DNA from: an uncultured Anaerolineales bacterium
GTDB lineage: Bacteria; Chloroflexota; Anaerolineae; Aggregatilineales; Aggregatilineaceae
Length of the DNA: 51,363 bases
Assembly (NCBI GenBank): GCA_937135955.1
Contig: CAKZOB010000009.1
Location: 1-51,363 of the forward strand
Reading direction: 5' to 3'
Shown one piece after another: positions 1 through 51,363 of this stretch. The notes under the pieces are model-generated. The model was given only the letters and a program-made list of their open reading frames with translations, did no database searches and was not told the origin of the DNA. Within the stretch, counting starts at the first letter, position 1. The number at the start of each line of letters is the position of its first letter. Made by a program: the position numbers and the translations under genes.

Positions 1-141
1 CATTGCGGCTACACGGCAGACCGCGACGTGAACGCCGCTCGGAATATCTTGGTTTTAGCGGTCGAGTCGGCCCGGACGGGGCCGCCAGGCGTTAACGTGG
101 CCGGTTGCGGCGAGCGTAGCCTGGGAAGCTCCCCGCTTTAG
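1..141 (+). CDS. TnpB-like RNA-guided nuclease of an IS200/IS605 element, C-terminal end only
   Basis: The reading frame enters from the left edge and ends at TAG 139-141. The visible 46 residues start HCGYTADRDVNAARNIL, the hallmark end of TnpB/OrfB: the second half of the zinc ribbon (CGY) followed by the last RuvC aspartate in the D-x-N-A-A-x-N-I motif. TnpB is the ancestor of Cas12 and works with an RNA made from the element's right end. The stop codon lies in the loop of the right-end hairpin (129-148), as expected for this family. The N-terminal part and any tnpA lie outside the window, so whether the gene is intact cannot be judged. Confidence 0.88.
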   Translation, partial: HCGYTADRDVNAARNILVLAVESARTGPPGVNVAGCGERSLGSSPL

Positions 142-156
142 CGGGGAGAGCCGTCA
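129..156 (+). mobile_element. Right-end hairpin of the IS200/IS605-like element
   Basis: CTCCCCGC (129-136), loop TTTA, GCGGGGAG (141-148) form a perfect 8-bp stem overlapping the tnpB stop. The following GAGCCGTCAC resembles the short tail at the right cleavage site of IS605-type elements, so the element probably ends near 156. In this family the same region forms the 3' scaffold of the guide RNA and the flanking DNA beyond it is read as the guide. The hairpin is seen; the exact boundary is inferred. Confidence 0.6.
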
Positions 157-179
157 CGATGTCTCCTTCAAAAGTGCGA

Positions 180-395
180 TCAATGGTCAGTCCGCGGCGC
201 TTGAGGACTGGTTGGATTAGAACGCTTGCAGTCGGTGCGGCCTGCTGGTGACGGGGCGATGGGACGGCTATACAGCGCCTCACCGTAGCCGGTCAGCGGC
301 CAGGCACACGGTTTCGGGAACGCCGCTCCCCATTCCGATTCGACGGGGCGCGGCACGGGTTGTGACGTATGGCGGGAGATAGTCTGTTTGGCCAT
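180..395 (-). CDS. Hypothetical 71-residue protein downstream of leuA
   Basis: The ATG at 395 is preceded by a good ribosome-binding site (GAGGAGA, about 7 nt upstream). It starts 52 bp after the leuA stop on the same strand, so it could be the last gene of the ilv-leu transcript. The product (MAKQTISRHTSQPVPRPVES...) is rich in Pro, Arg and Ser, has no membrane segment, and shows tryptophans in an EWGAAFPKPCAWPLTGYGEA stretch. I do not recognise a family. The reading frame stops about 25 bp from the IS element end, so it may have been truncated by the insertion. It could also be a chance frame. Confidence 0.35.
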   Translation of the reverse strand: MAKQTISRHTSQPVPRPVESEWGAAFPKPCAWPLTGYGEALYSRPIAPSPAGRTDCKRSNPTSPQAPRTDH

Positions 396-447
396 GATCT
401 TCTCTCCTCGGAACACAGGGTGCTGCTCATTTTCTCTGTCGAGCACA

Positions 448-2061
448 CTAGCGGGCCTGGGCGGCGACGCGCACTGTGGCCGCGTCTCCCTCTGGGGCGT
501 GGTCGCCGTAGCCGGTATAGGCCAGCATCTTGTTGAGGGCCGCTAAATACGCCTTGGCGCTGGCGACAATGATGTCGGTGTCGGCCCCGTGCCCGCCGAA
601 GGTGCGCTGCCCGTTGGCATCGCGCCGGATGCGCACCGTCACTTCGCCCATGGCATCAATGCCCTCGGTGATCGCCGCCACGCGATACTCCACCAGCGTG
701 GCAGGCACCGCGACGATCCGGTCTATGGCCTGATAGGTGGCATCTACCGGGCCGGTGCCAATGGCCGCGGCGATCTTCACCTGGCCGTCTGGCCCGCGTA
801 ACTTGATGGTGGCGGTGGGCATCCCCGGTTGACCGCAGGCTACCTGAATGCCTTCCAGCTTGAATAGCTCCACCGGCCCGTAGAACTCGTCGGAAATGAG
901 CGCCTCGATGTCGGCGTCGGTGACGGTTTTCTTCTTGTCCGCCAGTTCCTTGAAGCGCTGGAAGGCCTGGTTGAGTTGCTCTTCGTCCAAGTCGTAGCCC
1001 AGCTCTTGCAGGCGCACGCGGAAAGCATGACGCCCGCTGTGCTTGCCCAGCACCAGGTTGCTTTGCGACAGGCCCACTGTCTCCGGCGTCATGATCTCGT
1101 AGGTGGCTTGGTGCTTGAGCACGCCGTCCTGGTGAATGCCCGCCTCGTGACTGAAAGCGTTCGCGCCTACGATGGCTTTGTTGGGCTGCACGGGCAGGCC
1201 GGTGTAGTTGCTGACCATACGGCTGGTGCGGGCGATCTGCGTGGTGTCAATGCCCGTCGTCAGGCCGTAGTACTGGCGGCGCGTGTGCAGCGCCATCACC
1301 ACCTCTTCCAGCGACGTGTTGCCCGCGCGCTCGCCAATGCCATTGATGGTCACTTCGGCCTGACGCGCTCCGGCCAGCAGCCCGGCCAGGGTGTTGGCCG
1401 TGGCCAGGCCCAGGTCGTCATGACAGTGCACCGACCAGATCACGTGGTCGCCGCCCGCCGTCTCGCGGATGAGCTTCTGCATCAGCTCGAAGTACTCGCC
1501 GGGCATGATGTAGCCGACTGTGTCGGGGATGTTGAGCGTTGTCGCGCCCGCCTCCACGGCCACGCTGAGCACCTCGACCAGGAAATCGGGGTCGGAGCGG
1601 CAGGCGTCTTCTGGCGAGAACTCCACATCCGGGCAGAGCGAGCGGGCATAGGCGACCATCTCGCGCACGCGCTGCACCACCTGCTCGCGCGTCATGCGCA
1701 GTTTGTATTGCATGTGAATGTCGGACGTGGCCAGGAAGGTATGAATACGTGGTTTGGCTGCCTCGCGCACGGCTTCCCAGGCTTTGTCAATGTCGCTTTG
1801 GGTGGCGCGGGCCAGCCCGCAGATGATGGGGCCGTCCGGCGTGCCGACTTCGCGGGCCACGCGGCGCACGCCTTCCAGATCGTCCGGTGAAGCGGCGGGG
1901 AACCCCGCCTCGATGATGTCCACACCCAGGCGGGCAAGCTGACGGGCGATGTCAATCTTCTCGGCGCTGGTCAGGCTGGCACCGGGCGATTGCTCGCCGT
2001 CGCGCAGGGTCGTGTCGAAGATGCGTACCCGGTTATCGCTTTGAACCCCAGACTCGTCCAT
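448..2061 (-). CDS. leuA: 2-isopropylmalate synthase
   Basis: Condenses 2-oxoisovalerate with acetyl-CoA, the first committed step of leucine synthesis. The 537-residue product has the DRE-TIM metallolyase signature [15 protein letters not shown] near the N-terminus, the metal-binding [13 protein letters not shown] motif and [17 protein letters not shown]-terminal LeuA allosteric domain begins around residue 395 ([14 protein letters not shown]) and normally binds leucine. Length fits bacterial LeuA with its regulatory domain. The ATG at 2061 has GAGAGGG about 10 nt upstream. It is the last biosynthetic gene of the ilvD-B-N-C-leuA operon, 56 bp after ilvC. leuB, leuC and leuD are not in the window. 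Confidence 0.96.
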
Positions 2062-2117
2062 ATCTTGCTACCCTCTCTTGTTGTCGGCCTTCAGCGATCA
2101 GCAAGAGCGCCCCGTCG

Positions 2118-3131
2118 CTATTCCGCGGGCGGCGCTTGCTTGGCGTTCAGGAACGGCATCATCTGGCGCAGTTCGCGCCCGACCTGCTCGATCAACAGAT
2201 TCTGCTCGGCACGACGTTGCTTGTTGAACCAGGGCCGCCCGGCGGCGTTCTCGGCGAGCCACTTCTGGGCATAGGAGCCATTCTGGATTTCGTCCAGGAT
2301 GCGACGCATTTCGCCTTTGGTCTCCTCGGTGATGATGCGCTCGCCCGCGGTGTAGCCGCCATGCTCGGCGGTGTCGGAGACGGAATACCACATGTAGCTC
2401 ATGCCGCCCTGATACATCAGGTCAACGATCAGCTTCAGTTCGTGCAAGACTTCGAAGTAGGCGATTTCGGGCTGATAACCCGCCTTGACCAGTGTCTCGA
2501 AACCGGCCTTGACCAGCGCCGTGACCCCGCCGCACAGCACCACCTGCTCGCCAAAGAGGTCGGTCTCGGTCTCTTCGGCGAAGGTGGTCTCCAGCACGCC
2601 CGCGCGGGTGCAGCCGAGCGCGCGCGCGTAGGCCAGCGCCTGCGGTAGCGCCTGGCCGCTGGCATCCTGCGCGACGGCTACCAGGGCGGGCGTCCCCGCG
2701 CCCTCGATATACAACTCGCGCACGCGGTGACCCGGCGCTTTGGGCGCGACCATGCTCACGTCCACATAGTCCGGCGGGGTGATCTGCCCGAAGCGGATGT
2801 TAAAGCCATGCGCGAACATGAGCGTATCGCCCGGCTTGAGGTGCGGCGCGATGCTCTCCGCATAGACTTTGGGTTGCGCTGTGTCGGGCAGTAGCAACAT
2901 CACCACGTCGGCCTCGGCGGCAGCGTCGGCCACCGGCTTCACCGTCAGGCCCTCGCCCTCGGCCTTGGCCCACGACTTGCTGCCCTCATAGAGGCCCACT
3001 ACCACCTGCACACCGCTGTCGCGCAGATTGAGCGCGTGCGCGTGCCCCTGGCTGCCATAGCCGATGATCGCCACCGTCTTGCCCTCAAGCAGCTTGGGGT
3101 CTGCGTCCTGGTCGTAATACAGCTTCGCCAC
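2118..3131 (-). CDS. ilvC: Ketol-acid reductoisomerase, class I (NADP+)
   Basis: Converts acetolactate or acetohydroxybutyrate to the dihydroxy acids of valine and isoleucine synthesis. The 337 residues match the short class I form. The Rossmann loop [17 protein letters not shown] lies near residues 24-40. The C-terminal knotted domain carries the metal and substrate residues in [15 protein letters not shown] and [12 protein letters not shown]. Translation starts at a GTG (3131) with GGGAGAG about 9 nt upstream. A 32-bp perfect palindrome lies in the gap after ilvN. The gene sits between ilvN and leuA in one transcription direction. Confidence 0.97.
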
Positions 3132-3174
3132 TGAAATGCTCTCCCTCGTTGAGCGATTAGCACCATCAACGCCA

Positions 3175-3206
3175 GGCTTCGGAAGCCTGCGCAGGCTTCC
3201 GAAGCC
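3175..3206. repeat. 32-bp perfect palindrome between ilvN and ilvC
   Basis: GGCTTCGGAAGCCTGC (3175-3190) is followed directly by its exact reverse complement (3191-3206). Each half is itself nearly palindromic. No T-run follows on the minus strand, so it is not a clear intrinsic terminator. In the mRNA it would form a very stable stem just upstream of ilvC and could act as a processing or stability element. Confidence 0.85.
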
Positions 3207-3217
3207 CTAAGTCTCTC

Positions 3218-3751
3218 TCACAGGACATTCGTCCGGTAGCCGTTGCCGCTCGGACGCATCTTGTAGCCGTTGGGCGACAGGACATGATCGCCGCGCGTCA
3301 TGGTGACCACGCCTGTGCGCACCATCTCCATGATGCCGATGGGGCGCAGCAGCTCAACCATGCTGGTGATCTTGTCTTCGTCGCCGGTGACCTCGACGAT
3401 GACCGCTTCGGGCGTGGCATCCACGATGTGGGCGCGGAAGATGTCGCAGAGCTGTACCACCTCGCCGCGCGTCTGACTGTCCACGCGCACTTTGATCAGC
3501 GCCAGATCGCGGGTGACCTCTGGCAGGTCGGTCACGTCCTCGACCTGAATGACGTTGACCAGCTTGTAGAGCTGCGTGCGAATCTTGTCGGCGTCCGCTT
3601 CGACGACGATGGTCATGCGCGAGATGGCCGGGTTCTCGGTGCGGCCTACCGTCAGGCTATCAATGTTGAAGTTGCGCCGCCGGAACAGGCTCGCTACCCG
3701 GTTCAACACACCGGGCTTGTTTTCCACCAATGCCACCAGTGTTCGCTTCAT
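3218..3751 (-). CDS. ilvN: Acetolactate synthase small (regulatory) subunit
   Basis: Regulatory subunit of acetohydroxyacid synthase; the ACT domain binds valine and stimulates the large subunit. The start chosen is ATG 3751 (MKRTLVALVENKPGVLNRVA), the usual beginning of the family, with GGAG about 11 nt upstream. In-frame TTG and GTG codons upstream (3772, 3763) are less likely. The N-terminal ACT domain covers about residues 1-75; a second domain of the same type follows (DLALIKVRVDSQ...). The 177-residue length is typical. It lies 39 bp downstream of ilvB. Confidence 0.95.
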   Translation of the reverse strand: MKRTLVALVENKPGVLNRVASLFRRRNFNIDSLTVGRTENPAISRMTIVVEADADKIRTQLYKLVNVIQVEDVTDLPEVTRDLALIKVRVDSQTRGEVVQLCDIFRAHIVDATPEAVIVEVTGDEDKITSMVELLRPIGIMEMVRTGVVTMTRGDHVLSPNGYKMRPSGNGYRTNVL

Positions 3752-3790
3752 CGGTGTTCTCACTCCTCTCAAAACGCGCGTGTCGCGCGG

Positions 3791-5494
3791 CTAGATCGAG
3801 TCCTCGGACGGCAGCGGACGGCGGATCATGGCGTGCAGGTCAGCGCCCGCCGGCACCATCGGGTAGACCAAGTCGTGCTTTTCGACCACGAAGTCAATGA
3901 GCGTGGGGCAATCGGTGATGCTGTTGGCCCACTCGATGGCCGGGATCACCTCTTCGCGGCGGGTGACACGCCGGGCGGGGATGCCGTAGGCCTCGGCCAG
4001 TTTGACGAAATCCGGGCTGAGCATGGGCGTGGCATTGTAGCGCTCTTCGTAGAAGAACTCCTGCCATTGCCGCACCATGCCCAGGAAGCCGTTGTTGATG
4101 ATGGCGATGTGAACCGGCACGCGCTCCTGCATGGCCGTGCCCAGTTCGGTCATGGTCATCTGGAAGCCGCCGTCGCCTACGATCGCCCACACCGGCTGAC
4201 GCAGCCCCAACGACGCCCCGATGGCGGCGGGCAGACCGAAGCCCATTGCCCCCAGCCCGCCGGAGGTGATCAGCGTGTGCGGGCGCTCGTGCAGGTAGTA
4301 TTGCGCTTCCCACATCTGATGCTGCCCCACATCGGTGACGACGGTGGCGTTGCCGCCGGTGGCCTTCCACATGTCGTGAATGACATGCGCGGCGAAGAGC
4401 CGTTCGCCCACATCGCGATGCACAATGTCGCGCTCGTCGGCGTCTTCCATCCAGTCGCGAATCTGCGCCAGCCAGGCTTTGTGTTCCATGGGCTTGACGT
4501 GCGGCAGCAGTTGGGTCAGGATGGCCTTCAGGTCGCCCACGATGGGCACGTCTACGCGCACGTTCTTGTGAATCTCCGACGAGTCAATATCAATGTGAAT
4601 CTTCCTGGCATTGGGCGCGTAGGTCTTCAGGTTGCCGGTGACGCGGTCGTCGAAGCGCATCCCGAAGGCCAGCAGCAGATCGGCATTCTGGATGGCCAGG
4701 TTGGCGTAACCCGTACCGTGCATACCCATCATGCCCAGCGAGAGCGGGTGTGTCTCTGGCAGGCCGCCTTTGCCCAGCAGGGTGAGGGCAAACGGCGTCT
4801 GTGTGCGCTCGGCGAATTCCAGCACCTCGCGCCCTGCGCCGGACATGACAATGCCGTGCCCGGCCAGGATCAGCGGGCGCTCGGCCTGCTCGATCAGGCG
4901 CAGCGCGGCGGCGATATCTTCTTCGGAAGCGTATCTTGGCGGCTGATAGCCCGGCAGCTCGATTGGCTCTTCCGGATAGACGAACTCGGTGACGGCGTTC
5001 TGCACGTCCTTGGGGATGTCAATCAAGACAGGGCCGGGCCGCCCGGTGCGGGCGATGTGAAACGCCTCGCGGATGGTGTAGGCCAGCTCGCGCACGTCGT
5101 AGACCAGGTAGTTGTGCTTGGTGATCGGCAGGGTGATGCCGGTGATGTCCGTCTCCTGGAAGGCGTCGGAGCCGATGGCTGTGGTAGGTACCTGGCCAGT
5201 GATGCACACGATGGGCGAAGAGTCCATCATGGCGTTGGCGATGCCGGTGACCAGGTTGGTCGCGCCGGGGCCAGAGGTGGCGATCGCCACGCCGACCTTG
5301 CCCGTGGCCCGCGCGTAGCCGTCGGCCATGTGCGCCGCGCCCTGTTCGTGCCGCACCAGCACGTGGCGAAGCTGCGGGTACTTGGTCATGGCGTCGTAGG
5401 TGGGGAGGATCGCGCCGCCAGGATAGCCGAACATGATCTCCACCCCTTCGCGCACCAGACATTCCAGGATAATTTCAGCGCCAGTCAGTTTCAC
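3791..5494 (-). CDS. ilvB: Acetolactate synthase large (catalytic) subunit
   Basis: Thiamine-diphosphate enzyme that makes acetolactate or acetohydroxybutyrate from pyruvate. The 567 residues show the catalytic glutamate region (VRHEQGAAHMADGYARATG), the central FAD-type domain, and the C-terminal TPP motif running from GDGGFQMTMTELGT to NNGFLGMVRQWQE. It starts at GTG 5494 with AAGGAG 8 nt upstream. The partner ilvN follows immediately. Confidence 0.97.
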   Translation of the reverse strand: MKLTGAEIILECLVREGVEIMFGYPGGAILPTYDAMTKYPQLRHVLVRHEQGAAHMADGYARATGKVGVAIATSGPGATNLVTGIANAMMDSSPIVCITGQVPTTAIGSDAFQETDITGITLPITKHNYLVYDVRELAYTIREAFHIARTGRPGPVLIDIPKDVQNAVTEFVYPEEPIELPGYQPPRYASEEDIAAALRLIEQAERPLILAGHGIVMSGAGREVLEFAERTQTPFALTLLGKGGLPETHPLSLGMMGMHGTGYANLAIQNADLLLAFGMRFDDRVTGNLKTYAPNARKIHIDIDSSEIHKNVRVDVPIVGDLKAILTQLLPHVKPMEHKAWLAQIRDWMEDADERDIVHRDVGERLFAAHVIHDMWKATGGNATVVTDVGQHQMWEAQYYLHERPHTLITSGGLGAMGFGLPAAIGASLGLRQPVWAIVGDGGFQMTMTELGTAMQERVPVHIAIINNGFLGMVRQWQEFFYEERYNATPMLSPDFVKLAEAYGIPARRVTRREEVIPAIEWANSITDCPTLIDFVVEKHDLVYPMVPAGADLHAMIRRPLPSEDSI

Positions 5495-5572
5495 CTTGTT
5501 TTCTCCTTGTCTCGCTCAACCTCGGGCGGGATGATATGTCGTCATGTCAGATTAGGGACACTGTCTGGCCCC

Positions 5573-7240
5573 TCAGTCCAGGAAAACCGCGCCGGTGCTG
5601 GCGCTGCTCACCAGCCGGGCGTAGCGCCGCAGCCAGCGGCTGGGAATCTCCGGCTCGTAGGGCGGCAGGCTGGCCAGTCGTCGCTGTACTTCCGCCGGTT
5701 CGACCAGCAGATCGATCCGCCGCTCGTCGAGATCGATCTCGATCAGATCGCCTTCCTGCACCGCCGCCAGCGGGCCGCCCGCCGCAGCCTCCGGGCTGAT
5801 GTGCCCGACGGACACGCCGCGGCTCCCGCCGGAGAAGCGCCCATCCGTCACCAGGGCCACGCTGTCGCCCAGGCCCATGCCCTGCAACTGGGCCGTCGGC
5901 CCCAGCATCTCTTGCATCCCTGGCCCGCCGCGCGGCCCCTCATAGCGGATGACCACCACATCGCCCGGCTTGACCTTGCCATTGAGAATGCCCGCCGAAG
6001 CCGCCTCTTCGCTCTCGAAGATGCGCGCTGGGCCGCGGAAGTGACGCATATGCGGGGGCACGGCAGCGGTCTTGATCACCGCGCCGTCGGGGGCCAGACT
6101 GCCGAACAGAATGGCCAGGCCGCCCGTCGGGCTGTGCGGTTCATTGAACGGGCGGATCACCTCGTAATCGGTGATCTGAGCGTCGGCGATGTTCTCGCCC
6201 AGCGTCTTGCCGGTGACCGTCAGGCAGTCCAGGTGCAGCACACCATCCTTGCGGGAAATCTCTTTGAGGATGGCGGGCACGCCGCCAGCGCGGTGTACGT
6301 CTTCCATGTGCCAGTGCGAGGCCGGGCTGACCTTGCAGATGTGCGGCACGCGGGCAGCGACCTGATTGATGCGCTCCAGCGGGTAATCCACGCCCGCTTC
6401 GTAGGCGATGGCCAGTGTGTGCAACACGGTGTTGGTGCTGCCCCCCATGGCCATATCCAGCGCGAAGGCGTTGTCGATCGCCTCGCGGGTAACGATGCGG
6501 CGCGGCGTCAGGTCTTTTTCAATCAAGACCATGAGCTGCCGCGCCGCGCGCCTCGCCAGTTCGATGCGTTCTGGGGTTTCGGCCAGGGCCGAGCCGTTGA
6601 AGGGCAGGGCCAACCCCAGCGCTTCCATCAGGCAGTTCATCGAGTTGGCGGTGAACATGCCCGAACACGATCCACAGGAAGGACAGCCGTAGTCTTCCAG
6701 CGTTTTCAGTTCGGCGGCGTCAATCTTGCCCGCCTTGTACGCGCCGACGCCTTCGAACACGCTGATCAGGTCTACCACACGCCCGTCGGGCGTCTTCCCC
6801 GCGGCCATCGGCCCGCCGCTGATGAAGATGGTGGGGATGTCCAGGCGCATGGCCGCCATCAACATCCCCGGCACGATCTTGTCGCAGTTGGGGATGCAGA
6901 TCATGCCGTCGAAAGCGTGCGCGGCGATCATCGTCTCCACGGAGTCGGCGATCAGCTCGCGGCTGGGCAAGGAATAATTCATGCCGATATGGCCCATGGC
7001 AATACCGTCGTCTACACCGATGGTGTTGAACTCGAAGGGCACGCCGCCCGCCTCGCGGATGGCCTCTTTGATCACCTGAGCGAAGCGCTGCAGATGCACA
7101 TGGCCAGGGATGATGTCCACATAGGAATTGACGACGGCGACAAACGGCTTGCCCATGTCGGCGTCGGTGACGCCGGTGGCTTTCAGCAGGCTGCGGTGTG
7201 GCGCGCGTTCGAAGCCTTTCTTGATCCGGTCAGAGCGCAT
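5573..7240 (-). CDS. ilvD: Dihydroxy-acid dehydratase
   Basis: Iron-sulfur enzyme that dehydrates the dihydroxy acids to the keto acids of valine and isoleucine, and the first structural gene of the operon. Visible signatures are NCDKIVPGM, the cluster and substrate motif [27 protein letters not shown] and [11 protein letters not shown] chose ATG 7240 because GAGAGG stands about 9 nt upstream; an in-frame GTG two codons earlier is possible. The length of 555 residues is normal. The gene begins about 44 nt after the second terminator-like hairpin of the leader, so its transcription should respond to branched-chain amino acid supply. Confidence 0.96.
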
Positions 7241-7283
7241 GATCACTACCTCTCGTGTAGAAAATTGGCTGCCCCTAAACGCA

Positions 7284-7311
7284 CAGGCCGCCCCTGGGTT
7301 GGGACGGCCTG
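7284..7311 (-). terminator. Second attenuator hairpin of the ilv leader
   Basis: On the minus strand CAGGCCGTCCC (7311-7301), loop AACCCA, GGGGCGGCCTG (7294-7284) form an 11-bp stem with one G-T pair. It is followed by TGCGTTTA, a poor U-run. The segment GGGTTGGGGCGG (minus strand 7377-7366) can pair over 12 positions (one G-U) with CCGTCCCAACCC (7307-7296), the 5' arm plus loop, and would prevent the hairpin. This copies the logic of the first attenuator. Whether it really terminates is uncertain because of the weak U-tract. Confidence 0.55.
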
Positions 7312-7336
7312 CTTGCCTGTACGGTGTTGCCTGGTC

Positions 7337-7462
7337 TTAGTGTCTGTGTCGCACCGGAACCGGCACCGCCCCAACCCGTCTTGCCTCCTTCTCAAGAACG
7401 AGAAGGAGGCTGCTAATGAGGATGACCTCAAGCAACAGGTAGAAGCTGGCTCCGGTGAACAT
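7337..7462 (-). CDS. Second branched-chain leader peptide (41 residues)
   Basis: The ATG at 7462 opens MFTGASFYLLLEVILISS followed by LLLVLEKEARR. Twelve of residues 9-23 are Leu, Val or Ile, expected of a peptide whose translation senses charged tRNA for these amino acids. The only strong Shine-Dalgarno match (AGGAGG, 7483-7478) lies 15 nt upstream, but a small GCGTC-AGA-GACGC hairpin between it and the ATG would shorten the effective distance. Codons 29-33 contain the candidate antiterminator (7366-7377). The peptide stops at TAA 7339-7337, about 97 bp before ilvD. Function is inferred from composition and position. Confidence 0.6.
   Translation of the reverse strand: MFTGASFYLLLEVILISSLLLVLEKEARRVGAVPVPVRHRH
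7383..7410 (-). promoter_or_regulatory. 11-bp hairpin inside the second ilv leader peptide
   Basis: On the minus strand GCCTCCTTCTC, loop GTTCTT, GAGAAGGAGGC form a perfect stem that contains leucine codons 19-21 of the second leader peptide. No U-run follows. A ribosome stalled on these codons would keep it open; it could act as a pause or protector hairpin. Confidence 0.6.
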
Positions 7463-7499
7463 GGCGTCTCTGACGCGCCTCCTGGCGCAACGCTCAACG

Positions 7500-7526
7500 A
7501 AAAAGCCTCCCGCGGCGTTGGGAGGC
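7500..7526 (-). terminator. First attenuator terminator of the ilv leader, with overlapping antiterminator
   Basis: On the minus strand GCCTCCC (7526-7520), loop AACGCCGC, GGGAGGC (7511-7505), then TTTTT (7504-7500) make an intrinsic terminator. GGCGTTGGGAGG (minus strand 7574-7563, the last codons of the first leader peptide) is the exact 12-nt complement of CCTCCCAACGCC, the arm plus loop. A ribosome stalled on the Leu/Val/Ile run would leave that segment free to block termination. A ribosome at the stop codon would cover it. Confidence 0.85.
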
Positions 7527-7556
7527 TTTTGCTCACATGTCAGGGTGGGGTGCGCC

Positions 7557-7637
7557 CTACGTCCTCCCAACGCCAAATGCCCCGCCAAGAATGACGAGGA
7601 CAATGACGATAAGGACGAGGACCAGACGACGGAACAT
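7557..7637 (-). CDS. ilvL: First branched-chain leader peptide (26 residues)
   Basis: A short ORF from ATG 7637 to TAG 7557 encodes MFRR, then 13 uninterrupted branched-chain residues (LVLVLIVIVLVIL), then GGAFGVGRT. Such a run is the diagnostic feature of ilv-type attenuator peptides. It starts about 43 nt after the predicted transcription start. The ribosome-binding site is weak (AAGGG about 12 nt upstream). Its last four coding codons before Thr-stop (GGC GTT GGG AGG) are the antiterminator strand, so translation to the stop should favour termination. The symbol is used by analogy with ilvL of enteric bacteria; the sequence itself need not be homologous. Confidence 0.85.
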   Translation of the reverse strand: MFRRLVLVLIVIVLVILGGAFGVGRT

Positions 7638-7686
7638 GGCTGGGGTTATCCCTTGCGCACCCGAACAACTCACACTGTTGCCATAG

Positions 7687-7716
7687 ACTGTAAACCAGGC
7701 AGGGCGTGTCTGTCAA
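7687..7716 (-). promoter_or_regulatory. Promoter of the ilvDBNC-leuA operon
   Basis: On the minus strand a consensus -35 TTGACA (7716-7711) is separated by 18 nt from TACAGT (7692-7687). Transcription should begin near 7680, leaving a leader of about 440 nt before ilvD with both attenuators. Confidence 0.7.
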
Positions 7717-7726
7717 GCACTTGACA
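7711..7726. promoter_or_regulatory. Inverted repeat overlapping the ilv -35 box
   Basis: TGTCAAG-CA-CTTGACA has 7-bp arms, so TTGACA occurs on both strands. It covers the -35 of the ilv promoter and lies between the divergent ilv operon and argG. It could be an operator or two overlapping -35 boxes; no clear -10 at the right spacing is seen towards argG. Confidence 0.45.
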
Positions 7727-7869
7727 GCACAAATCGGGCGCTCAGGTTTAGTGATTGTGTACAAAAGTGGGGCTTGCGCTGCGCCCTGGCTCTGTTTTTT
7801 CTGCGCAGCCCTCGTTAGGATTGAGGGCAGTCAACACGCAGTCTGTCCCCGGCAAGAAAGGATACCCCC

Positions 7870-9126
7870 ATGGAACGCGTCAATAAGGTAGTGCTGGCCT
7901 ATAGCGGCGGCCTGGACACCTCGATCATCGTGCCCTGGCTGCGCAACAACTACGGCTGCGAAGTGATCTGCTTCACTGCCGACCTGGGCCAGGGCGAAGA
8001 ACTCGACGGGCTGGAAGAGAAAGCCCTCAAGACCGGAGCCAGCAAGCTGATCATCCGCGACCTGCGCGAAGAATTCCTGACGGATTTCGTCTTCCCCACC
8101 ATGCAGGCAGGCGCCGTCTACGAGCGGATGTACCTGCTGGGCACCTCGTTCGCCCGCCCGCTCATCGCCAAGCACCTGGTGGAGATCGCCGAGGCCGAAG
8201 GGGCCGATGCCATCGCGCACGGCTGCACCGGCAAAGGCAACGATCAGGTGCGCTTCGAGTTGACGGCGATGGCGCTCAACCCCAAGCTGAAGGTCATCGC
8301 CCCCTGGCGCGAGTGGAATATCCGCAGCCGCGAAGACGCGCTGGAATATGCCGCCGAGTACAACGTGCCCGTTAGTTCCACGCTCAAAAGCATCTACAGC
8401 CGCGACCGCAATCTGTTCCACATGAGTCACGAGGGCGGCCCGCTGGAAGACCCCTGGAACGAGCCGCTCGAAGATATGTACGTGCTCACCCGCAGCCCTC
8501 AGGAAGCCCCCGACGAGCCGACCTATGTAGAAATTGGCTTCGAGCAGGGCGTGCCGGTGAGCCTTGACGGCGAGCGACTCGCGCCGGTGCTCCTTTTCGA
8601 GCGCCTCAACGAGTTGGGCAGCGTCAACGGGATCGGGCGCGTGGACATGGTCGAAAACCGGCTGGTGGGTATGAAAAGCCGCGGCGTGTACGAGACCCCC
8701 GGCGGGACGATCCTGCGCGTGGCACATCAGGCGTTGGAAAGCCTGTGCCTGGACAAGCAGACCATGCACTTCAAGGACTTCGTGGCGGTCAAGTACGCCG
8801 AACTGGTCTACAACGGCATGTGGTACACTCGCCTGCGCGAGGCGCTCGATGCCTTCGTGCGGGTGACACAGCAGACAGTCACCGGCACAGTGCGCCTCAA
8901 GCTCTACAAAGGTAACGTGATCATCGCCGGGCGCAAGAGTCCCTATAGCCTCTACCGCGAGGACTACGCCTCCTTCGGGCACATGGACATCTACGATCAG
9001 CAGGACGCCAAGGGCTTCATCAACATGATCGGCCTGCCCCTGAAGGTCGAGGCCATGCTCAATATCGAAGGCACGGGACACAGCCGTTACCGTCAGCCGG
9101 ACTACACACGCTTCAAGCGCGACTGA
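7870..9126 (+). CDS. argG: Argininosuccinate synthase
   Basis: Joins citrulline and aspartate with ATP in arginine synthesis. The 418 residues begin [20 protein letters not shown], with the ATP-pyrophosphatase loop AYSGGLDTS near residue 10. [13 protein letters not shown] and [14 protein letters not shown] are the aspartate/citrulline binding regions. AAAGGA lies about 9 nt before the ATG. The gene is transcribed away from the ilv operon and no other arginine gene is near. Length is slightly above the usual 400 because of the C-terminal tail. Confidence 0.97.
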
Positions 9127-9155
9127 GACCCAGCGGCCCATCCTGACGTTTTGAA

Positions 9156-9227
9156 CCGCCAAGACGCAGAGGGCGCGGAGCGAAAAAAGTAGTTCGTTCT
9201 TCTCTGCGTCCTCTGCGCCCTCTGCGG
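9156..9227. repeat. Intergenic inverted repeat, CGCAGAG family, copy 1
   Basis: CGCCAAGACGCAGAGGGCGC... (from 9157) pairs imperfectly with CTCTGCGTCCTCTGCGCCCT... (from 9202) across a short A/T-rich centre containing AAAAAAGTAG. A second, diverged element with the same ACAGAGGGCGCGGAG core lies at 21655-21735. It stands downstream of argG and may serve as its transcript end. Confidence 0.65.
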
Positions 9228-9258
9228 TGAAACTCTGTTCTCCCGTCCCGGTGGCAAC

Positions 9259-9286
9259 TTGCGCCCCGGCGTAGGCGGGTTATGAT
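9259..9286 (+). promoter_or_regulatory. Promoter upstream of the small membrane protein
   Basis: TTGCGC (9259-9264), 16-nt spacer, TATGAT (9281-9286). The predicted start near 9293 leaves a short leader with a GGAGGGAG ribosome-binding site before ATG 9311. Confidence 0.6.
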
Positions 9287-9310
9287 CGCAGGGCAGGAGG
9301 GAGTGAGGCA

Positions 9311-9655
9311 ATGGGCGTCATCTTCCTGGCGTTATTCGCCATCACCCTGTTTGTCCTGTATATTGCGATCCGCCGCGCCTGGGGCGATACGCTGACTACC
9401 GGCGGCATCGGCGCGATCCTCAGCCTGCTGTGGGTGGTGCTCTACGCCCTGCTGCATGAGGAGACCTCCGTCGCACAGGCGATCTTTGCCGGGGTGGTGG
9501 TAGGGATTGGCTTTGCGGTGTTTGTGGTTATCATCGCGCGTTTCTTCCGCGCCAACCAACCGCCCCCCGGCCTCACTCTTGTCTCGCACACCCAGGCCCA
9601 GCCAGAGGAGTTCCACGATGACCGACGAGATAGTGATCATCAAAAGACAGAGTAA
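9311..9655 (+). CDS. Small integral membrane protein, function unknown
   Basis: A 114-residue protein with about three hydrophobic segments: an N-terminal helix (GVIFLALFAITLFVLYIAI), a middle one (GGIGAILSLLWVVLYALL) and a third (AIFAGVVVGIGFAVFVVIIA). A polar tail rich in Gln, Glu and Asp follows. It has its own promoter and a strong ribosome-binding site. Its last 38 bp overlap the start of the PH-domain gene, indicating translational coupling. I do not recognise a named family; a membrane partner of the PH-domain protein is plausible. Confidence 0.7.
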   Translation: MGVIFLALFAITLFVLYIAIRRAWGDTLTTGGIGAILSLLWVVLYALLHEETSVAQAIFAGVVVGIGFAVFVVIIARFFRANQPPPGLTLVSHTQAQPEEFHDDRRDSDHQKTE

Positions 9656-10007
9656 ACGCCGCCCGCAGTTCTGGCTGAAAGCGATCTTCAGCCTGGGAAT
9701 CTGGTTGCTGTGGTGGCGCAACAACTACCTGGCGCTGACTCGCCGCTCGATCGTGCGGCGTACCGGCGTCTTCACCAAAGAAGAGCGCGCCGTGCCGCTC
9801 AACCAGGTGCAGGACATCTCGATCAGCTATGGCATCGTCCGCCGCCTGCTCGGCCATGGCGATATCCGCATTGAGACAGCGGGTAGTGCCAATACCGAGA
9901 TCATTATGAAGAACGTGGACAAGCCGGAAGAATTCCGCGCCCGCGTCTTCGAGATGATCGATCAGTTCTACGATGACGAATCCGCCTCCAAGCCCACGAC
10001 CGACTAG
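9618..10007 (+). CDS. Bacterial PH-domain (bPH2/YdbS-like) protein
   Basis: The start ATG 9618 has AGAGGAG 7 nt upstream; the longer open frame from 9507 lacks such a site. The 129 residues hold one hydrophobic stretch (FWLKAIFSLGIWLLWW) followed by a bacterial pleckstrin-homology domain (YLALTRRSIVRRTGVFTKEE, then VPLNQVQDISISYGIVRRLLGHGDIRIETAG). This LT-x-R-x-I...G...V-P-L-x-x-I/V-Q-D-I pattern is typical of bPH2 domains. Such proteins are usually membrane associated; no enzymatic role is known to me. It overlaps the preceding membrane protein gene. Confidence 0.82.
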   Translation: MTDEIVIIKRQSKRRPQFWLKAIFSLGIWLLWWRNNYLALTRRSIVRRTGVFTKEERAVPLNQVQDISISYGIVRRLLGHGDIRIETAGSANTEIIMKNVDKPEEFRARVFEMIDQFYDDESASKPTTD

Positions 10008-10197
10008 GCTTAATGCTGCCTTTGGGGGCACTTCCTGTACCCGCTCTGCCGCTGTGCAACCGTCCGCCGGACGTAGGCCAGGGGCATAGCGAGCGTATTG
10101 TTGGGCGTGATAGAATCGGGGCGAGTGGTGAACAAGGGAAGTGCAGCTACTCCCTATTTCCAACTCTCTACTCCCGACTCACAAGAGCGACACGCCC

Positions 10198-13191
10198 ATG
10201 ACCTACCAACCGCCTTATGCGCCCCCTCCGCCGCGCCGTAGCAAACGCAGCAGTCGCCAGCAGCGTCCAGTCACGCCTGCGCCGGGCTACTCCATGCCGC
10301 CGGTCATGCCGAATCAGCCGCCCTATGGAGTGCCGGGGTATGCCCGCCAACGACGGCGTGGCTTCGCGCTGGGGCCGGGCCTCATCCTGGGCTGCGTGGG
10401 GTTGGTCGGCGTGCTGATGATCATCGGGCTGACCGTTGTCTTCCTGGTCTACAACCACTATAGCAATCGTCTGGAGGACGAGATAGATCGCCTGGCCGAT
10501 CTGGCCTCCTACCAGTCGTTCGAGACGACGGTGATCTACGATCACGCTGGCAGCAAGCTCTACGAGGTCATCGGCGAGGGGCGGCGCACGCGCATCCCGC
10601 TCGAACAGATACCCCTGCACATGCGCCAGGCGACCATCGCCGTCGAGGACAATACCTTCTACGAGAATCGGGGCATTGACATTCCCAGCATCGCGCGCGC
10701 GGCTTGGCAATATGTGCGCTACGGCTACATCGTGTCCGGTGGCAGCACCATCACTCAGCAACTCATCCGCAATGTGCTGTTCACCAACGAATACAAGTAC
10801 GAGCAGTCGCTCAACCGCAAGCTGGACGAGGCCCTGCTGGCGGTCATCCTTACTCAGCGCATGAGCAAGGATGAGATTCTGGAGCTATATCTCAATGAGA
10901 TTCCCTACGGCAACCTGGCCTATGGGGTCGAGGCGGCTGCGCAGACTTACTTCGGCAAGCCCGCCTCGGCCCTGACGCTGGGTGAAGCGGCTTTGCTCGC
11001 CAGCCTGCCGCAGGCTCCCGCCGAACTCGATCCGCTTAACCCCGACCCGGCAGTGCAGCGGCGGGTGATGGAGCGCCGTCGGCTGGTGCTCGACCTGATG
11101 GTCAAAGAAGGCTATATCACCCGCCAGCAGGCCGACGCGGCCTTTGCCGAGCCGCTCAACTTCGTCAGCCCCGATATTTCGCTCGACGCCGCGCCGCACT
11201 TTGTGGTCTATGTGCAGAGTCAGCTCGGAGCGCTGCCCGACCTCGTCCCACAACTCGATGCCAACACTTTCCGGCGCGAACTGGCCCGCGGCGGGTTGCA
11301 GGTCTACACCACGGTCAACATGGATATTCAGCGGCTGGCGGAGAGCGTCGCCCGCGCCCAGGTGAGTCAGCTCAAGGCTGCGCACAACATGAACAATGCC
11401 GCGGTGGTGGTGATCCGGCCAGATACAGGCGAAATTCTGGCCATGGTGGGCAGTGTGGACTTCAACGACGAGGCCATTGACGGGCAGGTCAACATGGTCA
11501 CCGCCCGACGGCAGCCCGGCAGCGCCATGAAGCCCTTCACCTACGCGGCGGCGATGGAGCACGGCTGGAGCGCAGCTACCGTGATCTGGGACGTGGAGAC
11601 GCGCATTCCCATTCCTGGCCAGCCCGATTACGTGCCCGTCAACTACGACCGCGCCTATCATGGGCCGGTGCGCGTGCGCGAGGCGCTCGCCAACTCCTAC
11701 AACATCCCCGCTGTGCAGACGCTGCGTCAGGTGGGCGTGGAGTACCTGATCTGGCTGCTCAATCGCGTCGGGGTGACCAGCCTCTCCACTGAGCCGGGGC
11801 GCTATGGCCTGTCGCTGACGCTGGGCGGCGGGGAAGTGTCGCCGCTGGAACTAACCAATGCCTTCGCCACGCTGGCGAATGGCGGCGTTTATGTGCCGGC
11901 GACCGGCATCGCCTGCGTGACCAACTCCGCCGGCGAAATCCTCTACGAATACGAGCGACGCTGTCCGCCCGAAGCCCGCCTGACCAGCCGCTCGGTAAGC
12001 GTGATGGCGCAGGGTCGGCAGGTGCTCGACCCGCGCATTGCCTTCGTCATCAGTCATATTCTGGCCGACAACGACGCCCGCACGCCCGCCATGGGCGCGC
12101 GCAGTCCGCTCTATACGCCCGGCATCCCCACTTCGGTCAAGACGGGCACTACCAACGACTTCCGCGACAACTGGACGGTGGGTTTCACGCGCAATATCGC
12201 GGTCGGCGTGTGGGCGGGCAACACCGACAATACGCCCATGGTCAACATCTCCGGCCTGGACGGAGCCGCCCCGATCTGGAACGGCGTGATCAGCGGCATT
12301 TACAACACGCCGGGGCTGCTGGATAGTCTCGGCTCGCGCCTGCCCGACGACGCGCACCTGCAACCACCGGGCGGTGTCTATCAACGGCAGATTTGCAACA
12401 TCTCGCGCACGGCGTTGCGCGACCCGGCCACGACCTGTCAGCCGGGCATCTTCGAATGGTTCCTGGACAGCCCGGCGGCCATTCCCGATGTCAACGGCAA
12501 CCTGGTTGCGCCCGCGCCGACCGCTGCGCCGCCGCCCTCTGCCTATGGCCCACAGCTCATCGAAGTGGAGCCGGGGCTGATCCGCGTGCACGTGTTGCCG
12601 GTTGACCTGTCGCTGGCCAACGCCATCGCCGCCGCCGACACGTCCGGCAAGACGGTGCCGCCGCGCTATTGCCAGGTGCCCATCGAGATTGTCGGCGCTA
12701 TTCCCGGCGTGCAAGAGCAGCTTTTCATCGTCCCGCCTCCTTTTCCGGAAGATGCCTTCTACGCGCGGCTGTGGGCACAGGCCAACGGTGTGGCGATCCT
12801 GCCGCAGTACGTCTGCAACGAGCAGATGATCGCGATGCGCCCGCAGGCACAGGCGAGTGGGAGCGCGCCCGGCGTGACCGCCTACATCAGCGCGCCCGTC
12901 CCCGGACAGACGTACCCCGCCGGTCAACAAATAGACATCATCGGCACGGCGGCGTTCAGCCCTGGTGCAGCGGCGTTCTACAAGGTGGAGATTCGCGGCG
13001 GGCCGTTTGCCGACTGGACAACGTTGGGCGACGTGAACAACTGGCGCAACCGCAACGGCGTCACCGACGGGGTACTGGAAAGCATCATGGGCGGGGCGCT
13101 GCCGCCTGGCGGCTACCAGGTGCAGTTGGTGATCGTCGGGACGGATGGCAACATCCTGACGACGGCGGGGTCGTCGTTCAACGTGGGGTGA
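10198..13191 (+). CDS. Class A penicillin-binding protein (glycosyltransferase plus transpeptidase)
   Basis: Polymerises and crosslinks peptidoglycan at the outer face of the membrane. From ATG 10198 the 997 residues run: Pro-rich cytoplasmic tail (1-55), one membrane anchor (about 60-85, LILGCVGLVGVLMIIGLTVV), a GT51 domain with EDNTFYENRG and GGSTITQQL, and a transpeptidase domain with SAMK (SxxK), SYN and KTG (KTGTTNDFRDNWTVGF). A C-terminal extension ends in an Ig-like domain (AYISAPVPGQTYPAGQQIDI). The GT51 signature EDxxFxxHxG has Asn in place of the His. An in-frame GTG at 10141 is badly spaced from its purine tract. Neighbouring rsgA is convergent. Confidence 0.93.
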   Translation: MTYQPPYAPPPPRRSKRSSRQQRPVTPAPGYSMPPVMPNQPPYGVPGYARQRRRGFALGPGLILGCVGLVGVLMIIGLTVVFLVYNHYSNRLEDEIDRLADLASYQSFETTVIYDHAGSKLYEVIGEGRRTRIPLEQIPLHMRQATIAVEDNTFYENRGIDIPSIARAAWQYVRYGYIVSGGSTITQQLIRNVLFTNEYKYEQSLNRKLDEALLAVILTQRMSKDEILELYLNEIPYGNLAYGVEAAAQTYFGKPASALTLGEAALLASLPQAPAELDPLNPDPAVQRRVMERRRLVLDLMVKEGYITRQQADAAFAEPLNFVSPDISLDAAPHFVVYVQSQLGALPDLVPQLDANTFRRELARGGLQVYTTVNMDIQRLAESVARAQVSQLKAAHNMNNAAVVVIRPDTGEILAMVGSVDFNDEAIDGQVNMVTARRQPGSAMKPFTYAAAMEHGWSAATVIWDVETRIPIPGQPDYVPVNYDRAYHGPVRVREALANSYNIPAVQTLRQVGVEYLIWLLNRVGVTSLSTEPGRYGLSLTLGGGEVSPLELTNAFATLANGGVYVPATGIACVTNSAGEILYEYERRCPPEARLTSRSVSVMAQGRQVLDPRIAFVISHILADNDARTPAMGARSPLYTPGIPTSVKTGTTNDFRDNWTVGFTRNIAVGVWAGNTDNTPMVNISGLDGAAPIWNGVISGIYNTPGLLDSLGSRLPDDAHLQPPGGVYQRQICNISRTALRDPATTCQPGIFEWFLDSPAAIPDVNGNLVAPAPTAAPPPSAYGPQLIEVEPGLIRVHVLPVDLSLANAIAAADTSGKTVPPRYCQVPIEIVGAIPGVQEQLFIVPPPFPEDAFYARLWAQANGVAILPQYVCNEQMIAMRPQAQASGSAPGVTAYISAPVPGQTYPAGQQIDIIGTAAFSPGAAAFYKVEIRGGPFADWTTLGDVNNWRNRNGVTDGVLESIMGGALPPGGYQVQLVIVGTDGNILTTAGSSFNVG

Positions 13192-13200
13192 AAGGCGAGC

Positions 13201-13264
13201 GACTAGCTTTCAGCTATCAGCTAAAATACCTGAGCAAGGCTCTGTATTAGTGGCTGACGGCTGA
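13201..13264. repeat. AGCTTTCAGC-type intergenic repeat, copy 1
   Basis: CTAGCTTTCAGCTATCAGCT is followed about 30 bp later by GGCTGACGGCTGACCGCTC. The same two modules in the same order recur at 24798-24896. It fills most of the gap between the convergent PBP and rsgA genes. Confidence 0.5.
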
Positions 13265-13271
13265 CCGCTCC

Positions 13272-14252
13272 CTAATAGATATATTCCTCCTCCAACATTT
13301 CGCGCAGGCGCAGGTAGCTGTCGTAGCGCTCTTCGGTGATCTCGCCCCGCGCCACTGCCTCGCGCACGGCGCAGTCTGGCTCGTGCGTGTGCGTGCAGTC
13401 GGGGAACTTGCAGTATGCCACGTGCGGCGCGATCTCGATGAAGTAGGCATCCAGTTCGTCTGGCTCCACATCCCAGGGCGAGAGCGCGCGGATGCCCGGC
13501 GTATCGGCCACGTAGCCGCCGTCGGCCAGCGGGATCAGCTCGCTGTAACGGGTGGTATGGCGGCCTTTTTCGGTTGCCTGGCTGACTTCCGCCACGCGCA
13601 GCCCCAGGTCTGGCTCGATGGCGTTGAGCAGGCTGGTCTTGCCCACGCCGGACGGGCCGGTGAAGACGGAAATCTTACCCACCAGGGCGTCGTGTAGAGC
13701 CGCGATGCCCTCGCCCGTTTTGGCGCTGACGTAGAGCACCGGATAGCCGATGCGCTCGTAGACGGCGAACGTGTCACGGGTAGGAGTGGGATTTTTCGCC
13801 ACCAGGTCCATTTTGTTGATGCAGATGCGGATTTCTGGAATGGTCGCTTTCTCCGCAGCGACCAGAAAGCGGTCGAGCATCCGCACGTGTGGGCTAGGCT
13901 GCGCTGCCGAGAAGACGAAGATCGCCTGATCCGGATTGGCGATAATCACCTGCTCGCGCTCTTTGGAAGTGCCCACTGCCGAGCGCGGCGCGACGCGCGA
14001 GAGCACCCGTTCGCGCGGGGCCACTTCGACAATGATGCCCTGTGTGATGTCGCCTTCGATGTCCAGGCGCTCGACTGTCACCCGGTCGCCGATGGCGACC
14101 AGATCGGTTTCTTTGTACTCTTCCTTGAGCTTTCCGCGTAGCTGACAGACGATCGGGCCTTCGTCCGTTTGCACGGTGAAGAACCCGCTTTGCGTGCGGA
14201 TGACCAGACCCGTCAATCGTTCGCTCACGTCTTTTCTGCGCTCCCTTTCCAT
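13272..14252 (-). CDS. rsgA: Ribosome small-subunit-dependent GTPase A
   Basis: Circularly permuted GTPase acting late in 30S maturation. From ATG 14252 the product has 326 residues: N-terminal OB fold, then the permuted G motifs with NKMD (G4) before GPSGVGKTSLLNA (G1/P-loop) and DTPG (G3). A C-terminal zinc site follows in CKFPDCTHTHEPDC. An in-frame extension to 14384 lacks family similarity and runs through a palindromic leader, so I reject it. The start codon precedes a purine-rich stretch and GTG 14228 is an alternative. Convergent with the PBP gene. Confidence 0.93.
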   Translation of the reverse strand: MERERRKDVSERLTGLVIRTQSGFFTVQTDEGPIVCQLRGKLKEEYKETDLVAIGDRVTVERLDIEGDITQGIIVEVAPRERVLSRVAPRSAVGTSKEREQVIIANPDQAIFVFSAAQPSPHVRMLDRFLVAAEKATIPEIRICINKMDLVAKNPTPTRDTFAVYERIGYPVLYVSAKTGEGIAALHDALVGKISVFTGPSGVGKTSLLNAIEPDLGLRVAEVSQATEKGRHTTRYSELIPLADGGYVADTPGIRALSPWDVEPDELDAYFIEIAPHVAYCKFPDCTHTHEPDCAVREAVARGEITEERYDSYLRLREMLEEEYIY

Positions 14253-14279
14253 CTTCTCAACAGGCACCTGTGCAATAAA

Positions 14280-14316
14280 GCAGCGCTGCGTGTAGGTCAC
14301 TGCCCCGCAGCGCTGC
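14280..14316 (-). promoter_or_regulatory. Duplicated palindrome with U-run in the rsgA leader
   Basis: The self-complementary 10-mer GCAGCGCTGC occurs twice (14280-14289, 14307-14316). On the minus strand the two copies can pair as a long stem across 17 nt, followed directly by TTTATT. That resembles an intrinsic terminator 28 nt before the rsgA start. It may attenuate rsgA or end an upstream transcript. Confidence 0.4.
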
Positions 14317-14530
14317 GCTCGCTCGTCTGACGGAACTGACCAGCATGTCTCAGGGGTACACCTCCGGCTGCGGAGCAGGGACACCCGTCAACAACGCATC
14401 TGCCCTTGCAGGTCGGCCAATGGACAGCCTGCCAGGGCGAACCAGTTTCAGCATAGCATGAGCCATACGGCCAAGTCAACGGGAGAGGGGGGCCTGTTAC
14501 GGGGGATTGCCTCAAACGCGCTTGCCGCTT

Positions 14531-14597
14531 TACCTCACCCCCAGCCTCGCTACGCTCGGCTTGGAGGCGCGCCAGCGCCGAGCGGGGGTGAAGTCAA
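14531..14597. repeat. ACCTCACCCCC palindromic repeat, copy 1
   Basis: TACCTCACCCCCAGCCTCGC opens the element and AGCGGGGGTGAAGTCAAC closes it, giving complementary ends. Other copies are at 15041-15163, 17159-17245 and 28496-28584. No coding potential is seen in it. Confidence 0.7.
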
Positions 14598-14706
14598 CCA
14601 GAAGATCACACCTGAGCTTACTTCTGCCCATGGTTCTGCGGGCTGGTTTTGATGCGATTACCCTGGGGGCCTGTCACATGCCTCTAGAAGAGCCGGGCGA
14701 ATTGAG

Positions 14707-14712
14707 TATAAT
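14707..14712 (+). promoter_or_regulatory. -10 element before the small zinc protein
   Basis: A consensus TATAAT lies 50 nt before ATG 14762. No good -35 stands at 16-18 nt spacing (CTAGAA is the best), so this is a partial promoter call. Confidence 0.4.
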
Positions 14713-14761
14713 AGCGGGGCGCGATGCCCAGTGTGGGGCAGGCATCGAACAGGGACAAAGA

Positions 14762-15010
14762 ATGCCAGTACCATATTGTCATATCTGCGAACAGAACGAG
14801 CTGGAAAAGCGTCAATACGGAGAAGCATCGCTGGCGCAGGGCGACTATTGCCCGATCTGCTATCGCCCGACGTGCCGTTACCACATGGGGCGCGTGCGCT
14901 GGCGCTGGAAAGCGACTGGTCGCCTGGACAGCGCCCTGATCTGCATTGAATGCAAGAACGCCTACCGTCACCGCGAGTGGGATACCTACAATCGCGACTG
15001 GATCAGTTAG
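14762..15010 (+). CDS. Small zinc-ribbon-like protein, 82 residues
   Basis: From ATG 14762 (AGGGAC upstream) the product contains three CxxC pairs: CHIC near residue 6, CPIC near 31 and CIEC near 62. A C-x-x-x-H (CRYHM) lies between the last two. This can form two zinc sites in a treble-clef or cross-brace arrangement. The rest is rich in Arg, Trp and Tyr (GRVRWRWKATGRL). I do not recognise a named family. A consensus -10 just upstream supports a separate gene; the longer open frame from 14507 runs through a repeat. Confidence 0.7.
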   Translation: MPVPYCHICEQNELEKRQYGEASLAQGDYCPICYRPTCRYHMGRVRWRWKATGRLDSALICIECKNAYRHREWDTYNRDWIS

Positions 15011-15040
15011 AGATCGTGTGAGAGTCCTGCTCGGCAGGTT

Positions 15041-15163
15041 TACCTCATTCCTGAAGCCCCTCCATACGTGGAGGGGCAAATTTAATCCTGCGCTTGGTCT
15101 CTCCCCAGCGCCATACATGGGAGGGCAGCAAGGCGCATCAGTGCCGAGTGGGGTGAGGTCAAC
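15041..15163. repeat. ACCTCACCCCC palindromic repeat, copy 2 (long, diverged)
   Basis: TACCTCATTCCTGAAGCCCC starts it and GTGGGGTGAGGTCAACG ends it. An internal hairpin CCCCTCCATACGTGGAGGGG (15057-15076) is visible. It belongs to the family at 14531, 17159 and 28496 but with a longer centre. Confidence 0.6.
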
Positions 15164-15178
15164 GAAGACAGGTCAACT

Positions 15179-15318
15179 CTTCTCCCGCGCTGCGAGGAGC
15201 ACTCGCCCGAGAGACAGTAAGTCCCCTCGCCCCGCGACGCAGTCGCGAGGGAAAGGGGATGTAGGGGTGGAGGGGCAGCAGACTGCTGCAAATGGCCTGT
15301 CACATTTCACGCACCCGA
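15179..15318. repeat. Dispersed intergenic repeat B, copy 1 (inverted relative to copy 2)
   Basis: The reverse complement of this stretch aligns with 42045-42189 at roughly 80-85% by eye. Shared blocks include CCCTCGCGACT, GCGGGGCGAGGGGAC, ACTGTCTCTCG and CAGCGCGGGAGAAG. It contains the stem TCCCCTCGCCCCGCGACG / CGCGAGGGAAAGGGGA. It ends 17 bp before the trpB promoter. Confidence 0.8.
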
Positions 15319-15334
15319 ATGCGCCGCCATTTGC

Positions 15335-15363
15335 TTGACAGTGACCTGCGTTCCGTCTATCAT
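15335..15363 (+). promoter_or_regulatory. Promoter of the trpB T-box transcript
   Basis: Perfect -35 TTGACA (15335-15340), 17-nt spacer, TATCAT (15358-15363). Transcription would start near 15370, at the beginning of the T-box leader. Confidence 0.8.
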
Positions 15364-15369
15364 CATCAA

Positions 15370-15680
15370 CAACGACTGAGAACCGGAAGAGTACGCCCCT
15401 AAGCGCCGGACAGGGAACCGCTTCACCGACTGAGAGGGCGGGACGGGGCATGCCGGGGCGGAATGGGCCGGGGAGTCGCGCGGAGGAAATGCCGCGCCGG
15501 GTTCGCCGCCGTTAGCCGGGCGCAAGGAGTGAGGCTGGCTCTGCCTGCAAATCCGCCATCACGGGCGGTTTTTTGTTTGTAGGCCGCGCGAAGCAAGGGG
15601 TTGGCCTAACCAGGGTGGCACCACGGGTAACAGACGCCCGTCCCTGTTCGTTGTGGGGACGGGCGTTTTCTTTATTTTGT
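15370..15680 (+). promoter_or_regulatory. T-box riboswitch, tryptophan specifier
   Basis: The conserved T-box AGGGTGGCACCACG is at 15612-15625. It is followed by the terminator CGCCCGTCCC (15635-15644) / GGGACGGGCG (15656-15665) with TTTTCTTTATTTT. The antiterminator alternative pairs CAGGG of the T-box with the CCCTG that overlaps the terminator arm. Stem I carries AGAGTA on its 5' side and the specifier loop GGAATGGGC, with TGG (Trp) at 15464-15466. Stem III is TAGGCC...GGCCTA just before the T-box. Uncharged tRNA-Trp should permit read-through into trpB. An additional hairpin plus T-run lies at 15552-15575. Confidence 0.92.
15552..15575 (+). terminator. Extra terminator-like hairpin inside the Trp T-box leader
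   Basis: CCGCC-ATCAC-GGGCGG is followed by TTTTTTGTTTG. It lies between stem I and the T-box motif, where a stem-loop is normal but an uninterrupted U-run is not. The stem has only 5 GC pairs. Confidence 0.5.
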
Positions 15681-15714
15681 GATCTCGATCCTGCAGAGCA
15701 CAAGGAGAAAAGCC

Positions 15715-17097
15715 ATGCCCGACAAAATTCACACCAAATATTTACTCTCTGAAGACCAGATGCCGCGTGCCTGGTACAACATCTTGCCCGATCTACCGCG
15801 TCCACTTCCTCCCGTATTGCACCCAGCCACGCGGCAACCAGTCGGGCCAGACGATCTGGCCCCGCTGTTCCCCATGGCGCTGATCATGCAGGAAGTGAGC
15901 CAGGAACGGTACATCGAGATTCCGGAGCCGGTGCGCGCCGTCTACGCGCAGTGGCGACCCAGCCCGCTGTTCCGGGCACGGCGACTGGAACAAGCGCTCG
16001 ATACGCCTGCCCGCATCTACTACAAGTACGAGGGGGTCAGTCCGGTGGGCAGCCATAAGCCCAACACGGCTGTCGCCCAGGTCTACTACAACAAACTGGA
16101 GGGCACACGTAAGATCAGCACCGAGACGGGCGCGGGGCAGTGGGGATCGTCGCTGGCGATGGCTGGCGCGTTCTTCGGCGTGGAGATCGAAGTCTTCATG
16201 GTCAAGGTGAGTTATCAGCAAAAGCCCTATCGCCGGCTGATGATGGAGACCTTCGGGGCCACTGTGCATGCCAGCCCTACCAATCTCACCGACGCCGGAC
16301 GCGCTATCCTGGCACAAGACCCCAACAGCCCCGGTAGCCTGGGCATTGCCATCAGCGAGGCGGTCGAGGTGGCCGTCAAAAATCCGGATGTCAAATATTC
16401 CCTGGGCAGCGTGCTCAACCATGTGCTGCTGCATCAGACTATCATCGGCGAAGAGGCTTTGCGGCAAATGCAGCAGGCCGACGACTACCCCGATGTCGTG
16501 ATCGGGTGTGTGGGCGGGGGCAGCAACATGGCCGGATTGGTGTTGCCTTTCGTGCGCGAACGCCTGAACAAAGGGTTGCCAACGCGCTTCCTGGCCGCCG
16601 AGCCGACGGCCTGCCCCAGCATGACCAAGGGCGTCTACGCCTACGATTTCGGCGACACGGTGGGCATGACTCCGCTGGTGAAGATGCACACCCTGGGGCA
16701 CGACTTCATGCCGCCGGGTATTCATGCGGGCGGGCTGCGCTATCATGGCATGGCCCCCATCATGTCCCTGCTGCACGAGGAGGGCATCATCGAGGCGCAG
16801 GCGTATCACCAGAACAGCGTCTTCGACGCTGCGGTGCAGTTCGCGCGGGCGGAGGGCATTGTCCCCGCGCCGGAGAGCGCGCACGCCATCCGTGCGGCCA
16901 TCAACGAGGCGCTGGAAGCCAGAGAAGCCGGACAGGAGCGCGTGATCCTGTTCAACCTGAGCGGACACGGTCACTTCGACATGGCCGCCTACGAGGCTTA
17001 TTTTGCGGGCAAGCTGGAAGACTACGAGTACCCCGCCGAGGCCGTGCACGAGGCCCAACAGCGTATGCCGCAGGTGGACGAGTCCGCGCTGGCGTGA
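15715..17097 (+). CDS. trpB: Tryptophan synthase beta chain, TrpB2 type
   Basis: PLP enzyme making tryptophan from indole and serine. The 460-residue length, the N-terminal extension ([20 protein letters not shown]) and PLSPLF-like entry [12 protein letters not shown] mark the TrpB2 branch, longer than classical TrpB1 (about 400). The PLP lysine is in [13 protein letters not shown] binds the phosphate and the end carries [10 protein letters not shown]. The start ATG 15715 has AAGGAG 8-9 nt upstream, just after the T-box terminator. No trpA or other trp gene is adjacent; TrpB2 proteins commonly act without TrpA, for example in indole salvage. Confidence 0.94.
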
Positions 17098-17158
17098 GCC
17101 GCGCCCCTGGGCGAACAGTCTCTCGCGCCAGAACGTTTCCCCTGGGCCGCAGCCCTTT

Positions 17159-17245
17159 ACCTCACCCCCACTCGTCGCTCGCGCTCCCTCGTTGCCTTCG
17201 GTATGGAAAGGAGCGAACCGGGCGCGGCGAGGCTGGGGGTGAGGT
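17159..17245. repeat. ACCTCACCCCC palindromic repeat, copy 3
   Basis: ACCTCACCCCCACTCGTCGC at the left and GCGAGGCTGGGGGTGAGGT at the right are complementary over the outer 11 bases. The element is the main content of the 328-bp gap between trpB and the glycosyltransferase. Confidence 0.8.
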
Positions 17246-17425
17246 GCATCACAGCGCGGCAAACCGCCCGATACGTTTTCCACGCATCCCCGAAAATCCG
17301 GACGTGAAGCATTCTGCCAGGCGTGTTACAATCCTAACTCCGGCGGTAAGCGGAGGGGGGCGCAGTCTGCGATCTTGCTGCCGGGCCGCTGGCAGGTCAG
17401 CGGTGCCTGCCCCTGAGGAGTGAAG

Positions 17426-19531
17426 GTGAACCGTAGCCAATCTCGCATTTTGATCACCGCCCTGTTGGTGCTGGCCGCTGTGCTACGCCTGTGGGACCTG
17501 GCCCATTTGCCGCCAGGGTTCAACAATGATGAACTGGCCCATATCCGTATCACTGAGGCGATCAAGGCCGGGGAAGTGTCGGTCTACTATCAGGTGGGCG
17601 ACGGACAGACGCGGGCGGTGTTGTTCGGGGCGCTCAATACCCTGACGACAAACCTGATCGGCGATGGGATGATCGGCTATCGCCTGTTGGCGGTGTGGAG
17701 CGGGCTGGTGGGGCTGGCCCTGCTCTATGCATTGGGGCGACGTGTGTTTGGCGCACCTGTGGCGCTGACGGCAGCGGCGATCATGGCAGTGACGTTGCGC
17801 CCGGTCTTGCTGGCCCGTACAGTGACCGCCGAGCCGCTGATCCTGCTCTATACGACGCTGACGCTCTGGTGGCTGGTGCGGGCGTTCAACCTGCGCCGCG
17901 AGGTCACCTTTCGTGTGCCCTATACGCTGCCCTTCGCCGTGCTGGCAGCACTGTTCGGCGGATCGGGCTATCTGCACTACGCGACGCTGCTGCTCGGCCC
18001 CTTGGGGTTTGCGTTCTTCCTGCATCTGTGGCTGACACGGCAACCGCTATCGCGTCGGGTGTGGAGCATGGGGGTATTCGTCGTCGTCCTGGCGACGATT
18101 GTAGCCTTGCCCTACCTGATCTCCACCCTGCGCGATCCGCAGATGAGCGAAGCTTATACCTGGTGGCGCGAGCGCCCAACCAGTTTCCGCGGGGCGATAG
18201 ATGGCCTGCTGCGGGCCGTTGGCGCGATCATCTGGCAGGGCGATGCCCGCGTCACGGCCAACGTTGGGCAACGACCATTGCTCGGCCCGGTCTTGACGCT
18301 GCTGTTGCTGGCTGGCATGGGCACAGCCATCCGACGGTGGCGCGACCCGCGCCATGCCCTGTTGTTGCTGACGCTGGCTTGCGGCGTGCTCACCGACGCC
18401 TGGATGGGGCCGGAGCCGGACTTTGCGGCGCACCTAGTGGCGCTGCCTGCCGTCTATCTGTTGGTGGGGGTGGGGGCGCAAGGTCTGTGGCAGTGGTTGC
18501 GCGGGCGCGAGGTGAAGGCAGCCTGGCAGCCGGTGACGGCACTGGTGACAGTGATTGTGCTGGTCAATATCTGGGTGGTGCGCGATCGCCTGTTCGACAA
18601 TTGGCGGCATGATCCCGCTGTGCGCACGGCCTATCACAGCGAGCTGGCGACGCTGGCCACCTACCTCGACCGCACGCCCGACGGCCTGCCCGTGTCGCTG
18701 TGTGTCACCGGCCTGAACGTACCGGGCGATGTGGGCCTGTCGCCGCGCCAGATTCTGGGCCTGATGCGTCACCGCGAAAACCAGGACGTGCGCCATGCCG
18801 ATTGCCGCGCCGGTATGGTGTTGATTGACGCGGGCGCGCCCATGCGCTTTGTCTTCGCAGACCCGCAAGACCGGCAGACCATGCCGCCGGAACTGGCGGA
18901 TTGGCTGGCCGAAGCGACGCCGCTGGATGCGCCGGGGATGCCCGCGGGGGCCGTCTGGCGGCTGGATGTGGCACAGCGGCTGCGCGACGCGGGCGGGCGC
19001 TGGGACTTGCTCGCTCCCGCCTATTTCATGCCGGAAGGCGACGGACAACCGGTGCAGGCCGAGTTACCGGTGCCCTTCGAGCACGGCCTGACCTTCGCCG
19101 GCTACGACCCCAGTGTGTTCAACACATCGCGCGTCCCTGGCGCTGAGCCGATTGTGCTGGTGACCTACTGGCGCGTGGATGGCCCGCTGCCTGACGACCT
19201 GGGGATATTCGCCCATTTGCTCGGCTACACACAGACTGAGCCGCGCGTGTTGCAGCTTGAGCCGTGGGCCGAAGCCAATGCCATTGACATAGTGCCCGAC
19301 GAGTTGCAGCCGCGCGATTTCTTCATCCAGGTGTCGTATATCTGGCTGCGCGAAAACCTGCGTCCAGACACCTACGCGCTCACGGTAGGGGCCTATCGCG
19401 ATCAGGTGGCGGTGCTGGAAAATCACCTGCCCGTGCTCGACGCGACGCAGAACTACGCGCCGCACGGTGAGCGCCTGCTGCTGGGCCAGATCACAGTCAT
19501 TCCGCGCCCAGAAGAGGAAAATAGCGGGTAG
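17426..19531 (+). CDS. GT-C type glycosyltransferase, PMT/ArnT-like membrane protein
   Basis: A 701-residue polytopic protein. The N-terminal helix (ILITALLVLAAVLRLWDL) is followed by the acidic loop NNDELAHIR, the lipid-phosphate-sugar binding D-E motif of protein O-mannosyltransferase and ArnT families. About ten further membrane segments run to residue ~400. A soluble C-terminal domain of about 300 residues follows. Such enzymes transfer sugars from polyprenyl phosphate on the outer membrane face. I chose GTG 17426 because GAGGAG lies 5 nt upstream; GTG 17420 is too close to it. A possible -10 (TACAAT, 17327-17332) has no good -35. Substrate unknown. Confidence 0.82.
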   Translation: MNRSQSRILITALLVLAAVLRLWDLAHLPPGFNNDELAHIRITEAIKAGEVSVYYQVGDGQTRAVLFGALNTLTTNLIGDGMIGYRLLAVWSGLVGLALLYALGRRVFGAPVALTAAAIMAVTLRPVLLARTVTAEPLILLYTTLTLWWLVRAFNLRREVTFRVPYTLPFAVLAALFGGSGYLHYATLLLGPLGFAFFLHLWLTRQPLSRRVWSMGVFVVVLATIVALPYLISTLRDPQMSEAYTWWRERPTSFRGAIDGLLRAVGAIIWQGDARVTANVGQRPLLGPVLTLLLLAGMGTAIRRWRDPRHALLLLTLACGVLTDAWMGPEPDFAAHLVALPAVYLLVGVGAQGLWQWLRGREVKAAWQPVTALVTVIVLVNIWVVRDRLFDNWRHDPAVRTAYHSELATLATYLDRTPDGLPVSLCVTGLNVPGDVGLSPRQILGLMRHRENQDVRHADCRAGMVLIDAGAPMRFVFADPQDRQTMPPELADWLAEATPLDAPGMPAGAVWRLDVAQRLRDAGGRWDLLAPAYFMPEGDGQPVQAELPVPFEHGLTFAGYDPSVFNTSRVPGAEPIVLVTYWRVDGPLPDDLGIFAHLLGYTQTEPRVLQLEPWAEANAIDIVPDELQPRDFFIQVSYIWLRENLRPDTYALTVGAYRDQVAVLENHLPVLDATQNYAPHGERLLLGQITVIPRPEEENSG

Positions 19532-19617
19532 GGGGCCGCGGGAGCTTCGTTCTGTCTGCGGACGGCGGAGCTGCTGCGCTGTGTTGACCATGCCCATCGT
19601 TCAGCGGGAGAGAGAAC

Positions 19618-20640
19618 GTGCTGTATCTGGACGGAAGCCAGGGCGAAGGCGGCGGACAGATCGTGCGCACTGCCCTGACCCTGAGCGCGATCACGGGGAT
19701 TCCTGTGCGCATCGAGCGTATCCGCGCCGGTCGGGGGACGCCGGGGTTACGTGCGCAGCATGTGACGGCCATTCAGGCCGCCGCGGACATCTGCGCTGCG
19801 CACACCGAAGGCGTCGAGGTGGGCGCGGAGGCGATCACGTTTGCGCCAGGCAGGCCGGTTCGCCCTGGGCGCTACGAGTGGGCCGTGGGCACGGCGGGCG
19901 CGGCGACGCTCGTCCTGCAAACGGTGCTGTTGCCGCTGGCTCTGGCGGACGGCCCGTCGCGGGTGAGAGTCAGCGGGGGGACGCATGTGCCGTTCAGCCC
20001 GTCGGCGCACTATCTGCGCGATGTCTATCTGCCCTTTCTGTGGGGGATGGGCGCAGAGATGACGCTGAGCATCGAGTCCTACGGCTGGATGCCAGAAGGC
20101 GGCGGCGCGCTGACGGTGGAGATCGCGGGAGGGGCGCGCCTGCAAGGGGTAGACATGCGGCAACGTGGCCCGCTGGAGCGCATCTTTGGGGCGGCGGTGG
20201 GCTGCAACCTGCCCGCGCACATCCCTCAGCGTATCGCTAACCGCGCGATCAACCTGCTGGCGAGCCTGGATGCTCTGGTGGACATCCGCCCGCTGCGCGT
20301 GAGCGGGATCAGCACGGGGGCGGGGATTTTCCTGGCGGCGGAATATGCCAACGGGCGCGGTGGCTGCGGCGCGCTGGGGCGCAAGGGGATGCCCTCCGAA
20401 GCGGTGGCGCAGAAGGCTGTGACAGAGTTGCTGGCCTTTGACCGCAGCGGCGCGACAGTGGATGAGCATCTGGCCGATCAGATTGTGCTGCCGCTGGCTC
20501 TGGCAGAGGGGCCAAGCTGGTATACTACTCCCGCGATCACGTCGCACCTGGCGACCAATATCGCCGTGGTGCGCGCTTTTCTCGACCGCCCGCTGTCTGT
20601 GGACGAGGCAACGGGGCTGGTCAGCGTTGGGGACGCATAG
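19618..20640 (+). CDS. rtcA: RNA 3'-terminal phosphate cyclase
   Basis: Converts RNA 3'-phosphate to a 2',3'-cyclic phosphate via enzyme-AMP. The 340 residues start at GTG 19618 with LYLDGSQGEGGGQIVRTALT, the classic EGGGQ motif. GRGTPGLRAQH follows, and near residue 283 DEHLADQIVLPLAL carries the histidine that becomes adenylated. Length matches the family. GGGAGAG stands upstream. RNase Z begins 6 bp after the stop, so the two are surely cotranscribed. rtcB and the regulator rtcR are not in the window. Confidence 0.95.
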   Translation: MLYLDGSQGEGGGQIVRTALTLSAITGIPVRIERIRAGRGTPGLRAQHVTAIQAAADICAAHTEGVEVGAEAITFAPGRPVRPGRYEWAVGTAGAATLVLQTVLLPLALADGPSRVRVSGGTHVPFSPSAHYLRDVYLPFLWGMGAEMTLSIESYGWMPEGGGALTVEIAGGARLQGVDMRQRGPLERIFGAAVGCNLPAHIPQRIANRAINLLASLDALVDIRPLRVSGISTGAGIFLAAEYANGRGGCGALGRKGMPSEAVAQKAVTELLAFDRSGATVDEHLADQIVLPLALAEGPSWYTTPAITSHLATNIAVVRAFLDRPLSVDEATGLVSVGDA

Positions 20641-20646
20641 GGGATC

Positions 20647-21621
20647 ATGTTCGAGATCGTCTTTTTGGGCACATCAGCCAGCGCGCCCTCGCTGTATCGG
20701 GGGCTGTCGGCGCAGGTGGTCATCGTCAAAAATCACCGCTATCTGATAGATTGCGGCGAGGGCACGCAGCGTCAGTTGCTCAAGAGCGGCATCGGTTTCA
20801 AACGGCTCAACCGCATTCTGATCACCCATGGGCATCTGGATCACATTCTGGGCCTGGGTGGGCTGATGTCTACTTTCATGCGCTGGGAGAGCATAGACGA
20901 GCTGGAAATCTGGGGTGGCAGGTGGGCGCTCGACCGCATCCAGGACTTGATCTACGGCGTGGTATTGCGCGGTGCCGAGCCGCCCATGCCCCTGCACCTG
21001 ATTGATGTCAAGCCGGGCGTGTTGATGGAAAACGCCGACTACTCTGTCGCAGCCTTTGCGGTCGAACATCGCGGGCGCGACTGCTACGGCTACGTCTTCC
21101 AGGAGAAGGCGCGTCGCCCCTTCCTGGTGGAGAAGGCCGAAGCGCTGGGCGTCCCTGCCGGACCAGAACGGGCACGGCTGGTGCGCGGCGAGGCGATCAC
21201 CCTGGCCGATGGGCGTGTCGTGCATCCTGATGACGTGCTGGGCGAAGATATGCCCGGCGCGCGGTTGGTCTTCACGGGCGACGTGGCGACCTTCAACGGC
21301 CTGGAGAAGGTGGCTGCGGGCGCGCACGCGCTGGTCACCGAAGCGACTTATCTGGACGAAGACCGGGAAATGGCCCGGACGTTTGGCCATGTCACGGCGG
21401 GGGAGGCGGCGCGTTTCGCCCGCGACGCAGGCGTGCAGACGCTGCTGTTGACGCATCTCTCGCGCCGTTACCGCGAGCGCGACGTGTTGCGCGAAGCACA
21501 ACAATATTTCCCCAACACAGTGGTCGTGCGCGACTTCGATCACTACGTGGTTTCCAAGGGGCAGCCGGTGCGCAAGGTCGTCCCTGGCGAAGGGAACGAC
21601 GAAGAGCCAGAGCAGGCGTGA
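20647..21621 (+). CDS. rnz: Ribonuclease Z (tRNA 3' endonuclease)
   Basis: Metallo-beta-lactamase nuclease that removes the 3' trailer of tRNA precursors. The 324 residues begin MFEIVFLGTSASAPS. The zinc motif HGHLDH lies near residue 61, later ligands are in AVEHR, FTGD and THLSRRYRE, and a flexible exosite arm lies in the middle (RRPFLVEKAEALGVPAGPE). It is 6 bp downstream of rtcA. Here tRNA-Ser does not encode CCA, in keeping with a need for RNase Z and a CCA-adding enzyme. Confidence 0.95.
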   Translation: MFEIVFLGTSASAPSLYRGLSAQVVIVKNHRYLIDCGEGTQRQLLKSGIGFKRLNRILITHGHLDHILGLGGLMSTFMRWESIDELEIWGGRWALDRIQDLIYGVVLRGAEPPMPLHLIDVKPGVLMENADYSVAAFAVEHRGRDCYGYVFQEKARRPFLVEKAEALGVPAGPERARLVRGEAITLADGRVVHPDDVLGEDMPGARLVFTGDVATFNGLEKVAAGAHALVTEATYLDEDREMARTFGHVTAGEAARFARDAGVQTLLLTHLSRRYRERDVLREAQQYFPNTVVVRDFDHYVVSKGQPVRKVVPGEGNDEEPEQA

Positions 21622-21654
21622 ACCTGTTCGAAGGCGGGAGTCCCGGCGAAAGAT

Positions 21655-21735
21655 TTCATCACAGAGGGCGCGGAGAGCGCAGAGAAGGACACAAAGGGAA
21701 ACATCCGTGTCTTTGTGTTCAAATTCTCCGCCGAA
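21655..21735. repeat. Intergenic inverted repeat, CGCAGAG family, copy 2
   Basis: ACAGAGGGCGCGGAGAGCGC shares its core with 9165-9180. An internal hairpin pairs GGACACAAAG with CTTTGTGTTC (21687-21720). It lies between rnz and the pheS promoter. Confidence 0.55.
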
Positions 21736-21747
21736 GACAAGCGGCAG

Positions 21748-21776
21748 TTGACAGCGCCGCCGCCCTTTGCTACCAT
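21748..21776 (+). promoter_or_regulatory. Promoter of the pheS T-box transcript
   Basis: Perfect -35 TTGACA (21748-21753), 17-nt spacer, TACCAT (21771-21776). The layout is the same as for the trpB leader. Confidence 0.75.
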
Positions 21777-21782
21777 GTGGTG

Positions 21783-22110
21783 CACAACAGCACAGACGCC
21801 AAAGGCTGCGACGGAGAAAAGTAGGTGCGTCAGCCGCTCCCAGGGAGTCCGGGTCGGAGACTGCAAGCCCGGACGAGCGTGCCCGCTCTGAAGTTCGCTC
21901 CTGAGCCGACGGGTGAACGGCGGTGCGCTGCGCCTGCCCAGTAGTCCGCTCCGCAGGCCCTGCGTTAACGGGGCAGCCCCTCTTGCCGCGAGCGACGGGG
22001 GTGAAATGAGGTGGGGCCGTGCCCAATACAATGGCTGGCCCAACCAGGGTGGTACCGCGGGCACTGTCTCGTCCCTGATCCCGAACCGGATAGGCGACGA
22101 GATTTTTTGT
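21783..22110 (+). promoter_or_regulatory. T-box riboswitch, phenylalanine specifier
   Basis: The T-box AGGGTGGTACCGCG is at 22046-22059. The terminator TCTCGTC (22067-22073) / GACGAGA (22096-22102) with TTTTTTGTTTTT follows. Stem I has AAAAGTAGG on the 5' side and TGAAGTTCGCTCC on the 3' side; TTC at 21894-21896 fits Phe, agreeing with pheS downstream, although the loop has one more G than the commonest form. Uncharged tRNA-Phe should permit transcription of pheS. Confidence 0.92.
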
Positions 22111-22176
22111 TTTTGGCATGCTTGTGAAACAATTGGCCGGTGTGTCACCGGCACTGATCACCGCGAGGACAAACGT

Positions 22177-23211
22177 ATGCTGGAGAAACTCGACACTCTC
22201 TACGAACAGGCGCTGGCCGAACTGGAAGCAAGCACCGATGGCGAGGCGCTGGCTGTCTGGTATCGCCGTTATCTGGGGCGGAAGGGCGAAGTAACTTTGC
22301 TGTTGCGGGCGACCGGCACGCTGCCCAAGGAAGAACGCGCCGAATTCGGCAAGCGGGCCAACGCCTTGCGCGATGCGCTGACCGCCGCCTATACGGAGCG
22401 GGCAGAGGCTGTTCGTCAGGCGGAACTGGCGCGTTCGCTACAAACCGGTGTGTTGGATGTCACGTTGCCGGGTCGTCGCATTCCCACTGGCGGGCTACAC
22501 CCTACCACGCAGACCCTGCGCGAGATTTACGCGATCTGGGCGGAGATGGGCTTTCAGGTCTACCGCAGCCGCGATGTGGAAGACGACGAGACCAACTTCA
22601 CCCTGCTGAATATCCCGCCGCACCATCCCGCCCGCGATATGTGGGACACCTTCCACACCACTACGCCGGGCGTGATCCTGCGGACACACACCAGCCCTGG
22701 CCAGATTCGCGCCATGCGCGACTACGGCGCGAACGGCACGCAGCCGATTCGCGTCATCCTGCCGGGCATGTGCTACCGCTACGAGCAGATTTCGGCCCGC
22801 AGCGAGATTCAGTTCAACCAGGTCGAAGGACTGGCCATCGGGCGCAACATCCGCCTGACCGACCTCAAGGGCACCATCGCCGAGTTCGCGCGGCGCATGT
22901 TCGGGCCAGATAAGCGGGTGCGCTTCCGTGGCTCGTACTTCCCGTTCACAGAGCCGAGCCTGGAGGTAGATGTCGAGTGCATTCTGTGCGGCGGGCGCGG
23001 GTGCGCGGTGTGCAAACAGACGGGCTGGCTGGAAATTGCAGGCTGTGGCATGGTGCATCCGGTTGTGTTGCAGAACGGCGGCTACGACCCGCGCGAATGG
23101 AGCGGCTTTGCCTTCGGCATGGGGCCGGAACGCATGACCATGCTCAAGCATGGCATCCAGGATATTCGCTATTTCTGGGGCAACGACCTGCGTTTCCTGG
23201 AGCAATTCTAG
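22177..23211 (+). CDS. pheS: Phenylalanyl-tRNA synthetase alpha subunit
   Basis: Catalytic subunit of the (alpha-beta)2 enzyme that charges tRNA-Phe. From ATG 22177 (67 bp after the T-box terminator) there are 344 residues. An N-terminal coiled coil precedes class II motif 1 (HPTTQTLREIYAIWAEMGF), motif 2 (CYRYEQISARSEIQFNQ) and motif 3 (GFAFGMGPERMTMLKHGI). A Cys cluster CILCGGRGCAVCKQTGW near residues 268-285 resembles the metal-binding insert of some bacterial PheS. The beta subunit pheT is 2.6 kb downstream instead of adjacent. Confidence 0.96.
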   Translation: MLEKLDTLYEQALAELEASTDGEALAVWYRRYLGRKGEVTLLLRATGTLPKEERAEFGKRANALRDALTAAYTERAEAVRQAELARSLQTGVLDVTLPGRRIPTGGLHPTTQTLREIYAIWAEMGFQVYRSRDVEDDETNFTLLNIPPHHPARDMWDTFHTTTPGVILRTHTSPGQIRAMRDYGANGTQPIRVILPGMCYRYEQISARSEIQFNQVEGLAIGRNIRLTDLKGTIAEFARRMFGPDKRVRFRGSYFPFTEPSLEVDVECILCGGRGCAVCKQTGWLEIAGCGMVHPVVLQNGGYDPREWSGFAFGMGPERMTMLKHGIQDIRYFWGNDLRFLEQF

Positions 23212-23294
23212 CCGATCGTCAGTCCTCGTGTTACCCAGAACTTGTTCTGGCCAGTTAGAGGTAGAATTCGTACCGATAGCCGCGGAGGGCAACT

Positions 23295-23624
23295 ATGAGC
23301 AGGGGTCAAGATCACCTGCCGATCAACCTGCCAATGCAGGAGATCGCCGCCTTTTGCCAACGCTGGAATATTATTCAACTGGCCCTGTTCGGATCGGTGC
23401 TGCGCGACGACTTCGGCCCAGAGAGCGATATTGACGTGCTGGTGACATTCGCGCCAGGCAGTGTGCGCACCCTGGCCGCAGTCAGTCAGATGCAGCAGGA
23501 AATCGAAGCGCTGTTTGAACGTCGGGTAGACCTGGTGGATCGCCAGAGCATCGAACGCAGCCCCAATTACCTGCGCCGTCGGGCGATTCTAAGTTCGGCA
23601 AGGACGGTCTACAGTGCTGCGTGA
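23295..23624 (+). CDS. MNT-type minimal nucleotidyltransferase (antitoxin of a MNT/HEPN pair)
   Basis: A 109-residue protein with the nucleotidyltransferase signature ALFGSVLRDDFGPESDIDVL (GSxxR...SDIDxxV). GGAGGG lies 6 nt before the ATG. In MntA/HepT systems this protein AMPylates and so inactivates the HEPN ribonuclease. The downstream HEPN gene begins inside its last codons (11-bp overlap), the usual arrangement. It sits with its partner between pheS and pheT. Confidence 0.88.
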   Translation: MSRGQDHLPINLPMQEIAAFCQRWNIIQLALFGSVLRDDFGPESDIDVLVTFAPGSVRTLAAVSQMQQEIEALFERRVDLVDRQSIERSPNYLRRRAILSSARTVYSAA

Positions 23625-23956
23625 TCTCACGTATGTACTGGATATCTTGATTGCCGCTCGCCATATTCAGGCGTATGTGGCCGGCGTTGATCGCCAGACG
23701 TTCGAGCAGGATACAATGCGCCAGGATGCCATCATCCGGAGGATAGAGATCATTCGGGGAGGCGGCAAAACGAATCTCGGCGGAGTTCCAGGCGGCGCAT
23801 CCAGATATTCCCTGGCAGCAGATGGCCAGTATGCGCAACCGCCTGATCCACGGCTACGACGAAGTGAGCCTCACCATCGTCTGGGATGTGGTTCAGCACG
23901 ACATTCCCGCCCTGATCGCCCAACTTGAGCCGCTGGTTCCACCCGATGAGCCATAG
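23614..23956 (+). pseudogene. HEPN-domain (HepT/DUF86-like) toxin, frameshifted
   Basis: Starts at GTG 23614 overlapping the MNT gene. Codons 1-47 read LRDLTYVLDILIAARHIQAY... as expected. At 23755-23759 (CGGGG) one extra base shifts the frame. In the corrected frame the protein continues IIGEAAKRISAEFQAAHP, then the catalytic R-x4-H motif (MRNRLIHGY), and ends at TAG 23954-23956, giving about 113 residues. The unshifted frame becomes Arg/Gly-rich nonsense. Either the toxin is inactivated or this is a sequencing error in a G-run. Confidence 0.85.
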
Positions 23957-23968
23957 GAGTAGGAATTC

Positions 23969-24787
23969 ATGCTGCTAAACCTGAAGACCATTCACAAACC
24001 GGCGACGCTTGCCGAAGCGCTTGATCTGCTAGGCCAGGGGGGGACGTTCCCCCTCTACGGCGGCGCAGCGCTGCAACGGCACCCCCGCCCCGATGTCGAA
24101 GCGGTCATTGATCTGAGCCTGCTTGGGCTGGATCGGGCCTGGGGCGAAAGCGACGCCCTGCACCTGGGCAGTATGCTCACGCTGGAGCGCGCCCGCGCTA
24201 TCTGCCAGGAACAGGGAGCGATGTATCCGCTGCTGGTGGGGATTGCCGAGGCGCTGCGAGTGGATATGCCCGAAACGCTGCGCAACACCTTCACCCTGGG
24301 CGATCTGCTGGCCGAGCGCGATCCACAATCGCTCACGCTGACGCTGTTGCTGGCGCTCGACGCCGTCGCCGTGACGGCGGACGAGGCCGTCCATCCGCTG
24401 GCGGATTGGCTGGCGAACGGCGACGAAGCCTGGCGCGCTTTGGTGACGCAGATCAGCGTGCCGCGAGGAGAGGCGCGCGCGGCGGTGGCCTTCGAGAAAG
24501 TCTCGCGCACGCCCGCCGATGCGCCGATCGTTGGGGCGGTAGCTGCTGCCTGGGTAGAGGGAGGCAGTCGGCGCACGGCGCTGGCCTTGTGCGGAGTTGC
24601 GCCGTGGCCGCTGGCGCAGCCAGACGCGGCGCGCGCGTTCGACGAGACCGGCGACATCGGCGCAGCGCTCGACCGGCTGATCCTCGACCCGCCCGACGAT
24701 CACTGGGGCAGCCGCGAATACCGGACGGAGATGGCGCGGGTCACTGCCCGGCGGGCATTGCTGGCGGCGGCGGAGAAGGTGCAATAG
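23969..24787 (+). CDS. Solitary CoxM-like FAD-binding protein (xanthine dehydrogenase medium-subunit fold)
   Basis: The 272 residues show the fold of the flavoprotein subunit of molybdenum hydroxylases: LKTIHKPATLAEALDLLGQ at the N-terminus, then YGGAALQRHPRPDVEAVIDL where the FAD loop A-G-G-T-D normally lies. LRNTFTLGDLLA replaces the usual (I/L)RNxxTxGGNI. A C-terminal CODH-type domain follows (FEKVSRTPADAPIVGAVAAA). Both FAD signatures are altered and no large or iron-sulfur subunit is adjacent, so FAD binding and activity are doubtful. AGGAGTAGGA is a good ribosome-binding site. Confidence 0.75.
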   Translation: MLLNLKTIHKPATLAEALDLLGQGGTFPLYGGAALQRHPRPDVEAVIDLSLLGLDRAWGESDALHLGSMLTLERARAICQEQGAMYPLLVGIAEALRVDMPETLRNTFTLGDLLAERDPQSLTLTLLLALDAVAVTADEAVHPLADWLANGDEAWRALVTQISVPRGEARAAVAFEKVSRTPADAPIVGAVAAAWVEGGSRRTALALCGVAPWPLAQPDAARAFDETGDIGAALDRLILDPPDDHWGSREYRTEMARVTARRALLAAAEKVQ

Positions 24788-24797
24788 CTGTCGGTGT

Positions 24798-24896
24798 TCA
24801 GCCTTCAGCTTTCAGCAAAAGACATCGCTGGGCGAAAAGGCGCATTGACGCACTTGCTCGCTGATGGCTGGTAGCTGACGGCTGATCGCTCAAAGG
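24798..24896. repeat. AGCTTTCAGC-type intergenic repeat, copy 2
   Basis: CAGCCTTCAGCTTTCAGCA is followed by TGATGGCTGGTAGCTGACGG and CTGATCGCTC. It resembles 13201-13264 and fills the gap before map. Confidence 0.5.
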
Positions 24897-24904
24897 ATGC
24901 GGGG

Positions 24905-25651
24905 ATGACCATCGAGACGGACGAAGACCTGCAGAAGCTGCTACGCATCGGACGCATTTGCGGCGAGACGCTGCGCTATATGCTATCCCGTGTGGAGCCG
25001 GGCATGTCCACCGCTCAGCTCGACGCGCTGGGGGCGGCATTTCTGCGCCAGCACAACGCCCGCTCCGCGCCGATCCTGGCCTACAGGTTCCCTGGGCACA
25101 CCTGTATCAGCATCAACGATGAGGCGGCGCATGGTATCCCCGGCAACCGCGTCATTCAGCCCGGCGACCTGGTCAATGTGGACGTGTCGGCGGAATTGGA
25201 AGGTTATTGGGCAGATACCGCCGCCACGCTGATTGTCCCGCCGGCCCGGCCAGAAGCGGAGCGGCTGTGCCGTTTCACCCGTCAGGCGCTTGACGAGGCG
25301 ATCAAAGTGGTGCGGGCTGGTCGCCCGCTCAACCTGATCGGCAAGACGGTCGAGCGCATCGCCCGCAGAGGGGGGTATTCGATCATCCGCGAATTGCCGG
25401 GGCACGGCGTCGGGCGTCATATTCACGAGAAGCCAAGCGTCTTCAACTTCTACCGGCGCGGCGACCGCACGCTGATGCACGAAGGGCTGGTGATCACCAT
25501 CGAGCCATTTTTCAGCATGGGCAGCGGGCACATCTTCACCGATCAGGACGGCTGGACGCTGCGCACGGTGGATCGTAGCCTGAGCGCGCAATACGAGCAT
25601 ACGGTCATCGTCACCTCCGACGGCCCGATCCTGGTCACTGAGGTCGCCTGA
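24905..25651 (+). CDS. map: Methionine aminopeptidase, type I
   Basis: Removes the initiator methionine from new proteins. The 248 residues carry the five metal ligands: two Asp in VNVDVSAELEGYWADTAATL, His in GHGVGRHIHEKP, Glu in TIEPFF, and the final Glu in the region YEHTVIV. AAAGGA stands 8 nt before ATG 24905. Type I without an N-terminal zinc extension. It lies between the CoxM-like gene and pheT, with no ribosomal-protein or adk neighbours as found elsewhere. Confidence 0.95.
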   Translation: MTIETDEDLQKLLRIGRICGETLRYMLSRVEPGMSTAQLDALGAAFLRQHNARSAPILAYRFPGHTCISINDEAAHGIPGNRVIQPGDLVNVDVSAELEGYWADTAATLIVPPARPEAERLCRFTRQALDEAIKVVRAGRPLNLIGKTVERIARRGGYSIIRELPGHGVGRHIHEKPSVFNFYRRGDRTLMHEGLVITIEPFFSMGSGHIFTDQDGWTLRTVDRSLSAQYEHTVIVTSDGPILVTEVA

Positions 25652-25832
25652 GGGGGGCGCACACGCGCTGTTGAGGTGTGTAGTCGGATACGGCAGATAC
25701 ATCACAGAAAGGAGGATGGCGCATTTATTCCGCGCCTGCGCGAGAATGGCGGAATGCGGATAGCGAATGGCGAAGTTGACCTTCCGCAATCCGCAATCTG
25801 GCTGAAGGTGGGGATGTCTTGCGCCAGTTTCT

Positions 25833-28472
25833 ATGAAAGTTCCGCTTTCCTGGCTCAGAGAATACGTCGATCTCACTATCTCGGTGGAAGAACTGGCCGA
25901 ACGCCTGACCCTGGCCGGGCTGGAGGTCAGTAGCATTGAGTATTTTGGCATTCCCCAAGGTCCCCCACCGCCGGGTAGCAATCAGCCGCCCTCGCAGCAC
26001 CTGGTGTGGGATCGCCAGAAGATCGTGTTGGGCGCGATCCGCGAGGTGCGTTCGCACCCCGCCGCCGACCGGCTGGTGTTGGCGCTGGTAGATTATGGCG
26101 GGGCCGAGCTAGAACAGTGCGTCACTGGCGCGCCCAACCTGTTCCCCTACAAGGATCAGGGGCCGCTCGATCCGCCCTTGCTGGCTCCCTTCGCCCACGA
26201 AGGGGCGGAGGTCATAGACGGGCACAAGGACGACGGCAGCCGCATGATCCTCAAAGAGCGGGTGCTGCGTGGCATTCCTAACCGCAGCATGGTTTGTTCG
26301 GAGAAAGAATTAGGGCTGTCGGACTCGCACGAAGGCATTTTGCTGCTGGACTGGGACGAGTTCGGCCATTTCCCGCCTGGTACGCCGTTGCAGGATGTGC
26401 TGGGCGATGCCGTGCTGGAGATCGATCTGCTGCCCAACATGGCCCGCGCCTACAGCATCGTCGGCGTGGCGCGCGAAGTCGCCGCACTGACCGGCGCAAC
26501 GCTGCGCCTGCCGCCGCTCGATGTCATCGCCGAAGGGCCGCCCATCGCCGGCGAGGTCTCCATTGACATCCGCGAGCCAGACCTGAACCCGCGCTTCACC
26601 CTGGCGCTCATCCGCGACGTGCAGATCGGGCCATCGCCGCAGTGGATGCAACGGCGGCTGCGCCTGGCCGGAATGCGCCCGATCAACAACATCGTGGACG
26701 CCACTAACTACGTCATGCTGGAGTTGGGCGAGCCGCTGCACGCCTTCGACTGGGACATCCTCAAGCGGCGTGCAGGGGGCAAGGCCCCGACGATCATCAC
26801 CCGTCTGCCGAAGCCGGGCGAGCACCTGGTGACGCTCGATGGTGTGGATCACGCGCTGGACGAGTTCAACATCCTGGTCGCCGACACTGCTGGCGCATTG
26901 AGCCTGGGCGGCATCATGGGCGGCCTGGAGAGCGAAATCTGGGACCCGACGAGCATGTCGGTGGCCGAGACGCTCTCCAAGGCGCAGAAAGCGCTCTTCA
27001 CCGACCGACCGGCTACGCACAACGTGTTGCTCGAAGCCGCGTCGTGGAACTTCATCAACATTCGCCGCACCATGCAGAGCCAGAAGATGAACAGCGAAGC
27101 GGGGCTGCGCTTCAGTCGGGGCGTGCATCCGGCGATGGCGCTGCGCGGTCTGCTGCGCTGCATCGAGTTGATGCGGCAGATCAGCGGCGGCGTGGTGGCA
27201 CAGGGCGTGGTGGATGTCTATCCGCGGCCCGCGCCCGTGATTACAGTAGACCTGCCCGTGCGCGAGGTCGAGCGGCACCTGGGCTTTGCCATCCCTCAGG
27301 CGGAGATTGTGCGCATCCTGCGGTCGCTGGAGTTCACTGTCACCGAGCAGGGAGACGTGTTGCAGGTGGTGGTACCCGATCACCGGCTGGACATCGGCAC
27401 CGGCCTGACTGGTCGCGCCGACTTGATCGAGGAGATCGCCCGCATCTATGGCTACGACCGTCTGCCGAACACGCTCATCGCCGACGAATTGCCTGCGCAG
27501 CGCGCCAATGTGCCGCTGGAGCGCGAAGAAGCGTTGCGCGATGCGCTGGTCAGGGCTGGGCTGCGCGAAGTCGTCACCTATCGCCTGACGACGCCGGAGC
27601 GCGAGGCGCTGCTCACGCCGCCGGGCGCTGAGTCAAGCTGGCCGCAGATGCCTTATGTCACGCTGGCCAACCCCATTGCCGCGGACAAGACGGCCATGCG
27701 CCATACGCTGCTGGCGGGGATGCTGGACATCGTGGCGGCCAATGCGCGGCACACTGAGCGGCAATTGCTGTTCGAGATCGGGCCGGTCTTCCTGCCGCGT
27801 GAAGACGATCCCTTGCCCGACGAGCCGGGGCGGCTGGGCATCGTTATGACTGGGCCGCGGGGCGTGCCGCAATGGCAGAAAGACGGCGACGCCGGGCGTA
27901 TAGATTTCTACGATCTCAAAGGGGTGATTGAAACGGTGGTGCGCGACCTGCGCGTGGCAGGCGAAGTCACCTGCGCGCCCGTCGAGCACGCTACTTTCCA
28001 CCCTGGCCGCGTGGCCATGCTGCACATCAACGGGCGGCAGATCGGCGTCCTGGGCGAAGTACACCCGCTGGTGCGCGAAGCGTTCGGCCTGGGGCTAGAC
28101 CTGACGCGCCCGGTCGTGGCCGCCGAGTTAGACCTGGCCGCGCTGCTGGCCGACGTGCAGATGGTGCGCACTATCCGCCCCGTGCCCGCGCACCCCGCCG
28201 TCTACCAGGACATCGCGCTGGTGGTGGACGAGACGACGCCCGCTGCCGATGTGCACGCGGCCATCATGCGGGCGGGCGGCGACCTGCTGGAAGAAGCGCG
28301 CCTGTTCGATGTCTATCGTGGCGATCCGATTCCGCCCGGCAAGAAGTCGCTGGCCTACGCGCTGACCTACCGTGCGTCGGATCGCACGCTGAACGATGCC
28401 GAAGTCGCCAAGATTCACGCGCGCATCATGAAGGCAGTCGAACGGCAACTGGGCGCACAGATACGCGCCTGA
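25833..28472 (+). CDS. pheT: Phenylalanyl-tRNA synthetase beta subunit
   Basis: Editing and tRNA-binding subunit partnering PheS. The 879 residues begin MKVPLSWLREYVDLTISVEE. An OB-fold tRNA-binding domain follows (IVLGAIREVRSHPAADRLVL), then the B3/B4 editing domain, B5 and the catalytic-like core (ARIYGYDRLPNT). A C-terminal ferredoxin-fold anticodon-binding domain (PVPAHPAVYQDIALVVDE) completes it. It is slightly longer than usual because of extra segments around residues 85-140. No clear ribosome-binding site is visible before ATG 25833. It is 2.6 kb from pheS, separated by four genes. Confidence 0.96.
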   Translation: MKVPLSWLREYVDLTISVEELAERLTLAGLEVSSIEYFGIPQGPPPPGSNQPPSQHLVWDRQKIVLGAIREVRSHPAADRLVLALVDYGGAELEQCVTGAPNLFPYKDQGPLDPPLLAPFAHEGAEVIDGHKDDGSRMILKERVLRGIPNRSMVCSEKELGLSDSHEGILLLDWDEFGHFPPGTPLQDVLGDAVLEIDLLPNMARAYSIVGVAREVAALTGATLRLPPLDVIAEGPPIAGEVSIDIREPDLNPRFTLALIRDVQIGPSPQWMQRRLRLAGMRPINNIVDATNYVMLELGEPLHAFDWDILKRRAGGKAPTIITRLPKPGEHLVTLDGVDHALDEFNILVADTAGALSLGGIMGGLESEIWDPTSMSVAETLSKAQKALFTDRPATHNVLLEAASWNFINIRRTMQSQKMNSEAGLRFSRGVHPAMALRGLLRCIELMRQISGGVVAQGVVDVYPRPAPVITVDLPVREVERHLGFAIPQAEIVRILRSLEFTVTEQGDVLQVVVPDHRLDIGTGLTGRADLIEEIARIYGYDRLPNTLIADELPAQRANVPLEREEALRDALVRAGLREVVTYRLTTPEREALLTPPGAESSWPQMPYVTLANPIAADKTAMRHTLLAGMLDIVAANARHTERQLLFEIGPVFLPREDDPLPDEPGRLGIVMTGPRGVPQWQKDGDAGRIDFYDLKGVIETVVRDLRVAGEVTCAPVEHATFHPGRVAMLHINGRQIGVLGEVHPLVREAFGLGLDLTRPVVAAELDLAALLADVQMVRTIRPVPAHPAVYQDIALVVDETTPAADVHAAIMRAGGDLLEEARLFDVYRGDPIPPGKKSLAYALTYRASDRTLNDAEVAKIHARIMKAVERQLGAQIRA

Positions 28473-28495
28473 GCCATGAGTTACCCCGTCCTGGG

Positions 28496-28584
28496 TTACC
28501 TCACCCCGACCCTGGCGCTGACACGCCCCCTTGCCAGGCGTGGAGAGAAGATGGGCCGGGCGAAGCGAGGCCGGGGGTGAGGTA
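28496..28584. repeat. ACCTCACCCCC palindromic repeat, copy 4
   Basis: TTACCTCACCCCGACCCTGG at the left and GAGGCCGGGGGTGAGGTA at the right form complementary ends. It lies directly after pheT and is part of the 349-bp gap before the methyltransferase gene. Confidence 0.8.
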
Positions 28585-28617
28585 GACGGGCGGAATTTGC
28601 AACGTCTTTCTGAAGTC

Positions 28618-28653
28618 GCAGAGAAGAGCGCGGCGTAGATCGCTCTTCTCTGC
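28618..28653. repeat. 13-bp perfect hairpin after pheT
   Basis: GCAGAGAAGAGCG, a 10-nt loop, and CGCTCTTCTCTGC. It is followed by ATGTTTCTGG, without a true T-run, so terminator function is uncertain. The sequence recalls the CGCAGAG repeat family. Confidence 0.75.
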
Positions 28654-28821
28654 ATGTTTCTGGGGTCTTTCTGCGATCACACCTGGCTGCAGCGCGGCGG
28701 GGAGACGGCGCGCCGGTTCAGGGCGATTGCCCTGCGCTATGCTATCAGCCCATTGAGACCGCGGCGATTCTGGGCTACACTGCGGGCAGAACTGGTTCAG
28801 GCCCAACAGGTGGAAGCCTTC

Positions 28822-29613
28822 ATGAATGCGAATGCCACCTTTTACGACACCATTGCCCGCTTCTACGACGCCGAAAACGCTGAAATGACCGACGATCTGC
28901 CCCTTTACGAGGAGCTTTACGCTCGCACAGGGGGGCCGGTGCTGGATGTCGGCTGCGGTACCGGGCGCGTCATGTTACATCTGGCGCAGCAGGGGGCGCG
29001 GGTGGTGGGTGTGGATCGCTCGGAGCAGATGCTGGCGCGCGGGCAGCGCAAGCTGGACGTGCTGCGCGATCTCAGGCGGCGCGTCACCTTTGTCGCCGGC
29101 GATGCGCTCACCGCCGATCTGCCCGGCCCCTTCAAGCTGATCCTGGTACCGTACAATGGTTTCATGCACTTTCACACGCAGGCCGATCAACTGGCGGCGC
29201 TGCGACGTTTTCGCGCGCTGCTGGCTGCCGATGGGCTGCTGGTGCTCGATCTGCCCAACGCAGGTGAAGCCTACGCCACACAGGACGACAACGCCCTGGT
29301 GCTGGAACGTTCCTTCGTCGAGCCGGAGAGCGGGCACCTGGTGATGCAGCACTCGGTCAGCACGCTGGATCGCATCGCTCAGCAGTTGCAGGTCACCTGG
29401 ATTTACGACGAAGTGTTGCCCGACGGTCTGGTGCGGCGCACCGTTGCGCCGCTGGTATTGCGCTACGTGTTCTTCAGCGAAATGAAACTGTTGCTGGCGG
29501 CGACTGGTCTGCGCCTGGTAGAGGTCTACGGCGACTACGACGAAGCCCCCTTCGAGGAAGGGTGTCCGCGCATGATCGTAGTGGCTGGGCCGGGGGAGGG
29601 ATTGCCTGCATGA
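28822..29613 (+). CDS. Class I SAM-dependent methyltransferase
   Basis: From ATG 28822 (AGGTGG about 10 nt upstream) the 263 residues begin MNANATFYDTIARFYDAENA, the start of many small-molecule methyltransferases. Motif I VLDVGCGTGRVMLHLA, the acidic VVGVDRSEQML, GDALTADL and a post-motif loop LILVPYNGFMHF are clear. Substrate unknown. Its TGA overlaps the ATG of the next gene (ATGA), so the two are translationally coupled. Confidence 0.85.
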   Translation: MNANATFYDTIARFYDAENAEMTDDLPLYEELYARTGGPVLDVGCGTGRVMLHLAQQGARVVGVDRSEQMLARGQRKLDVLRDLRRRVTFVAGDALTADLPGPFKLILVPYNGFMHFHTQADQLAALRRFRALLAADGLLVLDLPNAGEAYATQDDNALVLERSFVEPESGHLVMQHSVSTLDRIAQQLQVTWIYDEVLPDGLVRRTVAPLVLRYVFFSEMKLLLAATGLRLVEVYGDYDEAPFEEGCPRMIVVAGPGEGLPA

Positions 29614-30536
29614 GCAGCAAGGCCGGTATGCTCGCCGGAGTGCTGCTCGTTGCGCTGCTGAGCGCGTGCGACCTGAGCGCGGGGGTCGCGCCAACCGCTA
29701 CCCCTGCGCCAACGTTGCCCCTGCTGCGGGCCAGCCCCACGACCAACCCCGTAGCGCCTCTGGCCGAAGGCCCGATCATTCACGACACAGGCTTTGGAGA
29801 GGCGGGCGTGAGCAATCCCACGCAGGCCAGCCTGGCCGCCGAAGGCGAACCGGCGCAAGACTTGCCCACTGTCACCCCGCGCCCTACCGAAGCGCAGTTG
29901 CCGATGATGATTAGCACCAGCGACGGCCTGATCCTGCGGGCGACCTATTACAGCGCGCCGGTCCGCCCTGCGCCGGGCGTGCTGTTGCTGCATCAGCGCG
30001 GCGCAGATCGCACCTCGTGGGAAGCGCTCGCGCTCAAATTGCAGGCGGCGGGTTACGCTGTGCTCACTGTGGATCAGCGCGGGCACGGCGAGACGGGCGG
30101 CGCGGAAAACTGGGCGTTGGCCCAGGACGACGCTTCCGCCGCACTGGAGATGCTGGCGAGCCTGCCGGGAATTGGCCCTGGGCAGATGATCGTCATTGGG
30201 GCCAGCCTGGGGGCCAATGTGGGCCTCAATGCCTGTGCGGCATTGCCTGGCTGCGCGGCGGCGGTGTTGCTCAGCCCCGGCCTGGACTACCGGGGGATCA
30301 GCACGGCGGGCGCAATGGCGCGATTGGGCGCGCGTCCGGTGCTGATCGTGGCGGGGGAGAACGACGGCAACAATCCCGCCGATAGTCTGGCTCTGGGCAA
30401 CATGGCTGCTGGCGATCATGAGGTGCTCGTCTTCCCGCAGGGGGGACATGGCATGGCGCTGCTCAACACTGTGCCCGACCTGGCCGACCGGATCGTGGCC
30501 TGGTTGGTGGCGCATGTGCCGCCGCCCGCCCGCTGA
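29610..30536 (+). CDS. Alpha/beta hydrolase lipoprotein
   Basis: The start ATG 29610 overlaps the preceding stop and has GGGGGAGGG upstream. Residues 1-19 form a lipoprotein signal with lipobox LLSAC, so the protein is lipid-anchored outside the membrane. A Pro/Thr-rich linker (TPAPTLPLLRASPTT) precedes an alpha/beta-hydrolase domain from about residue 100. It has the oxyanion region LLLHQRGADRTSW, the nucleophile elbow GASLG, an acidic residue in AGENDGNN and the catalytic histidine in GGHGMALL. The 308-residue protein is probably an esterase or peptidase of the dienelactone-hydrolase type. Confidence 0.85.
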   Translation: MSSKAGMLAGVLLVALLSACDLSAGVAPTATPAPTLPLLRASPTTNPVAPLAEGPIIHDTGFGEAGVSNPTQASLAAEGEPAQDLPTVTPRPTEAQLPMMISTSDGLILRATYYSAPVRPAPGVLLLHQRGADRTSWEALALKLQAAGYAVLTVDQRGHGETGGAENWALAQDDASAALEMLASLPGIGPGQMIVIGASLGANVGLNACAALPGCAAAVLLSPGLDYRGISTAGAMARLGARPVLIVAGENDGNNPADSLALGNMAAGDHEVLVFPQGGHGMALLNTVPDLADRIVAWLVAHVPPPAR

Positions 30537-30551
30537 GAAAGGATGTGCTCC

Positions 30552-31583
30552 ATGACTAGGCGACCCGCATCCGTCCCGCTTCCACCGCCGGCAGAAGATA
30601 TTGTTCAGCGCGGGCAATGGACGCCCGTCCCCGCCGACGACTCGCTTGTCGCCTATGTGCAGCACGAGCTATGGCCCGGCCCGCACAAACCTATCGGCTG
30701 GCAGGTAGCCCGCCTGTCTGCCGCTGCCTATCTCTACCGTGAGATCGGCACTGGCTGGACAGTTGTCGCCAAGTTCTACGTCGCCAAGACGGGCGACGAA
30801 GCCGTGCAGTACGCGCAGCGCGAGATGGAGATGACACAGATGGCACGCGCTGCCGGGTTGATGGACGGCGGCCTGCGCGCCCAACAGGCGTTAAGGGTGT
30901 GGCGGGGCGTTCTGTTGCTGGAATATGTAGATGGCCTGACACTCGAAGATTTGATCGCCATCCGTCGTCACCGCCCCGGCGAGTTACACCCCGCACTGGA
31001 GCAGGTGGCCCGTCTGCTCGCTACCCTGCACAGCACTAGCGCTCGTTCCTCTGAAGCACCGGACTTCGCCGACAGCGTCCGGCGGGCGCATCGGCTGGTG
31101 ACTGAACTTTCGCGCGGGGGCGTGTTACAGCATCAGGCCGTGATCGGCGAAGGGCTGCATTATACCATTGACCGCTGGGCAGCGCGTGCCGAAATGGTCG
31201 CCTACACGCCCGCCCTCATTCATGGGGATGCGACCACCACCAACTTCGTCTTTCCCTGGCAGGACGGCTGTGTGGCCATTGACTGGGAACGCTTGCGGGT
31301 GGCCGATCCTGCTGCCGATGTCGGACGCCTGATGGCTGAGGTGGCGCACAGCGTCAGGCAATACGGAGGCGATAGCGACGAGGCAGAAGACCTGATCGAG
31401 CATTTCTTCGCCGCCTACTGCCGGGCCGCCTGTCTGACGGACGAGAGCGAGGCCCTGCGCCAGCGTGCGACCTTCTTCCGGGCATCGAGCACACTGCGCA
31501 TCGCCCGCAACGGCTGGCTGTCGCGCCTGGAACGGACCGCCCTGGTCGCCGAGGCGTTGGCGCTGCTGGCGCGTTGTCACTGA
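30552..31583 (+). CDS. APH-fold kinase (aminoglycoside/choline phosphotransferase family)
   Basis: The 343 residues contain the catalytic loop LIHGDATTTNFVF (HGDxxxxN) and the metal-binding DWERLRVADPAADVGRL, plus a beta-strand lysine region VVAKFYVAKTG. This fold includes antibiotic kinases, choline/ethanolamine kinases and many of unknown substrate. ATG 30552 is chosen because AAAGGA lies about 8 nt upstream; ATG 30543 overlaps that site. Likely one operon with the two preceding genes. I see no reason to call it an antibiotic resistance gene. Confidence 0.8.
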   Translation: MTRRPASVPLPPPAEDIVQRGQWTPVPADDSLVAYVQHELWPGPHKPIGWQVARLSAAAYLYREIGTGWTVVAKFYVAKTGDEAVQYAQREMEMTQMARAAGLMDGGLRAQQALRVWRGVLLLEYVDGLTLEDLIAIRRHRPGELHPALEQVARLLATLHSTSARSSEAPDFADSVRRAHRLVTELSRGGVLQHQAVIGEGLHYTIDRWAARAEMVAYTPALIHGDATTTNFVFPWQDGCVAIDWERLRVADPAADVGRLMAEVAHSVRQYGGDSDEAEDLIEHFFAAYCRAACLTDESEALRQRATFFRASSTLRIARNGWLSRLERTALVAEALALLARCH

Positions 31584-31621
31584 TTTTGTACACAGACGAG
31601 CCATTGCGTTAGGATCGTCCC

Positions 31622-32971
31622 ATGACCTGCAGACAGACCGGCAAAGCGGTGCAAAGGCGTTTCTTCGGCTTTGGACGGGGCAATCCGGTCGCAGCGACCG
31701 TCCTCTTGCTGCTGACCCTGGTGATCCCGCTGAGCACTCCGTCTACCCGTGCCCAGGGCGACCCGGCGGGGCAGGTTGTGGCGCTGGTCAATGCGCTGCG
31801 GGCCAGTCTGGGCCTGTCTCCCCTGAGCGTAGACCCCCTGCTGACCTACGCCGCCCAGAGTCATGCTACCTGGATCGCCAACACTGGCCAGTATGGTCAC
31901 ACAGGCGAAGGTGGCTCGACCCCGCAGGATCGGGCGCTGGCCGCCGGATACGCTGGCTGGGTCTCTGAGAATTACGTGGCGGGCACGGGGCTGACGCCGG
32001 GTGGCGCGGTCGAATGGTGGAAGAACAGCGGCATTCACTACGCCACTATGACCTCACCGTCGGCCCAACATATAGGGGTGGGCTTTGTCCGTCGCGGCGA
32101 CAACAATATCTACGTGCTGGTGGTGGGACGTCCTTCGCCGCCGCCGCGCCCGCGCTCCGCGGGCGGCGCTGCTGCCGAAGAAGAGGAAGAGGACGAAGGG
32201 CCAATCGTTGTGCCGATCACCCGCGCCGAGCCAGACGCCAACGGTCGTATCGTGCACGAGGTGCAGCAGGGACAGACGGCCTGGGCCATTGCCGCCGTCT
32301 ACGGTGTTGATCTCGACGAAATGCTGCGTATCAACAACCTGACACGACCGGTTGTATTGCGCCCCGGCGACAAGATCATCGTCCGGCTGGGCGAAGGCGA
32401 AACGCCCCCGCCCACGCCGACCCCGCCCACCGAGTATACCATTCAGCAAGGGCAGACCATCTGGGAAGTCGCCGTGACACACGGCCTGACGGTAGATCAA
32501 CTACTGGAATACAACGGCCTGACGCGCCAGGACGTGATTCTGCCCGGCACAGTGTTGCGGCTGGTGCCGCCAGAGGAGGGCGCAGTATCGCCGGAGACAC
32601 CCGCCCCGCCTGCTGAGTCCGCGGAGGCCAGTTCAACCCCTGTGTCTGTCCAGGAAGTCGCCGTTGCCCCCAGCGAGACGTACACTGTCCCGCCGCTGCC
32701 GACTTCCACGCTGCGCGTGATGCCCACCATCACGCCCGCCTATTCGCCGACGCCCAGCCCTGTTCCGCCAACTCTCACCCCTGCTGTCACCGCTACCGCG
32801 CCCCTGTTGGTCACCGACACGGCGACGCCTGTGCCGGCGATCCAGGTCGTGGCCGACCAGGGCGACGACACGGACGAGATGTGGCTTGTGGGGCTGGGCG
32901 TGCTGGGCGCGGTATGGTTGCTGGTGGGGGGAATCGGGCTGGCGAGCTATGTGACCCGCAAGGGCCGCTAG
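31622..32971 (+). CDS. Secreted CAP-domain protein with two LysM repeats
   Basis: The 449 residues run: signal peptide (VAATVLLLLTLVIPLSTPSTRAQ, about residues 23-45), CAP/SCP domain (VVALVNALRASLGLSPLSVD, with HATWIANTG, GHTG and SENY), two LysM repeats (YTIQQGQTIWEVAVTHGL for the second), a long Pro/Thr/Ser linker, and a C-terminal membrane helix (GLGVLGAVWLLVGGIGLASY) ending TRKGR. LysM binds peptidoglycan, so the protein probably bridges membrane and wall. A promoter-like TTGTAC-18-TAGGAT (31586-31615) lies immediately before the ATG; the AGGA in its -10 could also be the ribosome-binding site. Confidence 0.9.
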   Translation: MTCRQTGKAVQRRFFGFGRGNPVAATVLLLLTLVIPLSTPSTRAQGDPAGQVVALVNALRASLGLSPLSVDPLLTYAAQSHATWIANTGQYGHTGEGGSTPQDRALAAGYAGWVSENYVAGTGLTPGGAVEWWKNSGIHYATMTSPSAQHIGVGFVRRGDNNIYVLVVGRPSPPPRPRSAGGAAAEEEEEDEGPIVVPITRAEPDANGRIVHEVQQGQTAWAIAAVYGVDLDEMLRINNLTRPVVLRPGDKIIVRLGEGETPPPTPTPPTEYTIQQGQTIWEVAVTHGLTVDQLLEYNGLTRQDVILPGTVLRLVPPEEGAVSPETPAPPAESAEASSTPVSVQEVAVAPSETYTVPPLPTSTLRVMPTITPAYSPTPSPVPPTLTPAVTATAPLLVTDTATPVPAIQVVADQGDDTDEMWLVGLGVLGAVWLLVGGIGLASYVTRKGR

Positions 32972-33170
32972 GCGCGCTGCTCTGTGAGGATCACAAAACT
33001 CGGCTAGTTTTGCTCTGCGCTTTTGGCGTCTGCGCGATTCAAGATCACTGCCCCCACATGTAAGGGCGCTTCTTGACCAGCGCTCGCCATCCTCTACCTG
33101 GGGATCGGTCTGGGTCTGCTGCTCGCCAGTCTGTCCTAATTATCTATTGCGTCGGGGTGCCGCTATGTCC

Positions 33171-33947
33171 TCAGCCTGCCGCTTCTGACTCCGGCAGGTG
33201 AGCGCGGATGAACGCCACTGTTTTCTCAGCGACCTGCGGCCACTCCGCATCGAGCGTCACTGCATGGCCTGAGCGCTCCAGTGTCAGCACCGAGATGTCG
33301 TCTGTTGATACCTCGCGGATGATCAGTTCTGCGGCGGTAGGCGGCACAACGGGGTCGATCAGGCTATAGGCGATCAGCAACGGGCAACTGACGCGCGGCA
33401 ACATACGCCGGACGTGCGCGATCAACCGGTGAGCTTCGTGCGCTGCCACCACTGGATATTCGTCGTAGCACCACAACAACGAGCGCGCATCGGGATCGGC
33501 CCAGGTGTCGCCTCCCCCTTTAGGGGCAAGGCGCACAGCGTACTTCAGCAACGGCACCAGCTTCGGTCGCCAGCCGGAGACGCGCATCGCCGGAGCGTAG
33601 AGCAGCGCGCCCGCCAGGTCGGGATGTTGGGCGGCCAAGTAGAGCGTCAGCACACCGCCCATGGATAGGCCGCCAACGAAGACCGTATCGCAACGCGCTC
33701 GCAGATCGGCCAGCGCCGCTTCGACGTGCGCGGTCCACTGCTGCCAGCGCACCTGATTGAGTTCGGCGGCAGACGTGCCATGACCGGGCAACAACGGCGC
33801 GGAGACGGTGAAGCCCTGCTGATGCAGGTAATCGCCCAGGCGGCGCATTTCCGGCGGCGCGCCAGTGAAGCCGTGAATCAGCAGCACGCCAACCGGCCCG
33901 CCAGCGAGGAAAAACGGTGCAGGGGTGATGGTGTCAGGTTGGGGCAT
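33171..33947 (-). CDS. Carboxylesterase / monoacylglycerol-lipase-like alpha/beta hydrolase
   Basis: The 258-residue cytoplasmic protein contains the oxyanion HGFTG, PLLPGHG, the nucleophile elbow GGLSMGGVL, an acidic residue in YSLIDPVVPP and the catalytic histidine in ERSGHAVTLD, the arrangement of the bacterial Est30-type carboxylesterases. AAAGGAAA stands 9 nt before the ATG. It lies downstream of the acyl-CoA synthetase with a 27-bp gap, so the two are probably cotranscribed. Confidence 0.88.
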   Translation of the reverse strand: MPQPDTITPAPFFLAGGPVGVLLIHGFTGAPPEMRRLGDYLHQQGFTVSAPLLPGHGTSAAELNQVRWQQWTAHVEAALADLRARCDTVFVGGLSMGGVLTLYLAAQHPDLAGALLYAPAMRVSGWRPKLVPLLKYAVRLAPKGGGDTWADPDARSLLWCYDEYPVVAAHEAHRLIAHVRRMLPRVSCPLLIAYSLIDPVVPPTAAELIIREVSTDDISVLTLERSGHAVTLDAEWPQVAEKTVAFIRAHLPESEAAG

Positions 33948-33974
33948 AGAGTCAGTTTCCTTTCAGAACATGGT

Positions 33975-36107
33975 TCACGCCTGACTGCGCAGTTGATTCT
34001 GTTCCACCCGCGCCCGCGCGTCAACAGCCCACGCGCCCCCTCCCTCTGGCATGACCATCAGCGGGTTGATCTCCACTTCGGCCAGCGCGGGATGATCGGC
34101 GGCGAGCTGCGCCAGCCGCACGATGGTATCAATGACGGCGGCACGGTCGGCGGGCGGCGCGCCGCGAAAGCCCGTCAACAGTTTGCCCGCACCGGTGCGG
34201 TCGAGCATGGCTTCGGCCTGCGCAGGTGTCACGGGCACCAGCTCGAACGTCACGTCGCGCATCAGTTCGACCAGCACGCCGCCCACACCAACCATCACCA
34301 GCGGGCCGAACTGCGCATCGCGCACCATCCCCACAATCAGATCAACGCCGGGGGGGATCATCTTTTGCACCCACGCACCGCTGATGGCTTCGTCTGGCAC
34401 GCCGTGCGCGCGGGCGCGGGCCATCATCTGCCCGAAGGCGGCACGCACTGCGTCCGCGTCGCCGAGATCGAGCGCCACGCCGCCTACCTCGCTCTTGTGC
34501 ACCACCCCGCTGGCGGCCAGCTTCAGGGCGACTGGATAGCCCACTTCCCCGGCCAGGGCGACGGCAACGTCGGGGCTGGTCGCCAGACCCGCGCCCGGCG
34601 TGCGGATGCCATAGGCCCGCAGCAATTGTTCCGCCGACTCCGGCGGTAACCAGCCGTCGTCCGGCGCGGTCGCCAGGATAGCCCGCGCCGCATCCTGATC
34701 GCGCCCCGACGGTCGCAGCGGATCATCTCGCTGATCGTTGATGGCGTCGAGCCACTGCTTGCGCCGCCACATAGCCGCCAGGGTGCTGCCCACGCGCTCC
34801 GGAAAGGCGAAGTTGGGCACGCGCCGACGGTGCAGCACCGCCGTCGCATCGCTGACCGACGCCAATCCCATGATCACCGCCAGGATGGGCTTGCCGCGCC
34901 CGGTGAATTCGCCGATCACTTCGGCCAGGCTGAGCGGCGCGAACCAATCTTGCGGCGCAGTGATGGCCACCACTGCGTCCACGGTCGGGTCGCTCAGCAG
35001 CGCGTCCAGGCACAGGGCATACGTCCCTGGCCCCGGCCCGGCCAGGATATCTACCGGATTCTGTACGCTGGCCGCTGCCGGAACACGTTTGCGGATGAAG
35101 GCCTTGGTCTCGTCGGTGAGGGGGGCAAGCCGCATTCCGGCGGCTTCCAGTGCATCTACGGCCAGAATGCCCGGCCCGCCGGAGTTGGTGAGGATGGCGA
35201 CGCGGTTGCCGCGCGGGAGCGGTTGCCAGGCCATGGCCCGCCCCCAGTCGAACAGCTCCTCCATGGTGCTGGCACGCAGCACGCCCGCCCGCCGGAAAGC
35301 CGCTTCGTAGGCTTCCGCCCGCCCAGCCAGCGCGCCCGTATGACTGGCAACCGCCCTGGCCCCGCCTTCGCCGCGCCCGGCCTTCAGGGTAATGACTGGA
35401 ATGCGCCGCGCCACCTCTGCCGCGGCAGCCACGAAAGCCGGGCCATTGGAGACGCCCTCGATATAGGCGGTGATCACGCGCGTCTGCTCGTCGCGCCCGA
35501 TGGCGGTGAGCATTTCCGCCTCGTTGATGTCGGCCTGATTGCCTAGGCTCACCAGGCGGCTGAAACCCACGCCCGCCCCGCGCGCCCAGTCAATCACCGC
35601 GGCGCACACCGCGCCCGACTGCGACAGAAAGGCGATGTCGCCGGGGGGCGGCGTGCCCTTGACGAAGGTGGTGTTGAGCGGCGTATGCGTGTCTATGCTG
35701 CCGATGCCGTTCGGCCCCAGCAGGCGAATGCCATACCGACGGCAAATGCGCACGACTTCGCCCTCGCGCGCCGCACCTTCTGGCCCCACCTCCCGAAAGC
35801 CGCCGCTGATGACAATGGCCGCCTTGATCCCACGCTGACCGCATAGCTCCAGTTCGGCAGCGACGAGCGGGGCAGGGACGACCAGGACGGCCAGGTCGAG
35901 CGGATCGGGAGCATCCAGCACGCTGGGGTAGGCGCGCAGGTTGTAAATCTCGGTGGCCTGCGGGTTGATGGGGTAGATCGGGCCGGTGTAGCCATAGTCC
36001 ACCAGGTTGCGCACCACGCCGTGACCTAGCTTCTGCGGGTCGCGCGAGGCACCAATGACGGCCACGCCGTGCGGTCGAAAGAAAACATCCAGATTAGTTG
36101 AGGGCAT
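33975..36107 (-). CDS. ADP-forming acyl-CoA (acetyl-CoA) synthetase, alpha-beta fusion
   Basis: Interconverts an acyl-CoA with the free acid and ATP, typically for energy gain from acyl-CoA. The 710 residues start with the CoA-binding domain (VAVIGASRDPQKLGHGVVRN), then the succinyl-CoA-ligase-like domains with AFLSQSGAVCAA. The phosphorylated histidine is in VASHTGALAG near residue 255. A C-terminal ATP-grasp domain begins about residue 470 (EQLLRAYGIRTPG...HKSEVGGVAL). This is the single-chain form with alpha before beta. TGGAGA lies 8 nt before the ATG. Substrate range cannot be read from the sequence. Confidence 0.92.
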   Translation of the reverse strand: MPSTNLDVFFRPHGVAVIGASRDPQKLGHGVVRNLVDYGYTGPIYPINPQATEIYNLRAYPSVLDAPDPLDLAVLVVPAPLVAAELELCGQRGIKAAIVISGGFREVGPEGAAREGEVVRICRRYGIRLLGPNGIGSIDTHTPLNTTFVKGTPPPGDIAFLSQSGAVCAAVIDWARGAGVGFSRLVSLGNQADINEAEMLTAIGRDEQTRVITAYIEGVSNGPAFVAAAAEVARRIPVITLKAGRGEGGARAVASHTGALAGRAEAYEAAFRRAGVLRASTMEELFDWGRAMAWQPLPRGNRVAILTNSGGPGILAVDALEAAGMRLAPLTDETKAFIRKRVPAAASVQNPVDILAGPGPGTYALCLDALLSDPTVDAVVAITAPQDWFAPLSLAEVIGEFTGRGKPILAVIMGLASVSDATAVLHRRRVPNFAFPERVGSTLAAMWRRKQWLDAINDQRDDPLRPSGRDQDAARAILATAPDDGWLPPESAEQLLRAYGIRTPGAGLATSPDVAVALAGEVGYPVALKLAASGVVHKSEVGGVALDLGDADAVRAAFGQMMARARAHGVPDEAISGAWVQKMIPPGVDLIVGMVRDAQFGPLVMVGVGGVLVELMRDVTFELVPVTPAQAEAMLDRTGAGKLLTGFRGAPPADRAAVIDTIVRLAQLAADHPALAEVEINPLMVMPEGGGAWAVDARARVEQNQLRSQA

Positions 36108-36283
36108 TCAAAAGTCTCCATTTTGTGCCTGGGAGTAGAGAGTGGGGAGTAGGCAATAGAAGGGCCGGATGCGGGCTAAGGTTGTCAGCGCCCCGCTTGA
36201 CGTGGAGGCATTGACCTCACCCACGTTTTGCACACACCCGAAGTGACAGAACCGGAGAGGCGTTCTCATTCCCTATTTTCCAC

Positions 36284-37840
36284 TCACTCCCACTCAATCG
36301 TCGCGGGCGGTTTGCTGGTGATGTCGTACAGCACGCGGTTGACGCCCTTCACCTCGTTGACGATACGGTTGCTCACCCGTGCCAGCAAGTCGGGATCGAG
36401 CCGCGCCCAGTCGGCGGTCATAAAGTCGCTGGTGGTAACCGCGCGCAGGACGATCACCTCGTCGTAGGTGCGGTTGTCGCCCATTACGCCCACGCTGCGC
36501 ACCGGCAACAGCACGGCGAACGCCTGCGCCGTGCCCTCGCGCAGCAGACCCGCCGCCGCCAGCTCGCTGAGGAAAATATGATCGGCGGCGCGCAGAATCT
36601 CCAGCCGTTCCCAAGTGATCTCGCCTACGCAGCGCACGCCCAGGCCCGGCCCAGGGAACGGCTGCCGCCAGATGATCTCGTCGGGGATGCCCAGGCGCAC
36701 ACCTACCTGGCGCACCTCGTCCTTGAACAAATCGCGCAATGGCTCGACCAGCCGGTCGCGCAGGCGCTCCGGCAACCCGCCAACGTTATGATGCGACTTG
36801 ATGCGCCGCGCCCCAGGCCGCCCCGTGCCTGCGCTCTCGATCACATCCGGGTAGATTGTGCCCTGCGCCAGCCAGTCGAGTTGTCCCAGTTTGGCCGCCT
36901 CGCGCTCGAAGACGGCAGCGAACGTCCGCCCGATGATCTGCCGTTTCTGTTCTGGTTCGGTCACGCCCGCTAGTGCGTCGAGGAATTCCTCGGTAGCGTC
37001 TACGGCGACCAGGTTTTTCCAGCCCAGCCGCTGCCCCAGCGCGAGCACCTGTTCCGGCTCGCCCAGGCGCAACATGCCCGTGTTGACGAAGACAGGCACC
37101 AGTTGTTCGCCGACAGCACGATGGATCAGCTCGCCGGCCACAGACGAGTCCACACCGCCGCTCATGCCGAGCAACACACGCCCGTTGCCCACCTGCGCGC
37201 GGATGGCAGCGACAGTCGTCTCGATGAAATTCTCCGGCGTCCAGTCAGTAGACGCGCCGCAGACGCCGACCACGAAATTGCGCAGCATCGCCTTGCCAGA
37301 GGTTGTGTGCTGCACTTCGGGGTGAAACTGCACGCCCCACAGGCGACGCTGTAGATCGGCCATGGCCGCATAAGGGGCGTTATCGCTGGCGGCCAGGGCG
37401 ACGAACCCTTCCGGCGGGCGTTCGATGCGATCGCCGTGACTCATCCACACTGTCTGCGCCTGATCCAGGTCGTCGAACAGGCCGCCTGCCCGCTGCACCC
37501 GGACGGTGGCCATGCCGTACTCGCGTTGCGCGGCTCCGGCTACCCTTCCTCCCAGCCGGTGCGTCAGCAGTTGCATCCCGTAGCAGATGCCCAGCACGGG
37601 CACGTTGCTGCTCAGCACCCAGTCGGGCAAGTCGGGCGCGTCCGGCTCGTAGACACTGGCCGGCCCACCGGACAGAATAATGCCCCGGAAGTGCGGGGCG
37701 GCAGCCTGTGCCTGTTCGAGGGTGGCCGAGTAGGGGATCAGCGCGGCATAGACGCCCAGTTCGCGCACGCGCCGCGCGATGAGCTGCGCTGTCTGCGAGC
37801 CGTAATCGAGGATGACAATGCCGCCGTCTTTGAGCGTCAT
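36284..37840 (-). CDS. guaA: GMP synthase (glutamine-hydrolysing)
   Basis: Makes GMP from XMP, ATP and glutamine. The 518 residues contain the class I glutamine amidotransferase domain (catalytic Cys in GICYGMQLL; His and Glu in [11 protein letters not shown]). The ATP-pyrophosphatase domain has MSGGVDSSV, and a C-terminal dimerisation domain ends [18 protein letters not shown]. Start ATG 37840 lies 4 bp after the xpt stop; the ribosome-binding site GTGGAGAT is inside the end of xpt, implying coupling. No purine riboswitch is visible upstream of the pair. Confidence 0.97.
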
Positions 37841-37844
37841 CGGC

Positions 37845-38444
37845 TCAAATCTCCACGCCGCGCGGCGGGTCGTCGGCGAAGGCGATGTGATGCTCGTCCA
37901 TGTGCGTGATTGTCACCAACGCCTCAACCGGCACGCCATATTTCTTCTCCAGTGTGGCCCGCCCACCCTCGAACGCCTTCTCGACGATGGCGACGATGCC
38001 CACCAGCGTACAGCGTGCCTCCTGCACCATCCGCGCCAGGGCGAACAGCGTCTTGCCAGAAGCCAGGAAGTCGTCCACGATGAGCACACGTTCGCCAGGG
38101 GGCAGGTACTCCGCCGCCACCATCAGGTTGATCTCGCCACCTTTGGTATGGCTGGGCGCGGTTTCCAGGAAGATCGGGCCGTACATGGTCACCGGCTTGT
38201 GCTTGCGCGCGTAGACCACCGGCACATCGAGCGCCAACGCCGCCATCAGCGCCGGGGCAATGCCGGAGACTTCGGCGGTGAGCACGCGCGTGGGGTGCAG
38301 ATGTTCAAACCGCCGCGCGATTTCTTCGCCCATCGCTTTGATCAGCTTGGGGTCCATCTGATGGTTGAGAATCCCGTCAATTTTGAGGATGCCGTCGCCG
38401 AGATATCTGCCCTCGGCACGGATCAGGTCTTTGAGCACCTGCAT
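37845..38444 (-). CDS. xpt: Xanthine phosphoribosyltransferase
   Basis: Salvages xanthine to XMP, the substrate of the next gene, guaA. The 199 residues follow the Bacillus-type Xpt pattern: [45 protein letters not shown], and the PRPP loop [20 protein letters not shown] stands about 8 nt before ATG 38444. With guaA it forms a two-gene route from xanthine to GMP. Adenine phosphoribosyltransferase is less likely because of the N-terminal and KHKP motifs. Confidence 0.93.
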
Positions 38445-38642
38445 GGCTGTACTTTCTCCTGGCGCACGACTGAATCGGGTCTGTGCCAGCCCATTGTACC
38501 AGCGAACTGTCCGGCGGGGTTAGGCGTAGTGCACAGATCGGGGCCTGAGCTTCTGGCGGGATTCTTACGCACTTCTGACACTAGTTGATCTACAATAGCG
38601 TCTGGAAAAACGCGAGTGGTGGTGCCTGAGGAGGGACTGAGG

Positions 38643-38873
38643 ATGCCGCTGTATGAGTATCACTGCACGGAATGTGGTATCCGTTTCGAGCGCCAGCAGC
38701 ACTTCAGTGACGCGCCCATCTCAACCTGCCCAGAATGTGGCGGAGAGGTACGCCGCTTGATCGGGCCAGTGGGGGTGATCTTCAAAGGATCGGGCTTCTA
38801 CGTCAACGACAGCCGTAAGAAGGGCGGCGATAGCAAGTCGAACGGCAATTCCTCCTCCGTTGAGGCGGACTGA
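38643..38873 (+). CDS. FmdB-family zinc-ribbon protein
   Basis: From ATG 38643 (GAGG just upstream) a 76-residue protein begins MPLYEYHCTECGIRFERQQ. CxxC pairs at about residues 8-11 and 29-32 (CPECGGEVRRLIG) form the putative regulatory zinc ribbon, with the conserved FKGSGFYVNDSRKK end and a Ser/Asn-rich tail. The family is widespread and small; a regulatory role is proposed but not proved. A terminator follows at 38907-38939. Confidence 0.9.
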   Translation: MPLYEYHCTECGIRFERQQHFSDAPISTCPECGGEVRRLIGPVGVIFKGSGFYVNDSRKKGGDSKSNGNSSSVEAD

Positions 38874-38906
38874 TCGCGCCCTGCCATTTCTTCGCCCTGC
38901 ACACTG

Positions 38907-38939
38907 ACCGGCTCCCGACACAGGGCCGGTTCGTTTTTT
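38907..38939 (+). terminator. Intrinsic terminator after the FmdB-like gene
   Basis: ACCGG-C-TCCC, loop, GGG-CCGGT, then TCGTTTTTT. It lies between two convergent genes and ends the plus-strand transcript. Confidence 0.85.
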
Positions 38940-38945
38940 CTCCGC

Positions 38946-39587
38946 TCAGGCCTCCCCGTTCACCTCACGCTGCAGGCGGGCGAAGAATGCCTGCATAAAA
39001 GCGTGCCGCTCGCGGGCGATGGCGCGACCCGTTTCTGTCTGCATCCGCTCGGCGATGCGCGACAGTTTGTACACAAATTCGTGATGGGGCGTGTGCTCTA
39101 CTCCGCCTCCCGGATAGTCCGGCGGGACTTCGCCCCACAGCTTTTGCCCGGTCATGCCGCCGTAGGCAAAGGCGCGCGCTACACCAATGGCCCCGATGGC
39201 ATCCAGTTTGTCCGCGTCGAAGACGACCTTCGCTTCCAGCGTCTGCGGCGCGACCGTGCCGCGAAACCGGTGCGCCGCGATGGCATGGATCACTGCCTCG
39301 ACAAAGGCGGGCGTGGGGAGAGGATCGAGGCGGGCCAGGATTTCGCGCGCCCGTTCGGCAGATTGTTGGGCATGGTCGGCGGTCTCGGCGTTGTGCACGT
39401 GCGCCAGATGATCCTCGTCTGCCCGGCCAATGTCGTGCAGCAACACCGCCGTTTCCACGACGGCCATGTCTGCGCCTTCCGCCTGACCAATGCGCCGGGC
39501 TAGCGCCAGTACGCGCAACACATGCTCGAAGTCGTGCACAGGATCGCTGTCGTCGTAGAGCGAGCGGGCCAGTTCCAGGCTGATCAT
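38946..39587 (-). CDS. HD-domain phosphohydrolase
   Basis: From ATG 39587 (GGAGGT 6-8 nt upstream) the 213-residue protein shows the HD pattern: HDFEHVLRVL (first His), LLHDIGRADEDH (H-D pair) and FDADKLDAIGAIGVARA (final Asp). It resembles the YedJ/uncharacterised metal-dependent phosphohydrolases acting on nucleotides or phosphate esters. The in-frame extension to 39623 has no own site. It follows the tRNA-Ser gene. Confidence 0.87.
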   Translation of the reverse strand: MISLELARSLYDDSDPVHDFEHVLRVLALARRIGQAEGADMAVVETAVLLHDIGRADEDHLAHVHNAETADHAQQSAERAREILARLDPLPTPAFVEAVIHAIAAHRFRGTVAPQTLEAKVVFDADKLDAIGAIGVARAFAYGGMTGQKLWGEVPPDYPGGGVEHTPHHEFVYKLSRIAERMQTETGRAIARERHAFMQAFFARLQREVNGEA

Positions 39588-39657
39588 GCTCGTTACCTCC
39601 CGTAAATAGAACGGCAGGCGCATCGAGAAGCACCTGCCGCACAGCTTGAGAGCAAGG

Positions 39658-39747
39658 CGGAGAGGGTGGGATTTGAACCCACGGGGCGGAATTACCGCCC
39701 ACGCGCTCTCCAGGCGCGCGCATTAGGCCAGACTATGCTACCTCTCC
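39658..39747 (-). tRNA. tRNA-Ser (GGA anticodon)
   Basis: On the minus strand the acceptor stem pairs GGAGAGG (39747-39741) with CCTCTCC (39665-39659); the discriminator is G. The anticodon loop CTGGAGA carries GGA, flanked by a 5-bp C/G stem. A long variable arm (TGGGCGGTAATTCCGCCC) is typical of serine tRNAs. The T loop is GGTTCAAATCC. CCA is not encoded. Length 90 nt. Confidence 0.96.
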
Positions 39748-39796
39748 GTAAGGGATATTCACCTGGCAGGAATTATAGCGGCGGGCCGTGTGAGGG

Positions 39797-40564
39797 TCAA
39801 TACACAGCCGCGCCGGTCGCCTGGCAGCGAATAGGACGGGCGGGCCTGTCTGCGATGTTGAGCGGCATCCCGAAATAGGGCGAAGGATCGAGCGTATTGC
39901 TCAGACGCGCCTCGTTCTTGAAAGAGCCATCCGGCTCGCTGAGGACGATGCTCACATGCACATGCATCCCCACTGGAGCCAGGGCTTTGCCGCTGTATTC
40001 GCCCTGGTAGCCCAACAGCGTGCCCTGGGCCACCCATACTTCGCGCGTCCCCGGCGGGAAGGCGTCGGCTACGTAGGAGGTGTTGCCGTCGCGCGAGGCC
40101 ATATGCGTGTAGTAGGTCCAGATGGTGCGTCCCGGCTGTAGCGGATCGTCGTGCCGGATGATGACGGACGCCTTCCACGTCGGCAGGCGCGTCAGCCAGC
40201 CATCATAGGCCGCGTAGACGGGCACTGTGCCTGGTTCTCCGTCGCCGAAGATGTCAATGCCCGTGTGACGGCGCAAGACATTGTAGGGAAAGGCCGTGTC
40301 GCGCCACAGCAACCCGATTAATCCGCTGGACGGCAACAGGAACGGCGCGCCCGGACAGGGCGTGCGCTGCATAGTAGTCAGGGTAGGGCGGCTCGACGAG
40401 TCGCTGAACCAGCGTTGAATCGCCCGCGCGCTGTTGCTCTGCAATTGACTGTAGAGCGTCAGGGCGACAAACCCTCCGGCGGCTGCTCCGGCCAGGCTCA
40501 GCACGGCCAGCAGGACCTGTTGCCAGCGAGCCAGACGACGGTAACAGCGAAGGGCGGCGCGCAT
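39797..40564 (-). CDS. M23-family (LytM-like) metallopeptidase, membrane-anchored
   Basis: The 255 residues have an N-terminal anchor (VLLAVLSLAGAAAGGFVALTLY) and an extracytoplasmic LytM domain with the zinc motif HTGIDIFG, the central YAAYDGWLTRLP strand and the final GMHVHVSI (HxH). Such enzymes cut peptidoglycan crossbridges. No Shine-Dalgarno is evident. It lies 22 bp after a glutaredoxin gene and near an amidase gene on the same strand, suggesting a cell-wall turnover group. Confidence 0.85.
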   Translation of the reverse strand: MRAALRCYRRLARWQQVLLAVLSLAGAAAGGFVALTLYSQLQSNSARAIQRWFSDSSSRPTLTTMQRTPCPGAPFLLPSSGLIGLLWRDTAFPYNVLRRHTGIDIFGDGEPGTVPVYAAYDGWLTRLPTWKASVIIRHDDPLQPGRTIWTYYTHMASRDGNTSYVADAFPPGTREVWVAQGTLLGYQGEYSGKALAPVGMHVHVSIVLSEPDGSFKNEARLSNTLDPSPYFGMPLNIADRPARPIRCQATGAAVY

Positions 40565-40586
40565 GGAGTGGGCGCAAGATACAGCG

Positions 40587-40913
40587 CTATTCGATGAAAC
40601 CGTGCTTGCGCAGCCAGTTTTCGAAGGTGATCTCGCCCGGTTCAGTGATCATGCTCCCTCGATCCACATTGCGCGGGCTATCAGCGGTCAGGGGGGCGGG
40701 GTCTTGGTAGGGCACGTCTTCGCCGGGGCGCGCCACGATGACCGTCGGCACCGACTTGAAGCCCGTCCAGGCGATGACGCGCTGTTCAGCGACAGGGTCT
40801 TTGTCAATCAGAATCTCGCGATAGGGGATATCCTCGCGCTCCAGTACGCGCTTGACAGCCCGCACATAGGGACAGGGAGTTGCGCGTGAATATATCACCA
40901 GTTCGTATTTCAT
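40587..40913 (-). CDS. Glutaredoxin-like thioredoxin-fold protein
   Basis: From ATG 40913 the 108 residues read MKYELVIYSRATPCPYVRAVK..., a glutaredoxin beta-alpha-beta with a monothiol C-P-Y-V site in place of CPYC. The cis-proline motif follows (GFKSVPTVIV). AGGAGG is 15 nt upstream of this ATG and 3 nt upstream of an in-frame GTG at 40925, so the start is uncertain. The C-terminal half is longer than in classical glutaredoxins. It lies between two cell-wall hydrolase genes. Confidence 0.82.
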   Translation of the reverse strand: MKYELVIYSRATPCPYVRAVKRVLEREDIPYREILIDKDPVAEQRVIAWTGFKSVPTVIVARPGEDVPYQDPAPLTADSPRNVDRGSMITEPGEITFENWLRKHGFIE

Positions 40914-40961
40914 ATTGAGCGACACCTTCCTCCTGGAAACACAGGGATCAGTCGGCCAGCT

Positions 40962-41960
40962 TCACGAGCCGGAAGCCGGTGCTGAGCTATCGGGCAGCAG
41001 AAAACAGCGAATGCCATTGACGATGCCCTGGGCGATCAGGTCTTGCTGTTGGGTCAGAAAAGCGCGATCGTTGCGCATGAAACCGATCTCGATGATTGCT
41101 GTGGGCGTATCTATAGACACTTCCGAGAAGGTGTGATACTCGGTCATGTCGTAGGTCAGGCCGTAGTGCTGCGGCAGACCGGTCGTCGCCGCATATTGAC
41201 TGATCAGGCAGGCTAGCAATTTCTCGTCCTGGCCGCGCGTGGTCTGCCGGGCGGAAGCCGACGCCGCATTGAAACCAGTCCCCGCCGGGCCGTAGTCCTG
41301 GCAGTCATTGGTGTGAATGGAGACCAGCACGTCGGCCTGATAACCTTCCAGGCGCGGGTCGAACTCGGTGAGCAAGTCCACCATGTAGCGATCCTGGCTG
41401 AGGATGGTCACCACGCGGCGGGCCACTGCCTCGTTGATCTCCAGTTCGGTCAGGCCGTCGGGACACACTGCGCCGGGGTCTACTTCGAACGAGGGGTCTT
41501 GGGGGCGTCCGCTATGCCCGGCGATGATGCCGATGCGAATCTGATGGGTATCGGTGGGCAGCGGTGACGGCTGAATCTGAATGAAACGCTGCGTGGCCTG
41601 TACCTCGTTGAGGCCAGCGCGGAACTCGTCCGAGAAGAAGTTAGGGCGCGTCCACAGCGAGAAAATGGTCGAAACCAGCACTGCCGCTGCCAGCACAATC
41701 GCCAGGTTGCGCAGTGCGATCCACCAGATGCTCGCCGTCTGATCAGCAGGCCGCGTAGTGGTCCGCCGGCGCGTCACCCGCCGCGCTGTCCTGACGGTGA
41801 GCGTTGCTGCCCCGCCAGCCGTGGGGCTGGACGGGAGGGTTTCAGGGGCGAGCGGCGGCGGCTCGATTGCGCCTGTGTCGAACGACCACACGACGAAGTC
41901 GTCGTCCTCTGCCGGATCGTCGCGCGGATCGTCTATCCAGTTCAGATCGTGGTCGGTCAT
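40962..41960 (-). CDS. N-acetylmuramoyl-L-alanine amidase (Amidase_3), membrane-anchored
   Basis: From ATG 41960 the 332 residues have an acidic then Arg/Thr-rich cytoplasmic tail and one anchor (IALRNLAIVLAAAVLVSTIF, about residues 85-105). An Amidase_3 domain follows with zinc and catalytic residues in IAGHSGR, DGLTELEIN, VSIHTND and TAIIEIGFM. It cleaves the amide between MurNAc and the stem peptide. The longer open frame to 42248 runs into repeat B and is rejected. No strong ribosome-binding site. Probably cotranscribed with the glutaredoxin and M23 genes. Confidence 0.88.
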   Translation of the reverse strand: MTDHDLNWIDDPRDDPAEDDDFVVWSFDTGAIEPPPLAPETLPSSPTAGGAATLTVRTARRVTRRRTTTRPADQTASIWWIALRNLAIVLAAAVLVSTIFSLWTRPNFFSDEFRAGLNEVQATQRFIQIQPSPLPTDTHQIRIGIIAGHSGRPQDPSFEVDPGAVCPDGLTELEINEAVARRVVTILSQDRYMVDLLTEFDPRLEGYQADVLVSIHTNDCQDYGPAGTGFNAASASARQTTRGQDEKLLACLISQYAATTGLPQHYGLTYDMTEYHTFSEVSIDTPTAIIEIGFMRNDRAFLTQQQDLIAQGIVNGIRCFLLPDSSAPASGS

Positions 41961-42044
41961 CAGGGATGGTTGCTCGCTGTCAGGCCCAATTCTACGGTGA
42001 ATCTTAGCGCACCTGACGCAAAAGGGAAACACCGGCGGGAGACG

Positions 42045-42189
42045 GATGCGTGCAAGATGCGACAGGCCGTTTGTAGCAGTCCGCCGCCCCTCACCCCTAC
42101 ATCTCCTCTCCCTCGCGACTGTGCCGCGGGGCGAGGGGACTGACTGTCTCTCGTGCGCGTGCTCCCTTTCGCCCGCAGCGCGGGAGAAG
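42045..42189. repeat. Dispersed intergenic repeat B, copy 2
   Basis: Inverted relative to 15179-15318 and similar over about 140 bp, with shared GACAGGCC, GCCCCTCACCCCTACATC, CCCTCGCGACTG and GCGGGGCGAGGGGACT blocks. It contains a stem pairing CCCTCGC with GCGAGGG. It lies between the divergent amidase gene and the nuoA promoters, the main content of the 452-bp gap. Confidence 0.8.
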
Positions 42190-42265
42190 GGGCCGGGGGA
42201 TGAGGGCCATCCGCCCGCAGCGAAGTCGCTGACAACCTTTGCTCGCACCCAGGAGGCTGCCCGTT

Positions 42266-42293
42266 TTGTGCTGACAGGCGCGTGTGCTAGAAT
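42266..42293 (+). promoter_or_regulatory. nuoA promoter P1 (upstream)
   Basis: TTGTGC (42266-42271), 16-nt spacer, TAGAAT (42288-42293). Confidence 0.5.
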
Positions 42294-42314
42294 GATGCGG
42301 CGACGCGCCGAAAA

Positions 42315-42343
42315 TTGCCCATCCCCACAGCGGCTGTTATACT
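42315..42343 (+). promoter_or_regulatory. nuoA promoter P2
   Basis: TTGCCC (42315-42320), 17-nt spacer, TATACT (42338-42343). A start near 42350 leaves a 60-nt leader before nuoA. Confidence 0.65.
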
Positions 42344-42412
42344 AATCGGCTGTTGCTCACGGCATGGGGCGCGCGTGCGCCGGGCATCCAGTCTTGCTGG
42401 AGGCGAGCCAGA

Positions 42413-42772
42413 ATGGATTTGAACCAGTGGATTTTTATAGGCCTCTTCTTCGCGCTGGGGTGGACGCTCCCGGCTTTGCCGATCGTCTTGGGTAAACTTC
42501 TCGCTCCCAGGCGTCCTAATCCAACCAAGCTACAGGCTTACGAGTGCGGCGTCGAGATGGTCGGCTCGGCATGGACACAGTTCCGGGCGCAGTACTACAT
42601 CTTCGCCCTGGTCTTCGTGATCTTCGATGTCGAGCTGGTTTTCCTGTTTCCCTGGGCGCTGGCCTATAACCAGTTGGGGCTGTTTGCGCTCTTCGAAATG
42701 GCCGTTTTCATCTTCTTGTTGGTCGTCGCGCTCGTCTATACCTGGCGCAAAGGTGCATTGCGTTGGGCATGA
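42413..42772 (+). CDS. nuoA: NADH-quinone oxidoreductase subunit A
   Basis: Small membrane subunit of complex I. From ATG 42413 (GGAGGC 9 nt upstream) the 119 residues show three membrane segments and the family signatures YECGVE near residue 43 and FDVELVFLFPWA near residues 72-83. A strong terminator follows at 42779-42809, unexpectedly separating it from nuoH. nuoB, normally next, is absent. Confidence 0.95.
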   Translation: MDLNQWIFIGLFFALGWTLPALPIVLGKLLAPRRPNPTKLQAYECGVEMVGSAWTQFRAQYYIFALVFVIFDVELVFLFPWALAYNQLGLFALFEMAVFIFLLVVALVYTWRKGALRWA

Positions 42773-42778
42773 ACAGGA

Positions 42779-42809
42779 GACGGTACGCCAGGGGGCGTAC
42801 CGTCTTTTT
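42779..42809 (+). terminator. Intrinsic terminator between nuoA and nuoH
   Basis: GACGGTACGCC, loop AGGG, GGCGTACCGTC (perfect 11-bp stem), then TTTTT. It is as strong as any terminator in the window and lies 6 bp after the nuoA stop. Confidence 0.9.
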
Positions 42810-42869
42810 GCCGGGCCAGCGCCCCTGGCCTCGGCAGCTATGTGATGAGAGTCGCCGGAGACAACGTCT

Positions 42870-44063
42870 ATGACTGGTCTGCTCAAAGATATTGGCCTTT
42901 CGCACGATCTGGCAGTGCTCATCGCCAAAACGATCGGCGTCTTCGTGGTGGGCGGCTTCGGCCTGCTATGGACGCTGCTGGGTATCTGGCTGGAGCGCAA
43001 ATGGGCCGGTCGCTTCCAGGATCGCATCGGCCCCAACCGCGTCGGGCCGTTCGGCCTGATCCAGACCGTGGCCGACACGATCAAGATTCTGCTCAAAGAA
43101 GACATCATGAAGCAGGGGATCGATCGCTGGGTATTCAACCTGGCCCCGATCCTCTCAGTGGTGGCGGTCATCCTGATCTGGGCGGTGGTGCCCTTTAGCC
43201 CGGCCTGGATTGGCACCGACCTGAACATCGGCGTGCTCTATCTGCTGGCGGTGGGGGCGTTTGGCACCATCGCAGTGATCATGGCTGGCTGGGGCAGCAA
43301 CAACAAATTCGCGCTGCTGGCCGCTTTTCGCGCTGTGGCGCAGCTTGTCAGCTATGAAGTGCCAATGGTGCTGGCTCTGCTCGTGCCTGTGCTGCTCTCC
43401 GGCTCGATGAGCACGCAGGAAATCGTGCGTCAGCAACACATCTGGTACGTCTTCGCCGTGCCGCTCACCGTGCTGATCTTCCTGATCTCCAGCCAGGCAG
43501 AGACCGGGCGCGGCCCCTTCGACCTGCTGGAAGCGGAGTCCGAGTTGGTTTCTGGCTTTCACATTGAGTATTCGGGCATCAAGTTCGGCATGTTCTACGT
43601 GGCCGAATTCTTGCACGCTTTCACTGCGGGGGTGCTGACGGCGATCCTCTTCCTGGGGGGGTGGCGCGGCCCCTTCGCCGAGGACGTGCCCGTACTGGGC
43701 TTCCTGTACCTGATGATCAAAGGGCTGTTCGTCTACTGGGTGCTGGTGTGGGTGCGCATGACCCTGCCGCGCGTGCGCATTGATCACCTGCTCGATTTCA
43801 ACTGGAAATTCCTGGTTCCGGTCGGCCTGATCAACCTGCTCGTCGTTGCCCTGGTGTGGAAGCTGATCCCTGGCACCGATCAGATCAACAGCACCGCCGA
43901 CGCGCTGGTGCCCACGCTGGTTTTGTTGCTGGTCAATGTGGCGATGATCCTGGTGATCGGGGCGCTGCTGGCCGAGCGCGGGCGGCGCGAGCGGGCGCGC
44001 ATTCAGGCGCGCGTGGCCGGAACAGACCTGCCAGCCGAAGCGCTGGCCAGTGCTGCCGACTAG
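42870..44063 (+). CDS. nuoH: NADH-quinone oxidoreductase subunit H
   Basis: Membrane subunit at the junction with the quinone site. The 397 residues contain ERKWAGRFQDRIGPNRVGP near residue 42, the conserved EVPMVLALL, the quinone-pocket ETGRGPFDLLEAESELVSGF and eight to nine membrane helices. The tail is extended by about 30 charged residues (ERGRRERARIQARVAG). nuoJ starts 9 bp after its stop with an AGGAGGGG site overlapping the nuoH end. Confidence 0.96.
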   Translation: MTGLLKDIGLSHDLAVLIAKTIGVFVVGGFGLLWTLLGIWLERKWAGRFQDRIGPNRVGPFGLIQTVADTIKILLKEDIMKQGIDRWVFNLAPILSVVAVILIWAVVPFSPAWIGTDLNIGVLYLLAVGAFGTIAVIMAGWGSNNKFALLAAFRAVAQLVSYEVPMVLALLVPVLLSGSMSTQEIVRQQHIWYVFAVPLTVLIFLISSQAETGRGPFDLLEAESELVSGFHIEYSGIKFGMFYVAEFLHAFTAGVLTAILFLGGWRGPFAEDVPVLGFLYLMIKGLFVYWVLVWVRMTLPRVRIDHLLDFNWKFLVPVGLINLLVVALVWKLIPGTDQINSTADALVPTLVLLLVNVAMILVIGALLAERGRRERARIQARVAGTDLPAEALASAAD

Positions 44064-44072
44064 GAGGGGCGT

Positions 44073-44636
44073 GTGGAACTCACCGTAGAGTCCGTGGTGT
44101 TCTTGATCCTGAGCGCGATCACGCTCGGCGGAGGCCTGCTGGTCGTCACGACGCGCAACCTGTTTCACGCCGGTCTCTATCTGATGCTCTCCTTGCTGGG
44201 CGTGGCAGGGCTGTTCGTGCTGCTGGCTGCGCCGTTTCTGGCGGGCGTGCAGGTGGTGGTCTACATTGGCGCGATCGCCATCCTGATCATCCTGGCCGTC
44301 ATGCTCACGCCCAGTGTCACGCAGATGCCCGCCATCTTCAACCGCAACTGGGCGCTCAACCTGGCCCTGGCGGTCCTGTTCTTTGTGCTGCTGGTCTCGG
44401 TCATTTCGCCCGCGCTGGACGACCTGGGCGTGGATAACTGGAGCGCGAACTTCACCGAAGATAGCCCGGCAGCCGTGCCCGCCGACAGCATCGTCCAACT
44501 GGGCAAAGACTTGGTTGATCCCGATCAGTATATGTTGCCGTTTGAAGTGGCCTCTGTCTTGCTGATGGCGGCGATGATCGGCGCGGTCTTGTTGGTCGCC
44601 CCTGGCAAGGCAGGCGACGAGGGTGGGGACGAATAA
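44073..44636 (+). CDS. nuoJ: NADH-quinone oxidoreductase subunit J
   Basis: Membrane subunit with five helices in the E-channel region. The 187 residues start at GTG 44073 (ELTVESVVFLILSAITLGGG) and include ARNLFHAGLYL-like TRNLFHAGLYLMLSLLGVAG and VQVVVYIGAIAILIILAVML. AGGAGGGG precedes the GTG. Length and order (H-J-K) are normal except that nuoI is missing between H and J. Confidence 0.95.
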   Translation: MELTVESVVFLILSAITLGGGLLVVTTRNLFHAGLYLMLSLLGVAGLFVLLAAPFLAGVQVVVYIGAIAILIILAVMLTPSVTQMPAIFNRNWALNLALAVLFFVLLVSVISPALDDLGVDNWSANFTEDSPAAVPADSIVQLGKDLVDPDQYMLPFEVASVLLMAAMIGAVLLVAPGKAGDEGGDE

Positions 44637-44665
44637 CGGCCTGACAACGCAGACGGGGAGGACGT

Positions 44666-44974
44666 ATGGTGCCCTTATGGATGTATCTGGTGGTGGCAGC
44701 AGGGCTGTTCAGCATTGGCCTGTTCGGCGTGCTGGCCCGCCGCAACGCCATCGCCATCTTGATGAGCATTGAACTGATGTTGAACGCGGTCAACATTAAC
44801 CTGGTCGCTTTCTGGCGCTATAAAACGCCGGTTGACCTCAGCGGGCAGGCATTCGCCGCGTTCGTGTTCGTGGTGGCAGCGGCGGAGGCGGCGGTCGGTC
44901 TGGCGCTGATCATCAGCATCTATCGCAGACGTCAGTCGGTCATCGCCGAAGATGTGAACATGCTCAAGTGGTGA
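44666..44974 (+). CDS. nuoK: NADH-quinone oxidoreductase subunit K
   Basis: Three-helix antiporter-like subunit of 102 residues. It carries the key glutamates in [13 protein letters not shown] (helix 2) and [12 protein letters not shown] (helix 3), and ends [24 protein letters not shown] stands before ATG 44666, 29 bp after nuoJ. Confidence 0.96.
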
Positions 44975-44985
44975 GGGGTTTTCAG

Positions 44986-45070
44986 TGATCGGTTTCAGTC
45001 ATCAGTGGGCGGTGTTGCGGCGGTGCCAAACCTGGCTCCGCTGATCACTGGCTGCTGATACCTGATCACC
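44986..45070. repeat. Imperfect inverted repeat between nuoK and nuoL
   Basis: CAGTGATC near 44984 pairs with GATCACTG near 45042, and further TCAG/CTGA modules resemble the AGCTTTCAGC family. It fills the 111-bp gap and has no T-run. Confidence 0.45.
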
Positions 45071-45085
45071 AACAAGGAACGGCTT

Positions 45086-47347
45086 ATGGATGTCAACTGG
45101 TTTAGCGCCGACTATCTCCCCTGGCTGATCATAGCCTTTCCACTGCTCAGCTTCCTGCTGATCGTGCTGGTCACCAACCGTCATGTGGTGCTCAGCCAGA
45201 CAGTGGCCCTGGTGGGCATTGGCATCGCCTGGCTGTTGAGCATGTTGCTGTTCGCCAAGACGGTCTGGCTGACGGACAAAGAGCTGGGGCACGAAGTCTT
45301 CGGCAGTCAACTGGACTGGCTGAAGCTGGGCCCGCAGACATTCCGGCTGGGTGTGCTGGTAGACCCGCTGACAGCCTACATGCTGCTGATGGTGCCGCTG
45401 GCGTGCCTGCTCATCTTCATTTATTCGCTGGGCTACATGCGTGGCGACCCGCACAACTCGCGCTTCTTCGCCTACCTGTCGCTGTTCGCCGGAGCCATGC
45501 TCACACTGGTGCTGGCCGATAACCTGCTGTTGCTGTTCATCGGCTGGGAAGTGATGGGCTTCTGCTCCTACTCGCTGATCGGCTTCTGGTTCCACAAAAA
45601 GTCGGCCATGCAGGCGGGCGTCAAGGCGTTCATGACTACGCGCGTGGCAGATGTGCTGATGCTGGTGGGCATCGGCTACCTGTTCCTGGAAGCGCGCACG
45701 CTCAACTTCCGCGACATTCTCTACAACGAGGAAATGCTGAAGATGCTCGTCGAGAAAGACGCGGTTATCTTCGGCGGGAGCGTGGCGGCGCTGGTGAGCG
45801 TGCTGCTGATCATCGGCACCATCGGCAAAAGCTCGCAGTTCCCCCTGCACACCTGGTTGCCGGATGCCATGGAAGGCCCGACGCCCGTCAGCGCCATGAT
45901 CCACGCTGCGACGATGGTCTCGGCGGGCGTGTACCTGATCGTGCGCGTCTTCCCCCTGCTCAGCGCGGGCGCGGACTTCCATCACTTCGACTACAACACG
46001 CCCATGTACCTGATGGGCATCGTCGGCAGTGTGACAGCGCTGGGGGCGGCGGTGCTGGCCGTGGGGCAGAACGACATCAAGCGCATCCTGGCCTACTCGA
46101 CTATCAGTCAGCTTGGCTATATGGTGGCGGCGCTGGGCATCGGCGCGTGGGTGGCAGCAGCCTTCCACCTGGTCAACCATGCCTTCTTCAAGGCGCTGCT
46201 GTTCATGGCTTCTGGCTCGGTGATCCATGCTATGGAGCATGGCGAGCATCACGCTCATGAGCACGGTCATCCGCACGAACATCACGAAGAGCCGGACGGC
46301 CTGGTGATGGACTACTGCGCCCCGCCCAATGACGTACAGCGTATGGGCGGGCTGATCCATCGGCTGCCGGTGACGGCGATCACCATGGCCATCGGCGGGC
46401 TATCGCTGGCGGGCTTCCCGCTGGTCACGGCGGGCTTCTGGTCGAAGGACGAGATCATCGCCGAAGCCTGGCACGGCATGTCGGAATCGCCCTTCCCGCT
46501 GTTCGTGCTGCTGATGCTGATCACCGCCGCGGCGCTGACGGCCTTCTACACGGCGCGCATGTGGTTCCTCACTTTCTGGGGTAGACCGCGCACCCCCGCT
46601 GCGCAGTACGCCACGCCCGGCTCGCTGCGCAAGCAATGGGTGGTGTGGTGGAACAGGCGTTCCTGGAGCAAAGACTACAAGCTGATGCAGGAGCCGGTTA
46701 GCCCGCGCGACCGCCTGTCCTTTGGTCAGATGGAATTCCCTCTGGTGGTGTTGGCGTTCCTGGCCATCACTGCCGGTTTCATCGGGATGCCCGCCGACCT
46801 GGTCGGCAAGAACCCGCTGCACGGCTTCCTGGCGGGCACGTTGCTGGAGTACCCGCCCGCCATTGATTTCAACTTCGCCCCTATGCTGCTGAGCATGGTG
46901 ATAGCGTTGGGCGGCCTGGGGCTGGGCTGGTGGGTCTACGGTCGCCGTCCGGTGCAGGCCGGGCAACCCGATCCCACGCAGGTAGCGCTGGGGCCGGGTA
47001 TCTGGGCGACGCTGCAAAACCGCTTCTATATTGACATCCTCTACCGTCGCTACCTGTTGCAGCCGGTAGAGCGGTTCGCGGAGCGGGTGGTCATTCAGGC
47101 CATTGACAGAGAAACGATTGACGGCGTGCTGGAGACCATCGCCGAGACGTTCACCTGGCTGGGCGAGGCGTTCAAACGCTTTAACACTGTGGTCATTGAT
47201 GGCACAGTGGACGGCATCTGCGCGGCGATTGGTAACTTCGCCGCCTGGTTCCGCCAGGTGCAGACCGGGCGCGTGCAGCAGTACCTGCTGCTGGTGACGC
47301 TGGCCCTGCTGGCGATCAGCACGCTGTTCCTGATCCAGGTGCGGTGA
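45086..47347 (+). CDS. nuoL: NADH-quinone oxidoreductase subunit L
   Basis: The largest proton-pumping antiporter-like subunit, distal on the membrane arm. The 753 residues show FIGWEVMGFCSYSLIGFW (helix 5 glutamate), KSSQFPLHTWLPDAMEGPTP (helix 7/8), ILAYSTISQLGYMV and a C-terminal lateral helix region. A His-rich insert at residues 381-400 (HAMEHGEHHAHEHGHPHEHH) has ten histidines in twenty positions, between FFKALLFMASGSVIHAM and the next core segment MGGLIHRLP. AAGGAA lies before ATG 45086. Confidence 0.96.
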   Translation: MDVNWFSADYLPWLIIAFPLLSFLLIVLVTNRHVVLSQTVALVGIGIAWLLSMLLFAKTVWLTDKELGHEVFGSQLDWLKLGPQTFRLGVLVDPLTAYMLLMVPLACLLIFIYSLGYMRGDPHNSRFFAYLSLFAGAMLTLVLADNLLLLFIGWEVMGFCSYSLIGFWFHKKSAMQAGVKAFMTTRVADVLMLVGIGYLFLEARTLNFRDILYNEEMLKMLVEKDAVIFGGSVAALVSVLLIIGTIGKSSQFPLHTWLPDAMEGPTPVSAMIHAATMVSAGVYLIVRVFPLLSAGADFHHFDYNTPMYLMGIVGSVTALGAAVLAVGQNDIKRILAYSTISQLGYMVAALGIGAWVAAAFHLVNHAFFKALLFMASGSVIHAMEHGEHHAHEHGHPHEHHEEPDGLVMDYCAPPNDVQRMGGLIHRLPVTAITMAIGGLSLAGFPLVTAGFWSKDEIIAEAWHGMSESPFPLFVLLMLITAAALTAFYTARMWFLTFWGRPRTPAAQYATPGSLRKQWVVWWNRRSWSKDYKLMQEPVSPRDRLSFGQMEFPLVVLAFLAITAGFIGMPADLVGKNPLHGFLAGTLLEYPPAIDFNFAPMLLSMVIALGGLGLGWWVYGRRPVQAGQPDPTQVALGPGIWATLQNRFYIDILYRRYLLQPVERFAERVVIQAIDRETIDGVLETIAETFTWLGEAFKRFNTVVIDGTVDGICAAIGNFAAWFRQVQTGRVQQYLLLVTLALLAISTLFLIQVR

Positions 47348-47421
47348 GGCCCGCTGCCAGAGAGTGACAGAACCTGACAAAGCACGAGTGGCACTCCGGT
47401 GAGAAGGAGAAGCACACGTAG

Positions 47422-49140
47422 ATGAGCGCAGTTTTGCCCGTAGATTTGTTGACAACGATGACCTTGCTGCCGCTGATTGGCGCGGCGGTGGTGTTCATCA
47501 TGCCGCGCGACCGCGTCCGCCTGGCACGCTGGACAGCGCTGATCATCAGCCTGGTGGTGATGGTCATGGCCATTGGCGTGTTCTACGATGTTCAGTCCAA
47601 CCCGCCCGCGGCGGGCGAATGGGCCTTCGAGGCGCAGGCGGAATGGTTCCCGCAGATCAACGTATCGTGGCACGTGGGCGTAGACGGGCTGAGCGCGACC
47701 ATGATCCTGCTGACCGGCCTGCTCGTCCCGCTGGCGATCCTGATCTCCTTTGAGGTGCAGGATCGTGTGCCCGCCCATATGGCGCTGTTCCTCTTCCTGG
47801 AGACAGGGCTGCTGGGCGTCTTCGTCGCGCTGGACATGGTCATCTTCTTCCTGTTCTGGGAACTTGGGCTGGTGCCCATGTACTTCCTGATCTATCTGTG
47901 GGGCGGCGAAAACCGGCGCTACGCGGCTAACAAGTTCTTCCTCTACACCATGGCCGGTTCGCTGGGGCTGCTGTTGGCGACACAGCTCATCGGCCTGACC
48001 ATCGGCAGCTTCGATATCCCGGTGATGCTGGAAGAGTGGCCCAAGCACCTGATGCGCGGCGGCGAAATCCTGGGCGTGGATGTGAGCATCGTCAAGTACT
48101 ACGCGCTGCTGGGCTTCTCGCTCGCCTTCCTGATCAAGATTCCGGCCTGGCCGTTCCATACCTGGTTGCCAGACGCGCACACCGAAGCTCCCACCGCCGG
48201 TTCGATGTTGCTGGCGGGCGTGCTGCTGAAGCTGGGTGCCTATGGCTTCCTGCGGCTGGCGATCCCCCTCTTCCCCAAAGAGTGGATCATCGAACGACGC
48301 CTGTTTAGCCTCAGCTACAACCTAGTGGATATTCTGGGCTTCCTGGCTGTGGCGGGCGTCGTGCTGGGCGCGTTAGGAGCCTGGGGGCAAACCGATTTCA
48401 AGCGGCTGGTGGCCTATTCCTCGGTCAATCATATGGGCTTCGTGGTGCTGGGGTTGGCCGTGGCCGCCTTGATGTATGGCACGGTCTGGGCCGAGGACAA
48501 CAACCAATACAGCCTGCTGGCCGGTGTGGCCGGTGTCGAAGGCTACGAGAAGATGGGCGTCAACCAGTTGGTGGACACGGTTGATCAGGCCTACCCGCCG
48601 GAGATGCGACAGTCCGACCGGCAGGATGCGCGGGTGGCGCTCAACGGAGCGATCCTGCAGATGTTCAGTCATGGGCTGAGCAGCGCGGGCATGTTCCTGC
48701 TGGCCGGAGCGCTCTATCACAAGGCGCACACGCGCGACCTGCGCCGCTTCGGTGGGCTGTGGGACATCGTGCCCATGTATGGAGCGCTGCTCATCTTCGT
48801 GGGCATGGCGTCGCTGGGGTTGCCAGGGCTGAGCGGCTTCGTGGGCGAGTTCCTGGTCATTTCCGGCTCCTTCAAAGCCTATCCGGTATACGTCCTGTTG
48901 AGCATGTTCGGCTTGCTGGTGACAGGCATCTACATCCTTAAGGCGATCCAGAAGCTGCTGCACGGCCCTTACAACGAAGAATGGGCGGAATATCACCGCA
49001 CTCATCACTCGCTGGAAATCGAGAAGCGCGAGGTGGTGGCACTGGCTCCCTTGATGGTGCTGATGCTGATCACCGGCCTGTATCCCAACTGGGTGCTGGG
49101 CGTGATCAACGATAGTGTGATCCGTTTCCTGGGCGGGTAG
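47422..49140 (+). CDS. nuoM: NADH-quinone oxidoreductase subunit M, first copy
   Basis: Antiporter-like subunit of complex I. The 572 residues include FFLFWELGLVPMYFLIYLWG, IKIPAWPFHTWLPDAHTEAPT and RLVAYSSVNHMGFVVLGL. After that helix an insert at about residues 355-405 (EDNNQYSLLAGVAGVEGYEK...) separates it from QMFSHGLSSAGMFLL. This makes it longer than typical NuoM (about 500). AGAAGGAGAA is upstream of ATG 47422. Confidence 0.95.
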   Translation: MSAVLPVDLLTTMTLLPLIGAAVVFIMPRDRVRLARWTALIISLVVMVMAIGVFYDVQSNPPAAGEWAFEAQAEWFPQINVSWHVGVDGLSATMILLTGLLVPLAILISFEVQDRVPAHMALFLFLETGLLGVFVALDMVIFFLFWELGLVPMYFLIYLWGGENRRYAANKFFLYTMAGSLGLLLATQLIGLTIGSFDIPVMLEEWPKHLMRGGEILGVDVSIVKYYALLGFSLAFLIKIPAWPFHTWLPDAHTEAPTAGSMLLAGVLLKLGAYGFLRLAIPLFPKEWIIERRLFSLSYNLVDILGFLAVAGVVLGALGAWGQTDFKRLVAYSSVNHMGFVVLGLAVAALMYGTVWAEDNNQYSLLAGVAGVEGYEKMGVNQLVDTVDQAYPPEMRQSDRQDARVALNGAILQMFSHGLSSAGMFLLAGALYHKAHTRDLRRFGGLWDIVPMYGALLIFVGMASLGLPGLSGFVGEFLVISGSFKAYPVYVLLSMFGLLVTGIYILKAIQKLLHGPYNEEWAEYHRTHHSLEIEKREVVALAPLMVLMLITGLYPNWVLGVINDSVIRFLGG

Positions 49141-49403
49141 GCATGCCGGGCGATTTTGCGTTCGGCCAGGACGATTTATGTCGCGCGATCTGGTGTATCT
49201 GCTTGACAGGTTGAAATCGCGCGGTGAAAACAGAGCGAGCGCAGCAAATGTACGGCGAGACAAATTAACGCGAGCCTAGCAGAAGATACCCCCGCGTTCT
49301 CTCGTAAGCGGGCCAGGGCATTCCCCGCAGCATGGCGAAGGGAACGAGGGCTGGAAGTACATAACACGCTCTAGACTCTCCTGGTCGCATAGGAGGCTTA
49401 TGC

Positions 49404-51008
49404 ATGGTCATAACGTTTAGCGGTGTGTTGACGGGCATCCTGCTGACGCCGGTGATCGGCGCGCTGATCATCCTGCTGTTGAAGAAGGAGGCCAAAGAGC
49501 AGGCGCGGATCATCGCCGCCATGTCCACTGGCATTGCCCTGCTGCTGGCGCTCTTCGTCTTCTTCGGCTACAGCGTGGACGAAGCCAATGCCGTCAACGG
49601 GGACGGGGGCACTTACTTCGCTTTTGAGGATCACATCAAGTGGGTCGAGGCGGTGGGCATTTCGTGGCACCTGGGCGTAGACGGCATCAGCGCGCCGATG
49701 GTGCTGCTGACGGCCATCGCTGGCTTCACAGGGGTGCTCATCTCGTGGGGCATCGAAGACCGCACGCGCGAATTCATGGCCTTTTTCCTGTTGCTGGTGG
49801 CCGGCGTGTTCGGCGTGTTCATGGCCGTGGATTTGTTCGTGCTGTTCTTCTTCTACGAACTGGCCATCTTCCCCATGTACTTCCTGATCGTCATCTGGGG
49901 CTGGGTGCAGACACGTCAGTACGCCGCCATGAAGCTGACGCTCTACATCCTGGTCGGCTCAGTCTTCGCGCTGATCGGACTGCTGGCGCTGTACTTCAAG
50001 GCAGGCGAGGCGACCGGGGTCTACAGCTTCGACTTTGTAGACCTGCACGCTGCGGCCAAAGCGGGTGTATTCGACAAGCCATTCTCGTCGGCATGGTCGG
50101 CGGCGACAACAGCCAAACTGTGGTTCCCCATCGTGTTCCTGGGCTTTGGGGTGCTGGCGGGCGTGTGGCCTTTCCACAACTGGTCACCGGATGGCCATGT
50201 GGCCGCCCCGACCGCCGTCTCGATGATTCACGCGGGTGTGCTGATGAAGTTGGGCGCGTTCGCGGCGCTGCGCGTTGGCGTGCAGCTCATGCCAGAAGGC
50301 GCGCGCGTGCACCTGCCCTGGATCGTTCTCCTGACGCTGATTAACGTGGTCTATGGCGCGCTGATCGCCATGCGACAGCGCGATTTCAAATATGTCATCG
50401 GTTTCTCATCGGTCAGCCATATGGGGCTGGTGAGCATGGGCTTCGCCACCATGAACGTCACGGGCATGACCGGCGCGGGCCTGCAGATGTTCTCGCACGG
50501 GGTGATGACGGCGCTCTTCTTCGCCTGCGTCGGCATGGTCTACGACCGGGCGCACACGCGCGATATCCCCAGCCTGGGCGGTTTCGTCCAGAAGATGCCC
50601 TGGGTGGCGGTGGCCTTCATCGTCGGCGGCTTGGTGAGCATGGGCATGCCCGGCCTGAGCGGTTTCGTGGCCGAGTTCCCCATCTTCGTCGGCCTGTGGG
50701 ACGGCCCCAACTTCGACCCCAGCCCTTCGTGGCTGACGGGCAGCTTCAACTACTACGGGCTGATCGCGGTGATCGCGGCGCTGGGCATCATCGTCACCGC
50801 GGCCTACGTGCTGCGCGTTGTGGGGCAGGTCTTCTTCGGCGAGTTCAACGCGGAGCGCTTCCCGCATATCTCGGCCATCACCATCTACGACAAGGTAGCG
50901 CTGGCCTTCCTGGTCTTCTGGCTGGTTTTGCTCGGTGTCTATCCCCGGCTGATGGCGCCCATGATCGAGTCGGGCGTCAGGCCGATTGTTGCGATGCTGG
51001 GAGGGTGA
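49404..51008 (+). CDS. nuoM: NADH-quinone oxidoreductase subunit M, second copy
   Basis: A second NuoM-type subunit of 534 residues, without the insert of the first: FFYELAIFPMYFLIVIWGWV, GVWPFHNWSPDGHVAAPTA, KYVIGFSSVSHMGLVSMGF and QMFSHGVMTALFFACVG. The lysine/glutamate positions of the proton path are kept. AGGAGG lies 7 nt before ATG 49404. A 263-bp gap with an 8-bp stem (49182-49223) separates it from the first copy. Tandem nuoM genes are known in Chloroflexota and imply a fourth large antiporter-like subunit or an alternative arm. Confidence 0.94.
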   Translation: MVITFSGVLTGILLTPVIGALIILLLKKEAKEQARIIAAMSTGIALLLALFVFFGYSVDEANAVNGDGGTYFAFEDHIKWVEAVGISWHLGVDGISAPMVLLTAIAGFTGVLISWGIEDRTREFMAFFLLLVAGVFGVFMAVDLFVLFFFYELAIFPMYFLIVIWGWVQTRQYAAMKLTLYILVGSVFALIGLLALYFKAGEATGVYSFDFVDLHAAAKAGVFDKPFSSAWSAATTAKLWFPIVFLGFGVLAGVWPFHNWSPDGHVAAPTAVSMIHAGVLMKLGAFAALRVGVQLMPEGARVHLPWIVLLTLINVVYGALIAMRQRDFKYVIGFSSVSHMGLVSMGFATMNVTGMTGAGLQMFSHGVMTALFFACVGMVYDRAHTRDIPSLGGFVQKMPWVAVAFIVGGLVSMGMPGLSGFVAEFPIFVGLWDGPNFDPSPSWLTGSFNYYGLIAVIAALGIIVTAAYVLRVVGQVFFGEFNAERFPHISAITIYDKVALAFLVFWLVLLGVYPRLMAPMIESGVRPIVAMLGG

Positions 51009-51009
51009 C

Positions 51010-51363
51010 TTGAACTTCTCAACAGACGCCCAGGCGAGCGTAATCGCTATCTTACCGGAAATCCTGATGGTAGCGCTGGCAGTGACCGTGCTGGCCCTGG
51101 ATGTCGTCTGGCGGCGGGCGCAACGCACGGACATCGGCTATGTGGCGGGTTTCGGCCTGCTGGGCATTGCGGCCATTGTCTTCCTGGTGGGCACACCGCC
51201 GCGCGGAGACCTGTCGGAGCAACTGCTGTTCGGCGGCATGATTCGCCATGACGATCTGGCACAGATTTTCCGCGTCATGGTCATCGTGGCGGGCGGGATC
51301 GGCTGCCTGATCACCATGGGCATCCCCAAACTACGCGCGCGGGGCGATTTTTACGCCATCTTG
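51010..51363 (+). CDS. nuoN: NADH-quinone oxidoreductase subunit N, N-terminal part (cut by window edge)
   Basis: Starts at TTG 51010, one base after the TGA of the second nuoM, with GGGAGGG about 5 nt upstream. The 118 residues visible begin NFSTDAQASVIAILPEILMV, the usual first helix of NuoN, and continue through further hydrophobic segments (VAGFGLLGIAAIVFLVG, VMVIVAGGIGCLITM) with HDDLAQIFRV between. Order and sequence identify the last antiporter-like subunit of the cluster. Confidence 0.9.
   Translation, partial: MNFSTDAQASVIAILPEILMVALAVTVLALDVVWRRAQRTDIGYVAGFGLLGIAAIVFLVGTPPRGDLSEQLLFGGMIRHDDLAQIFRVMVIVAGGIGCLITMGIPKLRARGDFYAIL

Follow-up and report, generated by a model that had tools for sequence, protein, structure and literature searches.

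Two back-to-back candidate peptide attenuators in the leader of an ilvD-B-N-C-leuA operon from an uncultured Anaerolineales bacterium

Results

Two candidate attenuation units lie upstream of ilvD

The window, by which we mean the whole stretch of DNA that was analysed (51,363 nucleotides from an uncultured Anaerolineales bacterium), contains a leader whose 3' genes are genes of branched-chain amino acid (BCAA) synthesis, ilvD-B-N-C-leuA. The genes around the leader are as follows.

5576-7246, minus strand: ilvD, the first controlled gene of the operon (TIGR00110 equivalog, 820 bits against a cut-off of 618)
448-5494, minus strand: ilvB, ilvN, ilvC and leuA, 3' of ilvD and on the same strand
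from 7870, plus strand: argG

Between argG and ilvD we distinguished a promoter-like site and two units, each with a leader ORF, a hairpin within it (PH), a candidate antiterminator strand (A) and a terminator-like hairpin (T).

7687-7716, minus strand: promoter-like site TTGACA-18-TACAGT
7557-7637, minus strand: leader ORF1, MFRRLVLVLIVIVLVILGGAFGVGRT
7580-7599, minus strand: PH1, within ORF1 and over Leu/Val/Ile codons, a proposed RNA polymerase pause hairpin with the RNA 3' end predicted at 7569
7563-7574, minus strand: A1, GGCGUUGGGAGG, a putative antiterminator strand whose pairing with T1 is seen in the comparison
7502-7529, minus strand: putative terminator T1 with its U-tract, tail score 4.06
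7337-7462, minus strand: leader ORF2, 41 aa, MFTGASFYLLLEVILISSLLLVLEKEARRVGAVPVPVRHRH
7384-7409, minus strand: PH2, within ORF2 and over LLL-V-L codons, 11 bp, a proposed RNA polymerase pause hairpin with the RNA 3' end predicted at 7373
7366-7377, minus strand: A2, GGGUUGGGGCGG, a putative antiterminator strand complementary to T2
7284-7311, minus strand: terminator-like hairpin T2, stem -23.3 kcal/mol, weak U-tract

The promoter-like site was the only one in a scan of positions 7200-7900, for which shuffled sequences gave a mean of 0.2, and it is located 5' of both units; a comparable site was seen by eye in the relatives G002, G003 and G008. The possibility of a further promoter in the interval from T1 to ilvD was rejected, as the same scan gave none there. 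A strict terminator scan of 7200-7900 returned zero sites, with T1 also going unrecognized. Further copies of the leader in the same genome were found neither by DNA similarity nor with two motifs (at most 3 mismatches). In G022 there was one extra match to the motif pattern.

The original prediction, which was made from the window alone, had described the second unit as a BCAA-rich ORF followed by an 11-bp hairpin at 7311-7284, with a segment at 7377-7366 able to pair with that hairpin over 12 positions. All three parts were recovered. Twelve of the 15 residues at positions 9-23 of ORF2 are Ile, Leu or Val, and the T2 stem consists of 11 bp (7311-7301 with 7294-7284, one of them G-U) closed by the loop AACCCA. 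A2 (GGGUUGGGGCGG) pairs at 12 of 12 positions, one of them G-U, with CCGUCCCAACCC, which comprises the 5' arm and loop of T2, and for this reason the A2:T2 pairing and the T2 hairpin are mutually exclusive. The weak points that the prediction had listed were borne out as well: the U-tract of T2 is poor (UGCGUUUAG), the best Shine-Dalgarno-like stretch (GGAGG) ends as far as 15 nt 5' of the ORF2 start, and the ORF2 stop codon lies about 28 nt beyond A2, where about 27 had been given. What the prediction had overlooked were PH2 (7409-7384), its counterpart PH1 (7599-7580), and the conservation in relatives described below. No ribosome-binding site that was both strong and conserved was found 5' of ORF2.

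Several further features of these leaders were recorded. In PH2 the 3' arm (GAGAAGGAGG, 7384-7394) resembles a strong Shine-Dalgarno sequence, and the 5' arm an anti-Shine-Dalgarno sequence; this resemblance is well conserved in unit 2 and is not present in every single unit. A third ORF starting from a UUG right after this arm, seen by eye in several genomes, was dropped because of an early stop in some of them. ORF2 and many peptides of single units carry a basic C-terminal tail (for example VRHRH, RRQRR or IRRRQK; in ORF2 encoded at 7366-7337), which ORF1 lacks. Finally, an ORF of 47-73 aa is located between the attenuator and ilvD in L021, L019, L022, L114, L112, L136 and L138. Some ORFs in this position have a WANAW-like stretch and some an ECYND/ECYNG-like end, and four of those of 47-73 aa gave no Pfam match.

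Two-unit leaders are common among genomes of the order with a close IlvD

To survey relatives we used a unit detector requiring a BCAA-rich ORF, a terminator-like hairpin 3' of the ORF, and a 5' strand complementary to the 5' arm of that hairpin. It was applied to upstream regions found by IlvD searches (134, of which 5 were too short to scan at <250 nt). Within the order the sample was restricted to close IlvD, that is, to 23 of 154 genomes at E <=1e-180 plus the fragments G016 and G055, giving 25 leaders. When these leaders were dinucleotide-shuffled, the detector found one unit in 1 of 1000 cases. Over the last 460 nt of the real leaders, 15 showed two units and 7 a single one; the remaining 3, whose units are located further upstream, showed none. 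When the ORF2 region was dinucleotide-shuffled 2000 times, an ORF with 8 of 12 residues I/L/V never arose.

Two units were present in 14 of the 15 readable family (f1) leaders with close IlvD (13 called by the detector, the second unit of G014 by eye because of a long terminator loop), and in 20-21 of the 25 readable order leaders with close IlvD. Elsewhere in the order, two units were found in f7 (1/1), f6 (2/2) and f3 (3/4, the fourth being G047, a borderline case whose first unit has an A match of only 4 nt), and one unit in f4 (2/2) and f8 (1/1). G016 (L113) is a natural one-unit relative in which unit 1 and ilvD are present and unit 2 is missing. The IlvD search gave no match in G001, G010 and G015 of the family, and no such leader was seen by eye at eight order loci with a distant IlvD (L024-L031).

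For the class outside the order, 100 of 128 IlvD matches were taken and five regions of <250 nt left out; 30 of the 95 scanned leaders had one unit and 0 of 95 had two. In one of these loci (L264, from G497) an intact unit is followed by a BCAA-rich frame with no evident start and by a small hairpin at a distance of 11 nt from GG; judged by eye, this second element is possibly a decayed second unit. Nine genomes outside the class had no unit. Among nine named contigs, L051 (Chloroflexi bin_128) had two units, and a single unit was seen in L034, L035 and L090. The nearest named IlvD matches of the window point to Chloroflexota, although some of them carry other names. We also built an IlvD tree of 47 rows, in which 15 two-unit rows form a supported group; the one-unit genomes G020 and G027 are nested within it, a position that suggests the loss of a unit. 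The two-unit label takes 4 changes on this tree, at least 2 of them on well-supported branches. L051 sits on a very long branch that makes its place unsure, and we therefore do not claim an independent origin.

Pairing and reading frame of unit 2 are conserved

We next consider the 17 two-unit genomes of f1, f6 and f7, which formed the covariation set. MAFFT alignments misplaced some of the hairpins, and pairing was counted without them. PH1 was paired in 118 of 119 cells and PH2 in 168 of 170, values equalled in 4 and 8 of 2000 strand shuffles, respectively; in PH2, changes on both sides of a pair were seen in G009 and G060. For the putative antiterminators, 152 of 170 cells were paired in A1:T1 and 155 of 170 in A2:T2, and in either case 0 of 2000 strand shuffles reached as high a value, although the best-fitting register within the terminator was used in every row, a choice that gives the real sequences an advantage, and the shuffles overstate independence because the genomes are related. 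Both sides of A2:T2 had changed in 4 pairs (7 cells), with CCUGGGG facing CCCCAGG in G012, GUUUGGG facing CCCAAAC in G005, and GGUUGGA facing UCCAACC in G006, G017 and G011. As judged from these sequences, the predicted A2:T2 pairing is kept through compensatory changes.

The ORF2 frame is likewise maintained. Upstream of PH2, I/L/V codons make up 154 of 245 codons in this frame versus 64/245 and 17/245 in the other two, and stop codons number 0 versus 5 and 9. An ORF with a frame-specific cluster of BCAA codons, its translation being predicted, was found in 17/17 compared two-unit genomes, a count that does not represent independent cases since the genomes are related. Codon choice in the leaders also differed from that in six window genes: the CTT fraction of Leu codons was 0.38-0.41 (0.41 in leader 2) versus 0.03, and in leader 2 ATT made up 0.59 of the Ile codons (versus 0.23) and GTT 0.39 of the Val codons (versus 0.04). 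Lack of ORF2 conservation in relatives had been named among the results that would count against a second attenuator for the same operon, and the comparison showed the opposite: the arrangement of unit 2, its frame and its A:T pairing are conserved in relatives, the last with compensation.

Hairpins over the BCAA codons often stand at a pause-like distance from a T|G step

Within each leader ORF a hairpin spans BCAA codons. We defined PH as the best-scoring contiguous helix, and 76 of the 78 units contained one. The distance from its base to a T|G step was 11 nt in 39 of these 76 units, 10 nt in 6 more and 12 nt in 8 more, the next-best offsets being 5 nt (19 units) and 16 nt (17 units); L090 and G373, which have identical IlvD and leaders, were both kept in these counts. 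Ten one-unit leaders of f34 have U|A in place of U|G at the 11-nt position. The 11-nt spacing was common to hairpins that are themselves unlike, such as CCUCGUC..GGCGGGG, CCUCCUUCUC..GAGAAGGAGG, GGUCCUUA..UAAGGACC, CGCUUGUUGU..GCAACAGGCG and GGCCCU..AGGGCC. A search limited to hairpins 11 nt before Y|GG placed PH2 among the best in 17/17 genomes and PH1 in 16/17, a recovery that is conditional on the preset spacing.

As described in a review (PMC12288461), an RNA duplex 11-12 nt 5' of the RNA 3' end can lengthen a pause about 10-fold. The position of the PH hairpins fits this published geometry of hairpin-stabilised pausing, which would make them RNA polymerase pause sites. Since PH so often stands 11 nt before U|G, each unit looks like a complete attenuator of the trp/his type, with control codons, a synchronising pause, an antiterminator and a terminator. 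The 11-nt spacing from hairpin to pause could serve as a sequence signature for such leaders in uncultured bacteria.

Stop-codon layout differs between the units

The median distance from stop codon to terminator was alike in unit 1 (27 nt), unit 2 (26 nt) and single units (21.5 nt; n=17, 17 and 36), whereas A and the stop stood a median of 3 nt apart in unit 1 but 28 nt apart in unit 2, where the stop lies 12-51 nt beyond A2. With a median of 22.5 nt past A, the single units of the class are nearer to unit 2 than to unit 1. The stop spacing was 4 nt in 12 of 14 family genomes.

We then masked the RNA covered by a ribosome in a crude equilibrium folding model of 21 two-unit leaders (G014 was left out). 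With the ribosome at the stop, A1 was blocked in 21/21 first units. Of the second units, 16 kept A2 and the terminator free, 2 had only A2 blocked, 2 only the terminator, and 1 had both blocked. A stalled ribosome moved the balance to antitermination in 20/21 first and 16/21 second units, the antiterminator being the lower-energy form in only 7/21 and 5/21, respectively. In the window's own unit 2, stalling gave no move to antitermination (2.7 to 4.4 kcal/mol). Equilibrium folding was thus rejected as a complete account of unit 2: it leaves unexplained how a ribosome at the stop codon would silence A2, and for this step we rely on the spacing.

Discussion

A model with two attenuators in series

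The segment at 7284-7462 probably constitutes the second of two complete, back-to-back ribosome-mediated transcription attenuators acting on ilvD-B-N-C-leuA, a reading to which we assign a probability of roughly 0.78. Tandem peptide attenuators on one operon are the reading best supported by the sequence comparison, which supplied the ORFs, their codon content, the hairpins, the A:T pairing and the spacing. Points that weigh against it are the low U-tract score of T2, the empty strict terminator scan, the modelled behaviour of the second units, the U|A step of the f34 leaders, the want of a strong and conserved ribosome-binding site for ORF2, the relatedness of the compared genomes and the missing unit 2 of G016.

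The pausing, stalling, termination, multiplication of responses and silencing of unit 2 that we infer from these features would proceed as follows. RNA polymerase would pause right after PH, the hairpin over the leader Leu/Val/Ile codons, and a ribosome reaching PH would open the hairpin and free the polymerase, so that ribosome and polymerase would advance together. When charged tRNA is scarce, the ribosome would stall on the BCAA codons and leave A free, and transcription would continue because A would then pair with the terminator's 5' arm. When charged tRNA is abundant, the ribosome would reach the stop codon about 26 nt 5' of the terminator, and the terminator would form; the ribosome would then cover A1 in unit 1 and sit between A2 and T2 in unit 2. 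Because expression would require read-through at both units, their basal leak and their starvation responses should multiply, and a lower leak and a steeper response should follow as arithmetic from the proposed mechanism. If this is true, placing attenuators in series would keep basal expression very low and make the response steep, with no repressor protein involved.

A more elaborate version, in which the two units are tuned to different BCAAs, is suggested by the codons within PH (38 Val, 28 Ile and 28 Leu in unit 1; 53 Leu, 14 Ile and 11 Val in unit 2), since PH2 encodes Leu-Leu-Leu in 16/17 genomes (Leu-Leu in G060) and PH1 more Val and Ile than Leu. The leader would then act as an AND gate, with full expression needing slow decoding at both the Leu-weighted unit 2 and the Val/Ile-weighted unit 1, each re-synchronised by its own pause. 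We regard this version as distinctly doubtful.

Alternative readings of unit 2

With a tail score of 1.37 the T2 U-tract in the window ranks lowest of the 17 genomes, the other 16 ranging from 1.40 to 4.86, and T2 termination in this species may consequently be weak or in need of help. One could thus imagine that unit 2 was functional in an ancestor and still is in relatives, and that in this genus it is decaying, with T2 now poor and control exerted by unit 1. Within the genus, the four members have T2 tails scoring 1.37, 1.40, 2.08 and 2.80, against at least 4.2 in 7/17 genomes, which is compatible with this idea. The same applies to the window's own unit 2 in the model, where stalling did not promote antitermination, to the absence of unit 2 from G016 and to the single unit of G020 and G027. 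Yet all four genus members retain an intact stem, ORF2 frame and PH2 and an A2 that matches T2; the T2 stem of the window is the fifth strongest of 17 and may make up for the poor tail; and low scores (1.93) occur outside the genus as well, in G006 and G017. Decay of unit 2 is therefore an unlikely reading, albeit the most serious of the alternatives.

The weak U-tract would also suit a role of ORF2 and T2 mainly in translation or RNA stability, whereby T2 is no terminator at all and ORF2 either passes ribosomes on to ilvD or protects the mRNA, and so would the finding that a ribosome at the stop codon leaves A2 uncovered in 18/21 second units. This role is very improbable in view of the good T2 U-tract of 7/17 genomes, of a compensated A2:T2 pairing that would serve no obvious purpose if T2 caused neither termination nor pausing, and of the position of T2, which ends about 40 nt 5' of the ilvD start and leaves that start uncovered. 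A chance neighbourhood of a terminator and an unrelated short ORF fortuitously rich in branched-chain codons is next to impossible and already contradicted by the comparison: four detector matches elsewhere had to be struck out by hand as spurious (G013 -743, G060 -638, L034 -728 and L033 -309), but shuffled leaders gave a unit in only 1/1000, unit 2 is present in 17/17 compared genomes (picked for having two units), and its pairing is compensated.

Comparison with known attenuation systems

A T-box or riboswitch was rejected for this leader, over which Rfam 15 gave no match at the gathering score; two matches below threshold (E up to 5), both over unit 1, were to His_leader (20.3 bits versus 49) and Phe_leader (17.8 versus 55). 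Within the open-licence literature we found no description of a biosynthetic operon preceded by two successive peptide attenuators that are both rich in the same amino acids, and none of peptide-attenuator leaders of this sort in Chloroflexi.

Two short ORFs within one leader are shared with mgtCBR of Salmonella, where each ORF is described as governing read-through, with independent and additive effects (PMC3641672). According to the same report, the mgtCBR ORFs sense ATP and proline and the stem-loops are reportedly unlike intrinsic terminators, whereas in the leader studied here both ORFs are enriched in BCAA codons and each is followed by a terminator-like hairpin. The mefA/msrD operon is described as having, like the proposed leader, two ribosome-mediated attenuators, there forming a "double-lock" system driven by macrolide-induced stalling (PMC10314930). 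Its second attenuator reportedly controls msrD only, which by our reading means that the two do not stand in series ahead of one first gene. In Actinobacteria, candidate leader peptides of ilvB likewise combine BCAA-rich ORFs and terminators before ilv genes; we noted no mention of tandem units there, and the word 'tandem' is absent from the main text (PMC1262725). The single ilvD leader units of the same class have the same hairpin-spacer-A-T architecture, but only one unit.

In attenuation theory, sensitivity has been tied to synchronised starts and many control codons (PMC1183508), and the two-unit leader together with its natural one-unit relatives (G016, G020, G027 and others) would offer a ready comparison for this theory. 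Classical attenuators are described in the same source as combining a leader ORF with cognate codons, a hairpin-linked RNA polymerase pause, an antiterminator and a terminator 5' of biosynthetic genes. The units proposed here resemble the trp, his, ilvGMEDA, ilvBN and leu attenuators of E. coli (PMC1183508) in their leader ORF and antiterminator strand and in their predicted pause hairpin and putative terminator, and differ from them in that two complete units appear to be arranged serially, the second with its stop codon 12-51 nt past A2.
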